A stretch of 58,556 nucleotides of DNA from Gracilibacillus sp. YIM 98692. Lineage in GTDB: Bacteria > Bacillota > Bacilli > Bacillales > Amphibacillaceae. Position 1 is the first letter of the stretch. Each line of letters opens with the position of its first letter. The stretch covers positions 1 through 58,556 of the forward strand of contig NZ_WIXM01000024.1 of NCBI RefSeq assembly GCF_010993965.1. The letters run 5' to 3'. The notes beneath the pieces are model-generated. The model was not told the origin of the DNA, did not search any database, and saw nothing but the letters and a program-made list of their open reading frames with translations. Made by a program: the position numbers and the translations under genes. Below are positions 1 through 58,556 of this stretch, in pieces.

Positions 1-186
1 TATTCAAAGAAAAAACTGTTCAAAATTAATGAGCAAAAAGTGTTCAATTTAACTTGACGGTTACAGTATGTAACCTTTAGTTATTTTTGGAATTTGCAAA
101 TCCCTTAATTAGTTAACCAATGTAATCTAATATCATTTACTAACACTTATCTTATACTTTCCCTATACGAAATCCAATATCACTAC

Positions 187-585
187 TTAATCCTCATTAA
201 TTAATTTTCCATGGACAAATACTATCCATACAAAAATAACAAAACAAACAAGCAAAATTGAACCACTGGCGATAAAAAACACTGTTGAAAAAGCTTGTGA
301 TAAGTTAAACGGAGACATATAATATAGCCACATCCCTATTGGTAAACCAGTTGAGCCTATCATTGCTGTTATGACATGGAGCTTCGATAACATTGACTTT
401 TTGGGTATTGGGAAAATTTTATAAAAAACAGCAAATGCAAATAAAGAAAGCCAACCTACTACTAGAATATGAGCGTGAACCGCTCTAAAAGATAGAGAGC
501 CTCTACCAGCCATATCCGAACCAATAAACGCACCTATCAACGCAAAAATTGCTGCTGCTTTTATTAACAGACGTGTTCTATCCAT
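187..585 (-). CDS. Small membrane protein resembling a fragment of heme-copper oxidase subunit I
   Basis: The protein has 132 residues and four hydrophobic segments. The motif VHAHILVVGW followed by a second LH-containing helix resembles the heme-ligand helices of cbb3/NorB-type subunit I and the short stand-alone 'cytochrome-c oxidase' proteins of Bacillaceae. I chose the ATG at 585 because GGAGG lies 8 bases before it; a further ATG at 600 sits inside that Shine-Dalgarno sequence. No other oxidase subunit gene is nearby. A role in heme or oxygen/nitric oxide chemistry is only inferred from the histidines. The family resemblance is fairly secure and the function is not. Confidence 0.6.
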   Translation of the reverse strand: MDRTRLLIKAAAIFALIGAFIGSDMAGRGSLSFRAVHAHILVVGWLSLFAFAVFYKIFPIPKKSMLSKLHVITAMIGSTGLPIGMWLYYMSPFNLSQAFSTVFFIASGSILLVCFVIFVWIVFVHGKLINED

Positions 586-854
586 GTACTTTTCCTCCAT
601 CTTTTTATAGATTTTTAGATTTAGAAATTGTTTCAGTTATATATATTATCCGGCGAGAATTTTTCTAAATCATAAATTTTTATGCTAAAATTGATACCCA
701 AATATTTGACCTTATGCGGAATACAATATATAAAAGACTCTACTCCCTAGGAAGTAAAGCCTGTTACTGAGTAATTTTTCATGTAATTTAGTTAATTTTT
801 GTCTAAATTTATATAGTAGATTATCGAAACAGGAATGATTGATTAATTAATTTG

Positions 855-2090
855 CTAATTGAGAACTCCTGACTCTGGAATACCCGGTTGTTGCTGTTTA
901 GTCCATGTACTTTTAGCAGGGATTTTCGAATAATCTGCCCGGTATGCATATTTTTCGGCAACCTTCGTTACCTCTTGCAACAATCCTGTATTTAACGTAA
1001 TTGGCTCTAACCCTTTTGATAAGAAAAGGCTATTTTCCACGTGTAGTTCATTTTCAGCAGCTTCTTTACGAGGATTTGATACATAAGCAATTTCTCCCCC
1101 TGTAATTTTACTAACAAGCTTAGCCAAATCATTTACACGATGCGTTTCTGTCATTTGATTAAAAATCATAACGCGCTCTTCACGTGCCGGTGGATTTTCA
1201 ATTGCCAATTGAATACATCGAACTGTATCCTGAATATGGATAAATGCACGTGTCTGACCACCTGTTCCATGAACGGTGATTGGATAACCCACAGCCGCTT
1301 GCATTAAGAATCGATTTAATACCGTTCCATAATCTCCATCATAATCAAAGCGATTAATCAATCTTTCATCAAGACTTGTTTCTTTTGTATTAGTTCCCCA
1401 AACAATCCCCTGATGAAGATCAGTAATTCTAATATTATCGTTTTTATTATAGAAATGGAATAATAATTGATCCTGGGTCTTTGTCATATGATAAATAGAA
1501 CCTGGGTTCGTTGGATATAGGATTTGCTGGTTCAATCGTTCCCCGGTCTCTGACTTAACTTCTATATCAAGATAACCTTCGGGAATTTTCATCCCTGCAG
1601 TACCATATCCATAAACACCCATTGTACCTAGATGAACAAGGTGAATATCAAGACCTGACTCAACTATCGCGCATAATACATTATGTGTAGTATTTAGATT
1701 GTTATTAACAGTATAGCACTTATGTTTTGGCGATTTCATCGAATATGGTGCAGAACGTTGCTCAGCAAAGTGAACAATTACATCCGGTTTCTCATCATTC
1801 ATTACTTTCAATAATTCACTATAGTCATTGGCAATGTCAATATTATAAAATCCAATCTTATTTCCTGAAACCTCCTCCCAAACTTTTAACCTAGTACCCA
1901 TTGGTTGAATTGGAGTTAGGGATTCTGCTTCTAGTTCATTGTCAATATTTCTTCGAGATAAATTATCAATAATCACAACCTCATGGCCTAAATTAGATAA
2001 ATGAAGACTAGTCGGCCAACCACAAAATCCATCCCCGCCAAGTATAACAATCTTTTTATTTAAACCCGTATCCATGCTCTCAAAACTCAA
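855..2090 (-). CDS. sqdB: UDP-sulfoquinovose synthase-like NAD-dependent epimerase
   Basis: This is an extended short-chain dehydrogenase/epimerase. It has an N-terminal Rossmann motif GGDGFCGW, the family-typical HFAEQRSAPYSM stretch, HLGTMGVYG, the catalytic pair in YHMTK (YxxxK), and a GGQTRAFIHIQDTV segment. All of these match the SQD1/SqdB family, which makes UDP-sulfoquinovose from UDP-glucose and sulfite for sulfolipid synthesis. The start is uncertain. AAAGGGTGAT lies directly before a TTG at 2090 with good spacing, a GTG at 2099 would be inside that sequence, and an ATG lies at 2075. No sulfoquinovosyl transferase (SqdX/SqdD type) is seen beside it, so the product may serve another glycoconjugate. 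The gene appears monocistronic. Confidence 0.8.
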   Translation of the reverse strand: MSFESMDTGLNKKIVILGGDGFCGWPTSLHLSNLGHEVVIIDNLSRRNIDNELEAESLTPIQPMGTRLKVWEEVSGNKIGFYNIDIANDYSELLKVMNDEKPDVIVHFAEQRSAPYSMKSPKHKCYTVNNNLNTTHNVLCAIVESGLDIHLVHLGTMGVYGYGTAGMKIPEGYLDIEVKSETGERLNQQILYPTNPGSIYHMTKTQDQLLFHFYNKNDNIRITDLHQGIVWGTNTKETSLDERLINRFDYDGDYGTVLNRFLMQAAVGYPITVHGTGGQTRAFIHIQDTVRCIQLAIENPPAREERVMIFNQMTETHRVNDLAKLVSKITGGEIAYVSNPRKEAAENELHVENSLFLSKGLEPITLNTGLLQEVTKVAEKYAYRADYSKIPAKSTWTKQQQPGIPESGVLN

Positions 2091-2240
2091 ATTTATCACC
2101 CTTTGTCTTTTATTTAATGTTAAAAATATATGATATATATATTATAAAGTACAGCTTATCCTAAGGACATAGTATAACTTGCATAATAATGAAAATACAA
2201 TACAATTATAGAGTAATTCCATAAGAAATCAAAAAAGTAA

Positions 2241-2263
2241 GACTGTCATTTAACTTGACAGTC
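2241..2263 (-). terminator. Rho-independent terminator after the truncated CorC gene
   Basis: An 8-bp perfect stem, GACTGTCA/TGACAGTC, is followed on the minus strand by TTACTTTTTT. It lies 123 bases beyond the stop of the truncated CorC gene and before the epimerase gene. Confidence 0.65.
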
Positions 2264-2386
2264 CTACATGTTTTATAACTATTCAAAATTTCCTTCGCTT
2301 GGTATGAACTATTTACAGTTAACTTTTTCTAATAATTTGCTTAGTGGACTCATCACAATTTTTTAAATACTAAAACTGGTTTCACT

Positions 2387-3331
2387 TCATAAACCAGATG
2401 TTCCTCCGAATTCATCCAATACGATTGCCATATGCACTTTTTCTTTTTGTAATTTCGGAAGAAGGGTGGAAATCTTCATTGATTCAACAACAAAGAGTGG
2501 ATCTCTTATCAACTCGCTAATTTCGACATCTTTGTACTTAATCAAATGGGTAAAAAATTCTTTTTCTGATAAAATCCCAACAATATTATCAATACTGTCA
2601 CGATATACAGGAATTCTTGAAAACCGTTCTTCAAAGAATATATTTTTTATTTCTTCAATGGATTGATTTATATCAATTGCAACCATATCGGTACGATGTG
2701 TTAGAATTTCACCTGCTAACTTATCATCAAAATCCATGGAACGATGAATAAGTTCCCTTTCTTCTTTATCAATAACCCCTTCTTCTTCACTTATGTCTAA
2801 TATTACTTTAATTTCCTCTTCTGTTACGGAAGGTAAGTCACTCCCCTTTTCAAAGAGATTAGACACTGCTTTCTTTAATTTTACAAAAAAGAAATTGACT
2901 GGTGTTAGTAATTTTATTAATAGGTATAAAATAGTTGAAATAGCTAATGAATAGGTTTCTGCGTGTTCCTTTGCCAAAGATTTAGGAAGGATTTCACCAA
3001 AGATCAAAACCAATATAGTCATTACTACAGTGCTTATTACTAAACCAGTATTTCCACCAAACAATTCAGTTGCTACTGTGGCTGAAATACTTGCAGCTGC
3101 TATATTAACAATGTTATTTCCTACTAATATTGTAGACAACGTGTTATCAAAATTTTCAGCAAGATATAAAGCCTTTTTGCTCCCTCGTCTACCTTCATCA
3201 ATAAAATTCTTTAATCTAATTTTATTGACACTTGAGAAAGCTGTCTCAGCAGATGAAAAAAATGCTGACATCAAAATTAACGCAGCTAACAAAATTATTG
3301 AATTCAGAGGTATATCATCCAAAAATTTCAC
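2387..3331 (-). pseudogene. C-terminally truncated CNNM/CorC (HlyC/CorC) family membrane protein
   Basis: The N-terminal part is a normal DUF21 domain with four hydrophobic helices (about residues 10-145). CBS-domain sequence follows (about 190-314), including IPVYRDSIDNIVGILSEKEF. The reading frame stops right after DEFGGTSGL, where intact relatives continue with VTLEDILEEI and a C-terminal CorC_HlyC domain. The protein is 314 residues against roughly 420-440 usually. No continuation is visible in any frame downstream, so the 3' third seems deleted rather than frameshifted. A GTG at 3331 is too close to AGGAG to be ideal; the TTG at 3322 has better spacing. A residual function cannot be excluded because the membrane domain is intact. 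Confidence 0.7.
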
Positions 3332-3820
3332 ACTCCTGTAATATGTTCATTTATATTATTTTCAATTAATCATAATACCAATAAAACAATAGTCGAGTTT
3401 ATTATTAAGCGTTTACACCATCACGTTTACTTTTAACTTGAACATTTTATACAACTTTCGAATTCTATCATCTCAAACTGTACAGTTAAGCGTTATACTT
3501 TAAAGTTATCTTTATTTATCAAATACAAACCATTAGTCCGATAGAAAATATTAATCACTTGAATATTCAACTAGAATCCGTAAGACCTTTTGCACCAATC
3601 TATTTCAACTCTATTAAAGCAATTCATTCAAGTTTAGCAAAGATCTTTTTTAAAAGTTTTACAGATTAATATGTAAAAGAGCTTTTCATACAATGGATTT
3701 TTTTGGAGTTATTTACCAAACATCTAAAAGGATTCCTAAGGATTTGAGTAAGTTAATCCGTTTTTAGATAACCTTTATTGTATATATCCCCAAAGATATT
3801 TTAAAAAATCAAAAAAATCA
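3332..3820. other. Intergenic stretch without a recognised gene
   Basis: This AT-rich sequence lies between the divergent truncated CorC gene and the Mn transporter promoter. I see no convincing start with a ribosome binding site, no RNA gene and no strong hairpin. Confidence 0.5.
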
Positions 3821-3863
3821 TTGACAATTATCCTCAATTAGCATATTGTTTCCTTAGAGAAAC
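3821..3863 (+). promoter_or_regulatory. mntABCD promoter with MntR-like operator
   Basis: A perfect -35 (TTGACA, 3821-3826) is followed after 17 bases by a weaker -10 (TATTGT, 3844-3849). The imperfect palindrome GTTTCCTTAGAGAAAC (3848-3863) starts inside the -10 and covers the expected start point. Read on the other strand it resembles the TTTGCCTTAAGGAAAC-type MntR box of Bacillus mntA and mntH. A repressor bound there would block initiation, which fits manganese repression of the transporter downstream. The resulting leader would be about 185 bases long. Confidence 0.65.
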
Positions 3864-3972
3864 TTTTATTACCTTTTCTAATATAGTTGTCCGTAGGTAA
3901 AGGTGTTGGTGCTTTAAAAATTATAAAAATCTAGCTCTGAAAAATTCAGTGTAGAAAAAATCAAGAGGCTTT

Positions 3973-4008
3973 AGTGTAAGTGCAACTAAACGCATCTTCG
4001 CCTTAAGG
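3973..4008 (-). repeat. Partial copy of dispersed repeat in the mntA leader
   Basis: Read on the minus strand, this stretch carries CCTTAAGGCG and TAGTTGCACTTACACT. These match in order the CCTTTAGGCG and TAGTTGCACTTATACT segments of the repeat copy at 58304-58437. It lies inside the predicted 5' untranslated region of the Mn transporter operon. Confidence 0.5.
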
Positions 4009-4041
4009 CATGCATCAAAATGAAAAATGGAGGGAATACAC

Positions 4042-4992
4042 ATGTTAAAGAAAAAAAACTGGATTTATGGGATAGTTGTTGCTTGTACTCTTTTAGTAGG
4101 CGCAGGTTGCAGTGAAAGTGAGACGACTAATAATGAACAAGAAGAAACGGAGAATATTAAAGTTGTTACAACCATAGCTCAAATTGGAGAACCTTTATCC
4201 GTTATCGGAGGAGATCTTATTGAAGTGGAAAGCATAATGGGACCTTCTGTGGATCCCCATTTATATAACCCAACTCAAAGTGATATCACAACAATTGAAA
4301 AGGCTGATCTTATCTTTTACAACGGGCTTGATTTAGAGGTGAATATGGTTGAGATTTTTGATGAGATCGCTGAAACAAAGCCCGTTCTTGCTATTGGTGA
4401 TACGTTATCTGAGGATCAATTATTAGAGGAGGAATCAGGTGTTGTTGATCCTCACATTTGGTTTGATATTGAGCTGTGGCAACAAGCACTGGAAGCTGCA
4501 GTGGAAGAATTAAAAGAATATTCACCTGATAACGCAGAGCTTTTAGAAAAGAATAAACAGGATTACTTTGCTGAATTAGATGAGTTAAATACAATGGCAG
4601 TTGAAAAGCTAGCTACTATTCCAGAAGAACAAAGAACCCTTGTTACTGCACATGATGCCTTCGGCTACTTCGGAAACAAGTTTTCAATGCAAGTTATTGG
4701 TCTTCAAGGATTGAGTACAGAAGATGAGATAGGTGTCTCCGATATCAATGAAACAATTGCTATTATTAAAGAATATCAAATACCTGCAATTTTTGTAGAG
4801 TCCAGCATCGACGATCGTAGTATTCAATCTGTCATTGAAGGTGCAGCCAGTGAAGGTGTTCAGGTAGAACTCGGAGGGGAACTTTTCTCTGATGCTATGG
4901 GAGAAGCAGGTACAGAGGAGGGTACGTATATTGGGATGTATCGACATAATGTTGAAACCATCTTTAGCGCGCTAAGCAAAGGAGGGGAGTAA
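4042..4992 (+). CDS. mntA: Metal (manganese-type) ABC transporter substrate-binding lipoprotein
   Basis: This is a cluster A-I solute-binding protein of 316 residues that captures divalent metal outside the membrane. A lysine-rich start and hydrophobic segment end in GAGC, a lipoprotein signal. Metal ligands are visible as His in DPHLYNPTQSD, His in DPHIWFD, Glu in FVESSIDDRS and Asp near LFSDAMG. I chose the ATG at 4042, 7 bases after GGAGGG; the ATG at 4027 lies just before that sequence. It is the first gene of a four-gene operon with one ATPase and two permeases, the arrangement of B. subtilis mntABCD. Together with the MntR-like operator this favours manganese over zinc. Confidence 0.85.
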   Translation: MLKKKNWIYGIVVACTLLVGAGCSESETTNNEQEETENIKVVTTIAQIGEPLSVIGGDLIEVESIMGPSVDPHLYNPTQSDITTIEKADLIFYNGLDLEVNMVEIFDEIAETKPVLAIGDTLSEDQLLEEESGVVDPHIWFDIELWQQALEAAVEELKEYSPDNAELLEKNKQDYFAELDELNTMAVEKLATIPEEQRTLVTAHDAFGYFGNKFSMQVIGLQGLSTEDEIGVSDINETIAIIKEYQIPAIFVESSIDDRSIQSVIEGAASEGVQVELGGELFSDAMGEAGTEEGTYIGMYRHNVETIFSALSKGGE

Positions 4993-4993
4993 T

Positions 4994-5758
4994 ATGAAAC
5001 AGACAGTTCTTCAAGTTGATAATTTAGCTGCTTCCTACCGAAAAAATACGGTACTGTTCGATGTAAACTTTCAAGTACCCGCTGGTTCGTTAACTGGAAT
5101 TGTCGGTCCAAATGGAGCTGGAAAATCAACTCTTTTAAAAACAATGTTAAATCTGCATCCAGTTTTGTCAGGAACTGTTACTTACTTTGGAAATCCATTA
5201 TCAAAAGTCAAAAATAGAATTGGATATGTCCCGCAACGTGGTTCAGTTGATTGGGACTTTCCAACCGATGCATTAGATGTCGTAATAATGGGATTGTACA
5301 GAGAGATCGGATGGCTAAAATGGCCATCACGTTCTCACAAGAAAAAAGCATATGAATCTCTCGAAAAAATGGGAATGACCGCCTATGCAAATCGACAAAT
5401 TAGTCAACTCTCTGGAGGTCAACAACAACGTGTTTTTTTGGCTCGCGCCTTAGTTCAAGATGCTGACCTCTATTTCATGGATGAACCTCTCGCCGGTGTC
5501 GATGCCGCAACTGAACGGGCAATTATGACTACATTAAAAGAATTAAATTCATTAGGCAAAACGGTGATGGTCGTTCACCATGACTTACAAACTGTTGAAG
5601 ACTATTTTGATCATGTCCTTTTATTAAACCAAACGGTTATTGACTATGGAAAAACAAACCAATCGTTTACACAAGAAAACATTGCCAAAGCGTATGGAGA
5701 AACTATGCGTTTACTGGAGAGGGGGCAAAACCATGTGGGCCATACTCTCAAGCAGTAA
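4994..5758 (+). CDS. mntB: Metal ABC transporter ATP-binding protein
   Basis: The 254-residue ATPase powers import by the downstream permeases. Walker A (GPNGAGKST), the ABC signature (LSGGQQQR), Walker B (LYFMDEP) and the switch histidine (VVHHD) are all present in order. Its ribosome binding site, AAAGGAGG, lies in the end of the preceding gene with one base between stop and start. Its 3' end overlaps the next gene, so translation of the operon is probably coupled. The RGSVDWDFP segment after the Q-loop is typical of the Mn/Zn/Fe transporter ATPases. Confidence 0.88.
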   Translation: MKQTVLQVDNLAASYRKNTVLFDVNFQVPAGSLTGIVGPNGAGKSTLLKTMLNLHPVLSGTVTYFGNPLSKVKNRIGYVPQRGSVDWDFPTDALDVVIMGLYREIGWLKWPSRSHKKKAYESLEKMGMTAYANRQISQLSGGQQQRVFLARALVQDADLYFMDEPLAGVDAATERAIMTTLKELNSLGKTVMVVHHDLQTVEDYFDHVLLLNQTVIDYGKTNQSFTQENIAKAYGETMRLLERGQNHVGHTLKQ

Positions 5759-6656
5759 TACGCAATGGGTTTTAATTAGTACAACGATCCTTGGCATTGC
5801 AGCTGGGGCCATTGGATGTATCTCTTATTGGCGGAAACAAAGCTTGATGAGTGATGCATTGGCTCACGCTGCCTTACCTGGAGTCGTGATAGCATTTCTT
5901 CTAACCGGTTATAAAAATTTATTTATTTTAATTATAGGAGCTGCAATTAGTGCGTTAATTGGCGCTTTCTTTATTCAGTGGATCCAGTCGTCTACTAGGG
6001 TCACAGAGGATACAGCAATGGGTATGATCCTCTCTATCTTTTTTGGCCTTGGAATAATGCTTCTTTCTATCATCAATCGAACAGCAGGGGGAAATCAAAG
6101 CGGCCTCGACAGCTTTATTTTCGGTCAGGCAGCAGCCATGGTTCGATCTGATGTGAACACGATGCTAGTTCTAGCTTCATTCGTCATTTTAGTCATCGTT
6201 ATTGGGTTTAAAGAATGGAAAATGTACCTGTTTGATCCTTCATTTGCACAAGGTTTAGGTTTGTCCCTCACATGGATGAACGTGCTTTATACATTCGTTC
6301 TTGTTACAACGATTGTCATTGGAATTCAAGCCGTTGGTGTTATTTTAATTGCAGCGTTACTCATCATACCTTCGGTGAGTGCGCGTTACTGGACCCAGTC
6401 GTTTAAGTGGATGCTCGTCCTCTCGGCACTGTTCGGAGGGATAGCCGGAGCTGTAGGAACAGCGATTAGTGCATTGGGAAAAGGGTGGCCTACTGGACCA
6501 TTTATTGTCGTTGTCGCAGCATCCTTTTTTGTGATATCTCTTGTATTTGGAAAAGAAAAAGGACTTCTTATCAACCATCTGCAGTATAAAAATCATCAAA
6601 AGCATGTGAATGCACAACAACTACACACTCGTATTTATGAAAAAGGAGTGGATTAA
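5733..6656 (+). CDS. mntC: Metal ABC transporter permease (first of two)
   Basis: The protein has 307 residues, about eight to nine hydrophobic segments and the typical ABC-3 family features (SLMSDALAHAALPGV near the N terminus, VGVILIAALLIIPSVSARYW near the middle). I place the start at ATG 5733, where GGAGAGGGGG precedes it by 7 bases and the product begins MWAILSSSNT. In-frame upstream codons would overlap the ATPase gene much further and encode a non-membrane, basic extension. The overlap with the ATPase gene is 26 bases. It forms the membrane channel together with the next gene. Confidence 0.85.
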   Translation: MWAILSSSNTQWVLISTTILGIAAGAIGCISYWRKQSLMSDALAHAALPGVVIAFLLTGYKNLFILIIGAAISALIGAFFIQWIQSSTRVTEDTAMGMILSIFFGLGIMLLSIINRTAGGNQSGLDSFIFGQAAAMVRSDVNTMLVLASFVILVIVIGFKEWKMYLFDPSFAQGLGLSLTWMNVLYTFVLVTTIVIGIQAVGVILIAALLIIPSVSARYWTQSFKWMLVLSALFGGIAGAVGTAISALGKGWPTGPFIVVVAASFFVISLVFGKEKGLLINHLQYKNHQKHVNAQQLHTRIYEKGVD

Positions 6657-7526
6657 ATGATTTATACAGGATGGATTATTTTGACCGCTTCATTAGTAGG
6701 ATTATCCTGTGGACTCATAGGTGTGTTCTTAATCCTGCGAAAAATGGCGATGATGTCAGATGCCATCAGCCATACCGTTCTATTAGGTATTGTTATTGCA
6801 TTTCTTATCACACATGAGTTAAATGGACCTCACATGCTTATAGGGGCGATCATCGCTGGTTTGCTCACTGCTTTTCTTGTGCAGTGGCTCAATTCCCTTG
6901 ATATTGAACTTCATGCTTCAATGGGAATTGTTTTTACGACGCTATTTGCCATCGGTGTCATCCTAATCGCAACATCCGTTGGAAATGCTCACTTAGATGT
7001 CAAACACGCATTAATGGGGGAAATTACCTTTATCCCTTTTAATACAATAACACTCCCTGTGATTGGGGAGATGCCTAAAACAACAGCAATGCTGGCACTT
7101 GTGTTATTCATTGTTATTATATTTATCGTCGGTTTTTACAAGGAATGGAAAATCACTTCATTTGATCCTGCCTTAGCAGCAAGTTTAGGTTTACCAGTGA
7201 TCCTCATGCATTATGTATTTATGAGCCTAGTTTCGATAACAACTGTTGCTTCGTTTGACGCAGTCGGTGCTATTATGGTTGTGGCGATGCTAATTACACC
7301 AGCAGCTTCTGCTTACCTTTGGACAGATAAGCTAGCTGTTATGCTTATTCTAAGTGGTTCATTTGGAGTTATTTCAGCAGTTGTTGGCTATTTTTTAGCG
7401 GCTTGGATCGATACGTCTATTTCTGGTTCAATGGCCTTCGCTACTGGACTCGTTTTCTTAGTAAGCTTTTGCTTTTCTCCAAAACATGGATTAATTTCAA
7501 AGTATATTCGGCCAGCCACTCTATAA
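6657..7526 (+). CDS. mntD: Metal ABC transporter permease (second of two)
   Basis: This 289-residue ABC-3 family permease is homologous to the preceding gene (MMSDAISHTVLLGI; VGAIMVVAMLITPAASAYLW). The ATG directly follows the TAA of the first permease, and AAAAAGGAGTGG provides the ribosome binding site. Two different permeases in one operon is the mntCD arrangement and suggests a heterodimeric channel. It is the last gene before a hairpin. Confidence 0.87.
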   Translation: MIYTGWIILTASLVGLSCGLIGVFLILRKMAMMSDAISHTVLLGIVIAFLITHELNGPHMLIGAIIAGLLTAFLVQWLNSLDIELHASMGIVFTTLFAIGVILIATSVGNAHLDVKHALMGEITFIPFNTITLPVIGEMPKTTAMLALVLFIVIIFIVGFYKEWKITSFDPALAASLGLPVILMHYVFMSLVSITTVASFDAVGAIMVVAMLITPAASAYLWTDKLAVMLILSGSFGVISAVVGYFLAAWIDTSISGSMAFATGLVFLVSFCFSPKHGLISKYIRPATL

Positions 7527-7550
7527 GGAACCTTATTCTAGGTTCCTTAT
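7523..7550 (+). terminator. Hairpin at the end of the mnt operon
   Basis: An 11-bp perfect stem (ATAAGGAACCT/AGGTTCCTTAT) with a 6-base loop begins at the stop codon of the last permease. The following tract is only moderately T-rich, so termination strength is uncertain. Confidence 0.6.
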
Positions 7551-7688
7551 TATAAATTCTAGACAAAATGCAACCAGTCGCTTAATGACATAAAAAAGAG
7601 ATGAATATATAGAGGAGAATAGCGCCCTAGCTATAATTCATCTCAATTCCTTACAATTCTTTTTTTATACATGCTTATGTATTAGACA

Positions 7689-8645
7689 CTATTGCTTCGT
7701 AAACCCAGTTGCAATCACTGTCACGATAATTTCTTCTTTTAAGTTTTCATTTATTACGGACCCAAAGATCATGTTTAAATCATCATGAGTTGTCGAGGCT
7801 ATAATGTCTGCTGCTTCCTGCACTTCATAAAGGCTTAAATTATGTCCACCAGTAATGTTCATGATTACCCCTCTTGCACCGCTAATTGATGTCTCTAGTA
7901 AGGGACTGTTGATCGCTTTTTGTGCAGCTTCCATTGCACGAGTTTCCCCAGTAGCTATACCAATCCCCATTAACGCTGTTCCTTTATGTGACATCACTGT
8001 TTTGACATCAGCAAAATCAAGATTAATTAAACCTGGAATTGCAATTAAATCAGATATGCCTTGCACACCTCTTTGAAGAACATTATCTGCTTCCTTAAAT
8101 GCTTCAATCATCGGTGTTTTTTTACTAACAATTTCAATTAAACGTTCATTCGGAATGATTATTAATGTGTTTGCCGCCTCTCTCATTGCGTCAATCCCAT
8201 TCTTTGCGTTTACTGCTCTTTTGTTTCCTTCAAATTTGAATGGGCGTGTGACGACCCCTATCGTCAGTGCACCTAAATCTCTTGCAATTTCAGCGATCGC
8301 AGGGGCTGCCCCCGTTCCGGTACCACCACCCATACCTGCAGTTATAAATACCATATCTGCACCTTCTAATACTTCTTCGATTTCGTTTCTGCTTTCTACT
8401 ACTGCTTTTTTACCAATTTCTGGACTTGCACCTGCACCAAGTCCTCTTGTTAAAGATGCACCAATTTGTATAGTAAATTCCGCATTTGATTGATTAAGAG
8501 CTTGTCCATCAGTGTTCACTGCAATAAACTCCACACCTTCCACTCCCGTTTCAATCATTCGGTTCACTGCATTATTTCCACCGCCACCTACACCGATGAC
8601 CTTTATTTTAGCGAATTGATCAATATTTGTATCTAACCCAAACAT
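7689..8645 (-). CDS. FtsZ paralogue lacking the C-terminal linker and tail
   Basis: This is a tubulin-superfamily GTPase of 318 residues. The nucleotide site is intact: [10 protein letters not shown] at about 18-27, NTDGQAL near 44-50, and the signature [11 protein letters not shown] near 103. The T7 synergy loop [11 protein letters not shown], which completes the active site of the next subunit, is also intact, so polymerisation with GTP hydrolysis is expected. The protein ends at VIATGF, where housekeeping FtsZ continues with a linker and the conserved tail that binds FtsA, SepF, ZapA or EzrA. It is therefore unlikely to replace cell-division FtsZ, which would be encoded in the dcw cluster outside this window. 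The ribosome binding site AAGGAGG is excellent. It lies 37 bases behind a TPR/helical protein gene. Confidence 0.88.
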
Positions 8646-8682
8646 GTGTATCCTCCTTACTTCTATATGATTCCTGCTTGTA

Positions 8683-10827
8683 CTACACTTTTGGGACAGT
8701 ATTCTTCTCAGCAGGCAACATCAATTCATATTGTCGTGTTCTTATTTCAAAAAGGATTAATGGATCAAAATAGACTTCCGGATTTGTCTTCAGTATGTTT
8801 AACGATTCTTTATCCGTTTCAATCATTTGTTCACAATCTAGGATTGCTTCTTTTAAAACGTTAAATGGTTCTCTGAAAAACATGTTAACCTCACGTGTTA
8901 TTGATTTCTCAAATAATTCAAACGGCATCATAAACTGGCTGCTTATTGAGGCAACGACTTCATCATAGTTTCCCTTCTCTATGAACCTTCGATAAAGTTT
9001 GTAAAGATTTACTTTATTTGTTCGTAGGTACCCTATAAGTTTCCCGGAATTTTTTAATAGCAAAACGGTTGGATTAAACCCTGTAAGTATCGAGACACTA
9101 TCGATTTCAACGACGTTCGTCATTCGATCTGCGTCACGGATCCAGTCGTTTAAAACTTGAAAATCACAAGTTAATGTCAATTTATTTTCTTCATTTAAAG
9201 TATTAAAACCTTCAAACAATTCGTCTAAATAGGTTTGGCTTTCTGTAAATTCTTGTTCTGCAACCTTTACCCACTCATGAATCTCTTTAGAAAACTTCGG
9301 TAATATGGTTTGTTGAATATAAGATCGAACCACTTCGTTCATCTCTTTATTTAACACTTTATGTATGTTTCCTAAATTACTATTTTCATCAATCACATTG
9401 GAACATTCTCTTAAAAGAGTCGGAATCACCTCATTTAAGTTCTCTTTCATCTCATCTCTGATGATAAAAAAAGAGGTTGTAAGAGACTCCGATATTTCAT
9501 TCTCTATATCATGTAACTGATGAACCGCACCGTTTAGTTTAGAAGTAATTTCTTCATTCAATGCAATTGAATTTACTAATCTATTTTCCAATTCTACTCT
9601 CTTGCTATAAAGATGTTCTAGTGATTGTCGAATATAATACAATAATTTTTCAGAGTTTTCTTCCCGATGATCGCCTCTTGTTAATAAAGATGTAGCAAAC
9701 TCTGTTAAATCATCAAGCGGTTTGCTATCTTCTTCATCTAACCCATTCCTATTTGTCCACTTAGCAATTGATTCAAATAAATCCAGACTTTCACCTAAAA
9801 CATTATATACATTTTCGGAATAGTAAAAGATCTCTTCAGCTTCATTAACGACAGATGAATCTATACTTGAAGGGAAAAATTCACTCCACGAGATCACTGC
9901 TGCAGATACTACGACAGAATCAGAAGTGTCTTTTACTTCCATCCAATGTAATAATAGAGTTGGAACAATATCTGAAAGTTGTTTTATAGAATAATTTTTC
10001 CTAAACAATTCTGTGTATGTCCACTGAAAAAGGTTTGATAGTTCTCCGCAACTTTTAAAATCGGAAGTGTCTACCTGTTGGAAATGGTCATTAAAAACTT
10101 TCACCCACGAAAGATACTGTTGGTCTGGCTTATAAGTTTTCCATAGTGATTTAGATAGATCAACAAACAATAATTGATCAATAGAATATAAAGCTTGTAA
10201 TATTTTAGTGAAATAATCCGGTGCAATTCTTTTTGCATTTCCTTCATCAATATAGATTTTTAATCGTTCGTACCATTCAATCGAGTTTGTCCGAAGGGCC
10301 TCATTAACTGCGAGATCAATAGCATTCTCCCAATCTTGGTATCTTTCAAAGAAAGAGCAAGCAATGGTTGTTACATTTGGATGGTCCGGGTTAAGCGAAA
10401 TTACATTCTTAACTACTTTCGTTGCCATATCTAAGTAACCCTTCTCAACATATATGTAAAATAAATTTAACTCAACCTCTGTATTTAATATTAAGTTATC
10501 TGAATGAATCGACTTGTAAATATTCTCTGCGTACACTAATTGACCAAGTTCATAGTAAGCATCAGCCTTATTTTTCTCAGCCCATTGTTCAAGTTCACCG
10601 TAAATATTCTCCCATTTAAAAATGGCCGCCTCAAAATCTTTATAATGAAAATACAATTCACCTTGCGAAAAACGAAGTTCTTCATCAGTAGTTAGTAATT
10701 CATCCTTTTGTCCAATCATTTGCATTTCTGCTAGGGCCTTAAGTGGATTATTTGTTGGATTTTCTATTACAAATTGTTTATAGTAAGTCTTTGAATTCAA
10801 TGCATTCTCTACTGTCATAAGTATCAC
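8683..10827 (-). CDS. TPR and helical protein, possibly a GTPase-less dynamin relative
   Basis: The protein has 714 residues, no signal peptide and no clear transmembrane helix. Residues about 40-200 look like tetratricopeptide repeats (for example [20 protein letters not shown]). From about residue 390 to the end it is long helical sequence with heptad-like regions ([15 protein letters not shown]) and one moderately hydrophobic stretch, [20 protein letters not shown]. From memory this layout resembles large bacterial dynamin-family proteins of Bacillaceae, but no P-loop (GxxxxGKS/T) or other GTPase motif is visible. The GTG at 10827 follows AAGGGA with 5 bases of spacing; the ATG at 10818 is the alternative. 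It forms a likely two-gene unit with the FtsZ paralogue. The dynamin link is an inference. Confidence 0.6.
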
Positions 10828-10951
10828 TCACTTCCCTTATGAGAAAATTTTTAGAGGGCTTATAACATATTTCGTTTGTGCATCTTATTTTATTGCTGTC
10901 ATCTCTCTTTTTGAATTCAAGACACCTTTTAGTTTAATAAAGAGAGACTTC

Positions 10952-10984
10952 CATCAGTGGGGATTCTTTTCATCCCCACTGATG
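10952..10984. repeat. Perfect 13-bp hairpin
   Basis: CATCAGTGGGGAT and ATCCCCACTGATG pair perfectly around a 7-base loop. It lies 124 bases upstream of the TPR protein gene and 489 bases downstream of garD. Neither side has a long T-tract, so it is not an ordinary terminator. The conserved-looking flank (GCTAGCGTTCGTTATCCCCC) suggests a dispersed repeat. Confidence 0.5.
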
Positions 10985-11174
10985 ATTAGCGAAACTTACC
11001 AGGGTGCTAGCGTTCGTTATCCCCCACATATACTTCTTTCATTATTCTAAGTCTGGAATTAGGGGGCTTACGGACGATTGTTCACCGTGATAAATAACGC
11101 TCAAAAAGCTTGAATTTATTATTTGAATGAATTTCAAAATTCTTAGCAAGGACTTAAAAATAAAAAAGGAAGTC

Positions 11175-11281
11175 CCCCCCAAATCTCGTATAATGGTAGT
11201 CGACCAACACATCCCATAAAGCCTGGAGGAATACTTCCTATGACCATAACACCAAATATTAATGTTCATTATTTTAATTAA
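11175..11281 (+). other. Promoter, ribosome site and 13-codon stub; possible mobile-element remnant
   Basis: TATAAT (in TCGTATAATGG) is followed by GGAGG and, 10 bases later, an ATG at 11240 that opens only 13 codons (MTITPNINVHYFN) before a stop. This is a complete expression signal for a gene that no longer exists. The MTI.P start faintly recalls some transposases of Bacillaceae, so a deleted insertion sequence is possible. I cannot identify the family. The rest of 10985-11472 shows nothing else I can name. Confidence 0.25.
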
Positions 11282-11472
11282 AACTTAACATTTAATGTAT
11301 ATTATATAACAAAAACTGATTCTTCATTTTATTTGTATGCAACCACTAAAAAATAATAAAACGTCTAATTGCTATTTCAATTAGATTGACGCCAACTAGT
11401 CTGTTTACTAATAATACTGCTCCAATAATTGCCCGCACAATACGCTAAATCTGTTAAAAGATAATTTTGAAG

Positions 11473-13011
11473 TCAAGTTATTGGGGCGGGATTGAACAAG
11501 CTTAAGTCATTATGAAGTCCCCAATGATCCGCCCACGTTTGCTTACGTCCGCTAGCAACATCTAACATAAAATGAAATATATCCCATCCTACTTCTTCTA
11601 TGGTGGCCTGACCGGTGGCTATTTGTCCTGCATTAATATCAATTAAATCCATCCACTGCTCCTTAAGCGAATTCCGAGTAGAGACTTTAACTACCGGGGC
11701 CATTTGTAAGCCATACGGTGTTCCACGTCCTGTAGTAAAGATTTGCATGTGCATGCCAGAAGCCAACTGCAACGTACCACAAACAAAGTCACTTGCAGGT
11801 GTAGCAGCAAATATTAGGCCTTTTTTCTTCACCTTTTCACCAGATGATAACACACCTGAGATTGGGCTTCTTCCAGATTTAGCGATGGAACCAAGTGATT
11901 TTTCGACAACATTGACTAATCCGCCTTTTTTATTTCCAGGGGTTGGATTTGCGCTTCGGTCTGCTTCACCTTTTTGCAAATAATCATCATACCATTTCAT
12001 TTCGTCAATTAAGGCACGACCTACTTCTTCATTAATCGCTCGTGGTGTTAATAGATGAACGCCATCTCGAACTTCTGTTACTTCCGAAAATAAAACTGTT
12101 GCACCTGCACGCACTAATAAATCAGCAGCATAACCTACTGCCGGATTGGCAGTTACACCGGAGAATGCATCACTGCCCCCGCATTGCAATCCAATTACTA
12201 AATCAGAAACTGGACAAGTAACTCTCTCACGCTCGTTTAGTTTTTGCAAACGTTCTTCTGCCATTTTCATTACCGATTCAACCATTCTGTTAAAACCTTG
12301 TTGATCTTGAAGGGAAATAATATTTGCTTCTGGATTATCACCTGGTATTAAACGCTCAGGAAATAATTTCTCACAGCCTAACCCAACCACCATTACTTCT
12401 CCACCAAAGTTGGGATGTGTGGCCAGATTTTGAATAGTCCGAATAGGAATATTTGCTTCAGGTGCATTGATTGCTACACCACATCCATAGGTATGATTTA
12501 GTGCGACAACATCATCAACATTTGGATACTTCGGTAATATTTCCTGCTTGATTTTATTAACAGTATAATTAAGAACTCCCGCTACACACTGAACGCTCGT
12601 TGTAATGCCTAAAATATTTTTTATTCCGGCACTTCCATCTGCATTTCGATAACCTTGAAACGTATAACCTTCAAGAGGTGACTGTTCTGCATTTGACCTT
12701 GTTGCAATCGGAAGTTTCTCTAATGCTGGAGGAGTCGGAAGCTGTACATATTTCTCCTTCACCCAGCTTCCTCTTTTTATCGGAACCGCTGCATAGCCGA
12801 TTACTTCACCGTAACGAATAATCTCCTGACCCTGTTTTAAATCTGCAAGGGTAACTTTATGTCCCCCGGGGATAAACTCCCGCAATTTTAACCCACAAGA
12901 AAAAATAGTACCTTCCTTAAGCCCAACGGAATTAACAATCGTCGCAACATTATCCATTTCATTTATTCTTATATAAAGAGGGATTTCGTTTTCCGTTTTT
13001 TCTAATGCCAT
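11473..13011 (-). CDS. garD: Galactarate dehydratase (D-galactarate to 5-dehydro-4-deoxyglucarate)
   Basis: This is a UxaA/GarD-family dehydratase with an N-terminal SAF domain and a large C-terminal domain. Family-typical segments are [61 protein letters not shown] and [10 protein letters not shown]. It closely follows E. coli GarD throughout. I chose the ATG at 13011 because AAAGGAG lies 9 bases before it, the length (512) matches GarD (about 520), and alignment starts there. An open frame continues 43 codons upstream to a GTG at 13140, with no similarity and a poor ribosome site. It is the last gene of the hexarate operon. Its product is the substrate of KdgD. Confidence 0.88.
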
Positions 13012-13287
13012 ATCATATTTCTCCTTTCTACAAACTAATAAATACTGACATCCTCCCCTATTAAAATAAGGATCTAAAGCTGCTGCAAAGCTTGGATTGA
13101 TGTCCTTTGGTAGTAGGAAGAAGAATTGCTTATCAGACACAAATTCATTACCGTTTAGTGGAATTCCTTATTCTGTAAATATAAGTATATTTTACGCGTT
13201 TTAAAAACTTAGAAGTTGAATATAATTAAACAGCATTGTGTGGAAGATGGAGAGGTAATAAAAACCGATTAGATTGAACAATAGTTT

Positions 13288-14751
13288 TTATTTTACAAAC
13301 ACTGTTTTAATGGATGTGAAAAACTCAATTGCGGCTTGACCTTGTTCACGGGAATGAGAACTGGATTGTTTCATACCACCAAAGGGTGCTTGCAGCTCAA
13401 CGCCTGCACTCTCTGCATTAATGCGAACGAGACCAGAGTCCATTTCATTAATAAAGGATAGCATTTGTTGGATATTTGTAGTAAAGATAGAAGCGCTCAA
13501 TCCAAATTCCGCATCATTAGCTACTTCCAATGCTTCTTCAATGGTATCTACTTTCATAAGTGCAAGAACAGGTCCAAAAATTTCTTCCTGTGCAATTGTC
13601 ATATCAGTGGTTACATTTTCAAATATGGTTGGTTGGACAAAATAACCTTTATCATACGCTTCACCTGAAAGTCTCTCACCGCCTAAAAGTAGAGATGCAC
13701 CTTCATCGATGCCTTTTTGTATATAGGAAAGTACTGTGTTTAATTGATTTTCACTTGCACTTGGGCCCATCCAAATACCTTTCTCGAGACCATTTCCAAT
13801 TGTAATTTCCTTAACTTTAGTGAGAAGCTTCTCCTTAAACGATTCATAAACATCGTTTTGCACAATAACACGGCTAGTGGCTGTACATTTCTGCCCAGTT
13901 GATCGTAGTCCACCGCTAATAGTCGCTTCTACAGCAAGGTCAAGATCAGCATCTGCACTTACAATGACAGGGTTTTTTCCACCCATTTCCAATTGGTATT
14001 TTCCACCTCGAGCTAGTACTAATTGCCCAATTTGTTTTCCTACACGATTAGAACCTGTAAATGTAATGCCATTTACATCAGGGTGTTCAGCTAACCCCTG
14101 ACCAATAACAGAACCAGCACCTGTAATCATATTTACCACACCAGATGGAAACCCAGCTTCTGCAAAGCATTCAAATACCTTTGCACAAGTTACGGCTGTT
14201 TCTGTGGCAGGTTTTAGAACAACGGTGTTTCCATAAATTAATGCAGGTGCAGCTTTCCAAATTGGAATGGCAACAGGAAAGTTCCAAGGAGTAATGACAC
14301 CAACAACACCTAATGGCGCTCGAGTAGTAAACATTAAGGCATCTTTGTCTGTTGAAGGAATCACATCTCCTACTTTTCGTAGTCCTTCACCAGCATAATA
14401 TCGAAGAATAGCTACTCCACGAGCTGTTTCGCCTTTCGCTTCCGGAAGTGTTTTTCCCATTTCTCTCGTCATTGTTTCGGCAATTTCGTCGATCCGACTC
14501 TCAAGAATATCTGCTGCTTTATAGAGGAATTTTCCTCTTGCATCTCCAGATAATTTCTTCCATTTTTTTTGAGCTAACTTCGCTACAGCTACTGCTTCGT
14601 TTAGATCTCCTGTTGTTGACTTTTGCACATGACCAATGACATCTTCAATATTGGCAGGATTCTTATTTTCAATCACTTCGTCTGCATTAGATTCCACCCA
14701 CTTGCCATTAATATAGTTCAAATATAGATTTTTTTTGGTTTGTAATTCCAT
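13288..14751 (-). CDS. 2-oxoglutarate semialdehyde dehydrogenase
   Basis: This 487-residue aldehyde dehydrogenase is complete, with Asn157 (TPWNF), Lys180, Glu255 (QLEMGGKNP) and the nucleophile Cys289 ([10 protein letters not shown]). By position between KdgD and GarD it should oxidise 2,5-dioxopentanoate to 2-oxoglutarate, the last step of hexarate breakdown, like B. subtilis YcbD. The sequence alone cannot exclude another aldehyde substrate. It starts 39 bases after the KdgD stop. A gap of 276 bases separates it from the preferred GarD start, so GarD might also have its own promoter. Confidence 0.83.
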
Positions 14752-14790
14752 TGTTCACACTCCTAACGTCACTAAATTTGTTCTATCTTT

Positions 14791-15720
14791 TTAAAGTGAT
14801 ACTTTATGATCTGCTGGATATTTTTCTAAAGCTTGCTTTAACACCTTTTCCAGTTCCTTATAGTGCTCCTGTTCAACTGGAACAATCGGTGGCCTAACCG
14901 CTGTACTTACTGGTAACCCCATAATTTCCATACCTGCCTTAATTAACGAAACAGCGTACCCTTTACGCTTTTTTCGTATACCGTTTATAGGTAAAATAAC
15001 ATCTTCGTAAATATCGCGTACGAGTTGTTTATCCTTATTTAATAGTGCTTGATAGAACATTCTAGAAATATGAGGAATATAGTTTGATATGGCTGATGAA
15101 TAAGAATCAAAACCTAATGGTAAGTATGCCGGCATGGTTACTTCAGCCATAGGCATACCATTTAGCCAACCTAAACGATCTCCAATCGTTTGCGTCAATT
15201 CAATGTTTAAATCCATATTACCAATTCCATCTTTCACACCTACTACTTGCGGGAATTCCATAAGCTTCATTAAAGCATCTAATTGTAAGACAGCATTTGC
15301 TCTTTGGTATAAAATAGCATTCAAATCAGTGCTTTGAATAATTGACTTGTAGTATTCACATAGACCTTTTTGCTCTCCTTCAATTAAATACGGTGGTAAG
15401 ATTAAATAACCATCTGCACCTAATTTCTCTGAAATATAAGCCTTCTCAATGGCATCAGCTGAATTTCCACCCACTCCTGTATATACAGGGACATTGTCAG
15501 CTGCTACAGAAACGGCGATTTCCAACATTTTTTCATATTCTTTTGAGCTAATCGCATGAAATTCGCCTGAGCCACAAGCAATAAAAATGGCCTCTAACCC
15601 GTTGTCTACTAAAAATTCAATATTACTTATTAGGCTGTTTTCACAAATTTTCCCATCTTCCTTAAATGGTGTAACAGGGAATCCTAGAATACCTGTGGGT
15701 GCTTTTCTTTGATTTGACAT
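14791..15720 (-). CDS. kdgD: 5-dehydro-4-deoxyglucarate dehydratase
   Basis: This class I aldolase-fold (DapA/NanA superfamily) enzyme of 310 residues decarboxylates and dehydrates 5-dehydro-4-deoxyglucarate to 2,5-dioxopentanoate. Lys163 in GVKDGIGN is the Schiff-base lysine and Tyr138 in LYQR the catalytic tyrosine; the N-terminal GILGFPVTPF is typical of KdgD. I chose the ATG at 15720, preceded by AAAGGG. An in-frame ATG at 15771 would run into the end of the regulator gene and add 17 residues not found in relatives. It lies 28 bases after the GntR regulator gene. Confidence 0.87.
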   Translation of the reverse strand: MSNQRKAPTGILGFPVTPFKEDGKICENSLISNIEFLVDNGLEAIFIACGSGEFHAISSKEYEKMLEIAVSVAADNVPVYTGVGGNSADAIEKAYISEKLGADGYLILPPYLIEGEQKGLCEYYKSIIQSTDLNAILYQRANAVLQLDALMKLMEFPQVVGVKDGIGNMDLNIELTQTIGDRLGWLNGMPMAEVTMPAYLPLGFDSYSSAISNYIPHISRMFYQALLNKDKQLVRDIYEDVILPINGIRKKRKGYAVSLIKAGMEIMGLPVSTAVRPPIVPVEQEHYKELEKVLKQALEKYPADHKVSL

Positions 15721-15748
15721 TTTTTCAACCCTTTCACTTTGGAATTTT

Positions 15749-16453
15749 TTATTTATTATAAAGACTTGCAATAAGTCTTTTCCTCGCGTGATCTAGGTGT
15801 CGGTACATGGATAAATAGGACTCGATTGGATCTCTGCTTTCTAAGGCATCATAAATTTGTTTATGCTGCTTCACAGTAAAGTTCTTATCTTTATCCTCAC
15901 TTGGAATAATTCTAAACATTTCATCAAACATATTGAGTAATGGATCGATAATTCCTTCAGTTATGGAATTACAGGCACTATAAGCGATAATCTGATGGAA
16001 CTCTTTATCTATTTCTCTATGATCTCCCTGTAGATTTTCCATTAGCTCAATATTTTCCCGTAACCTCTGCAAATCGTTATCCGTTATTTTTTCAGCAGCT
16101 AATGAAACGAGTCCCAACTCTTGAGACATTCGTGTTTCTGCAATAGCTCTCATATTTCCTGCAGATAATGACAGCATAATTTCATATGGCTTACTCCAAA
16201 TTTTATTGGTAAAATAAGTTCCTTCCCTAGTTTTCCTACGGACAACTCCAATCGTTTCTAAAGAACTTATAGCTTCTCTCAATACCGGTCTGCTTACTTG
16301 GAACTTATCCAGCAGATCCATTTCTGGAGGAAGTTTGTCTCCTGGTTTTAGTTGACCACTTATAAGAAAATGTATAATTTGATCGATTACTTGATTAGAT
16401 AAAGTATCTCGTTTAACAGATTTTATATCCAAATTATTCGTATCTTTTTGCAA
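15749..16453 (-). CDS. GntR/FadR-subfamily regulator of the hexarate operon
   Basis: The 234-residue protein has an N-terminal winged helix (residues about 15-85, with KLPPEMDLLDKFQVSRPVLR) and a C-terminal FCD ligand-binding domain. The FCD histidines EFHQI, KQHKQI and YRHLDH probably hold a metal and the effector. It is the first gene of the operon, so autoregulation is likely. Two TTGT(N3)ACAA palindromes lie in its own promoter. By analogy with the B. subtilis ycb locus, the effector may be an aldaric acid or a pathway intermediate. Repressor rather than activator is inferred from one operator sitting on the -10. Confidence 0.8.
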   Translation of the reverse strand: MQKDTNNLDIKSVKRDTLSNQVIDQIIHFLISGQLKPGDKLPPEMDLLDKFQVSRPVLREAISSLETIGVVRRKTREGTYFTNKIWSKPYEIMLSLSAGNMRAIAETRMSQELGLVSLAAEKITDNDLQRLRENIELMENLQGDHREIDKEFHQIIAYSACNSITEGIIDPLLNMFDEMFRIIPSEDKDKNFTVKQHKQIYDALESRDPIESYLSMYRHLDHARKRLIASLYNK

Positions 16454-16506
16454 AATAGATCACTTCCTTTCCATTCAGTGAAGTTGTAAATTGGAATCAA
16501 AATTTA

Positions 16507-16594
16507 TGAAAGCGTTTTTCTGTTTAATTGTAAGACAAATTAATTATAAGGTCAATAAATATTCAGAATTTTTTGTTATTTTTTTGTCTGACAA
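16507..16594 (-). promoter_or_regulatory. Hexarate operon promoter with GntR-like operators and a cre-like site
   Basis: On the minus strand, -35 TTGACC (16550-16555) and -10 TACAAT (16527-16532) are 17 bases apart. TTGTCTTACAA (16528-16538) overlaps the -10, and a second palindrome TTGTCTGACAA (16584-16594) lies upstream of the -35. Both fit FadR-type half sites. AGAAAAACGCTTTCAT (16506-16521; core 16507-16520) matches 12 of 14 positions of the CcpA cre consensus just after the start point. Substrate induction plus catabolite repression is the simplest reading. Confidence 0.65.
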
Positions 16595-16742
16595 ATAATT
16601 TTTTAGTGGGGAAACTACTACGTTTTCGATGAATAAAGGAACAGATAACCTTAAACATGTTAAAACAACTAGATTTATCACAAATAAATAATTGGATATA
16701 CTCCCCAATATTAGGAGAAGATCGAGACGGTTCTTCTCCTGC

Positions 16743-16795
16743 CAAAAAGCCCAAATGAAGCAGGGGACGGTCCCCTGCTTCATTTGGGCTTTTTG
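16743..16795. repeat. 53-base near-perfect palindrome with A/T tails; possible bidirectional terminator
   Basis: Two 26-base arms are perfectly complementary around a single G (16769). The core reads CAGGGGACGGTCCCCTG and the arms end in AAAAAG/CTTTTT. It lies 211 bases after the pckA stop and could end pckA transcription. The arms are far longer than a normal terminator. The GGGGACGGTCCCC core recalls REP-like palindromes found scattered in Firmicutes. The remaining sequence up to 17006 holds nothing recognised. Confidence 0.6.
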
Positions 16796-17006
16796 CCTCT
16801 TTTCTATTAATTTTTGATTCTCTAAAAGGTATCTCTTTTTATTACATTTTTATTCTCATTTTGAAGCCATTTTATTAATTTATGTTCATCTTGTAGATCT
16901 TCTTAATTTTATATCTCCACTTAAACGTTAAATCGGTTACTCAACTTTAATTTTTAAAAAACTTATTATCACATTGATACATATTTCAACGTGTTCTACC
17001 TATTGA

Positions 17007-18587
17007 TCAAATTTGCGGTCCTGCTTGCTTTATTTCTGGCTCTACATTAGAAAAGCGTTCGAAATTTGAAATAAATCTTTCCGCTAACTCTTGTGCTTTT
17101 TTGTCATAAGTTTTTTTGTTTTCCCATGTATGACGTGGGTTTAATATTTCTGTCGGAACCCCTGCTACCGTTTCTGGAATAAATAAACCAAAATGAGAAT
17201 CTTGATTGTAGTTCACTTCCTCCAAATCACCATTAATTGCTGCCCGAACCATGGTACGAGTGTATGCTAATTTTATTCTTTCACCGACTCCATATGCACC
17301 GCCGGACCATCCAGTATTGACAAGATAAACACGTACATCATGGTCATCAATTTTTTTACCAAGTAACTCCGCATATACATTAGGGTCAAGCGGTAGGAAC
17401 GGCTCACCAAAACAAGTGGAAAAGGTAGCTTCCGGTTCGGTAATGCCCCTCTCCGTACCAGCAAGTTTCGATGTATACCCGCTCAAGAAATGATACATAG
17501 CCTGTTCTTTTGTTAGCTTTGATATCGGAGGAAGTACACCGAATGCATCCGCTGTAAGAAAAATAATTACTTTTGGATGACCACCAATGCTCGGGCTAAT
17601 CGCTCCAGGGATGTTTTCAATCGAATAAGCAGCACGGGTGTTTTCCGTATATGTGTTAGCATCAAAATCTAACAATCTAGTTTCAGGATCAATCACTACG
17701 TTCTCTAAAACAGAACCATATTTAATTGCCCTCCATATTTGTGGTTCTTCTTCCTGAGATAGCCCGATACATTTCGCATAACAGCCGCCTTCAAAGTTAA
17801 AGACACCATTATCTGACCAGCCATGCTCATCATCACCGATAAGCTTACGATTTGGATCTGCTGACAGTGTTGTTTTTCCTGTTCCTGATAAGCCAAAAAA
17901 CAACGCCACATCATCAGGACTGTCACCCATATTAGCAGAACAATGCATTGACAATATGCCTTCAAATGGCAACAAAAAATTAAGCACACTGAATACAGAT
18001 TTTTTCATTTCACCTGCGTAGGCAGTACCGCCAATGAGCACGATTCTTCTTTCAAATGAAATAGATATAAATGTTTCTGAATGAAGCTCATCCTTCATTG
18101 GATCTGCTTTTAATCCAGGTAGACAAATAATTGTAAAATCAGAACCCTTTTTTCCTGAATCACGTTCTTCATGTTGAATAAATAGTTGCTTAACGAATAG
18201 ATTATGCCAGGCAAATTCATTGATCACCCGAATGGGTATTCGGTGGTTTGTGTCAGCACCGGCTGCTCCTTCAAACATAAATAGCTCTCGTTCAGACATA
18301 TAAGCTAACGCTCTTTTGTAGAGTGAATCAAATGTTTGATCAGAAATCGGTTGGTTGATTTTTCCCCACTTCACCCGTCCTTTTGTAACGGAATCGTCAA
18401 CAATATATTTATCCTTTGGTGACCTACCTGTAAATTCTCCTGTATAGGCATGAAGTGCTCCTTGCTCTGTTAGTATTGCTTCCTTTCGCATAATGGCCTT
18501 TTCGACTAACTCGGATACAGATAAGTTATTGTATACCTTTCTAGAATAAAGCGTATCCATCTCATTAAGCGCCTTCAATATTCTCAT
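17007..18587 (-). CDS. pckA: Phosphoenolpyruvate carboxykinase (ATP)
   Basis: This enzyme converts oxaloacetate and ATP to phosphoenolpyruvate and carbon dioxide, the first committed step of gluconeogenesis. At 526 residues it has the full family length. It contains the substrate segment [10 protein letters not shown], the P-loop [11 protein letters not shown], the metal and substrate segments HRIPIRVI and [12 protein letters not shown], and a C-terminal NTGWSGG. The start is uncertain: AAAGGA is only one base before the ATG at 18587 but 9 bases before a TTG at 18578. Its place between hexarate catabolism and a carboxylate transporter fits growth on substrates that enter at 2-oxoglutarate. 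Confidence 0.92.
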
Positions 18588-18841
18588 TCCTTTCGTTCTC
18601 TTGTTCTATGCCATTTGGGCTGCAAATAGCATAAAGAGTGGTTACTTTTGAAGAAGGGAACGTTTCTACAACACTCTCAAAATATGCACAGACAACAACA
18701 CCCCTATCAGGAAGACCTTTGTAATTTTCCACTTTCTACCATCCTCTCTTTCATATCTCCCTGGGCTGTTGCGTCAAATGCTGCTCTAATAATTGACCTA
18801 ATTACGAATTATGGCCATAACTTTCTCATATACAATTACCT

Positions 18842-20335
18842 TTAACCAGCTTTTTTCTTAGACCAGATACTGTTGGCAATCGGGAAGGCAAATGAAAGCA
18901 CAGATAAAATAATTAATACAAGTGAAATATTGTTTTCAAACAAAATAGAAATACTTCCATTGGAAATCGTCATAGATTGTCTAAATGATTTTTCCATCAT
19001 ACCACCTAGGATAAACGCTAAGATGAAAGGTGGAGCTGGGAATGCAAACATTCGCATCAAGAAACCGATGACACCGAATGCTAATAATAGATACAAGTCA
19101 AAAACACTGAAACTAATTGCATATACCCCAATTAAACTAAACATTAAGACTAACGAAATTAATAATGGTCTAGGAATGGTTAAAATTCTCGCGATATAAG
19201 GAATTAACGGTAAATTTAAGACCAATAGAAAAATGTTACCGATATACATACTAGCAATAATACCCCAGAAAACTTCAGGGCGATCTCCCATTAACATTGG
19301 TCCTGGTTGTAATCCTAATACTAAGAATGCTCCTAACATAACGGCTGTCGTACCTGAACCTGGAATACCAAGACTTAATAACGGTACAAACGCACCACTA
19401 GTCGCAGCATTGTTAGACGCTTCTGGAGCAGCTAGCCCTTTAACCGATCCTTTTCCAAACTCCTCTGGCTTCTTAGCAATTCGCTTCTCAGCAATATAAC
19501 TAATAAACGATGCAATAGTTGCACCGGCACCTGGTAAAATACCTAAGATAAATCCAAGTAAAGATTGACGGCCCACTGGACCACTCATTTCCTTCGCATC
19601 ATCTTTAGATAATTTTAAGCTGCCAATTTCTTTTCCAGAACCAGCTGCAGTTTTATGACGATTCATAACTAAATAACAAACTTCTGCAATGGCAAATAAA
19701 CCTAGAGCAATGACTAGAAAATCAATACCATCTAATAAATTCATGCTACCAAATGTAAATCGACCCGTTCCTGTTTGAGGGTCAATTCCAATTGTTGCAA
19801 TCATGAAACCAACCACTGCTGAAATAAGTGCTTTAATCGTTGAACCTTCTGATAAACTAGCAATGGCAGTAAGACCTAGTAACATTAAAGCAAAATACGC
19901 AGGTGGTCCAAACGATATCGCCACACTCGCCAACATCGGTGCAAAAATCATCAGTAATACAACACTAATGGTTCCACCGGCAAATGAGGAGATGGCCGCA
20001 ATCGCTAATGCTTTCCCTGCTTTACCCTGCTGCGCCATCGGGTATCCATCAAATGATGATGCAACAGTACCTGAAATGCCTGGCGCATTTAACAATATAG
20101 AGGATGTTGAACCACCAAATACAGCCCCATAATAAACACCTGCCATCATAACAAGTGCTAAAGTCGGATCCATTCCGTACGTAATCGGAATCATAATCGC
20201 AATCGCACTAATAGGGCCAAGTCCAGGTAGCATTCCGATAAATGTACCTACAAATACACCTAATAATACGAATAGAATACCTTCCCAACTAAAGGCCACT
20301 TCAAAACCTGTTAAAATTCCTTCAATAGCTCCCAT
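18842..20335 (-). CDS. tctA: Tripartite tricarboxylate transporter, large membrane subunit TctA
   Basis: The 497-residue, about twelve-helix DUF112 protein forms the translocation pathway. It has the two conserved glycine/proline-rich signatures, GMLPGLGPISAIA near the N terminus and ILPGAGATIASFISY in the middle. A clean GAGAGGAGGGGAAGC precedes the ATG. It ends the tctC-tctB-tctA operon, 15 bases after tctB. Substrates in this family include citrate and other carboxylates; the real substrate here is unknown. Confidence 0.87.
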   Translation of the reverse strand: MGAIEGILTGFEVAFSWEGILFVLLGVFVGTFIGMLPGLGPISAIAIMIPITYGMDPTLALVMMAGVYYGAVFGGSTSSILLNAPGISGTVASSFDGYPMAQQGKAGKALAIAAISSFAGGTISVVLLMIFAPMLASVAISFGPPAYFALMLLGLTAIASLSEGSTIKALISAVVGFMIATIGIDPQTGTGRFTFGSMNLLDGIDFLVIALGLFAIAEVCYLVMNRHKTAAGSGKEIGSLKLSKDDAKEMSGPVGRQSLLGFILGILPGAGATIASFISYIAEKRIAKKPEEFGKGSVKGLAAPEASNNAATSGAFVPLLSLGIPGSGTTAVMLGAFLVLGLQPGPMLMGDRPEVFWGIIASMYIGNIFLLVLNLPLIPYIARILTIPRPLLISLVLMFSLIGVYAISFSVFDLYLLLAFGVIGFLMRMFAFPAPPFILAFILGGMMEKSFRQSMTISNGSISILFENNISLVLIILSVLSFAFPIANSIWSKKKAG

Positions 20336-20350
20336 GCTTCCCCTCCTCTC

Positions 20351-20809
20351 TTAAAACGGTAGTATTCCTTGTGGTAGTTTAATTTGAAGCATAAAAACAA
20401 AGATACTATATAGAGCTATAGGAAACACAATTGATACAATTGCATTCACAATATGGTTTTTATAACCTAAAAACCAAGAACAAAAATAAACGAACAAAAC
20501 GGTCATAATAATAAAACCAAGTGTTTCAAATAACATAATGTAGATTAAGAGCAATGCACCTACACCCAATAAGGCTTTAACATCTTTTTTAGGAATTCGA
20601 CGCTTTGCCTTTTGCTCTTCTGAATCACTATCTTTAGAAAAAAATAGAGCAACCGATAATACTAATAAAACCCATCCCAATGTCTTTGGAACGGCATCAG
20701 CATCTACTGGAATATAAGGATAGGTTGGTAATTGATAACTCATATATAAATAACCTATTGATAATAGTGCTAAGATTAAGCCAATTTTACGATTAACTCC
20801 TTGTAACAC
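20351..20809 (-). CDS. tctB: Tripartite tricarboxylate transporter, small membrane subunit TctB
   Basis: The 152-residue protein has four hydrophobic helices and the PYIPVDADAVPKTLGW segment typical of TctB. The start codon is GTG with AAGGAG nearby. It lies between tctC and tctA, as in other members of the family, and is needed together with TctA for transport. Its sequence is poorly conserved, so the call rests on topology and context. Confidence 0.82.
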   Translation of the reverse strand: MLQGVNRKIGLILALLSIGYLYMSYQLPTYPYIPVDADAVPKTLGWVLLVLSVALFFSKDSDSEEQKAKRRIPKKDVKALLGVGALLLIYIMLFETLGFIIMTVLFVYFCSWFLGYKNHIVNAIVSIVFPIALYSIFVFMLQIKLPQGILPF

Positions 20810-20881
20810 TGGAATTCACTCCTTACTAGTCAAAACCCGCTCGGAATTATTTTCATTTAATAACTTCGCTAAAATTATTCA

Positions 20882-20910
20882 GAAGTCAACGATATCAGCC
20901 CGTTGACTTC
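20882..20910 (-). promoter_or_regulatory. Intra-operon hairpin between tctC and tctB
   Basis: A 10-bp stem (GAAGTCAACG/CGTTGACTTC) lies 12 bases after the tctC stop. There is no long T-run after it on the minus strand. Such hairpins often protect or partly end the messenger of the binding-protein gene, so that it is expressed above the membrane subunits. Confidence 0.5.
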
Positions 20911-20921
20911 CATTAAAGAAA

Positions 20922-21962
20922 TTATTCTAATAAACCTAATTCTTCAAGAATACTTTTTAGATTCTCTTTTTCTTCATCTAAGAATTGTTTATATTCTTCA
21001 TTGCCCATGTACATTTCGTTCCAACCATAGTTAGCACGTACTTCAGCGAACGCTTCTGAATCACTTAACTCTTTAAATTTATTTTCGTAATATTCAACAG
21101 CTGCCGGGTCCATATCTTTTGGACCAAAGAAGCCTCTCCAGTTTACGAATGTTTCATCGATTCCCTGCTCTTTAGCCGTTGGGAATGTTGAAAGCACTTC
21201 ACCATCTAAACGTTCTTCAGATGTTACGGCAAGAACTTTTAGTTTATCCGCGCGAACTTGCTCAGCAACTTCAGCTACACCTGTTGAGAATACATCAGCA
21301 CTTCCGTTTAATACTTGAGTCACACCGCCAGCATCTGGGGCAGAAACATATTTAATTTTTGTAATATCTACACCTGCTGCTTTAGCGAAGCGTACGAACT
21401 GAATGTGGTCCATACTGCCAGGAGCAGATGTACCAACAATTGTTACACTTTGCGGATCTTCTTTCATATCCTCAAATAGTTCATTCAAATTATCCCATTT
21501 TGCATCTTTAGCAACTGCAAAAGCACCGTAGTCAGCAATCACGTTTGCAATTGGAGTAAAATCTTCATGTCCGTACTCAGACTGACCATTTAATGGTACT
21601 AATAAAATTGGTGAAGATGATACGAATAAGTTGTGGTTACTACCTTCTTGTTCAGCCATGTAAGCCCAACCGATAGCACCGCCGGCACCTTCTTTGTTAA
21701 CAACACCTATATCTTGATCAATCAAACTTTCTTCAGTTAAAACTTGTGCTGACATACGAGCCGTTGTATCCCAACCTCCACCAGCACCTGCTGGAGCAAC
21801 AATTTCGATAGACTCTGAAAGTGCCCATTCATCATTGTCTTCACCAGAGTTTTCTTCAGTATCTTCGTCGTTTGCATTGTCATTATTTGATGACGTGTTC
21901 TCACCACCACATGCGGCTAAGAACATTAATACAAATATTAATAATGCTAATAATTTCTTCAT
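20922..21962 (-). CDS. tctC: Tripartite tricarboxylate transporter substrate-binding lipoprotein TctC
   Basis: The 346-residue extracellular binding protein has a signal peptide ending in the lipobox LAAC at residue 18 and a low-complexity Asp/Asn/Glu linker. The Bug/TctC fold follows, with IEIVAPAGAGGGWDTTAR at the substrate loop and GTSAPGSMDHIQF. The acidic linker suits a protein exposed on the surface of a salt-tolerant cell. It is the promoter-proximal gene of the transporter operon, downstream of the genes for a carboxylate-type two-component system. Confidence 0.87.
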   Translation of the reverse strand: MKKLLALLIFVLMFLAACGGENTSSNNDNANDEDTEENSGEDNDEWALSESIEIVAPAGAGGGWDTTARMSAQVLTEESLIDQDIGVVNKEGAGGAIGWAYMAEQEGSNHNLFVSSSPILLVPLNGQSEYGHEDFTPIANVIADYGAFAVAKDAKWDNLNELFEDMKEDPQSVTIVGTSAPGSMDHIQFVRFAKAAGVDITKIKYVSAPDAGGVTQVLNGSADVFSTGVAEVAEQVRADKLKVLAVTSEERLDGEVLSTFPTAKEQGIDETFVNWRGFFGPKDMDPAAVEYYENKFKELSDSEAFAEVRANYGWNEMYMGNEEYKQFLDEEKENLKSILEELGLLE

Positions 21963-22064
21963 GATAAACCCCCTAATAATTTTAATTTTGATAAGGAAAA
22001 CCCGACTTAACGAAAAGGAGCAATACTAAGTCGAGGTATTCCCACTCCCACCCCTCATTTAAAA

Positions 22065-22122
22065 AGTGTTAGAGTGTTAGTTACTATGATAATTGTTAAT
22101 CTTTTGAATGTAACCGTTTACA
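22065..22122 (-). promoter_or_regulatory. tctC upstream region: cre-like site and tandem octamer
   Basis: TGTAAACGGTTACA (22109-22122) matches 13 of 14 positions of the CcpA cre consensus. AGTGTTAG is repeated in tandem at 22065-22080 and occurs again at 24679-24686 before the sensor kinase gene, so it may be a response-regulator site. A possible -35/-10 pair on the minus strand (TTACAT, 16 bases, TATCAT) overlaps this region but is weak. The remainder of 21963-22347 shows no gene. Confidence 0.45.
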
Positions 22123-22329
22123 AAATAACTCGCATTAAGAACCTTAAATGTTTTTTGTTCATTTTGTTCACGAGATGGATATGTAGTGATCAACTAATAA
22201 GGTGTCACGGTCTATCCATTGCCCAGAATAGCGGATTCATTAAGGTGGGGGTACAACGAAAATTCAGCCAATCCTGTCTGATCAACAGTAAGTATGTTTA
22301 GTGGCCTATTTTTTTAAAACAAAAAAAAT

Positions 22330-22349
22330 AGAACCATATAAATGGTCCT
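22330..22349 (-). terminator. Terminator of the two-component operon
   Basis: The stem AGGACCAT/ATGGTTCT (one G-U pair, 4-base loop) overlaps the stop codon of the response regulator gene. It is followed on the minus strand by ATTTTTTTT. Confidence 0.7.
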
Positions 22350-23022
22350 AGCTCTGATAATATTTCCGTTCGGGTCTGCCAACAATTCCGTATTCTAATT
22401 CCGCTTGGCACTCACCCTCTGAGATTAAATATTCTAGATACCTTCTAGCTGTTGTTCGAGATGCCCCCATTTGCCGCCCCATTTCTTCGGCTGTAACACC
22501 TTTAGCTTGCTTTAGAATCTCTTTTACCTTTTTCAATGTTAAGGGATCAATTCCTTTAGGAGTATTTTGATCAAGTTCACTTGAGACTGTACTACTTCTC
22601 CCGAAATACGTATCTAGTAATTCTTGGTCAACCTCGTCCTTTTTGTCTATCTCTTCATAAAACTGTTTGAACTTTTTAACCGTTTCAACAAAACGTTTCA
22701 GAGTGACAGGTTTAATAATATAATCGAATATACCCTTTTTTAAGGCTTCTTGGACAATTTCTTTATCAGTTCCCGCACTAATCATAATAATCCCAATGTC
22801 TGGTTTAATTTCTTTAATTTCCTCAATAATTTCTGTTCCCAATCGATCAGGCATATAAATGTCGAGTAAAATCAAATCAACATCCATACCCTGGAGTTTG
22901 TCCAATGTATCGTCAGCTGCCAGTGATTTAAAGACCACTTCACAGTCTTCAATATGTCTAAGAAAACCTTCATGAATAGACGCCACACGATAATCGTCTT
23001 CCGTAATCGCCACTTTCAACAT
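22348..23022 (-). CDS. CitB/DcuR-type response regulator
   Basis: The 224-residue protein has a receiver domain (acidic pocket TEDD, phospho-acceptor Asp54 in LLDIYMPD, Lys in IIKPV near 104). A C-terminal helix-turn-helix follows (GVTAEEMGRQMGASRTTARR). This is the architecture of CitB, DcuR and B. subtilis CitT/MalR. Start and kinase stop overlap by one base (TAATG), so the two are translationally coupled. The tctCBA operon next to it is the obvious target. Confidence 0.87.
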   Translation of the reverse strand: MLKVAITEDDYRVASIHEGFLRHIEDCEVVFKSLAADDTLDKLQGMDVDLILLDIYMPDRLGTEIIEEIKEIKPDIGIIMISAGTDKEIVQEALKKGIFDYIIKPVTLKRFVETVKKFKQFYEEIDKKDEVDQELLDTYFGRSSTVSSELDQNTPKGIDPLTLKKVKEILKQAKGVTAEEMGRQMGASRTTARRYLEYLISEGECQAELEYGIVGRPERKYYQS

Positions 23023-24620
23023 TATACATCGTCACCTTCTTCCACTTGCTTTGGTAAGTAAACAGTGAAAACCGTACCTTCTCCTTCTTCACTTTGTATT
23101 TCAATATTTCCACGTAGTTCGTCTACAACTTCTTCCACAATAGATAATCCATATCCACGGTCATCAGTTCCCTTAGTTGAAAAACTTTTCTTAAAAATTT
23201 GACTCTGCAGATCAGATGGGATGCCATAACCTTCATCGCTTACTTCAAAAATAATATCATTCCCTATATCTGTTGCAAAGAAATTAACCTTCTTACTATC
23301 ACCATCATTTACTGCTTCAATGGCATTATCTAATAGGTTGCCTAAGATTGTAATCATTTTAGATGTATTAATGTGTTTAGGTAACTGAGATAATGAACTA
23401 TTCTCATCAATGACTAGTTCTACTTTTTTCTCTGATGCCTTGCCTATTTTTCCTAAAAGAATAGCTTGGGCCGTTTGATCCTCAATATATTTGAATAGTG
23501 TTTTCGTTTGGTGTTGATGTTGTTCATACTCCTCTTGAATTAAATCAATCGCTTCCTGATAATTTCCAAGCTGTAGCAACCCGGATATAACGTATAGTTT
23601 ATTTGTATATTCATGTGTTTGAGCACGTAAGTCCTCGGAATAACTTTTCACTTCAGATAGAGCATCTAACATCTGTTGGATTTCAGTTTTATCTCTAAAA
23701 CTAGCGACCACCCCAACCACTTCTTTATTTTCATAAATCGGCGTGCGGTTAACGATTACTACCCGATCCCTTAGTATCATCTCATCATCTGTATCTGCTT
23801 TTCCTTCATGAAGTACTTTAAACATTTTGGTATTTGGTAGAACATCATTAATATGTTTAAACTTCACATCTTCAGTCAAACCTAGCATTTTTCTAGCTGA
23901 ATTATTTAAAATCGTGATGATACCATCCGAATCAATTGCGATAATGCCCTCTTTTACTGAGCGCAATACGGCTTTACGCTCACGATATAAAGACACAATT
24001 TCATGAGGTTCTAACCCTAAAATATCATTACGAATACTTCGAGTTAAAAATACTCCTCCTATAATCCCTAAACCTAAAACACCTAATCCAGTTATATATA
24101 AAACTGTCAGCCGATCATAAATCGTTCCACGGATATCTTCCAGCATAAACCCAACAGAAACAAGACCTATAACCTCACCTTGATCGTTAAAAATAGGTGC
24201 CTTACCTCGAAGTGATGGACCTAATGACCCTACGGCTTCAGATTTATAATACTCACCATGTATAAGTGCCTGTTCATTATCGCCTCCGACCATTTTTCGA
24301 CCAATTTTAAACTCTTGAGTATGTGAATAACGAATACTATTCTTGTTACCAACAACTATAAATTCTGCACCAACCTTATCCCTGATTTTTTCTGCTATCG
24401 GCTGAATTACTTCAGATGGCTCGTCTAATTCAAACGCATCAATGACTTCAGGCATCAACGAGATCGTAGTTGCAACACTTAAAGCACGCTCACCCATGGC
24501 GTTCTTCGTCTGATTCCATTCTATGTAACCATAAATACCTGTAACCAAAACAGTCACAAATATTAAAAGCGAGATAATTAAGGTTAATATTTTTGTTTTT
24601 AATGAGAATTTTTGAGCCAT
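23022..24620 (-). CDS. CitA/DcuS-type carboxylate sensor histidine kinase
   Basis: The 532-residue membrane sensor has helices at about 10-30 and 172-193 that bracket an extracytoplasmic sCache/PAS domain. Its ligand signature is intact (IRYSH, IGRKMVGGD, GSLGPSLRGKAPIF) and is the one that binds citrate or C4-dicarboxylates in CitA and DcuS. A cytoplasmic PAS domain (about 215-310), the phospho-acceptor His336 (RAQTHEYTNKL) and the ATPase boxes NLLDNAIEAV, DEGYGIP and GYGLSIV follow. It is upstream of and overlaps the response regulator gene. A carboxylate signal controlling uptake by TctABC is the likely role. Confidence 0.87.
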   Translation of the reverse strand: MAQKFSLKTKILTLIISLLIFVTVLVTGIYGYIEWNQTKNAMGERALSVATTISLMPEVIDAFELDEPSEVIQPIAEKIRDKVGAEFIVVGNKNSIRYSHTQEFKIGRKMVGGDNEQALIHGEYYKSEAVGSLGPSLRGKAPIFNDQGEVIGLVSVGFMLEDIRGTIYDRLTVLYITGLGVLGLGIIGGVFLTRSIRNDILGLEPHEIVSLYRERKAVLRSVKEGIIAIDSDGIITILNNSARKMLGLTEDVKFKHINDVLPNTKMFKVLHEGKADTDDEMILRDRVVIVNRTPIYENKEVVGVVASFRDKTEIQQMLDALSEVKSYSEDLRAQTHEYTNKLYVISGLLQLGNYQEAIDLIQEEYEQHQHQTKTLFKYIEDQTAQAILLGKIGKASEKKVELVIDENSSLSQLPKHINTSKMITILGNLLDNAIEAVNDGDSKKVNFFATDIGNDIIFEVSDEGYGIPSDLQSQIFKKSFSTKGTDDRGYGLSIVEEVVDELRGNIEIQSEEGEGTVFTVYLPKQVEEGDDV

Positions 24621-24714
24621 TTTTGTCTTTCCTCCGTGAAGTCGTTATTACTTATATACAGAATAACATGTAATGATGAGTGTTAGTGACGTTAATATAC
24701 AAATCATAGAAAAA

Positions 24715-24733
24715 ACTCCAGTTATACTGGAGT
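24715..24733 (-). terminator. Terminator-like hairpin upstream of the kinase gene
   Basis: A 7-bp perfect stem (ACTCCAG/CTGGAGT, 5-base loop) is followed by TTTTTT on the minus strand. It would insulate the two-component operon from upstream transcription. Confidence 0.6.
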
Positions 24734-25086
24734 CCCATCGTTAAAACTATACTTTTTTTAGTTAAAATCTAAAACCGTCACCTATAATTTTATTCGATAG
24801 AAAGAGGTGTTTAACAATCGTGCGTGATTTCTAAGCAAATTCAGTTACCCTAATTTGGATTAATAGAATTCCCTTTACTGAAGTAAATGCAAAAACAAGG
24901 TATATTTTACTAATATCTTGTTTTAAACTTTTCACATGATCGATTTAAATCATATTTAACTTATAATAGACACTCCAATCGTTATTGGAATAATTCTACT
25001 AAGAGTAGCGATATTTGAGGATGAAATCTAAATTGCAAAAATAGGAAGGAAAAATACGGAATGTACATTTTAATGTAATTAAAAAA
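24734..25086. other. Intergenic stretch without a recognised gene
   Basis: AT-rich sequence. One weak inverted pair (ACAAGGTAT/ATATCTTGT near 24896-24920) is visible, but I see no gene or clear regulatory site. Confidence 0.4.
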
Positions 25087-25108
25087 GCAACCAAACATTG
25101 CTGGTTGC
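25087..25108 (-). terminator. Terminator of the GntR gene
   Basis: The perfect stem GCAACCA/TGGTTGC with an 8-base loop is followed by TTTTTTAATT on the minus strand, 71 bases after the GntR stop. Confidence 0.7.
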
Positions 25109-25178
25109 CTCTGTAATATATTATTTCATACCTAACCAAAAAATTTGAACATTTTATTTCTGGGATGAAAGTGAATTA

Positions 25179-25934
25179 TTAAGCTTTCCAATATCTTTCA
25201 TACAAGTTTTGCATATGGAATGTCATTTTTTCGACAGCATCTTTTTCATCATGATTTTCTATTGCCTCAATAAGTGATTTATGCTCTATAAAATTAATAT
25301 CTCTATAGTCAGGTCTAGTCACTGTTCGATCACGAATTAACTGCCACATTTCTTGTTGCTTCATTGCATTACTAATTGCTGACATAAACTGAATATATAA
25401 CTCATTATGAGAAGCTTTTGCAATACCATTGTGTAACTCTTCATCTGTTTCTGGAACATAGACCCCCCTCTTCGTTTCTTCCTCCATCTTTTTAATGGTC
25501 AAACGAAGATCTTCAATGTCTTCATCAGTAGCTCTTAATGCTGCATATTTCACAATTACTGGCTCAATATTCATTCTTGCTTCCACAATATCTTCAGGTG
25601 AGATTGAATCCATTAGAAATCCTACTTGTGAATTTTCTGTCGTTACCTGAGTGTTTTTAACAAAAACACCTTCCCCTTGACGAGAATAAATAACACCATT
25701 CAATTCAAGTGCACTCAATGCTTGTCTTACTGGGGCACGACTAACTCCAAACTGCTCACAAAGTTCTCTTTCTGCAGGCAATTTGTCACCAATATTAAAA
25801 GAGCCTGACTGGATCTCTGAAAATATTTGATTATAAATTTGTATGTATAATTTTTTATTAGATACACGATTAAAGTTAATATTAACCACTCTCTCAATAA
25901 GTATTCTCATGAAATGAAACTTTGTAAAACACAT
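25179..25934 (-). CDS. GntR/FadR-subfamily transcriptional regulator
   Basis: The protein has a winged helix (KLPAERELCEQFGVSRAPVRQAL) and an FCD effector domain (EDIVEARMNIEP, ELHNGIAKASHNELY, EHKSLIEAIENHDE). Full length is 251 residues from the ATG at 25934. The ATG at 25910 (MRILIERVV) is an alternative; neither has a strong ribosome site. It stands alone beyond rpiB. The best candidates for its targets are the two TTGTNTACTA sites at the transketolase promoter. The ligand is unknown. A second GntR protein of the same subfamily is encoded at 15749-16453. Confidence 0.78.
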   Translation of the reverse strand: MCFTKFHFMRILIERVVNINFNRVSNKKLYIQIYNQIFSEIQSGSFNIGDKLPAERELCEQFGVSRAPVRQALSALELNGVIYSRQGEGVFVKNTQVTTENSQVGFLMDSISPEDIVEARMNIEPVIVKYAALRATDEDIEDLRLTIKKMEEETKRGVYVPETDEELHNGIAKASHNELYIQFMSAISNAMKQQEMWQLIRDRTVTRPDYRDINFIEHKSLIEAIENHDEKDAVEKMTFHMQNLYERYWKA

Positions 25935-26314
25935 TTAATTATAAGCTTTTCTAGCTCAAAGAGCAACTGTAAAGGTGAATGATCCAGCTCTAAAGAGTAA
26001 ATTATGTTTATGCTTTCCATCGTTAAATAAATAAAAGACTATTCACAATAAGTTACATTATTACTTATATCACTAAAAACATTATAGTAAGAGTAGTAGA
26101 GTCGAATAACAAACATTTTTAAAGATGATTGTCAAAAGAATAAGTTCACATTTGATAAGTGATTTAACTCGGATGCCTCGATGAACCTTTCTTATAGAGC
26201 TGAATAATGAACCACTTGCTTCTCCTGAATATTTGACCACTTTATAGAAATATACAATAAAAGAATTCCTTCACTAAAATCCAACAAAATTTAGTGAAGG
26301 AATAATAAGATGAC
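25935..26314. other. Intergenic stretch without a recognised gene
   Basis: This separates the GntR gene from rpiB, both on the minus strand. AT-rich, with no clear start codon with ribosome site and no strong hairpin. Confidence 0.4.
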
Positions 26315-26761
26315 TTATACCATATTCGTTTCATATGTGGTAACTTTATTTATTCTATCTTCATGTCTCCCACCTTCAAATGAGGTAGTTAGCCATACTT
26401 TTGCAATCTCTCGGGCTAATCCAGGACCAATTACACGTTCTCCCATTGTTAATATATTTGAATCATTATGCTCCCTTGTTGCTTTTGCACTAAATATATC
26501 ATGTACAAGTGCACAGCGAATCCCCTTCACCTTATTTGCGGCAATACTCATTCCAATCCCAGTACCGCAAATCAAAATCCCTCGATCTACTTCTTGGTTT
26601 GCAACTTTTTCTGCTACCGGAATCGCATAATCAGGATAGTCAACTGATGTTCTACATTCACACCCTAAATCTACAAAATCTATATTCAATTCTAGCAATA
26701 ATGATAAAATTTCTTCACGAAGAGCGATTCCTCCGTGGTCGGATGCTATAGCTACTTTCAC
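26315..26761 (-). CDS. rpiB: Ribose-5-phosphate isomerase B / RpiB family isomerase
   Basis: This 148-residue LacAB/RpiB family enzyme interconverts aldose and ketose phosphates. SDHGG at 7-11, the catalytic Cys65 in ICGTGIGMS and the phosphate-binding Arg/His residues (RTSVDYPDYA, HDIFSAKATREHND) are present. GGGGGAG precedes the ATG. Together with the split transketolase and dehydrogenase upstream it points to a pentose or tetrose route. A specialised isomerase for a rarer sugar phosphate is equally possible. An SR1P-like peptide gene ends 80 bases before it. Confidence 0.87.
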   Translation of the reverse strand: MKVAIASDHGGIALREEILSLLLELNIDFVDLGCECRTSVDYPDYAIPVAEKVANQEVDRGILICGTGIGMSIAANKVKGIRCALVHDIFSAKATREHNDSNILTMGERVIGPGLAREIAKVWLTTSFEGGRHEDRINKVTTYETNMV

Positions 26762-26841
26762 TCGTTCTCCCCCATTTCTTTTTTACGCAACAAAATTTGA
26801 CCTTTCTAAACCCTGTTTATAAAAGTCTATTCTTTAAACCC

Positions 26842-26961
26842 TTATTTATTAAGCCGCTTTCTAGTCCTACAGCATCTACATTTAGCATAAAGAACAGTTA
26901 CCTTTTCATCTTCAAAATGATCAATTGTTGAATTGCAATTTTGACAAACCAATGTGCCCAC
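26842..26961 (-). CDS. SR1P-like small peptide (GapA-binding family)
   Basis: This 39-codon gene starts with GTG at 26961, behind a perfect AAAGGAGG with 8 bases of spacing. The product opens MGTLVCQNCN, continues STIDHFEDEKVTVLY and ends in a Cys-rich basic tail (KCRCCRTRKRLNK). The MGT.VCQ.C and EDEKVTVLY blocks match the SR1P family as I remember it. In B. subtilis the small RNA SR1 encodes SR1P, which binds glyceraldehyde-3-phosphate dehydrogenase GapA. A CxxC plus a second Cys cluster could hold zinc. A terminator upstream (27115-27146) means it has its own promoter; TTGTGT-16-TATACA upstream is a weak candidate. It could be a dual-function RNA. Confidence 0.72.
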   Translation of the reverse strand: MGTLVCQNCNSTIDHFEDEKVTVLYAKCRCCRTRKRLNK

Positions 26962-27114
26962 GTCAATAACCTCCTTTGGAAGATCGTTATGTATATACTT
27001 AAGCTACTCTGACACAACTTTATTCTTTATATCTATTGCGCTTTGAAAAAAGCCATCATTTATTAAATTTTAAAGTACTAATGTGTAAAAGGTTATAAAT
27101 GAGCTAAGATAATA

Positions 27115-27146
27115 ACAAAGGCAATCCAATCTAGGAATGCCTTTGT
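27115..27146 (-). terminator. Terminator of the transketolase-dehydrogenase operon
   Basis: The perfect 9-bp stem ACAAAGGCA/TGCCTTTGT is followed by TATTATC on the minus strand, 17 bases after the dehydrogenase stop. The T-tract is modest. Confidence 0.6.
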
Positions 27147-27162
27147 CATCAATAAGTGCTCA

Positions 27163-27921
27163 TTAATCCATGTGTGAACCACCGTTTATATCAATTTCTT
27201 CTCCTGTGATATACGATGCTTCTTCTGAAGCTAAAAATGCTATTGTTTTTGCAATTTCCTCAGGCTCACCAGGTCTACCCATAGGAATACTGTCAATAAC
27301 CTTTTTTGCATCTTCTTCAGGAAGTGATTTCCAAATTTCAGTATTCACCAGTCCTGGTGCCACACAATTAACTGTGATTCCATCCAGTGCTACTTCTCTT
27401 GCTAAGTTTTTAGAGAAACCTAATACTGCAGCCTTAGATGCAGAATAATGTGCTCCTCCAAAAACTCCCCCACCTCTTTTTGCTGAAACGGAAGAAAGGC
27501 TTATGATTCTACCAAACTTTTGTTCTTTCATGGTTTTTAGTACTGATTGACTACATAAGAATAAGCCAAACATATTAACATTAAAGATTTTCGTCATATC
27601 TTCAAGTGTCATATCCTGAGTAGTTACTTTTTGTGAAATACCTGCATTGTTTACTAAAATATCAATTCTTCCATAGGTTGAAAGGGTTTTCTCAATCATT
27701 GCATCAACGGAACTTTGGTCAGTAACATTCAGAGTTACACCTAAAGCTTTCCCGCCTTCTTTTGTAATTGCATTTACAGTATCATCTACACCTTCTGCAT
27801 TTAAATCAGCAACAACAACTGCTGCACCCTGCTTTGCAAGAGTTTCTGCAATTTTACGTCCGATACCTGTTTTCGAACCACTTCCTGTAATTATAGCGAC
27901 TTTATTATCTAATTTAAACAT
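27163..27921 (-). CDS. Short-chain dehydrogenase/reductase
   Basis: This classical SDR of 252 residues has the cofactor motif TGSGSKTGIG, NNAG, the catalytic Ser in ISLSSVS and the YSASK motif, and a C-terminal ITGEEIDINGG. Asp at the end of the second strand (VVADLN) suggests NAD rather than NADP. Its start overlaps the stop of the transketolase C-terminal subunit by one base. It probably oxidises or reduces a sugar or polyol in the same route; the substrate cannot be read from sequence. Confidence 0.82.
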   Translation of the reverse strand: MFKLDNKVAIITGSGSKTGIGRKIAETLAKQGAAVVVADLNAEGVDDTVNAITKEGGKALGVTLNVTDQSSVDAMIEKTLSTYGRIDILVNNAGISQKVTTQDMTLEDMTKIFNVNMFGLFLCSQSVLKTMKEQKFGRIISLSSVSAKRGGGVFGGAHYSASKAAVLGFSKNLAREVALDGITVNCVAPGLVNTEIWKSLPEEDAKKVIDSIPMGRPGEPEEIAKTIAFLASEEASYITGEEIDINGGSHMD

Positions 27922-28880
27922 TATACCTTCACCCCTACCAAGTCATTTGCTGTATTAACAATATTTTCAATAGTAATCCCATTAAGCTCTAAAAGTTTTT
28001 CATATGGAGCAGACTCTCCGAACTGATCTTGTATACCAATTCTTTTAACCTTACCCTTACCTTCTTCTGCAGCAACTTCACTTACCGCACTTCCTAGACC
28101 ATTAAGAATATTATGATCTTCCACAGTAATGATTTGGCCTAATTCTAAACATTCAACAACTGCTTCTCGATCAATTGGTTTTATTGTATGCATATCTAAT
28201 AGTTTCACAGAAATCCCTAGTTTTTCTAACTCTTTTGTAGCTTCAATTGCTAAGTGGACAGCATCTCCATTAGCAATAATTGCAATATCTTTTCCTTCAT
28301 GTAATTTTTTAGCTTTACCAATTTCAAATTCTTCATTTTCATCATAAATAACTGGAATTGCACCTCTTGTAAAACGTAGATACACAGGTCCATAGATTTC
28401 TGCAGCTTGCTCTACTAATTTTCTAGTAGAATAATAGTCAGAACCCATAATAACAGTCATATTCGGCATACTTCTATAAATCCCCATGTCTTCTACAGCT
28501 TGGTGACTTCCACCATCACTAGCTGGAGTTAACCCACCATGTGAACAAGCAACTTTAACATTAAGCTTCGGATAACACACCTCTTGTCTAATTTGCTCTG
28601 ACATTCTTAAAGAACCGAATACAGCGTAAGTGCTTACAAACGGTACTTTCCCTGTTGTCGAAAGACCTGCCGCGAGTCCAGCAGCATTTTGCTCAGCAAT
28701 TCCTACATTTACATGTTGCTCAGGTAATTCCTTTGCAAATTTCATTGTTTTACAAGATTTCGCAATATCAGCATCTACAACATAAATATTTCTATCCTCT
28801 TTACCAAGTTTAACGACTTCATCTCCAAAAGCTTCTCTCGTCGTCTTTTTTGTTGATAAATCCTTTTCTAAAATATTCAT
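27921..28880 (-). CDS. Transketolase-like protein, C-terminal (pyrimidine-binding) subunit
   Basis: The 319-residue subunit has the pyrimidine-binding domain (VGIAEQNAAGLAAGLS with the catalytic Glu, SHGGLTPASDGGSHQ) and the C-terminal transketolase domain (GDAVHLAIEA, VEDHN). It needs the separately encoded N-terminal subunit, whose stop lies one base before its start. Split transketolases of this kind often act in dedicated catabolic routes rather than in the general pentose phosphate pathway. Confidence 0.87.
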   Translation of the reverse strand: MNILEKDLSTKKTTREAFGDEVVKLGKEDRNIYVVDADIAKSCKTMKFAKELPEQHVNVGIAEQNAAGLAAGLSTTGKVPFVSTYAVFGSLRMSEQIRQEVCYPKLNVKVACSHGGLTPASDGGSHQAVEDMGIYRSMPNMTVIMGSDYYSTRKLVEQAAEIYGPVYLRFTRGAIPVIYDENEEFEIGKAKKLHEGKDIAIIANGDAVHLAIEATKELEKLGISVKLLDMHTIKPIDREAVVECLELGQIITVEDHNILNGLGSAVSEVAAEEGKGKVKRIGIQDQFGESAPYEKLLELNGITIENIVNTANDLVGVKV

Positions 28881-28881
28881 T

Positions 28882-29724
28882 TTATTTTAACCCTCCTTCA
28901 ATATCTACGATCGCCTTTTCAAGTTGTTCATCATTTGGAGCTGCTCCATGCCAATCAACGACATTCTCCATATAAGAAACTCCTCTACCTTTGACAGTAT
29001 CAAGTACAACACATTTTGGTTTTCCATTTTTAACATCTCTTATTTCATCTAACATTTCTACAACTTTTTCCATGGAGTGACCGTCAATACGTTTTGTTTC
29101 AAACCCAAATGTTTCAAACTTCTTCTCAATATCTTGAAGCGGCATAATTTCATCGCAAGTACCATCAATTTGAAGATTGTTAAAATCTACAAATACAACT
29201 AAATTATCCAATTGATATTTCACCGCAGACTGAACAGCTTCCCAAATTTGGCCTTCCTGACACTCTCCATCACCTAATAAAGAGAATACACGATAATTTT
29301 CCTTATCTCTTTTTCCTGCTAATGCCATTCCAACTGCAGTAGAAAGCCCTTGCCCAAGTGAACCTGTTGAAATATCAACCCCCGGACACTTTTTCATATC
29401 TGGATGGCCTTGGAAAGGAGAACCATACTCTCTCAACGCGTAAACCTTTTCATATGGTACATATCCACGTAAAGCTAAAGCAGAGTATAGTATTGGACAA
29501 ACATGCCCTTTTGAAAGAACAAATCTGTCACGATCTTCCCAGTCAGGATTATTTGGATCAATATTCATTTCTTTAAAGTACAACGCTGTCATTAAATCTG
29601 CTGCTGAAAGTGATCCTCCCGGATGCCCAGATTGTGCTTTGTGCACCATCGTTACAACTGTTTTTCTCATTTCTATTGCTTTTTCTTTTAACTCTTCAAT
29701 ATTTAACGCTGTCATGCTCGTCAC
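28882..29724 (-). CDS. Transketolase-like protein, N-terminal (thiamine diphosphate-binding) subunit
   Basis: The 280-residue subunit carries the thiamine diphosphate and metal motif GDGECQEGQIWEA...NN, the phosphate-site AQSGHPGGSLSAADLM, SKGHVCP and STGSLGQGLSTAVGMALA. It is the first gene of the operon tktN-tktC-SDR. A well-formed promoter with two GntR-like sites lies upstream. Known two-subunit relatives act on pentuloses or on branched sugars such as apulose 4-phosphate; which applies here is open. Confidence 0.88.
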   Translation of the reverse strand: MTSMTALNIEELKEKAIEMRKTVVTMVHKAQSGHPGGSLSAADLMTALYFKEMNIDPNNPDWEDRDRFVLSKGHVCPILYSALALRGYVPYEKVYALREYGSPFQGHPDMKKCPGVDISTGSLGQGLSTAVGMALAGKRDKENYRVFSLLGDGECQEGQIWEAVQSAVKYQLDNLVVFVDFNNLQIDGTCDEIMPLQDIEKKFETFGFETKRIDGHSMEKVVEMLDEIRDVKNGKPKCVVLDTVKGRGVSYMENVVDWHGAAPNDEQLEKAIVDIEGGLK

Positions 29725-29769
29725 CTCATTTGAGTTATTTTAAAAATATTAACTTGTTTATTTGTTAAC

Positions 29770-29827
29770 TTGTATACTAAGTGATCTATGCTTTCATTAT
29801 ACATATCCGCGGTTCATTTGTCTACTA
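29770..29827 (-). promoter_or_regulatory. Transketolase operon promoter with two GntR-like operators
   Basis: On the minus strand, -35 TAGACA (29819-29824) and a perfect -10 TATAAT (29796-29801) are 17 bases apart. On the plus strand TTGTATACTAAGTGA (29770-29784) and TTGTCTACTAAGTGA (29818-29832) are near-identical and carry the TNGTATACNA-type GntR core. One covers the -35 and the other the early transcribed region, 48 bases apart. This suggests repression by a GntR protein, probably that at 25179-25934. Confidence 0.65.
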
Positions 29828-29944
29828 AGTGAACAATATTTTTTATTTAGATTTTCTAATTTGTTTAAGATTTAGCGAATAAAACAGATTAAAAAGACTT
29901 TTTTAAGGAAACATCTTATAAGTCGACATGGAATTTACCCACAA

Positions 29945-29984
29945 AAAAAGCAGACTAGAATCGGGTGATTCTAGTCTGCTTTTT
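29945..29984. terminator. Strong bidirectional terminator
   Basis: An 18-bp perfect stem, AAAAAGCAGACTAGAATC/GATTCTAGTCTGCTTTTT, with a GGGT loop. It follows the remains of the TRAP permease gene on the minus strand and precedes the transketolase promoter. Confidence 0.85.
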
Positions 29985-30012
29985 ATCGATATTCTCTTAG
30001 CAATTTTTAAAC

Positions 30013-30235
30013 TTATAATAATAACATAGTTAATTGTGAAATTATGGCTAATATCGTTAGACTAAGCAACATAATTAGAAAGAATGGTACAACAGCTCTT
30101 ACTAATATAGGCATACTTATACCAGAAACACTTGATCCCACAAATAAATTCACTCCGAGATGGAGGAGTTATAAAACCAATAGACAAAGTAACAATCATA
30201 ATTATTCCAGACAGGATCCATCCTTAATTCAATTG
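30013..30235 (-). pseudogene. Remnant of a TRAP transporter large permease (DctM) C terminus
   Basis: No intact frame exists. With at least two frameshifts the minus strand reads MDPVW, IIMIVTLSIGFITPP, then GVNLFVGSSVSGISM...VPFFLIMLL and a stop at 30013. This is the typical C-terminal end of DctM-type permeases. The upstream part of the gene and the other TRAP subunits are absent. It marks a lost transporter of the adjacent sugar locus. Confidence 0.7.
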
Positions 30236-30370
30236 CTATCGGAAAACAAACATCAACTCTTAGGAGTTTTATTAGTTAATCGTTTTACTTACTTTTATAA
30301 ACAAGAATAAAGTTTAAGTGTTTCGGTGTCAACGTCAAATCTCGAATAATTTTGTTAAAAAGTAAAAATA

Positions 30371-30724
30371 TTGAAGTCAATATCATCTAGTGTAAAAGGT
30401 GGAGCAACTGCAGTACAAGAGTTACTTTCTAAAAACAAAGAAATATCCGCTCTCTTTGTCCAAAATGACCTCATGACAATTGGAGCTTTTAGTGAGTTAA
30501 AAGAATTAGAATTAAATATACCTGATGATATTGCTATTATAGGTTTCGGAGATTTTTCTTCGTCACAAATAGTCAACCCACCAGTTACAAACATTGTATT
30601 ACCACCTGAAACGATTGGTCGTACAGCTTTAGATATGCTTATTAATAAAATTAACAACCCAAACTATATGAGTCATATCGAACTCCCACCTTCTATGATA
30701 ATTAGAAATTCTTGCGGGTGTTAG
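30371..30724 (+). pseudogene. C-terminal fragment of a LacI-family regulator
   Basis: The frame encodes only the last third of a LacI/PurR protein: ALFVQNDLMTIGAFSELKEL, IPDDIAIIGFGDF, PPVTNIVLPPETIGRTALDML and a terminal MIIRNSCGC. The DNA-binding and most of the effector domain are missing. The upstream side is the TRAP permease remnant in opposite orientation. A deletion joining the two genes explains both fragments. Confidence 0.8.
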
Positions 30725-30773
30725 TTCGATTTGTCATAGATAAAATCAATAAATTATTAGGAGGAATTTTTTT

Positions 30774-31274
30774 ATGGCTTCTGTTACTTTTAAACAAGAA
30801 CCTGTCACCTTACTTGGAGATGAAGTTAAAGTAGGTGATACAGCTCCAAATTTCAAAGTATTATCAAATAACTTAGAAACCGTTACACTTGATGACTATG
30901 AAGGCAAAGTTAAGTTAATTTCTGCTGTACCTTCCATTGATACTGGGGTATGCTCTGAGGAAACAATCCGCTTTAACAAAGAAGCTGATTCGATTCCAAA
31001 TGTACAGGTATTAACTATTAGTATGGACTTACCATTTGCACAAACTCGCTGGTGTGCAGCCAATGATGTAAAGAATTTAGACACATTATCAGACCACAAC
31101 CTAGCAGATTTCGGTAAAAACTACGGCACGCTAATAGAGGAACTTCGCTTATTAACTAGAGCTGTATTTGTCGTAGATTCTAATAATAAAATTACATATG
31201 TAGAGTATGTAGATGAAGTTACGAATCACCCAGACTATGAAAGTGCTCTAGAAGCTGCAAAAGCCGCTAAATAA
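30774..31274 (+). CDS. tpx: Thiol peroxidase
   Basis: This 166-residue atypical 2-Cys peroxiredoxin reduces hydrogen peroxide and organic peroxides using thioredoxin. The peroxidatic Cys60 lies in PSIDTGVC and the resolving Cys94 in TRWCAA, the classical Tpx spacing. TAGGAGGAA gives a strong ribosome site. It is monocistronic, with its own terminator, next to the LacI fragment. Confidence 0.93.
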   Translation: MASVTFKQEPVTLLGDEVKVGDTAPNFKVLSNNLETVTLDDYEGKVKLISAVPSIDTGVCSEETIRFNKEADSIPNVQVLTISMDLPFAQTRWCAANDVKNLDTLSDHNLADFGKNYGTLIEELRLLTRAVFVVDSNNKITYVEYVDEVTNHPDYESALEAAKAAK

Positions 31275-31300
31275 TTCTAAAAATCTTTGTACATTATTCC

Positions 31301-31329
31301 AATGCCCTTCACATTTTGTGGAGGGCATT
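31301..31329 (+). terminator. Terminator of tpx
   Basis: A 12-bp stem (AATGCCCTTCAC/GTGGAGGGCATT, one G-U pair) is followed by TTTCC. It lies 27 bases after the tpx stop. Confidence 0.8.
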
Positions 31330-31460
31330 TTTCCAAAAAGACTCCTTGGACTGGCTGGATGTATTGTTAGTTACATAACCCGTTAACCAAGCAGTACAGA
31401 ACATACTCGTAGCAGTTTCTTTTTCTCATGAGAAATAAGGAATAAACCTCATCCAAATCA

Positions 31461-32939
31461 TCAGCTGTCTTTTAAAATAAGTTGCGAGACGCACTCCACA
31501 TGCGCCGTCTGAGGAAACATATCCACTGGTTGAATCTCTTCTACCTTATAACCGTTCTTAATCAAGTACTTCATATCACGCGCCTGTGTCTCAGGGTTAC
31601 ATGACACATACACTACTCGCTCCGGCTTCAGTTTGGTTACACTGGACAAGAACGCTTGATCGCTACCGCTTCGTGGCGGATCAAGAATGACCACATCTGC
31701 ATGTTCACCCCGTGCCGCCATCTGCACCATGTATTCCCCGGCATCTCCTTGATAGAATCGAGCATTTTTTACGCCGTTACGTTTTGAATTACGAATGGCA
31801 TCACGGACTGCACCTTTATTAAGCTCTATACCAATAACTTTACCAGCTTTTTGACTCGCAACCAAACCAATCGTACCAATTCCACAGTATGCATCAATTA
31901 CGGTTTCCTCTCCAGTTAGCTCTGCCATTTCAATTGCCTTTGTATATAACTTTTCGGTCTGAATTGGATTAATCTGATAGAAGGACTTCGCCGAAATCTG
32001 GAACTCCAATCCACAGAGAGTATCTGTTATGGTCCCCTTGCCGAATAGTACCTTCTCTTGTTCGCCAAGTACCATACTGTCACTCCTATTATTTACATTC
32101 AGCAGCATAGTCGTAATCCCTGGATGAGCTTTTCTTAATGCTTTCACAAAATTATTTTTTCCCTTAAACATAGATGATGCAGCTACTAACACCACCATAA
32201 TCTCTCCACTGTTCTTACCGACCCTTACTAGCACATGCCGTAGGAATCCTCGTCCAGTGTCTTCATTGTACGGCTGCATTTTAAAGGAGTTCATCATACC
32301 CTTGATGGTTTGTATAATTTCATCCGCTTTCGGATCGTGAATGAGAGATCGCTCCATTGGTATAATCTGATGAGTATTTGGGGCGTATAGTCCGCAAATA
32401 ACCTGTCGCTTTTTATTCAAACCGAATGTCATGGTATTTTTATTTCGATAATCATACGGATGGTCCATGGTTATGATAGGCTCCGGCTTTCCGAAAGGTT
32501 TCATTAATTTGTCTATGGTTTTTTGCTTAAAACGTGCTTGCGCCTCATAACTCATGTGATGAATCTGACATCCCCCAGATTCGTAGTAATAAGAGTGTGG
32601 GGGGATGTCACGGTCTTCTGAAGAGTTAATCACACGCTTTATCTCCGTTTTAGTAAATCGCCCCTTTCGAGAAATAATCACCTCAGCTGTTTCGCCAGGC
32701 AACAGATTCTCTACTTCAAGCTCCTTCCCTTCCCATAGGAATATACCTTTCCCCTCATTAGTAAGGCCTGAGCAGGTTACCTCTGCGGTTACACTTTTCC
32801 CACCATGCCGCTTACGGTGTGTATTAGGATTGGTGTTGAATTTATGTTTTTTTTTACTTCCCTGAAGTGCTTGTTTGCCTTTATGTTTATTTTGTTTTTT
32901 TACAGATTTTTTAGAACCTTTATTTTTCCGATTAGTCAT
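31461..32939 (-). CDS. RlmCD/RumA-family RNA (uracil-5) methyltransferase lacking the iron-sulfur cysteines
   Basis: The 492-residue protein has a very basic N-terminal tail (about 45 residues, rich in Lys), a TRAM domain and a Rossmann methyltransferase domain (DAYCGIGTIGL, VILDPPRSGSD). The nucleophile Cys is in VYVSCNPETQ and a catalytic Glu in HVECVSQL. In iron-sulfur members the ligands are C-x5-CGGC plus a fourth Cys. Here the same places read HSYYYESGGC and MERSLIHD, so three of four ligands are gone. The methyltransferase site itself looks intact, so it is probably active on RNA, perhaps on a different uridine than the paralogue at 33355-34734. Confidence 0.85.
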   Translation of the reverse strand: MTNRKNKGSKKSVKKQNKHKGKQALQGSKKKHKFNTNPNTHRKRHGGKSVTAEVTCSGLTNEGKGIFLWEGKELEVENLLPGETAEVIISRKGRFTKTEIKRVINSSEDRDIPPHSYYYESGGCQIHHMSYEAQARFKQKTIDKLMKPFGKPEPIITMDHPYDYRNKNTMTFGLNKKRQVICGLYAPNTHQIIPMERSLIHDPKADEIIQTIKGMMNSFKMQPYNEDTGRGFLRHVLVRVGKNSGEIMVVLVAASSMFKGKNNFVKALRKAHPGITTMLLNVNNRSDSMVLGEQEKVLFGKGTITDTLCGLEFQISAKSFYQINPIQTEKLYTKAIEMAELTGEETVIDAYCGIGTIGLVASQKAGKVIGIELNKGAVRDAIRNSKRNGVKNARFYQGDAGEYMVQMAARGEHADVVILDPPRSGSDQAFLSSVTKLKPERVVYVSCNPETQARDMKYLIKNGYKVEEIQPVDMFPQTAHVECVSQLILKDS

Positions 32940-33099
32940 AAGACACTACCCAACTTTTCTTCTATTGTGTTTGATACTTCATTATAAACTACCCAAAACT
33001 TGCGGTAAAATGTATTAATATATTAGTATCTCCTATTTTTTTAGAATAAATTATTATTTTTCTATCCAAAAGGCTTTCTAATGTGAATTAATGCTTAGA

Positions 33100-33230
33100 T
33101 AAAGAAAACTCGTCGATTGACGAGCCTTTGGTGAAGTCAGAGACGTAGTTGCGCTTATCTATCTTCCTAATCGTGGAATCTACGTCGTATTCACTTCATC
33201 TGTAACACGATATAAATTCTGATAAGGTAA
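33100..33230 (+). repeat. Dispersed repeat, isolated copy
   Basis: The element starts AAAGAAAACTCG, has a small hairpin CTCGTC-GATT-GACGAG (33109-33124) and a longer inverted pair GACGTAG (33142-33148)/CTACGTC (33180-33186), and ends near TTCTGATAAGG. Two tandem relatives occur at 58173-58437 and a partial one at 3973-4008. It lies between the two methyltransferase genes. The rest of 32940-33354 holds no gene. Confidence 0.65.
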
Positions 33231-33354
33231 AATAGGGAAACCCTAGATTAATTGGCTTCCCCTCTTTTACCTCACACACTTCCAGAACCTTATTTTCATA
33301 ATTTCGTGTGTTTTTCCACAAAACTTTATTCGTTTTACAAGACTTTATTGTGTG

Positions 33355-34734
33355 TTACAACTTCAACACAAGCTCGGCCACACTTTCAATATGTGTCGTT
33401 TGCGGAAACATATCGACTGGTTGTACTTCTTTAGTTTCAAACCCACCATCTTCCAAGATTCTTAAATCTCTTGCCAAAGTAGAAGGATTACATGATACAT
33501 AAACGATTCGCTTAGGTTTCATATCAATCATGGCTTGTAAAAGTTCTTCATCACAGCCTTTTCTTGGTGGATCCACCACAATTACATCTGGTCTTAATCC
33601 CTGTGCATTCCACCAATTCATCACTTTTTCTGCCTGTCCGACAAAGAATTCCGCATTGTCCATATGATTCAGCTTGGCATTTTCTTTTGCATCAGAAACT
33701 GCTTCTGGTACAACTTCTACGCCATATACTTTCTTTGCCTTCTGAGCAAGAAATAACGAGATGGTTCCAATCCCGCAATACGCATCAATAACTGTTTCAC
33801 TTCCAGTAATTGAGGCATATTTTAATGCTTGATCATATAGTTTTTTTGTCTGAACAGGGTTGACTTGATAAAAAGATTTAGCTGAAATCGCAAAGCGAAT
33901 GCCGCCTATTTCATCATAAATATATTCTGCACCCCAAAGAACCTTTGTCTTTTTACCTAATATCACATTTGTTTTCTCTGGGTTAATATTCTGAACAATC
34001 GACTTAATATGCGGGTAAGTTTCTGTTAGCTCATCTACTAGCTTATGCAACTGGGGAATGTCTTCTTTTCGAGTGATTAGAACAATCATTGTTTCATTGG
34101 TTTCTTTTCCTGATCTGACCATAATATGACGTAAGAGGCCACGATGATTTTTTTCATCGTAAGCAGATATACCAAGTCGGCTCGCTATTTCCCGTACTGC
34201 ATCCACCATTCGATCATTTACTTCATCTGTGATGATGCAATGATCCATGTCTTCGATAATGTCATGACTTCTTTTTCGATAAAAGCCTGTAACTAATTTC
34301 CCGTTTTTTGTTCCTACTGGCATTTGTACTTTATTTCGATAGCGCCACGGATCATCCATCCCTATCGTAGGATGAACTGGAATCTCCTCAATATGTCCGA
34401 TTTTCTTCAGAGCACTTTTCACTTGATTTTGCTTCATTTCTAATTGCATGGCATAACTCATATGCTGCAATTGGCATCCACCACATTTGTAAAACACATC
34501 ACAAGGTGGATCAACTCGGTCTGTGCTTCTATCCGTTACTTCGATTAATTTCCCAAATCCAAAATTCTTCTTTACTTTTATGACTTTTACTTGCGCCTTT
34601 TCTCCAGGTAAGCCATATGGAACGAATAAAGGATATCCGTTTATTTTACCGACACCTGCGCCTTCGTGTGTGATATCCTCGAAACTTAACTCAATCATTT
34701 GGTTTTTCTTTACTGGTGGTGTTGCTTTTCCCAT
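33355..34734 (-). CDS. rlmCD: 23S rRNA (uracil-5) methyltransferase RlmCD
   Basis: The 459-residue protein is homologous to B. subtilis YefA/RlmCD, which methylates U747 and U1939. It has a TRAM domain, the intact iron-sulfur motif C-DVFYK-CGGC plus the fourth Cys in MDHCIITD, the SAM motif DAYCGIGTISL, DPPRKGCD, and the nucleophile Cys in VYVSCNPSTL. Its position next to dgkB and gatB matches B. subtilis. I keep the RlmCD name for this copy because it keeps both synteny and the cluster. Confidence 0.9.
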   Translation of the reverse strand: MGKATPPVKKNQMIELSFEDITHEGAGVGKINGYPLFVPYGLPGEKAQVKVIKVKKNFGFGKLIEVTDRSTDRVDPPCDVFYKCGGCQLQHMSYAMQLEMKQNQVKSALKKIGHIEEIPVHPTIGMDDPWRYRNKVQMPVGTKNGKLVTGFYRKRSHDIIEDMDHCIITDEVNDRMVDAVREIASRLGISAYDEKNHRGLLRHIMVRSGKETNETMIVLITRKEDIPQLHKLVDELTETYPHIKSIVQNINPEKTNVILGKKTKVLWGAEYIYDEIGGIRFAISAKSFYQVNPVQTKKLYDQALKYASITGSETVIDAYCGIGTISLFLAQKAKKVYGVEVVPEAVSDAKENAKLNHMDNAEFFVGQAEKVMNWWNAQGLRPDVIVVDPPRKGCDEELLQAMIDMKPKRIVYVSCNPSTLARDLRILEDGGFETKEVQPVDMFPQTTHIESVAELVLKL

Positions 34735-34962
34735 ATTATCAACGTCCTTCTTGACAGATATGTACCTTCTTCATTATGTCACGATCTTCGTCAACACTCG
34801 TCATTCGACATCGTATGCTGTCCAAATTTTATCATAGACAACAACAAATAGAAAATTTCATGTCTATTTTCATCATTTCCTGGGAAATAATTTTATTTAC
34901 ACTAATATTTCCACATGCTTTGTCATTTTATGATAGTCATTTTTAATCAAAAGATGTAAAAA

Positions 34963-34988
34963 GCTATATGCTAAGCATAGCATATAGC
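34963..34988 (-). terminator. Terminator of dgkB
   Basis: The 11-bp perfect stem GCTATATGCTA/TAGCATATAGC with a 4-base loop is followed by TTTTTA on the minus strand, directly after the dgkB stop. Confidence 0.8.
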
Positions 34989-34993
34989 CTATC

Positions 34994-35911
34994 TTACGTT
35001 TCTATTTTATCCTGTTTATCACAGAATTCCTTTGATACAAAAAATTCAATATGCTGATATAGATTCATAAATTCTCCGGGTAATAAACCGCCATACTCCC
35101 CGTCGAGGTTTAATTGCATCTTTTCTTCTGTGTTCACTTTTATCCTATTGGCTCTTGTATAGAAAATGTTTTTATCTCCTAAATGTGCTCCCCTTGTAGC
35201 AAGACTGGCAATTCGCACAAATTCGGCTAAATTCATTTTCTTCAATATAACGAGATCAAAATAGCCATCATCCATTTTAGCTTCTGGAGCGAGTTTCTCG
35301 AAACCACCTACTGAGTTAGTGTTAGACACTAAGAATAGCATGATCTCTTCTTCAAACCATTTTCCATCATATTCGATTTGAACCTTTGTTGGCCGTAAGG
35401 ATGGGAGCATTTCAACACCCTTTAAATAATAAGCTAATTGACCCAAAACTGTCTTCAATTTGCTTGGCACTTCATAAGTCAGTTCAGTTAGCTTCCCGCC
35501 ACCAGCTATGTTCATGAAATAGTGATCATTCACTTTCCCGATGTCCAGTGGTCGGATATTTTGTTCTAAAATCACATCTACTGCTTTATGAATTTCACGA
35601 GGAATGCTGAGAGCACGTGCAAAATCATTCGTTGTACCACCTGGAATAATCGCTAGTTTTGGTCTATAATCTTGCTCTGCGATGCCTTGAATGACTTCAT
35701 TAATGGTTCCGTCTCCTCCAGCGGCAACTATAAGATCAAATTCACGTTTCACAGCATACTTGGCTGCTTTTGTCGCATCACCTTCACCTGTTGTAGCATG
35801 AACCGATGTTTCATAGCCGGCCTCTTCAAAACGAATGAGAACGTTAGCTAATTCCTTTTTAAATCCTTCTCGACCAGATGTTGGATTATAAATGATTCGA
35901 GCACGTTTCAT
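34994..35911 (-). CDS. dgkB: Diacylglycerol kinase
   Basis: This soluble lipid kinase of 305 residues (DAGK_cat family, B. subtilis YerQ/DgkB) recycles diacylglycerol released during lipoteichoic acid synthesis to phosphatidic acid. The N-terminal IIYNPTSGREG and the nucleotide motif AAGGDGTINEV are present, as is GGTTNDFA. The ATG at 35911 follows AGAGGAG by 7 bases; an upstream in-frame ATG at 35950 would add 13 basic residues and lies before that site. It is separated from gatB by a hairpin. Confidence 0.92.
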   Translation of the reverse strand: MKRARIIYNPTSGREGFKKELANVLIRFEEAGYETSVHATTGEGDATKAAKYAVKREFDLIVAAGGDGTINEVIQGIAEQDYRPKLAIIPGGTTNDFARALSIPREIHKAVDVILEQNIRPLDIGKVNDHYFMNIAGGGKLTELTYEVPSKLKTVLGQLAYYLKGVEMLPSLRPTKVQIEYDGKWFEEEIMLFLVSNTNSVGGFEKLAPEAKMDDGYFDLVILKKMNLAEFVRIASLATRGAHLGDKNIFYTRANRIKVNTEEKMQLNLDGEYGGLLPGEFMNLYQHIEFFVSKEFCDKQDKIET

Positions 35912-36003
35912 TGTCATTCTCCTCTTATCGTTGCATCTATTAATCATCATAATGGATTTCTTATATATTGCAACTATTTACACTATGAATAAAGCCAAAA
36001 TAC

Positions 36004-36030
36004 AAGGACTGCATCATTCATGCAGTCCTT
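36004..36030 (-). terminator. Terminator of the gatCAB operon
   Basis: An 11-bp perfect stem (AAGGACTGCAT/ATGCAGTCCTT) with a 5-base loop follows the gatB stop. The T-tract after it on the minus strand is weak. Confidence 0.65.
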
Positions 36031-36037
36031 TATCTTA

Positions 36038-37471
36038 CTATCTCTTTTCGATTTCTTCTTTCAAAATCTTATTTACCATTGGCGGGTTAGCTTGTCCTTT
36101 TGTTGCTTTCATCGTTTGACCGACAAGGAATCCAAGTGCTTTGTCTTTCCCGTTTTTGAAATCCGTAATAGATTGTTCATTTTCATCAAGAATTCCAGTG
36201 ATGATATCACGAAGCTGCCCTTCATCCGAAATTTGCACTAATCCTTTTTCTTTGACGATTTTCTCTGGGTCTCCACCTTTTTCTACAAGTTCTGCAAAGA
36301 CTTTTTTCGCCATTTTTGAAGAGATAGTGCCGTCTTCAATTAATTGAATCATTTTCGCTAGTGCTTCTGGCGTCATTTTTAAATCATGAATTTCTACTTG
36401 TTGTTTATTCATATAAGCAGAAACTTCACCCATTAGCCAGTTCGAAGCTTGCTTGACGTCTGCTCCTGCGTCAATCGCTGCTTCAAAGAAGTCAGACATC
36501 TCTTTCGTACTTGTTAACACACCTGCATCATATGCTGGAAGCTCCCATTCATTCACATAACGTTCACGACGAGCATCCGGTAATTCAGGGATTTCAGCAC
36601 GAACACGCTCTTTCCATGCTTCATCAATATAAAGCGGTACTAAATCTGGCTCAGGGAAATAACGGTAATCATCTGAACCTTCTTTCACACGCATTAGAAT
36701 TGTTTCTTTTTTCTGCTCATCATAACGACGCGTTTCTTGTAAAATTTCTCCGCCATCTAATAGAACTTCACGTTGACGCTTTTCTTCAAACTCTAGTCCT
36801 TTTTGCACAAAAGAGAAAGAGTTTAAGTTTTTCAATTCTGTCTTAGTACCGAATTCCTCTTGTCCAACAGGACGAATCGAAATATTAGCATCACAACGAA
36901 GAGATCCTTCTTCCATCTTACAGTCAGAAACACCTGTATATTGAATGATGTTTTTCAATTTTTCTAAGTAAGCATACGCTTCCTCAGGTGTACGAATATC
37001 AGGCTCTGATACAATTTCTACAAGAGGTGTACCTTGTCGGTTATAATCAACAAGAGAATAGCCGTCATCCTTGTGTGTCAACTTCCCTGCATCTTCTTCT
37101 AAGTGAAGGCGAGTAATACCGATTTTCTTTGTCTCTCCGTTCACTTCGATTTCAATCCATCCATTTTCGCCAATCGGCTGATCAAATTGAGAAATTTGAT
37201 AGGCTTTCGGGTTATCTGGATAGAAATAGTTCTTACGATCAAATTTCGTATCTGTCGCAATATCACAATTAATCGCCATCGCAGCCTTCATCGCATAATT
37301 CACTGCTTCTTCATTTAATACAGGTAAAACTCCTGGGTAACCTAAGTCAATTGGATTAATATTTGCATTGGGTTCTGAACCAAAGGCATTAGGACTCGGA
37401 CTAAAGATCTTCGATTGCGTCTTTAATTCAACGTGCACCTCTAGACCAATAACTGTTTCAAAGTTTGTCAT
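36038..37471 (-). CDS. gatB: Asp-tRNA(Asn)/Glu-tRNA(Gln) amidotransferase subunit B
   Basis: The 477-residue tRNA-binding and kinase-like subunit carries [12 protein letters not shown] at the N terminus, [39 protein letters not shown] and the C-terminal YqeY-like helical domain. It activates the side-chain carboxylate of misacylated tRNA. ATG and the gatA stop overlap by one base (TAATG), with AGGAGGTGAAG in the end of gatA. Confidence 0.96.
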
Positions 37472-38946
37472 TATGCTTCACCTCCTAGGCTAGGACGTTT
37501 TTTATGATGGTCGGTTGCTTTTTCAAATGCATGTGCTGCACGATACACCTTAGATTCATCAAAGTGCTTGCCGATAATTTGCAATCCAATTGGTAAACCT
37601 TCACTAGAGAATCCACATGGAAGAGAAATTCCCGGAACACCTGCAAGGTTTACTGGAATAGTTAAAATATCATTAGCATACATCGTTAATGGATCATCAA
37701 TGTTTTCTCCAACTTTAAACGCTGGAGTTGGAGTAGTTGGTCCAACAATTACATCATAGTCTTCGAATACTTTTTCGAAATCATTTTTGATTAGAGTACG
37801 TACTTTTTGCGCTTTTTTGTAATAAGCATCATAGTAACCAGAGCTTAGCGCAAATGTACCTAACATAATACGGCGTTTTACTTCATCTCCAAATCCTTCT
37901 GCACGAGACAGCTTAAACATATCTAACATGTTATCTGCCTTTTCCGAACGAACACCATAGCGTACGCCATCAAAACGTGCTAAGTTCGCACTAGCTTCAG
38001 ATGAAGATAATAAGTAATAAGCAGCAACTGCATATTTAGAGTGTGGTAGAGAAACTTCCTCCCAAGTTGCTCCTAATTCTTCATATTGTTTTAAAGCTTC
38101 AAGTACCGTTTCTCTTACTTCAGGGTTAACCCCTTCTTGTAAATATTCTTTTGGGACAGCAATGCGCAATCCTTCCACGTCTTGGTTTATAACTTCACTA
38201 TAATTTGGAACGTCTACATTTGCTGAAGTAGAATCCATTTTGTCTTGTCCAACAATTGCCTGTAATAAATGAGCATTGTCTTCTACCGTACGGGTAATCG
38301 GTCCAATTTGGTCTAAGGATGACGCAAATGCTACTAAACCAAAACGAGATACAAGACCGTAAGTAGGTTTTAATCCAACGACACCACAAAAGGCTGCCGG
38401 TTGACGAATCGAACCGCCAGTGTCAGAGCCTAAGGAGAAAAATACTTCACCTGCTGCAACAGATGCGGCTGATCCCCCGCTTGATCCACCTGGGACATAG
38501 TCCGTATTCCATGGGTTACGTGTTTTTTGGTAGCTAGAATTTTCGTTAGATGAACCCATCGCAAATTCATCCATGTTTAATTTCCCAATCGTTACCGTCT
38601 TTTCCTCTTTCAGCTTTTCAACTACTGTCGCATCATATAATGGATCATTTAAATTGTCTAAAATTTGACTCGCACAAGTTGTACGCAATCCTTTTGTAAC
38701 AATGTTATCTTTTATCCCAATCGGCATCCCATATAAAATGGATGGATTTTCTCCTAATTGTTCATCTAATTGTTTAGCTTGTTCTTTCGCTTCTTCCTCG
38801 TTTAATGTCAAAAACGCTTTGACTTGATCATCTACCTCGTTGATACGAGCATAAGAAGCTTCCACAAGATCACTAACACTAATTTCTTTATTATGTAGCT
38901 TGTCTTGCAATTCTTTTAACGTATAGTCAAATAATGACACAGTCAC
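37471..38946 (-). CDS. gatA: Asp-tRNA(Asn)/Glu-tRNA(Gln) amidotransferase subunit A
   Basis: The 491-residue amidase-signature glutaminase releases ammonia from glutamine. The catalytic triad is visible as Lys79 (GIKDN), Ser155 (GGSSGGS) and Ser179 ([10 protein letters not shown]). It lies 8 bases after gatC and overlaps gatB. Presence of the operon implies at least one indirect route for Gln- or Asn-tRNA. Confidence 0.96.
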
Positions 38947-38954
38947 AGCCTCCC

Positions 38955-39245
38955 TTATTCTAGAATTGATGGCACTTGAAATTGTCCATCTTCTTCGTCT
39001 GGTGCATTCTTTAATGCATCTTCTTTCTTAATCCATTCTTTTGGTTCATCTTTGCGCATCACATTTTTTAGGTCCAACACGTGTGTCGTTGGCTCTACGT
39101 CATCTGTATCTAATTCATTTAAAAGCTCAGCATAATTGATAATATCACCAAGCTGTTTGGTCATTTTCTCTACTTCTTCCTCTTCTAAAGCCAAACGCGC
39201 CAGATTTGCCACGTGCTTTACTTGATCTTTTGAAATTTCAGCCAT
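38955..39245 (-). CDS. gatC: Asp-tRNA(Asn)/Glu-tRNA(Gln) amidotransferase subunit C
   Basis: This 96-residue subunit stabilises GatA-GatB ([34 protein letters not shown]). The ATG at 39245 follows GGAGGTGAC; an in-frame ATG-like codon at 39263 lies within that ribosome site and is not used. Confidence 0.93.
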
Positions 39246-39349
39246 AATTCTTGTCACCTCCACTAAAATTCATAAACTATTTGTGAAATCCATAACATTT
39301 ATTTTACCATTAATCTCATATTTGCAAAACAAATTTGTGTTAAAAAGGA

Positions 39350-42531
<3,182 letters not shown>

Positions 42532-42534
42532 TTA

Positions 42535-44775
42535 TCAGCTTTTTGTTATCGGCGCAAACTTAGCCAGAACTCTTTTAATACCAGTTGGTGCTGGAAAAGC
42601 GATATCTAATTCCATTGCATCACCTTTTCCTTCCACTTTGACGACAGTTCCTTCTCCCCATTTTTTGTGTGAGGCTTTATCTCCTACTTGCCATGCCATT
42701 TTTTCTCCACCAGTAGACGGATTTTCGATTTTTCTAGCTTTTCTTTTCGGCTTAGGATTTGGCTGTCCAAATGGCAATGAATCATCTGAAATATCCACAC
42801 CGCTTGATCCAAACATAGACTCCGTCGCTTCTTCTTTCCCTTCGACCAATTCTTCTGGAATTTCATTAATAAAACGGCTGATAGGATTCATGTTCGTCCG
42901 TCCAAATAAAGTACGCATCTTGGCATGAGAAACATGTAACATCTGCTCTGCTCTTGTAATGCCAACATATGCAAGTCGTCTTTCCTCTTGCATTTCATCA
43001 TCATCCATCATCGAGCGGCTATGCGGAAAGACATTTTCCTCCATCCCGATTAAAAAGACAACAGGGAATTCTAGACCTTTCGCTGCATGGAGCGTCATCA
43101 TTGTTACCTTATCATCAGCGGTTGGATCTTCATCCATTCTGTCAATATCTGAAACGAGAGCTAAGTCGGTTAAGAAGTTGACCAGTGTTTTATCTTCATT
43201 GGTTTCTTCAAAATGCTTTGTCACCGTTTTGAACTCCTCAATATTTTCTAATCGTGTCTGGGCTTCAATACTTCTTTCATTTAGCAGCATTTCTTCATAG
43301 CCTGTTTTTCCAATCACTTCTTCCACCATATCTGTTGCTGTGAGAAACTCTTGCTGTTGCTCCCAATTTTTAATCATTTGACCAAATTGCATAAGCGATT
43401 TCGCAGCTTTAGCACTAACCCCAACGAAATCTACTTCTTGTACTGCTGTGTACAACGAAATATCATTTGCTGCGGCATATGCTTGCAATTTATCAAGTGA
43501 TGTCTTGCCAACTCCTCGCTTTGGTTCATTAACCACACGGACAAAGCTAATGTCATCATCAGGGTTAACGATCAAGCGTAAGTATGCAAGCATATCTTTA
43601 ATTTCTTTTCGATCATAGAATTTAGTACCGCCAACCATTTGGTACGGAATATTCGCCTTCATAAACGTTTCCTCAATCGCTCGAGACTGCGCGTTAGTAC
43701 GATAAAGGATGGCAATATCTTTATGACGATATTTATTTCCCTTTACATAACTCTCAATCTTGTTGGCTACATGAAGACCTTCTTCTCGTTCTGTTGAGGC
43801 ATGAAAATAATGAATTTTGGCCCCGTCATTGTTTTCCGTCCAAAGGTTTTTCGGCTTACGCCCAGCATTGTTTTCAATCACTTGATTGGCTGCTTGTAAA
43901 ATAGATTTCGTGGAACGATAGTTTTGCTCTAGCATTACCACTTTCGCAGAAGGATAATCCTTTTCAAATGAAAGAATATTGGTTATGTCTGCTCCGCGCC
44001 AAGCATAGATCGATTGATCCGAATCCCCGACAACACATAGATTTTGAAACTTTAAAGCGAGCTGCTTAACCAAATAATATTGGGCATGGTTGGTATCTTG
44101 GTACTCATCAACGTGTATATATTGAAAACGTCGCTGATAGTATTCCAGTACCTCTGGCACACGCTTAAACAAATGAATCGTCTGCATAATTAAATCATCG
44201 AAATCTAATGCCTGATTTTTTCGCAACCTCTTTTGATATTCCTGATAAACTTCCCCTATTTGTCTTTCATAGAAATTCCCAACCGTTTCCACGTATTTCT
44301 CAGGAGTAATCAATTCGTTCTTCGCACTGCTTATCGCCCCTAAAAAAGCACGAGGCTCAAATTGTTTAGGGTCTAAGTTTTTTTCTTTTACGATATTTTT
44401 AATGACGGTCAATTGGTCTCCGCTATCTAGGATAGAAAAATTACGGCTGTATCCTATTCGGTCTATATCTCTTCTGAGAATGCGGACACACATGGAGTGA
44501 AAAGTGGATACCCACATGTCATTGCCTGCTGGACCGACTAATCCTGCGATTCTTTCTTTCATTTCTCGTGCTGCTTTATTTGTAAAGGTAATGGCGAGAA
44601 TGTTGCGAGGTGACACTTGTTTTTCGTCTAGCAAATAAGCAATCCTATGTGTGAGAACTCGCGTTTTGCCACTACCCGCTCCTGCCATAATCAGTAATGG
44701 CCCTTCTGTATGCTGTGCAGCTTCACGCTGTTGTTGGTTTAATCCTTTTAACAAGTCGTGCATCATCCGACTCAT
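42535..44775 (-). CDS. pcrA: DNA helicase PcrA (UvrD family)
   Basis: The 746-residue superfamily 1 helicase has the motifs [10 protein letters not shown] (I), DEYQDTN (II), [16 protein letters not shown] (III), LEQNYRST (IV), [15 protein letters not shown] (V) and [14 protein letters not shown] (VI). A C-terminal Tudor-like RNA polymerase-interaction domain follows ([14 protein letters not shown]). It acts in repair, plasmid replication and removal of RecA or stalled polymerase. It is co-oriented with pcrB, 15 bases apart. Confidence 0.97.
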
Positions 44776-44790
44776 TGTAACACCATCCTT

Positions 44791-45471
44791 TTACTTTGTT
44801 GCTTTTACCGTTTTTAACGCTTCTTTCGGATTATCATAAATGACATTACCTACTACAATTATATCGGCATACTCACTCATTTCAGCGGCTTGTTCTTTGG
44901 TTTCAATGCCGCCTCCATAAATGAATTTCGTTTGTTTCAATTCTTGGCTAATCGATTGTACCATTTCCGAGTCACCATATGTACCACTATATTCTAAATA
45001 GAAAAAAGGAAAATGGAATAAGTGCTCTGCCATCCTTGCATAAGCTATCGCTTCTTTCTTAGATGGTAATTTGCAGTCAGCATGTTGGAATACTTTTGAC
45101 TGCTCGTTCATTATGCAGTAACCTTCTGCTAGCATCTCGTCCCAATTGATAATATCCCCGTATTCAACAACGGCATCATGTTGTATATCCATCATCCACC
45201 TTTTGCTTTGACTATTTAACACCATTGGTACAAAATAGTAATCGAAGCCTGGCGTTACAGATTCAATATTAGAAATTTCCATAATAACTGGTACGGTATG
45301 GCGACGAATTTTGCTTAAAAGAAATAATACACCGTCCAATGTCACATCATCTGTACCACCAACTATAATAGCATCTGTGCCAGATTCACATAATTGATCT
45401 AGCACCTTGTCGTCTATATCTTTAGCTGGATCTAGCTTAAATACATGTTTCCAATTTTCGATATTATACAC
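44791..45471 (-). CDS. pcrB: Heptaprenylglyceryl phosphate synthase
   Basis: This TIM-barrel prenyltransferase of 226 residues joins heptaprenyl diphosphate to glycerol 1-phosphate. KLDPAKDI at the N terminus, IVGGTDDVT, YLEYSGTYGDSE and FIYGGGIET...VVGN are the family's substrate and phosphate loops. The start codon is GTG with GGAGG about 10 bases before it. It heads the pcrB-pcrA-ligA-camS unit. Confidence 0.93.
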   Translation of the reverse strand: MYNIENWKHVFKLDPAKDIDDKVLDQLCESGTDAIIVGGTDDVTLDGVLFLLSKIRRHTVPVIMEISNIESVTPGFDYYFVPMVLNSQSKRWMMDIQHDAVVEYGDIINWDEMLAEGYCIMNEQSKVFQHADCKLPSKKEAIAYARMAEHLFHFPFFYLEYSGTYGDSEMVQSISQELKQTKFIYGGGIETKEQAAEMSEYADIIVVGNVIYDNPKEALKTVKATK

Positions 45472-45609
45472 AATCCTGATCCTCCAATTAATCGCGATTC
45501 CTTATCCATTTACTCATTATAGCAAAAAATAAAGACAATATTGAATGATAACAATATGAAATAAAAAAAATACTCAATCACTCGTCTCACACTGTGTGCT
45601 TAATCGTCG

Positions 45610-45727
45610 CTGCGGAAAAACACTCGCTTTCCGTGGGGAACGCTTCAGCCTCCTCGGAAGCAAAGAACGCTTCCTGTGGGGGCTTCAGACTGTTCCTTTC
45701 CCACAGGAGTCTCGTATTTTTCCGCAG
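45610..45727 (+). repeat. Dispersed Bacillaceae-type repeat, copy A
   Basis: A GC-rich element bounded by the inverted repeats CTGCGGAAAAA (45610-45620) and TTTTTCCGCAG (45717-45727). Inside are CGCTTTCCGTGGGGAACG, CTTCAGCCTCCTCG and CCCACAGGAGTCTCG. These match copy B (45822-45931) in reverse orientation and a 19-base fragment at 48563-48581. Confidence 0.65.
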
Positions 45728-45821
45728 CTTAGTAAGGTTTTCTATTGATGTTAGTAGGAATTATCGAAATGTTGTTTTCATCAGCTTCTTTCAATCATCA
45801 GGTAATCACCACCAGCGTAGA

Positions 45822-45931
45822 CAACATACGTAGACTCCTGCGGGAACAGCACGAGCTGAAGATTCCGCAGACAGCGAAGTATGAGCTGTCGAGGAAGCTG
45901 AAGCCGTGCCCGCGGAAAGCGAAGTATGTTG
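45822..45931 (-). repeat. Dispersed Bacillaceae-type repeat, copy B (inverted)
   Basis: Bounded by CAACATAC (45822-45829) and GTATGTTG (45924-45931). Its reverse complement shares CGCTTTCCGCGGG, GGCTTCAGCTTCCTCG, CTTCAGCTCG and CCCGCAGGAGTCTACGTA with copy A. The two copies form a roughly 320-base inverted arrangement between pcrB and ahpC. Between 45932 and 46147 nothing further is recognised. Confidence 0.65.
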
Positions 45932-46147
45932 GCGGAGCGTCATAATAGCAGTAGCCAAAAATGAGTGGGATATAGGCGCACTCCATTTTACACTTCACTA
46001 TTGAGCAGTTTTGATCACCTGTGTCATAAAAACAACAATGAATACGAAATGGGCCTTTATCTGTAAATATTACTTATATTCTCATTTTAGATTATTAATT
46101 GGTAATGGCGTTTATATTTTATTTTCGTTAGTTGCTTAGCAATATTC

Positions 46148-46198
46148 TTGACAAATCGAATTAAGTTATCAATAATTAATATAGAATAATAATTATTT
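46148..46198 (+). promoter_or_regulatory. ahpCF promoter with possible PerR box
   Basis: A perfect -35 TTGACA (46148-46153), 17 bases and -10 AATAAT (46171-46176). GAATAATAATTATTT (46184-46198) matches 10 of the 14 specified positions of the PerR consensus TTATAATNATTATAA around the start point. The box is in AT-rich DNA, so chance is possible. Confidence 0.5.
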
Positions 46199-46263
46199 TA
46201 TTTACATAATTTTAGTAAATAAAATAATACTACCAATATAAATTTCTAAAGGAGGACATTCAC

Positions 46264-46827
46264 ATGTCATTAATCGGTAAGGAAGTATTGCCATTTAAAG
46301 CATCTGCATTCCGTCAAGGGGAATTTGTCGATGTAACAGAAGAAAACTTCAAAGGGAACTGGAGCATTGTTTGCTTCTATCCAGCAGATTTCACTTTTGT
46401 TTGCCCAACAGAATTAGAAGATTTACAAAATCAATATGCAGAGTTACAAAAGCTAGGAGTAGAAGTATATTCCGTTTCTACTGATACTCACTTTACACAT
46501 AAAGCATGGCACGAAAGCTCTGATGCAATCGGCAAAATTGAATACACAATGATTGGTGACCCATCACACCAACTTTCACTAAACTTTGACGTATTAAGAG
46601 AAGACGCGGGGCTTGCTGATCGTGGTACATTCATCATCGATCCAGAGGGAATTATTCAAGCAGCAGAGATCAATGCAGAAGGTATTGGCCGTGACGCTAG
46701 TACATTAATCAAAAAAATCAAAGCAGCTCAATACGTACGTAACAACCCTGGTGAAGTTTGCCCAGCTAAATGGGAAGAAGGCGGCGAAACATTAAAACCA
46801 AGTATCGATCTTGTAGGTAAAATTTAA
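46264..46827 (+). CDS. ahpC: Alkyl hydroperoxide reductase subunit C (peroxiredoxin)
   Basis: This 187-residue typical 2-Cys peroxiredoxin has the peroxidatic Cys47 in FTFVCPTE and the resolving Cys166 in GEVCPAKW. It reduces hydrogen peroxide and organic hydroperoxides and is recycled by AhpF. AAAGGAGGACATTCAC gives a strong ribosome site. It is the first gene of a two-gene operon, 15 bases before ahpF. Confidence 0.96.
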
Positions 46828-46842
46828 GAGAAGAGGATTAAA

Positions 46843-48369
46843 ATGCTTGATCAAGATATAAAATCACAGCTTAAAGAATATTTGAAACTGTTGGAAAATG
46901 ATATCGTCATTAAGGCGAAAATTGGATCTGATGATGTTTCAAAAGAAGTTGATGAACTAGTCAATGAAATTGCAAGCATGTCCGACAAAATTTCAGTTGA
47001 GACAGGTGATTTCCCAAGAACACCAAGCTTTAGCATCAATCGTGTTGACGAGGACACTGGCGTTGTGTTTTCCGGTGTTCCACTTGGTCATGAATTCACT
47101 TCGCTTGTATTAGCATTGTTACAGGTAAGCGGAAGACCACCAAAAGTGGATGAAAAAACGATCGAGCAAATCAAGCAGCTTGAAGGACCATTACATTTTG
47201 AAACCTATGTAAGCCTGTCTTGTCAAAACTGCCCTGATGTCGTGCAGGCATTAAACTTGATGAGTGTTGTGAACCCAGACATCACACATACAATGATTGA
47301 AGGGTCAGCATTTAAAGACGAGGCAGATAGTAAAGACGTAATGGCTGTTCCTGCTGTATTTTTAGACGGTGAATCCTTTGTTAATGGACGCCAAACACTA
47401 GAAAGCATCCTAGAAAAACTAGGAAGCAGTGTAGACGTGTCTGAATTAAATGACAAAGATCCATTTGATGTACTTGTTGTCGGCGGTGGTCCAGCTGGAG
47501 CGAGCGCCGCAATCTATGCCGCACGTAAAGGAATCCGAACTGGCGTTGTTGCGGAACGCTTCGGCGGACAAGTACAAGATACATTAGGAATCGAGAATTT
47601 CATCACGACAAAATATACAGAAGGACCTAAACTCGTTTCTGGACTAGAAGAGCATGTCCGTGATTATGATGTAGATATCATGAACTCGATGCGTGCTAAA
47701 TCTTTAACGAAAAAAGATAACTTTGAAGTTGAGTTAGAAAACGGCGCAACATTGAAGAGTAAAACAATTGTGCTTTCCACTGGTGCCCGCTGGCGAAATA
47801 TCGGAGTACCTGGTGAAGCAGAATTTAAAAACAAAGGGGTTGCCTACTGTCCACACTGTGACGGCCCAATTTTTGAAGGCAAAGATGTAGCTGTAATCGG
47901 CGGTGGAAACTCTGGTGTCGAGGCTGCTATTGATTTAGCAGGTATCGTGAAGCACGTCACCGTACTTGAATTCTTACCAGAACTTAAAGCAGACAAAGTA
48001 TTGCAAGAACGTTTGCACAGCTTACCAAACGTAACAGTTATCACGAATGCGAAGACCGAAGAAATCTATGGTTCGGATAAGGTAGAAGGCCTTCGCTATG
48101 TCGATCGTGAAACGGAAGATGAGCATAATATTGCTCTAGCAGGTGTGTTTATCCAAATAGGTCTTGTACCAAATACAGAATGGTTGAAAGATACCTTGGA
48201 AGTAAATAAATTTGGAGAGATTATTGTAGATGAGCGTGGTACTACAAGCATTCCTGGTGTTTTTGCAGCAGGAGATTGTACAAATAGCGCTTATAAACAA
48301 ATTATTATTTCCATGGGATCTGGTGCTACCGCAGCATTAGGTGCATTCGATCATTTAATTCGAAACTAA
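46843..48369 (+). CDS. ahpF: Alkyl hydroperoxide reductase subunit F
   Basis: The 508-residue flavoprotein has an N-terminal double thioredoxin fold with CxxC (LSCQNCPD). An FAD domain follows ([19 protein letters not shown]), then the redox pair in YCPHCDGP, the NAD motif [11 protein letters not shown] and FAAGDCTN. It passes electrons from NADH to AhpC. It ends 6 bases before a terminator. Confidence 0.96.
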
Positions 48370-48375
48370 ATAACT

Positions 48376-48419
48376 AAAAAGAGGCTGTCACTCCATTAAT
48401 GGAGTGACAGCCTCTTTTT
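48376..48419 (+). terminator. Strong terminator of ahpCF
   Basis: A 44-base perfect palindrome with 22-base arms (start AAAAAGAGGCTGTCACTCC). The T-tail makes it a strong terminator on the plus strand and a possible one on the minus strand for the convergent oxidoreductase gene. Confidence 0.88.
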
Positions 48420-48562
48420 TACACGCCGTTCGGGTTCGCTCTAGGCGGACGTTTTCCGCTCTCCCAAACTAATCTGAAAACCACCATTTTTTAGAAAATA
48501 GCCTTCTTTTTAAGTATGCTAGTGAGACATCAAATAAAACTGGTGATGATGACCGTGGTTCG

Positions 48563-48581
48563 CCCACGGAAAGCGAGTGTT
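48563..48581 (-). repeat. Fragment of the copy A/B repeat
   Basis: CCCACGGAAAGCGAGTGTT is the exact reverse complement of 45619-45637 in copy A. Only this edge of the element is present. Confidence 0.5.
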
Positions 48582-48605
48582 GTTCCAAAGCAGAGATATT
48601 AAAAG

Positions 48606-49592
48606 CTATTTTTTATCAGCTGGAAATACTATTCCAATTTCTTTTCTTGCTGCGTCAAGGACGCGAATTGTTTCCAATGAGTTTTCCCATGTATTCACTT
48701 TATTTTCTATTTCATTATTCTCAATCGACTCGATAAAAGATTTTGCCTCATAATACATTGTATTTTCCTTTTGCCCAGCGTCTATCTTCTCTTCAGATCC
48801 ATCTTTGTAAACGATTTTTACATCGTCCATATCAGAGAACTTGCCAATGACTATGGAGCCCTTCTCCCCTTGAATTTCAGATGGGAGGGAGGAATTCGTG
48901 ATTTTGGAAAACATGGCCACACCGTTTAAAGAAGGATAATCGACTGTAACCGTTCCTTCTCCATCAACACCAGAATCCAGCATATAAGCTGTTGCTTTCA
49001 CACGCTCTGGAGCTCCAAAAAGAGCTATCATTGGATAGATACAATAGACACCGATATCCATTAAAGATCCGTTCGATAATTCAGGTTTGAACGCATTTAG
49101 CACGATACCCTCTTTATATTTATCATATCGTGATGAGTATTGGCAAAAGTTTGCAACATAGCGACGAATCGGGCCAATTTTTTCTAGGCTTTCTTGAATT
49201 AATCGAAAGTTAGGCACATGAGTTGTTTTCATTGCTTCCATTAAAACGACATTATGCTGTTTAGCTGTATCAATCATTGCTTGTACTTCTTGTTCATTTG
49301 ATGCAAAAGGTTTTTCGACAATAACGTGTTTGCCTGCCTTTAGACATGCAATCGCATGTTCACTATGTAATGCTGTAGGCGATGCAATATAGACTGCATC
49401 TAGTTGTTCACTATTTGTAAACTCGTCAAGATCGGTATATGTATGTTCCACATTGTACTTGCCCGCAAATTCCGCTGCCTTTTCTTCTGTTCGTGAATAG
49501 ATTGCATTTAATCGAAATTTATCTAGTTTACTTGCTCCATCAATAAATCGATCTGTAATCCAATTCGTACCAATAATTCCAAACCGGATCAT
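48606..49592 (-). CDS. Gfo/Idh/MocA family oxidoreductase
   Basis: The 329-residue dehydrogenase has an N-terminal Rossmann fold (IRFGIIGTNWITDRF), the family motif EKPFASN and a C-terminal alpha/beta domain with DIGVYCIYP near the usual catalytic site. The ATG at 49592 follows GGAGGTAGAAG; an in-frame ATG at 49649 would add 19 residues before the Rossmann strand. The substrate is unknown. It is not part of this locus in B. subtilis as I remember it. Confidence 0.83.
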   Translation of the reverse strand: MIRFGIIGTNWITDRFIDGASKLDKFRLNAIYSRTEEKAAEFAGKYNVEHTYTDLDEFTNSEQLDAVYIASPTALHSEHAIACLKAGKHVIVEKPFASNEQEVQAMIDTAKQHNVVLMEAMKTTHVPNFRLIQESLEKIGPIRRYVANFCQYSSRYDKYKEGIVLNAFKPELSNGSLMDIGVYCIYPMIALFGAPERVKATAYMLDSGVDGEGTVTVDYPSLNGVAMFSKITNSSLPSEIQGEKGSIVIGKFSDMDDVKIVYKDGSEEKIDAGQKENTMYYEAKSFIESIENNEIENKVNTWENSLETIRVLDAARKEIGIVFPADKK

Positions 49593-49704
49593 TCTTCTAC
49601 CTCCATTGTTGCCATATTTTTTGATAAATAGGAAAAATGGCTGCCTCATAAGTTGGATTTTCTAAATTTGAATAGTGATAACTTCTGAGACAACCGTTCT
49701 TTAT

Positions 49705-50001
49705 CTATTCATTTTCTTTCAATCGATCTAACACAATACGATAGCCATCATTGCCATACGACAAGCAACGCTTCACACGTGAAATCGTCGTTGTGGATGC
49801 ACTTGATTCGTTTGCAATAGCTGTGTATGTTCTACCTTCGTCCAGCATTTTTGCTACTTGCAATCGTTGTGCTAATGACTGAATTTCGTTCATGGTTGCA
49901 ATATCATCAAAGAAGCGATAGCATTCTTCGCGATCTTCTAGTGATAAAATCGCATCAAACAATTGATCCAGTTGTTCGCCACGCAATTTATCAATTTGCA
50001 T
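49705..50001 (-). CDS. yerC: YerC/YecD-type TrpR-related DNA-binding protein
   Basis: This 98-residue helix-turn-helix protein has MQIDKLRGEQLDQLF at the start, ECYRFFDDIATMNEIQSLAQR, and recognition-helix sequence in SSASTTTISRVKRCL. It closely follows B. subtilis YerC. The ATG at 50001 is preferred because family members start MQIDKLRG; the ATG at 50010 is only two bases from AAAGGAG. It lies 17 bases after yerB. The regulated genes are unknown. Confidence 0.88.
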   Translation of the reverse strand: MQIDKLRGEQLDQLFDAILSLEDREECYRFFDDIATMNEIQSLAQRLQVAKMLDEGRTYTAIANESSASTTTISRVKRCLSYGNDGYRIVLDRLKENE

Positions 50002-50018
50002 GGTATACATCTCTCCTT

Positions 50019-51089
50019 TTATTCCGTTGGGCCAGTTATACTTACGCCACTTACACCTGGGCTGGTTGGTATCACATTCACCCAAGTCTTACCTGGAACA
50101 AACGGAACTGGTTCTCCATCTTTTGTTGGGATTATTCTACCATTATTACGCTCCCATTGCACGTGTTGCACTTTACCCTTTTGTAGCAGTAAAGCGTCTC
50201 CTCCAGATGAAAGGTCAATTTCTCTTCTTCCCGCACTATCTACTACTTGGTGATATGTTTCCAGTATGAATATGTTATCTATCGTAACATCCTCACCTGT
50301 TTCAAGCTCCGTTGTTCTTGTTCCTCCATCAAAACGAATATATTGTTCGGATGCTTCTTGATACTGATATTGTATCGAATTGCTACCATAACTAAATTGT
50401 ACGTTGGTTGCGTCGTCTCCTTCAACCTCTGCATCTTGCGTAAAGTTCATCTCTTCGTATTCCATATCAATGTCATACCCCTTTCCTTCTGCCTTAGGGT
50501 AAACACTATCAAATAATACGTATGAGTTATGCGGTGCCACTCGATCTGCAGACCTTTCAAACAACACTTTATCATTATCATATATAGCCCCATTTAAAAA
50601 GTCAGCCGCTCCATTTATGAGCATATCATCGATAAACTCCGCTGCACCATGATAAATATATAACGCATTATAATCATCGGCTAAGTTAAAATAGTATGGT
50701 CTAGCACTCCTTACTGGCCCTACCTTATCTGGCATTTCACTTTGGTACATAGCCATTAATCGAGTAATATTACCTTCTGCTAAAATTTCAAATACAAGAT
50801 CTGCTTGAGACAGCCCTGTTTGCGGTCTAGCTTTGGGATGATTATTTACCATGACAGCTACAATACGATTGGTGGCTTCTTCCTCTGCTTCTAAACCTGT
50901 TAATGGATAAACATACTCTGGGCCTTGTTCCATTTCTGTTTCCTCTTGTTCTTCTGGAGCAGGCTCATGTGATTCTTCTTCTTGTTCTTCTACTGGATCT
51001 GTTTCTACTTCTTCTGTTGTTTCTTTTTCACTTGAACAAGCCACTAATAAAATGGATAATAGCATTAGATAGCCTAGATTCTTTATCAT
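50019..51089 (-). CDS. yerB: YerB-like DUF3048 lipoprotein
   Basis: The 356-residue exported lipoprotein (lipobox LVAC at residue 18) has a Glu-rich linker. Two DUF3048 domains follow (VAVMVNNHPKARPQTGLSQ, LVFEILAEGNITRL, GPVRSARPYYF; then a C-terminal beta-rich part with GKTWVNVIP). The role is unknown, and the gene is conserved beside yerC and yerA. The ATG at 51089 is supported by the signal peptide; an in-frame codon at 51143 would add 18 residues before it. Confidence 0.87.
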   Translation of the reverse strand: MIKNLGYLMLLSILLVACSSEKETTEEVETDPVEEQEEESHEPAPEEQEETEMEQGPEYVYPLTGLEAEEEATNRIVAVMVNNHPKARPQTGLSQADLVFEILAEGNITRLMAMYQSEMPDKVGPVRSARPYYFNLADDYNALYIYHGAAEFIDDMLINGAADFLNGAIYDNDKVLFERSADRVAPHNSYVLFDSVYPKAEGKGYDIDMEYEEMNFTQDAEVEGDDATNVQFSYGSNSIQYQYQEASEQYIRFDGGTRTTELETGEDVTIDNIFILETYHQVVDSAGRREIDLSSGGDALLLQKGKVQHVQWERNNGRIIPTKDGEPVPFVPGKTWVNVIPTSPGVSGVSITGPTE

Positions 51090-51176
51090 GTTCCCACATC
51101 CTTCATCTATGTAATAAAAAGAAGATTCGACATGCATTTTCATTGCATGTCGAATGTTTTCTTCATTATAACAAAA

Positions 51177-52919
51177 CTAGCGCATTATCGCAGGGAATAA
51201 AATATCTTTTTTCTTTACATCTATAATACCGAGCGGTGTTATACGAACAAATGGTAGATGCATCGATGATAAGAAAAGTATGCTGGATGGCGGATCATCA
51301 TATTGATACCCATACTGTTTTAATAGCTCCTTTAATTGCTGATCCTTCTTGATCAAAGTAGACATGTCGCTATTCGACATCATGCCGGCAATATTTAAAG
51401 GTAACTCAAAGATTATTTTACCCTCATGCACTAATACAATACCTCCGCCAATTTCTTTCATGCGAGTGAAAGCTAGCAGTAAATCGGATTTACTTTTACC
51501 AATTAAAACAATGTCCCCTGTTAAGGAGTAGGAGCTTGCTAATCCACCTAATGTCTTCGTAAACCCTTTGATAATCGTATTTACACGCCATTCTCCTTCT
51601 CGATCTACCAGCATAAGGAACGACTCGTCATTGGAATTCATGATGGTTTCCGTATTTGCATCAATAGAGATCGGATATGGCTTCATAATTACGTCATTTT
51701 CCATTTTGACTCCTACAGGCATGGAAAACTGCAAATCATGTTCTGTTAATTGCCAATTTAAGTCCAGCTTTCCTAGACCATATTTTTCCCAGTCAATTGT
51801 ATTATCCTGCTCTACTCGTTTTCCATCTTTCTTTAACCATTTTCCTTTAGCTATAACAGAAACAGGCGTTGCATTATCTTTGCTTTCTAAGATATTTAAG
51901 TGCGCCACACGTCCAGGTGCAATCGATCCTAATCGCTCTTCTAAATGAAATTGCTCCGCTGGATTATAGGTTGCCATCATATAGGCTTCCACTTCAGGAA
52001 CCCCTTGATCGATGGCAATTTGTACACATTGATTCATGATACCATTTTGGTAAAAAGCTGGTGTAGAACCATCTGTTGTCATCGTTAAATTATCATACGA
52101 GTGTAAATTTAATGATTTCAATTCTTGCAGTAAATGTTCTAAATCAGGGCGAATAGAAGAATGACGCAAACCAACTCGATACCCCATTGCTAATCGGTTA
52201 TACACTTCTTCACCTGATAAGGCCTCATGATCTGAGCTCGCTCCTAATAATTTCAGCTTTACTAAAGTTCGTTCAGAAGCACCAGGGAAATGTCCTTCCA
52301 CTGGCTTTCTTAACCGTTTGGCTTCCTGCATCCAATAAAGAATTCGATCGTCGTTACGCAATACTTGCGGCCATGCCGTTAATTCGCCACCTTGCACAAC
52401 AGCTTCATGTTGAAGCCATTCATGAATTTCTTCATCATTAAAGATTTCCTGCTCTTCATTAATTTCCGATTGAGAATCAAATCTTGCCCACCAATACATA
52501 GAAACAGGAAGCTTTGAAAAGTCATCAATCAATGAAAACGCTTTCTCTCTGCTAGTTAAATAAAGCCACGGTAAGTTGTCATTCATCAGCGTAGTTGTTC
52601 CTGTCTCTCCCGCAAGCATTGCTAATTGATAAGGATTATATAATTGAAATGGGTGTGCGTGCGGCTCTATATAGCCTGGCACCACATACTTACCGCTGCA
52701 GTCCACTACTTCTATTTCGGACAAGTTTTGTGGTAATTTATTTCCAACATAAACAATTCGATCATGATATATCCAAATATTTGCCTCTATCCATTTTCTT
52801 AAAAAGACATTTAAGTATATAGCATTTGTCAAAACAAGTGTTGGTGCTTCTTTTCCATCTATCACTGCTACTTGCTTACGAATCTCTTTATTTCTCCATC
52901 TATATAAATGATCTTTCAT
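51177..52919 (-). CDS. yerA: Adenine deaminase-like amidohydrolase YerA
   Basis: The 580-residue AdeC-family protein has a beta-sandwich flanking a metal-dependent TIM barrel. The metal site begins EPHAHPF, followed by MNDNLPW, GHFPG and MTTDGS. The family deaminates adenine, but YerA-type members differ from AdeC and their substrate is not settled. It heads the yerA-yerB-yerC run. Confidence 0.82.
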   Translation of the reverse strand: MKDHLYRWRNKEIRKQVAVIDGKEAPTLVLTNAIYLNVFLRKWIEANIWIYHDRIVYVGNKLPQNLSEIEVVDCSGKYVVPGYIEPHAHPFQLYNPYQLAMLAGETGTTTLMNDNLPWLYLTSREKAFSLIDDFSKLPVSMYWWARFDSQSEINEEQEIFNDEEIHEWLQHEAVVQGGELTAWPQVLRNDDRILYWMQEAKRLRKPVEGHFPGASERTLVKLKLLGASSDHEALSGEEVYNRLAMGYRVGLRHSSIRPDLEHLLQELKSLNLHSYDNLTMTTDGSTPAFYQNGIMNQCVQIAIDQGVPEVEAYMMATYNPAEQFHLEERLGSIAPGRVAHLNILESKDNATPVSVIAKGKWLKKDGKRVEQDNTIDWEKYGLGKLDLNWQLTEHDLQFSMPVGVKMENDVIMKPYPISIDANTETIMNSNDESFLMLVDREGEWRVNTIIKGFTKTLGGLASSYSLTGDIVLIGKSKSDLLLAFTRMKEIGGGIVLVHEGKIIFELPLNIAGMMSNSDMSTLIKKDQQLKELLKQYGYQYDDPPSSILFLSSMHLPFVRITPLGIIDVKKKDILFPAIMR

Positions 52920-53012
52920 GTAAATCTCCTCTACTTTTTTGGCATTTTCTATATTTTAACACGTGTTGATAACGTTTGCATTGTGTGGAAATGACAAATT
53001 TATGAATGATTT

Positions 53013-53675
53013 TTAGGCAGATTTACGTAAAAATAAAAGCATAACAAAAGAAACCAAAATAATCGACAAAACCCATGCCCAGGCTAATCCCATTTGATTG
53101 GATTCAAATGCCACATATATTGCTGTTGGAATCGTTTGGGTTTTACCAGGGATATTGCCGGCAAACATAATCGTTGCACCAAATTCCCCTAATGCTCGAG
53201 CAAAGCTTAACGTAATTCCTGTGATCAAGGAGTTTTTCGATAATGGTAAAGTAATCTGGCGAAAAACTTCCCATTCATTTGCTCCATCAACCCTTGCAGC
53301 GTCTTCAATATTTCGATCAATTTGCAACATTCCGGTTCGAACGGATTGATACATTAACGGAAATGCTACCACAACAGCAGCCAGCACTGCTGCCCATATC
53401 GTAAAAATAATAGATGTATCAAATAAAGTGTCCAATAATATTCCTAAAAAACCGTTTCTTCCAAATCCAATAATAAGCAAAAATCCAATCACTGTTGGAG
53501 GTAATACAATAGGAAGTAACAGGACAGTGTCGAGCCATAACTTCCCTCTAAAATGTATTTTAGTCATGACCCAAGCTATGGATATGCCTAATACAGATAC
53601 TATGATCAAGGCAAGGAGTGAAACAAATAAGGATAATTTAATTGGTTGTAAAAAAGCTTCCATCATCTTCACCAT
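53013..53675 (-). CDS. modB: Molybdate ABC transporter permease
   Basis: The 220-residue protein has five hydrophobic helices and the cytoplasmic EAA loop (EDAARVDGANEWEVFRQITLP), as in ModB/CysT. It overlaps the end of modA by up to 38 bases, so the two are translationally coupled; ATGs at 53675, 53666 and 53663 are all possible. No ATPase gene (modC) follows: the next gene is the amidohydrolase. The permease must borrow an ATPase or depend on one encoded elsewhere. Confidence 0.87.
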   Translation of the reverse strand: MVKMMEAFLQPIKLSLFVSLLALIIVSVLGISIAWVMTKIHFRGKLWLDTVLLLPIVLPPTVIGFLLIIGFGRNGFLGILLDTLFDTSIIFTIWAAVLAAVVVAFPLMYQSVRTGMLQIDRNIEDAARVDGANEWEVFRQITLPLSKNSLITGITLSFARALGEFGATIMFAGNIPGKTQTIPTAIYVAFESNQMGLAWAWVLSIILVSFVMLLFLRKSA

Positions 53676-54411
53676 CTATTTCTTGAAATCCATTGTCTTC
53701 AAAAATGTCTATTGCGGTATCTGTTTGTAAAAATTCTAAGAAAGTCTCTATTTCTGCTTGATACTTTGTATCATTCACTATACCGACTGGGTAAATGATC
53801 GGACGATGCTCTCCTAATGCAAAGGACCGATTGATTTGTACTTGGTCTGAGCTAACAGCATCTGAATAATAAACAATGCCTGCATCGACATTGCCACTCT
53901 CTACATATTGTAATACTTGTCGTACATCTTTTGTCAAAACAAGGTGCTCTTCTAAAGAAGTAAAAACCCCGAGGCTTGCTAATGCTTCTTTCGCGTAAGC
54001 TCCGGCTGGTACTGCTTCTGGTGTACCGATGGCCATCTGTGTGATTTGAGAATAATCTGTGATGATGGCTGTGTTTTTTGGTTGAATCCAGACTAGCTCA
54101 TTCGTTAAAAGGGGCACTGACGATGGTTGCTCGATCCTCCCTGCATCGATTACCCTCTGATATTTTTCTAATGAAGCGGAGAAAAACAGGTCTACAGGGG
54201 CTCCTTGAATGATTTGCTGACTGAGTGTACCGGAGCCGCTAAAATTGGTAGATATATGTATGTTAGGGTGTTTGTTTTCATATTGTTGGATGATTTGGGA
54301 CAATGGTTTTTCGAGACTGGCTGCTGCTGAAATGGTTAGTTCGGTTTGATTGGATTGACAGCCGCTGATCAATAGGCAAAATGTTAAAATGGATAAAATG
54401 TTTCGTATCAT
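53638..54411 (-). CDS. modA: Molybdate-binding lipoprotein
   Basis: The 257-residue extracellular binding protein has a signal peptide with lipobox LISGC, then TISAAASLEKPLSQI, TNFSGSGTLSQQIIQGAPVDLFFSA and a C-terminal YPVGIV. Ser in AAS and SGSG and the DLF segment form the oxyanion site of ModA. Tungstate cannot be excluded. It is divergent from moaC, which uses the imported molybdenum, with 108 bases between the starts. Confidence 0.88.
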   Translation of the reverse strand: MIRNILSILTFCLLISGCQSNQTELTISAAASLEKPLSQIIQQYENKHPNIHISTNFSGSGTLSQQIIQGAPVDLFFSASLEKYQRVIDAGRIEQPSSVPLLTNELVWIQPKNTAIITDYSQITQMAIGTPEAVPAGAYAKEALASLGVFTSLEEHLVLTKDVRQVLQYVESGNVDAGIVYYSDAVSSDQVQINRSFALGEHRPIIYPVGIVNDTKYQAEIETFLEFLQTDTAIDIFEDNGFQEIDGEDDGSFFTTN

Positions 54412-54519
54412 TGTGCTTTCCTTTCTGATGCTATGATGGTTCTATTATAACATGTTTCGCTTGTGGTGGTGATTCGTGTCAAGGTGTAGTATACTTTGAA
54501 TGGAAGGTTGGTGATCGTT

Positions 54520-55005
54520 ATGACAGATTTTTCGCATATGAATGAGCAAGGTCGCGCGAAAATGGTAGACATTACGGATAAAGCAATGACGCATCGAACA
54601 GCTATTGCTCGTTCTAGTATTTTTGTTGGCAAGAAGATTTACCATAAGATTGTCGATGAAGCAGTGGAAAAGGGGGATGTCCTTTCGGTTAGTCAAGTGG
54701 CTGGTATTATGGCGGCAAAGCAGACGTCACAAATTATTCCCATGTGTCATCCCTTGCCACTAAGTGGAGTGGATATTCAGTTTGACTGGCAGGAAGCACA
54801 TACTGGATATGAGCTCGTCATTACAGTGGAGGCGAAAACGAAAGGAAGTACTGGCGTGGAAATGGAAGCATTAACGGCAGCTTCTGTTACGGCATTGACC
54901 ATTTATGATATGTGTAAAGCTGTAGACAAAGGCATAGTTATTGGACAAACCTATTTAGTCGAAAAAACTGGTGGAAAAAGCGGTACATATCGAAGAGAAG
55001 AATAG
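54520..55005 (+). CDS. moaC: Cyclic pyranopterin monophosphate synthase
   Basis: The 161-residue protein converts the MoaA product to cyclic pyranopterin monophosphate in molybdenum cofactor synthesis. [42 protein letters not shown] and the C-terminal KSGTYRRE are the MoaC signatures, with the catalytic His in MCHPLP. The ATG at 54520 (MTDFSHMN) is preferred over an in-frame start at 54496 on family length. Confidence 0.93.
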
Positions 55006-55017
55006 GGTTGAATAGGA

Positions 55018-55046
55018 AGAGAGACTCTGCTGTATCAAGTCTCTCT
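55018..55046. terminator. Hairpin between convergent moaC and moaB
   Basis: The perfect 9-bp stem AGAGAGACT/AGTCTCTCT lies 13 bases after the moaC stop and 16 before the moaB stop. T-tracts are short on both sides. Confidence 0.5.
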
Positions 55047-55061
55047 CTTCATCCAGCTATA

Positions 55062-55577
55062 TTATTCTTTCAAATCTTTATTAATTTCTCTCATCACATG
55101 TCCGATTTCTGGGATAATGAGGTGTTCCATTGCTAGTTTTACTGCACCAGAAGAGCCTGGTGTGGAAAAAATAGCTGTGTGATTCGCTACTCCTGCTGTT
55201 GCTCGAGATAGAATAGCTGCAGAGCCGATGTCCTCTTGATAACTCAGCATACGAAATATCTCGCCAAAACCGGGTATCTCTTTATCTAGCAATTGCTCCA
55301 CAACTTCTATAGTTACATCTCGCTTAGCAATACCTGTTCCACCATTAATTAAAATCGCATCAATGTATGGGTTGGCTGTTCCATCTTCTATAGCCTTTCT
55401 TATCTCCTCCTGTTCGTCCTTAACAACCTGATAGGCATGGACTTGATGGTGATGCGTTTTTAAATATTGCTTCATTAACTTTCCGCTTTTATCTGTCTCT
55501 TCTGTTCTCGTATCACTGACGGTAATGATTTTACAAGCTACTGATTTGGGTGCTTCTGCTTTGTGTAAATGAAGCAT
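55062..55577 (-). CDS. moaB: Molybdenum cofactor biosynthesis protein MoaB
   Basis: This 171-residue MogA/MoaB-family protein binds molybdopterin and adenylates it before metal insertion. ITVSDTRTEETDKSG, LINGGTGIAKRDVTIE and STPGSSGAVKLAM are the family loops. It faces moaC and lies 13 bases after a DUF2252 gene, possibly in the same transcript. Confidence 0.92.
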   Translation of the reverse strand: MLHLHKAEAPKSVACKIITVSDTRTEETDKSGKLMKQYLKTHHHQVHAYQVVKDEQEEIRKAIEDGTANPYIDAILINGGTGIAKRDVTIEVVEQLLDKEIPGFGEIFRMLSYQEDIGSAAILSRATAGVANHTAIFSTPGSSGAVKLAMEHLIIPEIGHVMREINKDLKE

Positions 55578-55590
55578 ATAGTCTCCCTCC

Positions 55591-56940
55591 TTAGTTGTTT
55601 GTATAAAAATGTGTGTTTAACCATTCTAGAAAGAGCTCATAGTCTTGTTTTACCTGCCGCTTATAAAAACGAGACCACAAGACAAGTTCATGAACAAAAG
55701 CATCTTTGTTTTGCTCGATTACTTTATGGATTTCATCTTCACTATGATAATCAAGTAATGATTCTTTAATATCCTGGTCGGCACGTGCATGTATTTTAGC
55801 TGCAATTTCTCCCATAATTTTAACCGATTGTTTGATCGACTTTTTCTTTATTAATAAATTACTTGGAATATCTTCGTCATAAGCACAACGCTTACGCACA
55901 TAAAATTCTCCGTTTCCAATAGACAAATAGCCTAGGTATGGATCCGTTTTATGGTGCATGGCTTTTTGTGTCATAATGACTCTTTTTCCTTGATGCTGAT
56001 ATTTGTCCCAGAAAGAGTCTTGAAACTCCACAAAATAGGCTGGTATTGGCGGTCTTGCTTCTTTCACTTCTAAGATAACATCATCGTGATCTTTTTCATG
56101 CGTCCCTTCAATTAACACATAATAACGTCTTAATCCAGTAGAAGCGACACCAGCCCCTATTTTTTTCACGATATCCTTAATTTGATAATGCTCGTCTCCT
56201 TTATATACTTCTTCTGGAATCGACTTTATATATTGTTGCCAGTTTTCTACGATTTCGTTGTATTCTTTTTCTGTCATTTTATATAATTTTTCTTTTTCCC
56301 GATTGAATTTACGCTCGCCTTCATCATCTAGGATAGTTTGTTTATGAAGTTCATGTGTTGCTTCACGATCTTCTAATTTTTTTAACACTTTTTTAATCGG
56401 CCCTTTTGTATGATCTTCATCAAAAGTTAATGTTGCAGGATCTTCTTCTCGTTTAGAAAATTTTTTGATTTGCTTGCGATATGCTTTTAGAAAGGCAATC
56501 ACTAATTCGTCTTGCTTTTCTTCCTCTTCCACCCCTTGTTGTTCTGCAAGCAATCGAATACTAACAACCATTCTTAACACATCATAAAGAAAAGAACCAA
56601 GATAGCCTTCATCAAAATCATCTACATCGAATACGAGATTAGCCTCTTCATCTTGAAAACTACTAAAGTTATCAAAATGCATATCTCCCATTATCCAAGT
56701 TGGTTTATCTTCAGGAGTATGGAAAGAAAAGGGGATTTTTGTTACATCATAATAAAAAAGATAGGCGCTTCCTCGATAAAAACTATAAGGGCCTTGTTTC
56801 ATTTTATTGTATTTCTTTTTTCGATCCTTTTTCCAAAGGTTCATTACTTCTGAATCAAGCTGTTCTAAAATTGTATAGAGTGACTGTTTTCTTAACGTTC
56901 GACTTGTTTCACGCACTTTTTCTTGGATATTTTCAACCAT
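55591..56940 (-). CDS. DUF2252 family protein
   Basis: The 449-residue protein belongs to a family distantly related to kinase-like phosphotransferases. FYRGSAYLFYYD, GDMHFDNFSSF, VFDVDDFDEGYLGSFLYDVLRM and a C-terminal AAKIHARADQD correspond to the conserved DUF2252 blocks. GDMHFDNF and DVDDFDE resemble the catalytic HxDxxxxN and D-loop of aminoglycoside-phosphotransferase folds. The function is unknown. It is probably co-transcribed with moaB. Confidence 0.82.
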   Translation of the reverse strand: MVENIQEKVRETSRTLRKQSLYTILEQLDSEVMNLWKKDRKKKYNKMKQGPYSFYRGSAYLFYYDVTKIPFSFHTPEDKPTWIMGDMHFDNFSSFQDEEANLVFDVDDFDEGYLGSFLYDVLRMVVSIRLLAEQQGVEEEEKQDELVIAFLKAYRKQIKKFSKREEDPATLTFDEDHTKGPIKKVLKKLEDREATHELHKQTILDDEGERKFNREKEKLYKMTEKEYNEIVENWQQYIKSIPEEVYKGDEHYQIKDIVKKIGAGVASTGLRRYYVLIEGTHEKDHDDVILEVKEARPPIPAYFVEFQDSFWDKYQHQGKRVIMTQKAMHHKTDPYLGYLSIGNGEFYVRKRCAYDEDIPSNLLIKKKSIKQSVKIMGEIAAKIHARADQDIKESLLDYHSEDEIHKVIEQNKDAFVHELVLWSRFYKRQVKQDYELFLEWLNTHFYTNN

Positions 56941-56989
56941 CTAGACCCCTCCTTGAAGATGATAGTTATATTCTACCATAAAAAATAAA

Positions 56990-57015
56990 AGAGAGCTGTC
57001 CTAAATCAGCTCTCT
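56990..57015 (-). terminator. Terminator, probably of the CatE-like gene
   Basis: The 9-bp perfect stem AGAGAGCTG/CAGCTCTCT with an 8-base loop is followed by TTTATTTTTT on the minus strand. Confidence 0.75.
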
Positions 57016-57042
57016 GTGCACGTAACTGGAATATAAGCTATC

Positions 57043-57218
57043 GGACATACGATTCGCTAATTCTATAAGAACAGTGCTTTCGCATGGGTTTGTGGACATA
57101 CAGTTCCTTATTTGGCTTATACCTTAGTAAAAAGAGAGCTCCTTTAGAAAATAAGGTACCTGATGTCCGTTTAGAGATAACACTAGCCTGATTTCATAAA
57201 ATAACGTACCTCATGTCC
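57043..57218. repeat. Four short repeats in two opposite pairs
   Basis: GGACATACGATTCGCTAA (57043) and GGACATACAGTTCCTTATTT (57094) point one way. GGACATCAGGTACCTTATTT (complement of 57148-57168) and GGACATGAGGTACGTTATTT (complement of 57198-57218) point the other way. The shared core is GGACAT..(A/G)(G/T)T.C.TTATTT. Together they fill the gap after the CatE-like gene. Confidence 0.55.
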
Positions 57219-57235
57219 TTGAAAATAATATTGCC

Positions 57236-58084
57236 CTAATTAATAAGAATAATTTTATTTCCGGAAGGATCTTTGGTGATTGTTTTATCTTTCTCTTCTT
57301 TTACTGATGCGCCGATTGCTTTTAAGTTTGCCACTGCTTGTTGTACTGCTTCTTGATCAGGATAGATAATGGTGTATGATTCCAAACCTACACTTCTTTC
57401 TGATGGAGGTGGTGCACCTACTCCGTTCCACGTGTTTAGTCCAATATGATGATGATATTTTCCTGTAGAAATAAACAGAGCTTGATCACCGAAACGACAA
57501 ACCGTCTCAAACCCTAAACCTTTTTCATAAAACTTTTTTGTTTTGGGAATGTCCGCTACATGTAAATGTATATGTCCCATTACCGTTTGAGTCGGCAAAC
57601 CTTGCCATGCTCCTTGCTTTCCTTCTTTCAATAAATCTTCAAAGTCTAATGGATCTACTGTCATTGCAACTTGATTGCCTTGCCACGTCCATTCTGATGG
57701 AGCACGATCTCTATAAACTTCGATACCATTGCCATCCGGATCAGCAAAATATATGGCTTCACTCACTAAATGATCAGAAGAAGCCAACCTTAATCCGACA
57801 TCTGCACAATGATAAAGGAAATTAGCAAGATCGGAACGATTGGGTAACAGAATAGCAAAATGATATAGGCCAGTTGTTCGGCTTTGTTTTGACTCTACTT
57901 CACTTGGCTGCTCTAATGATAGAATACTCGTTTGCCCATCTGCTGTTAATGCTGCTGATGTATCGTTGCTTTCTAAAACTTGGAATCCTACGATCTGTTG
58001 ATAAAACTGGATAGATCTATCTAAATCTTTAACTTTAATTTTGACATGATTGACAAATGTATAAGGTTTTTCATGAAAGTTCAT
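57236..58084 (-). CDS. CatE-like two-domain VOC (ring-cleavage type) dioxygenase
   Basis: The 282-residue protein has two vicinal-oxygen-chelate domains. Metal ligands of the second are His in GHIHLHVADI, His in HHHIGLNTW and Glu in GLESYTIIYP, as in B. subtilis CatE (YfiE), a catechol 2,3-dioxygenase used in quinone and catechol detoxification. TAGGAGGAC gives a strong ribosome site. A well-formed promoter and palindromic operator lie upstream. The substrate is inferred from the family. Confidence 0.82.
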   Translation of the reverse strand: MNFHEKPYTFVNHVKIKVKDLDRSIQFYQQIVGFQVLESNDTSAALTADGQTSILSLEQPSEVESKQSRTTGLYHFAILLPNRSDLANFLYHCADVGLRLASSDHLVSEAIYFADPDGNGIEVYRDRAPSEWTWQGNQVAMTVDPLDFEDLLKEGKQGAWQGLPTQTVMGHIHLHVADIPKTKKFYEKGLGFETVCRFGDQALFISTGKYHHHIGLNTWNGVGAPPPSERSVGLESYTIIYPDQEAVQQAVANLKAIGASVKEEKDKTITKDPSGNKIILIN

Positions 58085-58102
58085 TTTTGTCCTCCTATAA
58101 TA

Positions 58103-58153
58103 AATAACTTACATTATGTAAGTTATTATACTTAAGTAAGTTATGGGAGTCAA
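58103..58153 (-). promoter_or_regulatory. Promoter and MarR/HxlR-type operator of the CatE-like gene
   Basis: On the minus strand, -35 TTGACT (58148-58153) and a perfect -10 TATAAT (58125-58130) are 17 bases apart. A 25-base palindrome with 12-base perfect arms, AATAACTTACAT/ATGTAAGTTATT (58103-58127), overlaps the -10 and start point. A further half-site AAGTAAGTTAT (58134-58144) lies in the spacer. This is a repressor operator of the size used by MarR or HxlR/YodB regulators; the regulator gene is not in view. Confidence 0.75.
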
Positions 58154-58172
58154 ATATATATTATGTTACGTT

Positions 58173-58304
58173 GTAAAGAAAACTTAGCTATCCGCCAAGC
58201 CTTATGGCGTAGTGCGGTAGCCTAGTTGCCCTTATCTATCTTCCTAAAATGGTCTACTACGTCGAGAATTCTTCTTTGCTGATCATTTATACTTTCTGAT
58301 ACGG
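58173..58304 (+). repeat. Dispersed repeat, tandem copy 1
   Basis: Starts TAAAGAAAAC and includes TAGTTGCCCTTATCTATCTT, CTACTACGTCGA and CTTTCTGATACGG. It is the same layout as the copy at 33100-33230 (CTATCTTCCTAA is shared exactly). Confidence 0.65.
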
Positions 58305-58437
58305 TAAAGAAAACTCGGCGAGTGCTTAGCCTTTAGGCGACAGCAGAGCCGTAGTTGCACTTATACTTCGCACCTTAAAATTTTTGCTACGTCGAGTAAC
58401 TTCCCTGCTAAAATTTTATACTTTCCTAACGTGTAAG
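58304..58437 (+). repeat. Dispersed repeat, tandem copy 2
   Basis: Starts GTAAAGAAAACTCG directly at the end of copy 1 and includes GCCTTTAGGCGA, CCGTAGTTGCACTTA and GCTACGTCGAGTAAC. GTAG/CTAC form the outer inverted pair. Nothing is recognised from 58438 to the window end. Confidence 0.65.
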
Positions 58438-58556
58438 AAAAAACGAGCAAAAATCGTCTGGGCCCACCCGTTTACATGAACTAATTCGCATTAGAACCAT
58501 ACTGCGCAATAGAATAAGTTGCAGTGTGAAATACCGCTTCAGAAATATACTTCGCT

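Follow-up and report, generated by a model that had tools for sequence, protein, structure and literature searches.

The window, the whole 58,556-nucleotide stretch of Gracilibacillus sp. YIM 98692 DNA analysed here, carries two open genes on the minus strand that lie 37 bases apart, the larger one first. An earlier note described them as an FtsZ that stops at its core and a 714-residue protein lacking a P-loop, and both sequence and profiles confirmed this. We refer to the genes as ftsZ2 and dlp. The features of the locus are as follows.

7689..8645, minus strand: ftsZ2, a tail-less FtsZ paralogue of 318 aa, assigned by profile matches and by its place in a second-FtsZ clade
8646..8682, no strand: 37-base spacer carrying the ftsZ2 ribosome site (36 bases in genome G244)
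8683..10827, minus strand: dlp, a TPR/dynamin-like protein of 714 aa without a GTPase, assigned from relatives, alignments and tree
9799..10782, minus strand: TPR half, residues 13-340 counted from the ATG, from predicted helix pairs and structural neighbours that are largely TPR proteins
9667..9738, minus strand: site of the missing dynamin GTPase of ~190 residues, at residues 361-384, from alignments with GTPase-bearing relatives
8722..9666, minus strand: long-helix half, residues 385-699, from structure prediction; probably dynamin-stalk-like
8965..9195, minus strand: tip between the long helices, residues 542-618, with a hydrophobic patch; possible membrane paddle
7598..7644, minus strand: inverted repeat followed by T's behind ftsZ2, found by eye; possible terminator

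The dlp start is a GTG, giving 714 aa, and an in-frame ATG at 10818 would give 711 aa. The ftsZ2 start is an ATG with AAGGAGG upstream. The terminator scan listed no terminator in the spacer, and since the ftsZ2 ribosome site also lies inside this gap, the two genes are likely co-transcribed. The terminator call behind ftsZ2 is weak because it was made by eye and is absent from the terminator-scan list.

In the window the pair is flanked by a ZnuA/ABC-3 transporter and, at 11473-16453, by sugar-acid genes (galactarate/altronate dehydratase-like, aldehyde dehydrogenase, DHDPS family and a GntR regulator). At E 1e-100 the dehydratase-like gene matched nothing in the 16 further genomes of the genus that were searched, so this region may be acquired. 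Four relatives in the genus with the transporter gene showed no empty insertion site, and the genes behind their transporter matched no gene of the window.

The FtsZ core and its clade

FtsZ2 scored 432 bits against TIGR00065 (cut-off 295) and matched the Pfam Tubulin and FtsZ_C domains, with the protein stopping at the end of FtsZ_C. Residues 3-318 align to residues 3-318 of the solved FtsZ 2vam, a protein of 382 aa, which leaves the protein short of a linker and tail of about 64 residues, including the C-terminal conserved peptide for FtsA and SepF. When the 400 bases behind the stop were inspected by eye in three frames, we saw no remnant of a tail. The GGGTGTG motif is intact, as is the T7 loop NLDFADV at residue 208, whose NxDxxD pattern holds the catalytic acids of FtsZ. 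The core is 72% identical to the division FtsZ of the same genome, a tailed protein of 379 aa encoded directly behind ftsA (L001); ftsZ2 is not beside ftsA. We also observed a third tubulin-family protein in this genome (L003, C34:82302-85817; 448 aa) with a TubZ_C domain (Pfam 2.1e-13), so the cell encodes FtsZ, FtsZ2 and a TubZ-like protein.

The FtsZ2 label was assigned before trees were built; 28 of the 48 second FtsZs were then placed in a 52-row tree, the other 20 being classed by score alone. We found that 24 of the 28 cluster together, separate from the division FtsZs (87/90). Those of G076, G485 and G504 sit on a separate long branch away from the 24, and that of G152 falls among division FtsZs, as a copy of its own division FtsZ and not an FtsZ2. 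No ftsA-like gene was seen near FtsZ2 at 20 loci (L112-L131) or at L057. The tail and its usual end peptide are retained in several FtsZ2 lineages, and others stop at or soon after the core, which suggests that tail loss is derived and probably repeated. The fewest changes in tail state on the 52-row tree are four, with the tail-less class including truncated forms of 334-340 aa (the G319 group and G504). Four tailed FtsZ2s (L114, L115, L120 and L128) carry variable-length QQ- or YDRY-type repeats ahead of the end peptide, a feature not seen in the division FtsZ tails that were read. G527:C1 has three FtsZ genes, namely the division copy, an FtsZ2 with a tail and another whose frame spans 321 aa.

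Anatomy and descent of the large protein

Profile searches with dlp alone returned sub-cut-off TPR matches and no GTPase match. In its predicted structure (mean pLDDT 83.3, pTM 0.54) the helix pairs of a TPR superhelix run to about residue 340 and are followed by very long helices, predicted at residues 385-475, 485-541, 619-677 and 686-699, with the tip at 542-618 less certain. Given the tandem TPR helix pairs of this model, dlp is a TPR protein. A structure search gave two lists whose best 50 matches were largely TPR proteins and included no dynamin, an absence that carries no weight because both lists were filled by the TPR half. The model of a long relative from Neobacillus novalis (mean pLDDT 77.1) shows the same long helices and, between, an alpha/beta domain of poor model quality. 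The hydrophobic patch previously described was found in the C-terminal part at residues 569-588, where it is mild (mean hydropathy 1.29); residues 301-319 in the TPR half are nearly equal (1.27).

Homologues of dlp are present in 12 of 17 genomes of the genus, in 196 of the 397 genomes of the order sample and in 63 of 159 of the family, the last count including three weak or fragmentary homologues (G019, G061 and G140). Two sizes occur in Bacillales. The form of ~920 aa is longer by about 200 residues, which lie between the TPR and long-helix halves and often bear P-loop, D-x-PG and K-x-D motifs, and these GTPase-bearing relatives align colinearly with dlp on either side of the gap. Alignment A3 has 12 members, the window's dlp among them, and in 10 the extra stretch matched Dynamin_N (best 3.6e-11). 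The best solved match of a profile of this stretch was 2j68 (2.6e-9), a bacterial dynamin-like protein from Nostoc, followed by Fzo1 and, lower, IniA. The PADLOC LeoBC model gave 0.0085 for dlp and 2.6e-8 for the relative L173, in the latter case inside its GTPase. The kinship to dynamins that had been proposed for this protein is supported, more strongly than the sequence alone could show, in that the long relatives have a dynamin GTPase precisely where the two halves join. By alignment and tree, dlp shares its descent with GTPase-bearing forms. It is a dynamin relative without a GTPase, and not a dynamin by definition, since the Dynamin_N stretch of its relatives is missing.

Named relatives were found with alignment A1 as query at 11 loci (L172-L182), in Neobacillus, Peribacillus, Alkalihalobacillus, Halalkalibacter, Fredinandcohnia and records named Bacillus sp. 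and Paenibacillus sp.; querying with the dlp protein alone found none. All 11 are long forms, five of them with degenerate GTPase motifs, and no FtsZ lies in their 6 kb flanks.

Motif scores divided 106 rows of the family into 31 with an intact GTPase, 5 partial, 37 degenerate and 33 without the domain. Presence or absence of the domain requires at least 4 changes on a 62-row tree built without the columns of the GTPase domain. Intact or partial versus the rest requires 15 changes on the best 106-row tree, 8 of them forced by supported branches; this tree was inferred under a plain model, and the software flagged adjoining long branches in it. Left out of it were four split frames, L092 and L093 (from G001 and G082), L218 (G499) and L245 (G391), and L105, a duplicate of L113. 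The split dlp frames of G055 and G157 also lie outside the 106 rows, and G499 and G391 have tail-less FtsZ2 with degenerate motifs. Eroded intermediates such as an 851-aa form argue for loss rather than gain. Absence of the GTPase thus appears to be recurrent across the dlp family, with loss as the probable direction.

Two genomes each hold two dlp homologues, one without a GTPase and one of 851 aa whose GTPase is shrunken (G065, L062 and L090; G086, L070 and L091). Two f19 genomes have a second, very distant homologue of ~930 aa with ~24% identity (G176:C6:83164 and G219:C25:35944).

Recurrence, transfer and co-occurrence of the two genes

In G244, a genome of another family, a GTPase-less dlp of 711 aa (62% identity) lies 36 bases ahead of a tail-less FtsZ2 (84% identity), in the same gene order as in the window and among other neighbouring genes. 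The window and G244 are sisters in the FtsZ2 tree (98/92) and in the dlp tree (100), while in that FtsZ tree the division copy from the window's genome falls with its own family instead. It follows that ftsZ2 and dlp moved together. The window and G244 lie in the dlp tree beside the domain-bearing G279 (99-100); G279 joins them with 99 in that tree and weakly in the FtsZ2 tree (91/57), and its dlp has a degenerate GTPase and is unlinked to FtsZ. The proposal of a two-gene unit is thus supported by the recurrence in G244 and by the sister placement in both trees.

The expectation that the genes would stay adjacent in relatives failed for nearly all of them. Across 22 second-FtsZ neighbourhoods (the window, L057 and L112-L131) the pair is adjacent in two, the window and G244, and the other 20 hold no dlp. 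Around 18 other GTPase-less dlp forms (L059-L076, neighbourhoods of 15-19.5 kb) there was no FtsZ. No partner gene common to dlp loci was seen across 41 loci (the window and L057-L096), many of which have ABC-transporter-type matches, and small blocks are common to two to six of them. In four genomes of f1, dlp frames of 719-944 aa (L089, L090, L091 and L093) lie near a gene of cluster c11, whose copy in L090 is a SNF2-type helicase (SNF2_assoc, Helicase_C).

A plasmid or phage origin of dlp was rejected, as tblastn gave no match in 72,556 plasmid or 50,697 phage records, and two alignment queries found none in viral contigs. FtsZ2 had FtsZ-like matches in 117 plasmid records with a best identity of 75.5%, and none of the best 20 of the 117 was FtsZ2-like by identity.

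Co-occurrence was counted in the order sample of 397 genomes, a genome being scored as having a second FtsZ when it gave two or more FtsZ matches with an E of 1e-70 or lower; the genome lists were compiled by eye. We found dlp in 48 of 48 genomes with a second FtsZ versus 148 of 349 without (Fisher 7e-17, counted by eye). Counted by genus, dlp is in 13 of 13 versus 65 of 135 overall (4e-5). For four of the nine families with FtsZ2 the test is empty, every sampled genome having dlp. The five families in which dlp varies give a product of chances of 1.4e-5 counted by genome and 0.0017 with f19 taken by genus; with the whole of the window's own family put in, in a count that leaves out G152, the within-family product is 0.0013. 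In this fully sampled family G000 and G026 fit the co-occurrence, whereas G076, which has a tail-less FtsZ2-like gene and no dlp, does not.

The state of the two proteins was also compared. Of 21 rows with a tail-less FtsZ2, 18 have a dlp GTPase that is not intact, versus 0 of 10 with a tailed one (Fisher 6e-6, a raw value), the ten including G492, whose FtsZ2 is frameshifted. In three genomes (G026, G485 and G504) FtsZ2 is tail-less or truncated and the GTPase of dlp looks intact. In genus g89 the GTPase is kept in all three species read without FtsZ2, and is not in all seven read with a tail-less FtsZ2. Loss of the GTPase needs no FtsZ2, however, since no intact one is present in 47 of the 64 dlp rows whose genomes have no second FtsZ. 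Phylogenetically independent pairs, too few in number for a firm test, gave no significant result, either in second-FtsZ genomes (5 pairs; 3 the same way, 0 opposite, 2 tied) or across all rows (6 pairs; ~2.5 the same, 0.8 opposite). The FtsZ2 and dlp distances correlated over 22 genomes (r 0.53), and with one genome per genus the correlation was gone (14 genomes, r 0.15, p 0.21). We therefore rejected the idea that tail loss drives GTPase loss, as the raw association is unsupported after phylogenetic control, and we regard joint loss of tail and GTPase as a lead, not a result.

Both genes look to be under constraint from their sequences, with dN/dS obtained for 4 of 9 FtsZ2 pairs and 4 of 10 dlp pairs. 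Between the window and G244 the value is 0.117 for FtsZ2 and 0.22 for dlp (N half 0.15, C half 0.33); it is 0.011-0.017 in three f19 pairs of FtsZ2 and 0.08-0.10 in the three other dlp pairs. Split or stopped dlp frames occur in six genomes (G001, G055, G082, G157, G391 and G499) and FtsZ2 is frameshifted in G492, although assembly errors are possible; the system may be dispensable in these seven.

Interpretation and known systems

Our preferred reading, which we hold tentatively and at somewhat less than even confidence, is that dlp is a TPR/dynamin-stalk adaptor for a polymer of the tail-less FtsZ2, in a laterally moved and probably co-transcribed unit. Here dlp would descend from a Bacillales TPR-plus-dynamin-like protein that lost its GTPase and kept its TPR half and its long-helix half with the tip. 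FtsZ2 would have retained the polymerising GTPase core, with no tail for FtsA or SepF. The TPR half of dlp, or its stalk, would bind FtsZ2 filaments and the tip would bind membrane, with FtsZ2 assembly and GTP hydrolysis providing the dynamics. This is close to what the earlier note had proposed; the GTPase of the long relatives speaks for its dynamin kinship and G244 for its two-gene unit, while near absence of adjacency among relatives counts against it. The recurrence of the pair in another family hints at a small unrecognised cytoskeletal unit, and since a normal FtsZ is kept in the window's genome, a system apart from cell division is a fair inference.

A rather unlikely alternative is that dlp is a regulatory pseudo-GTPase working with a full dynamin elsewhere in the cell, with FtsZ2 a passenger neighbour. 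The genome does hold a 1210-aa frame with two Dynamin_N matches (at C12), and GTPase-less dlp occurs in many genomes without a second FtsZ, yet this explanation leaves the 48/48 co-occurrence and the joint move of both genes unexplained. We consider it slightly less probable again that FtsZ2 co-assembles with and modulates division FtsZ, with dlp stabilising the mixed ring. The close identity of the two cores would allow this, and DynA and DynB are described as stabilising FtsZ rings in Streptomyces sporulation in passages of PMC8748795, citing Schlimpert 2017; however, FtsZ2 lacks the tail that division partners bind, and its loci L112-L131 and L057 lack ftsA-like genes.

A bolder version of the preferred reading seems unlikely to us, a shade more so than the mixed ring. 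It holds that the Bacillales TPR-dynamin repeatedly passed its GTP-driven work to the second FtsZ, a "split dynamin" in which tail loss and GTPase loss would be one exchange, completed in the window's pair as one membrane-remodelling machine. That both genes are decaying remnants of an obsolete system, with tail and GTPase loss as erosion and adjacency an accident of transfer, is improbable, for although the repeated erosion of the GTPase (15 state changes, 8 forced) and the broken frames fit it, the window and G244 frames are both open with dN/dS of 0.12 and 0.22 and tail-less FtsZ2 in f19 is strongly constrained.

Neither the FtsZ2/dlp unit nor the second Bacillales FtsZ clade was described in passages of a review of FtsZ/tubulin evolution (PMC9871819) or among the open-access literature matches listed, which is no proof of absence. 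Dynamins and FtsZ are two of the great GTP-driven machines for bending or dividing membranes, and a GTPase-less dynamin descendant travelling with a tail-less FtsZ would directly test whether one can act as motor for the other. A second clade of FtsZ in Bacillales also comes to light here; it was unlinked to ftsA at the loci that were read, and the genomes that have it nearly always have the TPR-dynamin too.

Among known systems, FtsZm of magnetotactic bacteria lacks a tail. It has the same core as FtsZ2 (TIGR00065) and is also an additional copy, one that acts in biomineralisation according to passages of PMC7017999. FtsZ2 differs in belonging to a Bacillales paralogue clade and in having a dynamin relative as its putative partner. 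The bacterial dynamin-like protein 2j68, IniA and mitofusin/Fzo1 match the GTPase of the relatives by profile, and the long helices predicted for dlp, with a tip between, may resemble theirs; dlp differs from them in its N-terminal TPR half and in having no GTPase. Streptomyces DynA and DynB are dynamin relatives that act with FtsZ, and unlike the FtsZ2/dlp pair they act on division FtsZ in sporulation septation, as stated in parts of PMC8748795. In the Btub/Bklc operon of Prosthecobacter a TPR protein shares an operon with a tubulin-family polymer; here the layout is operon-like as judged from the genes. The passages of PMC5372463 that concern Bklc describe it as a kinesin-light-chain-like TPR protein, mention no dynamin stalk, and report that it binds both Btub filaments and lipid vesicles. 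The polymer there is tubulin and not FtsZ, and Bklc, as those passages present it, provides a precedent for a TPR protein that joins a tubulin-family filament to membrane.
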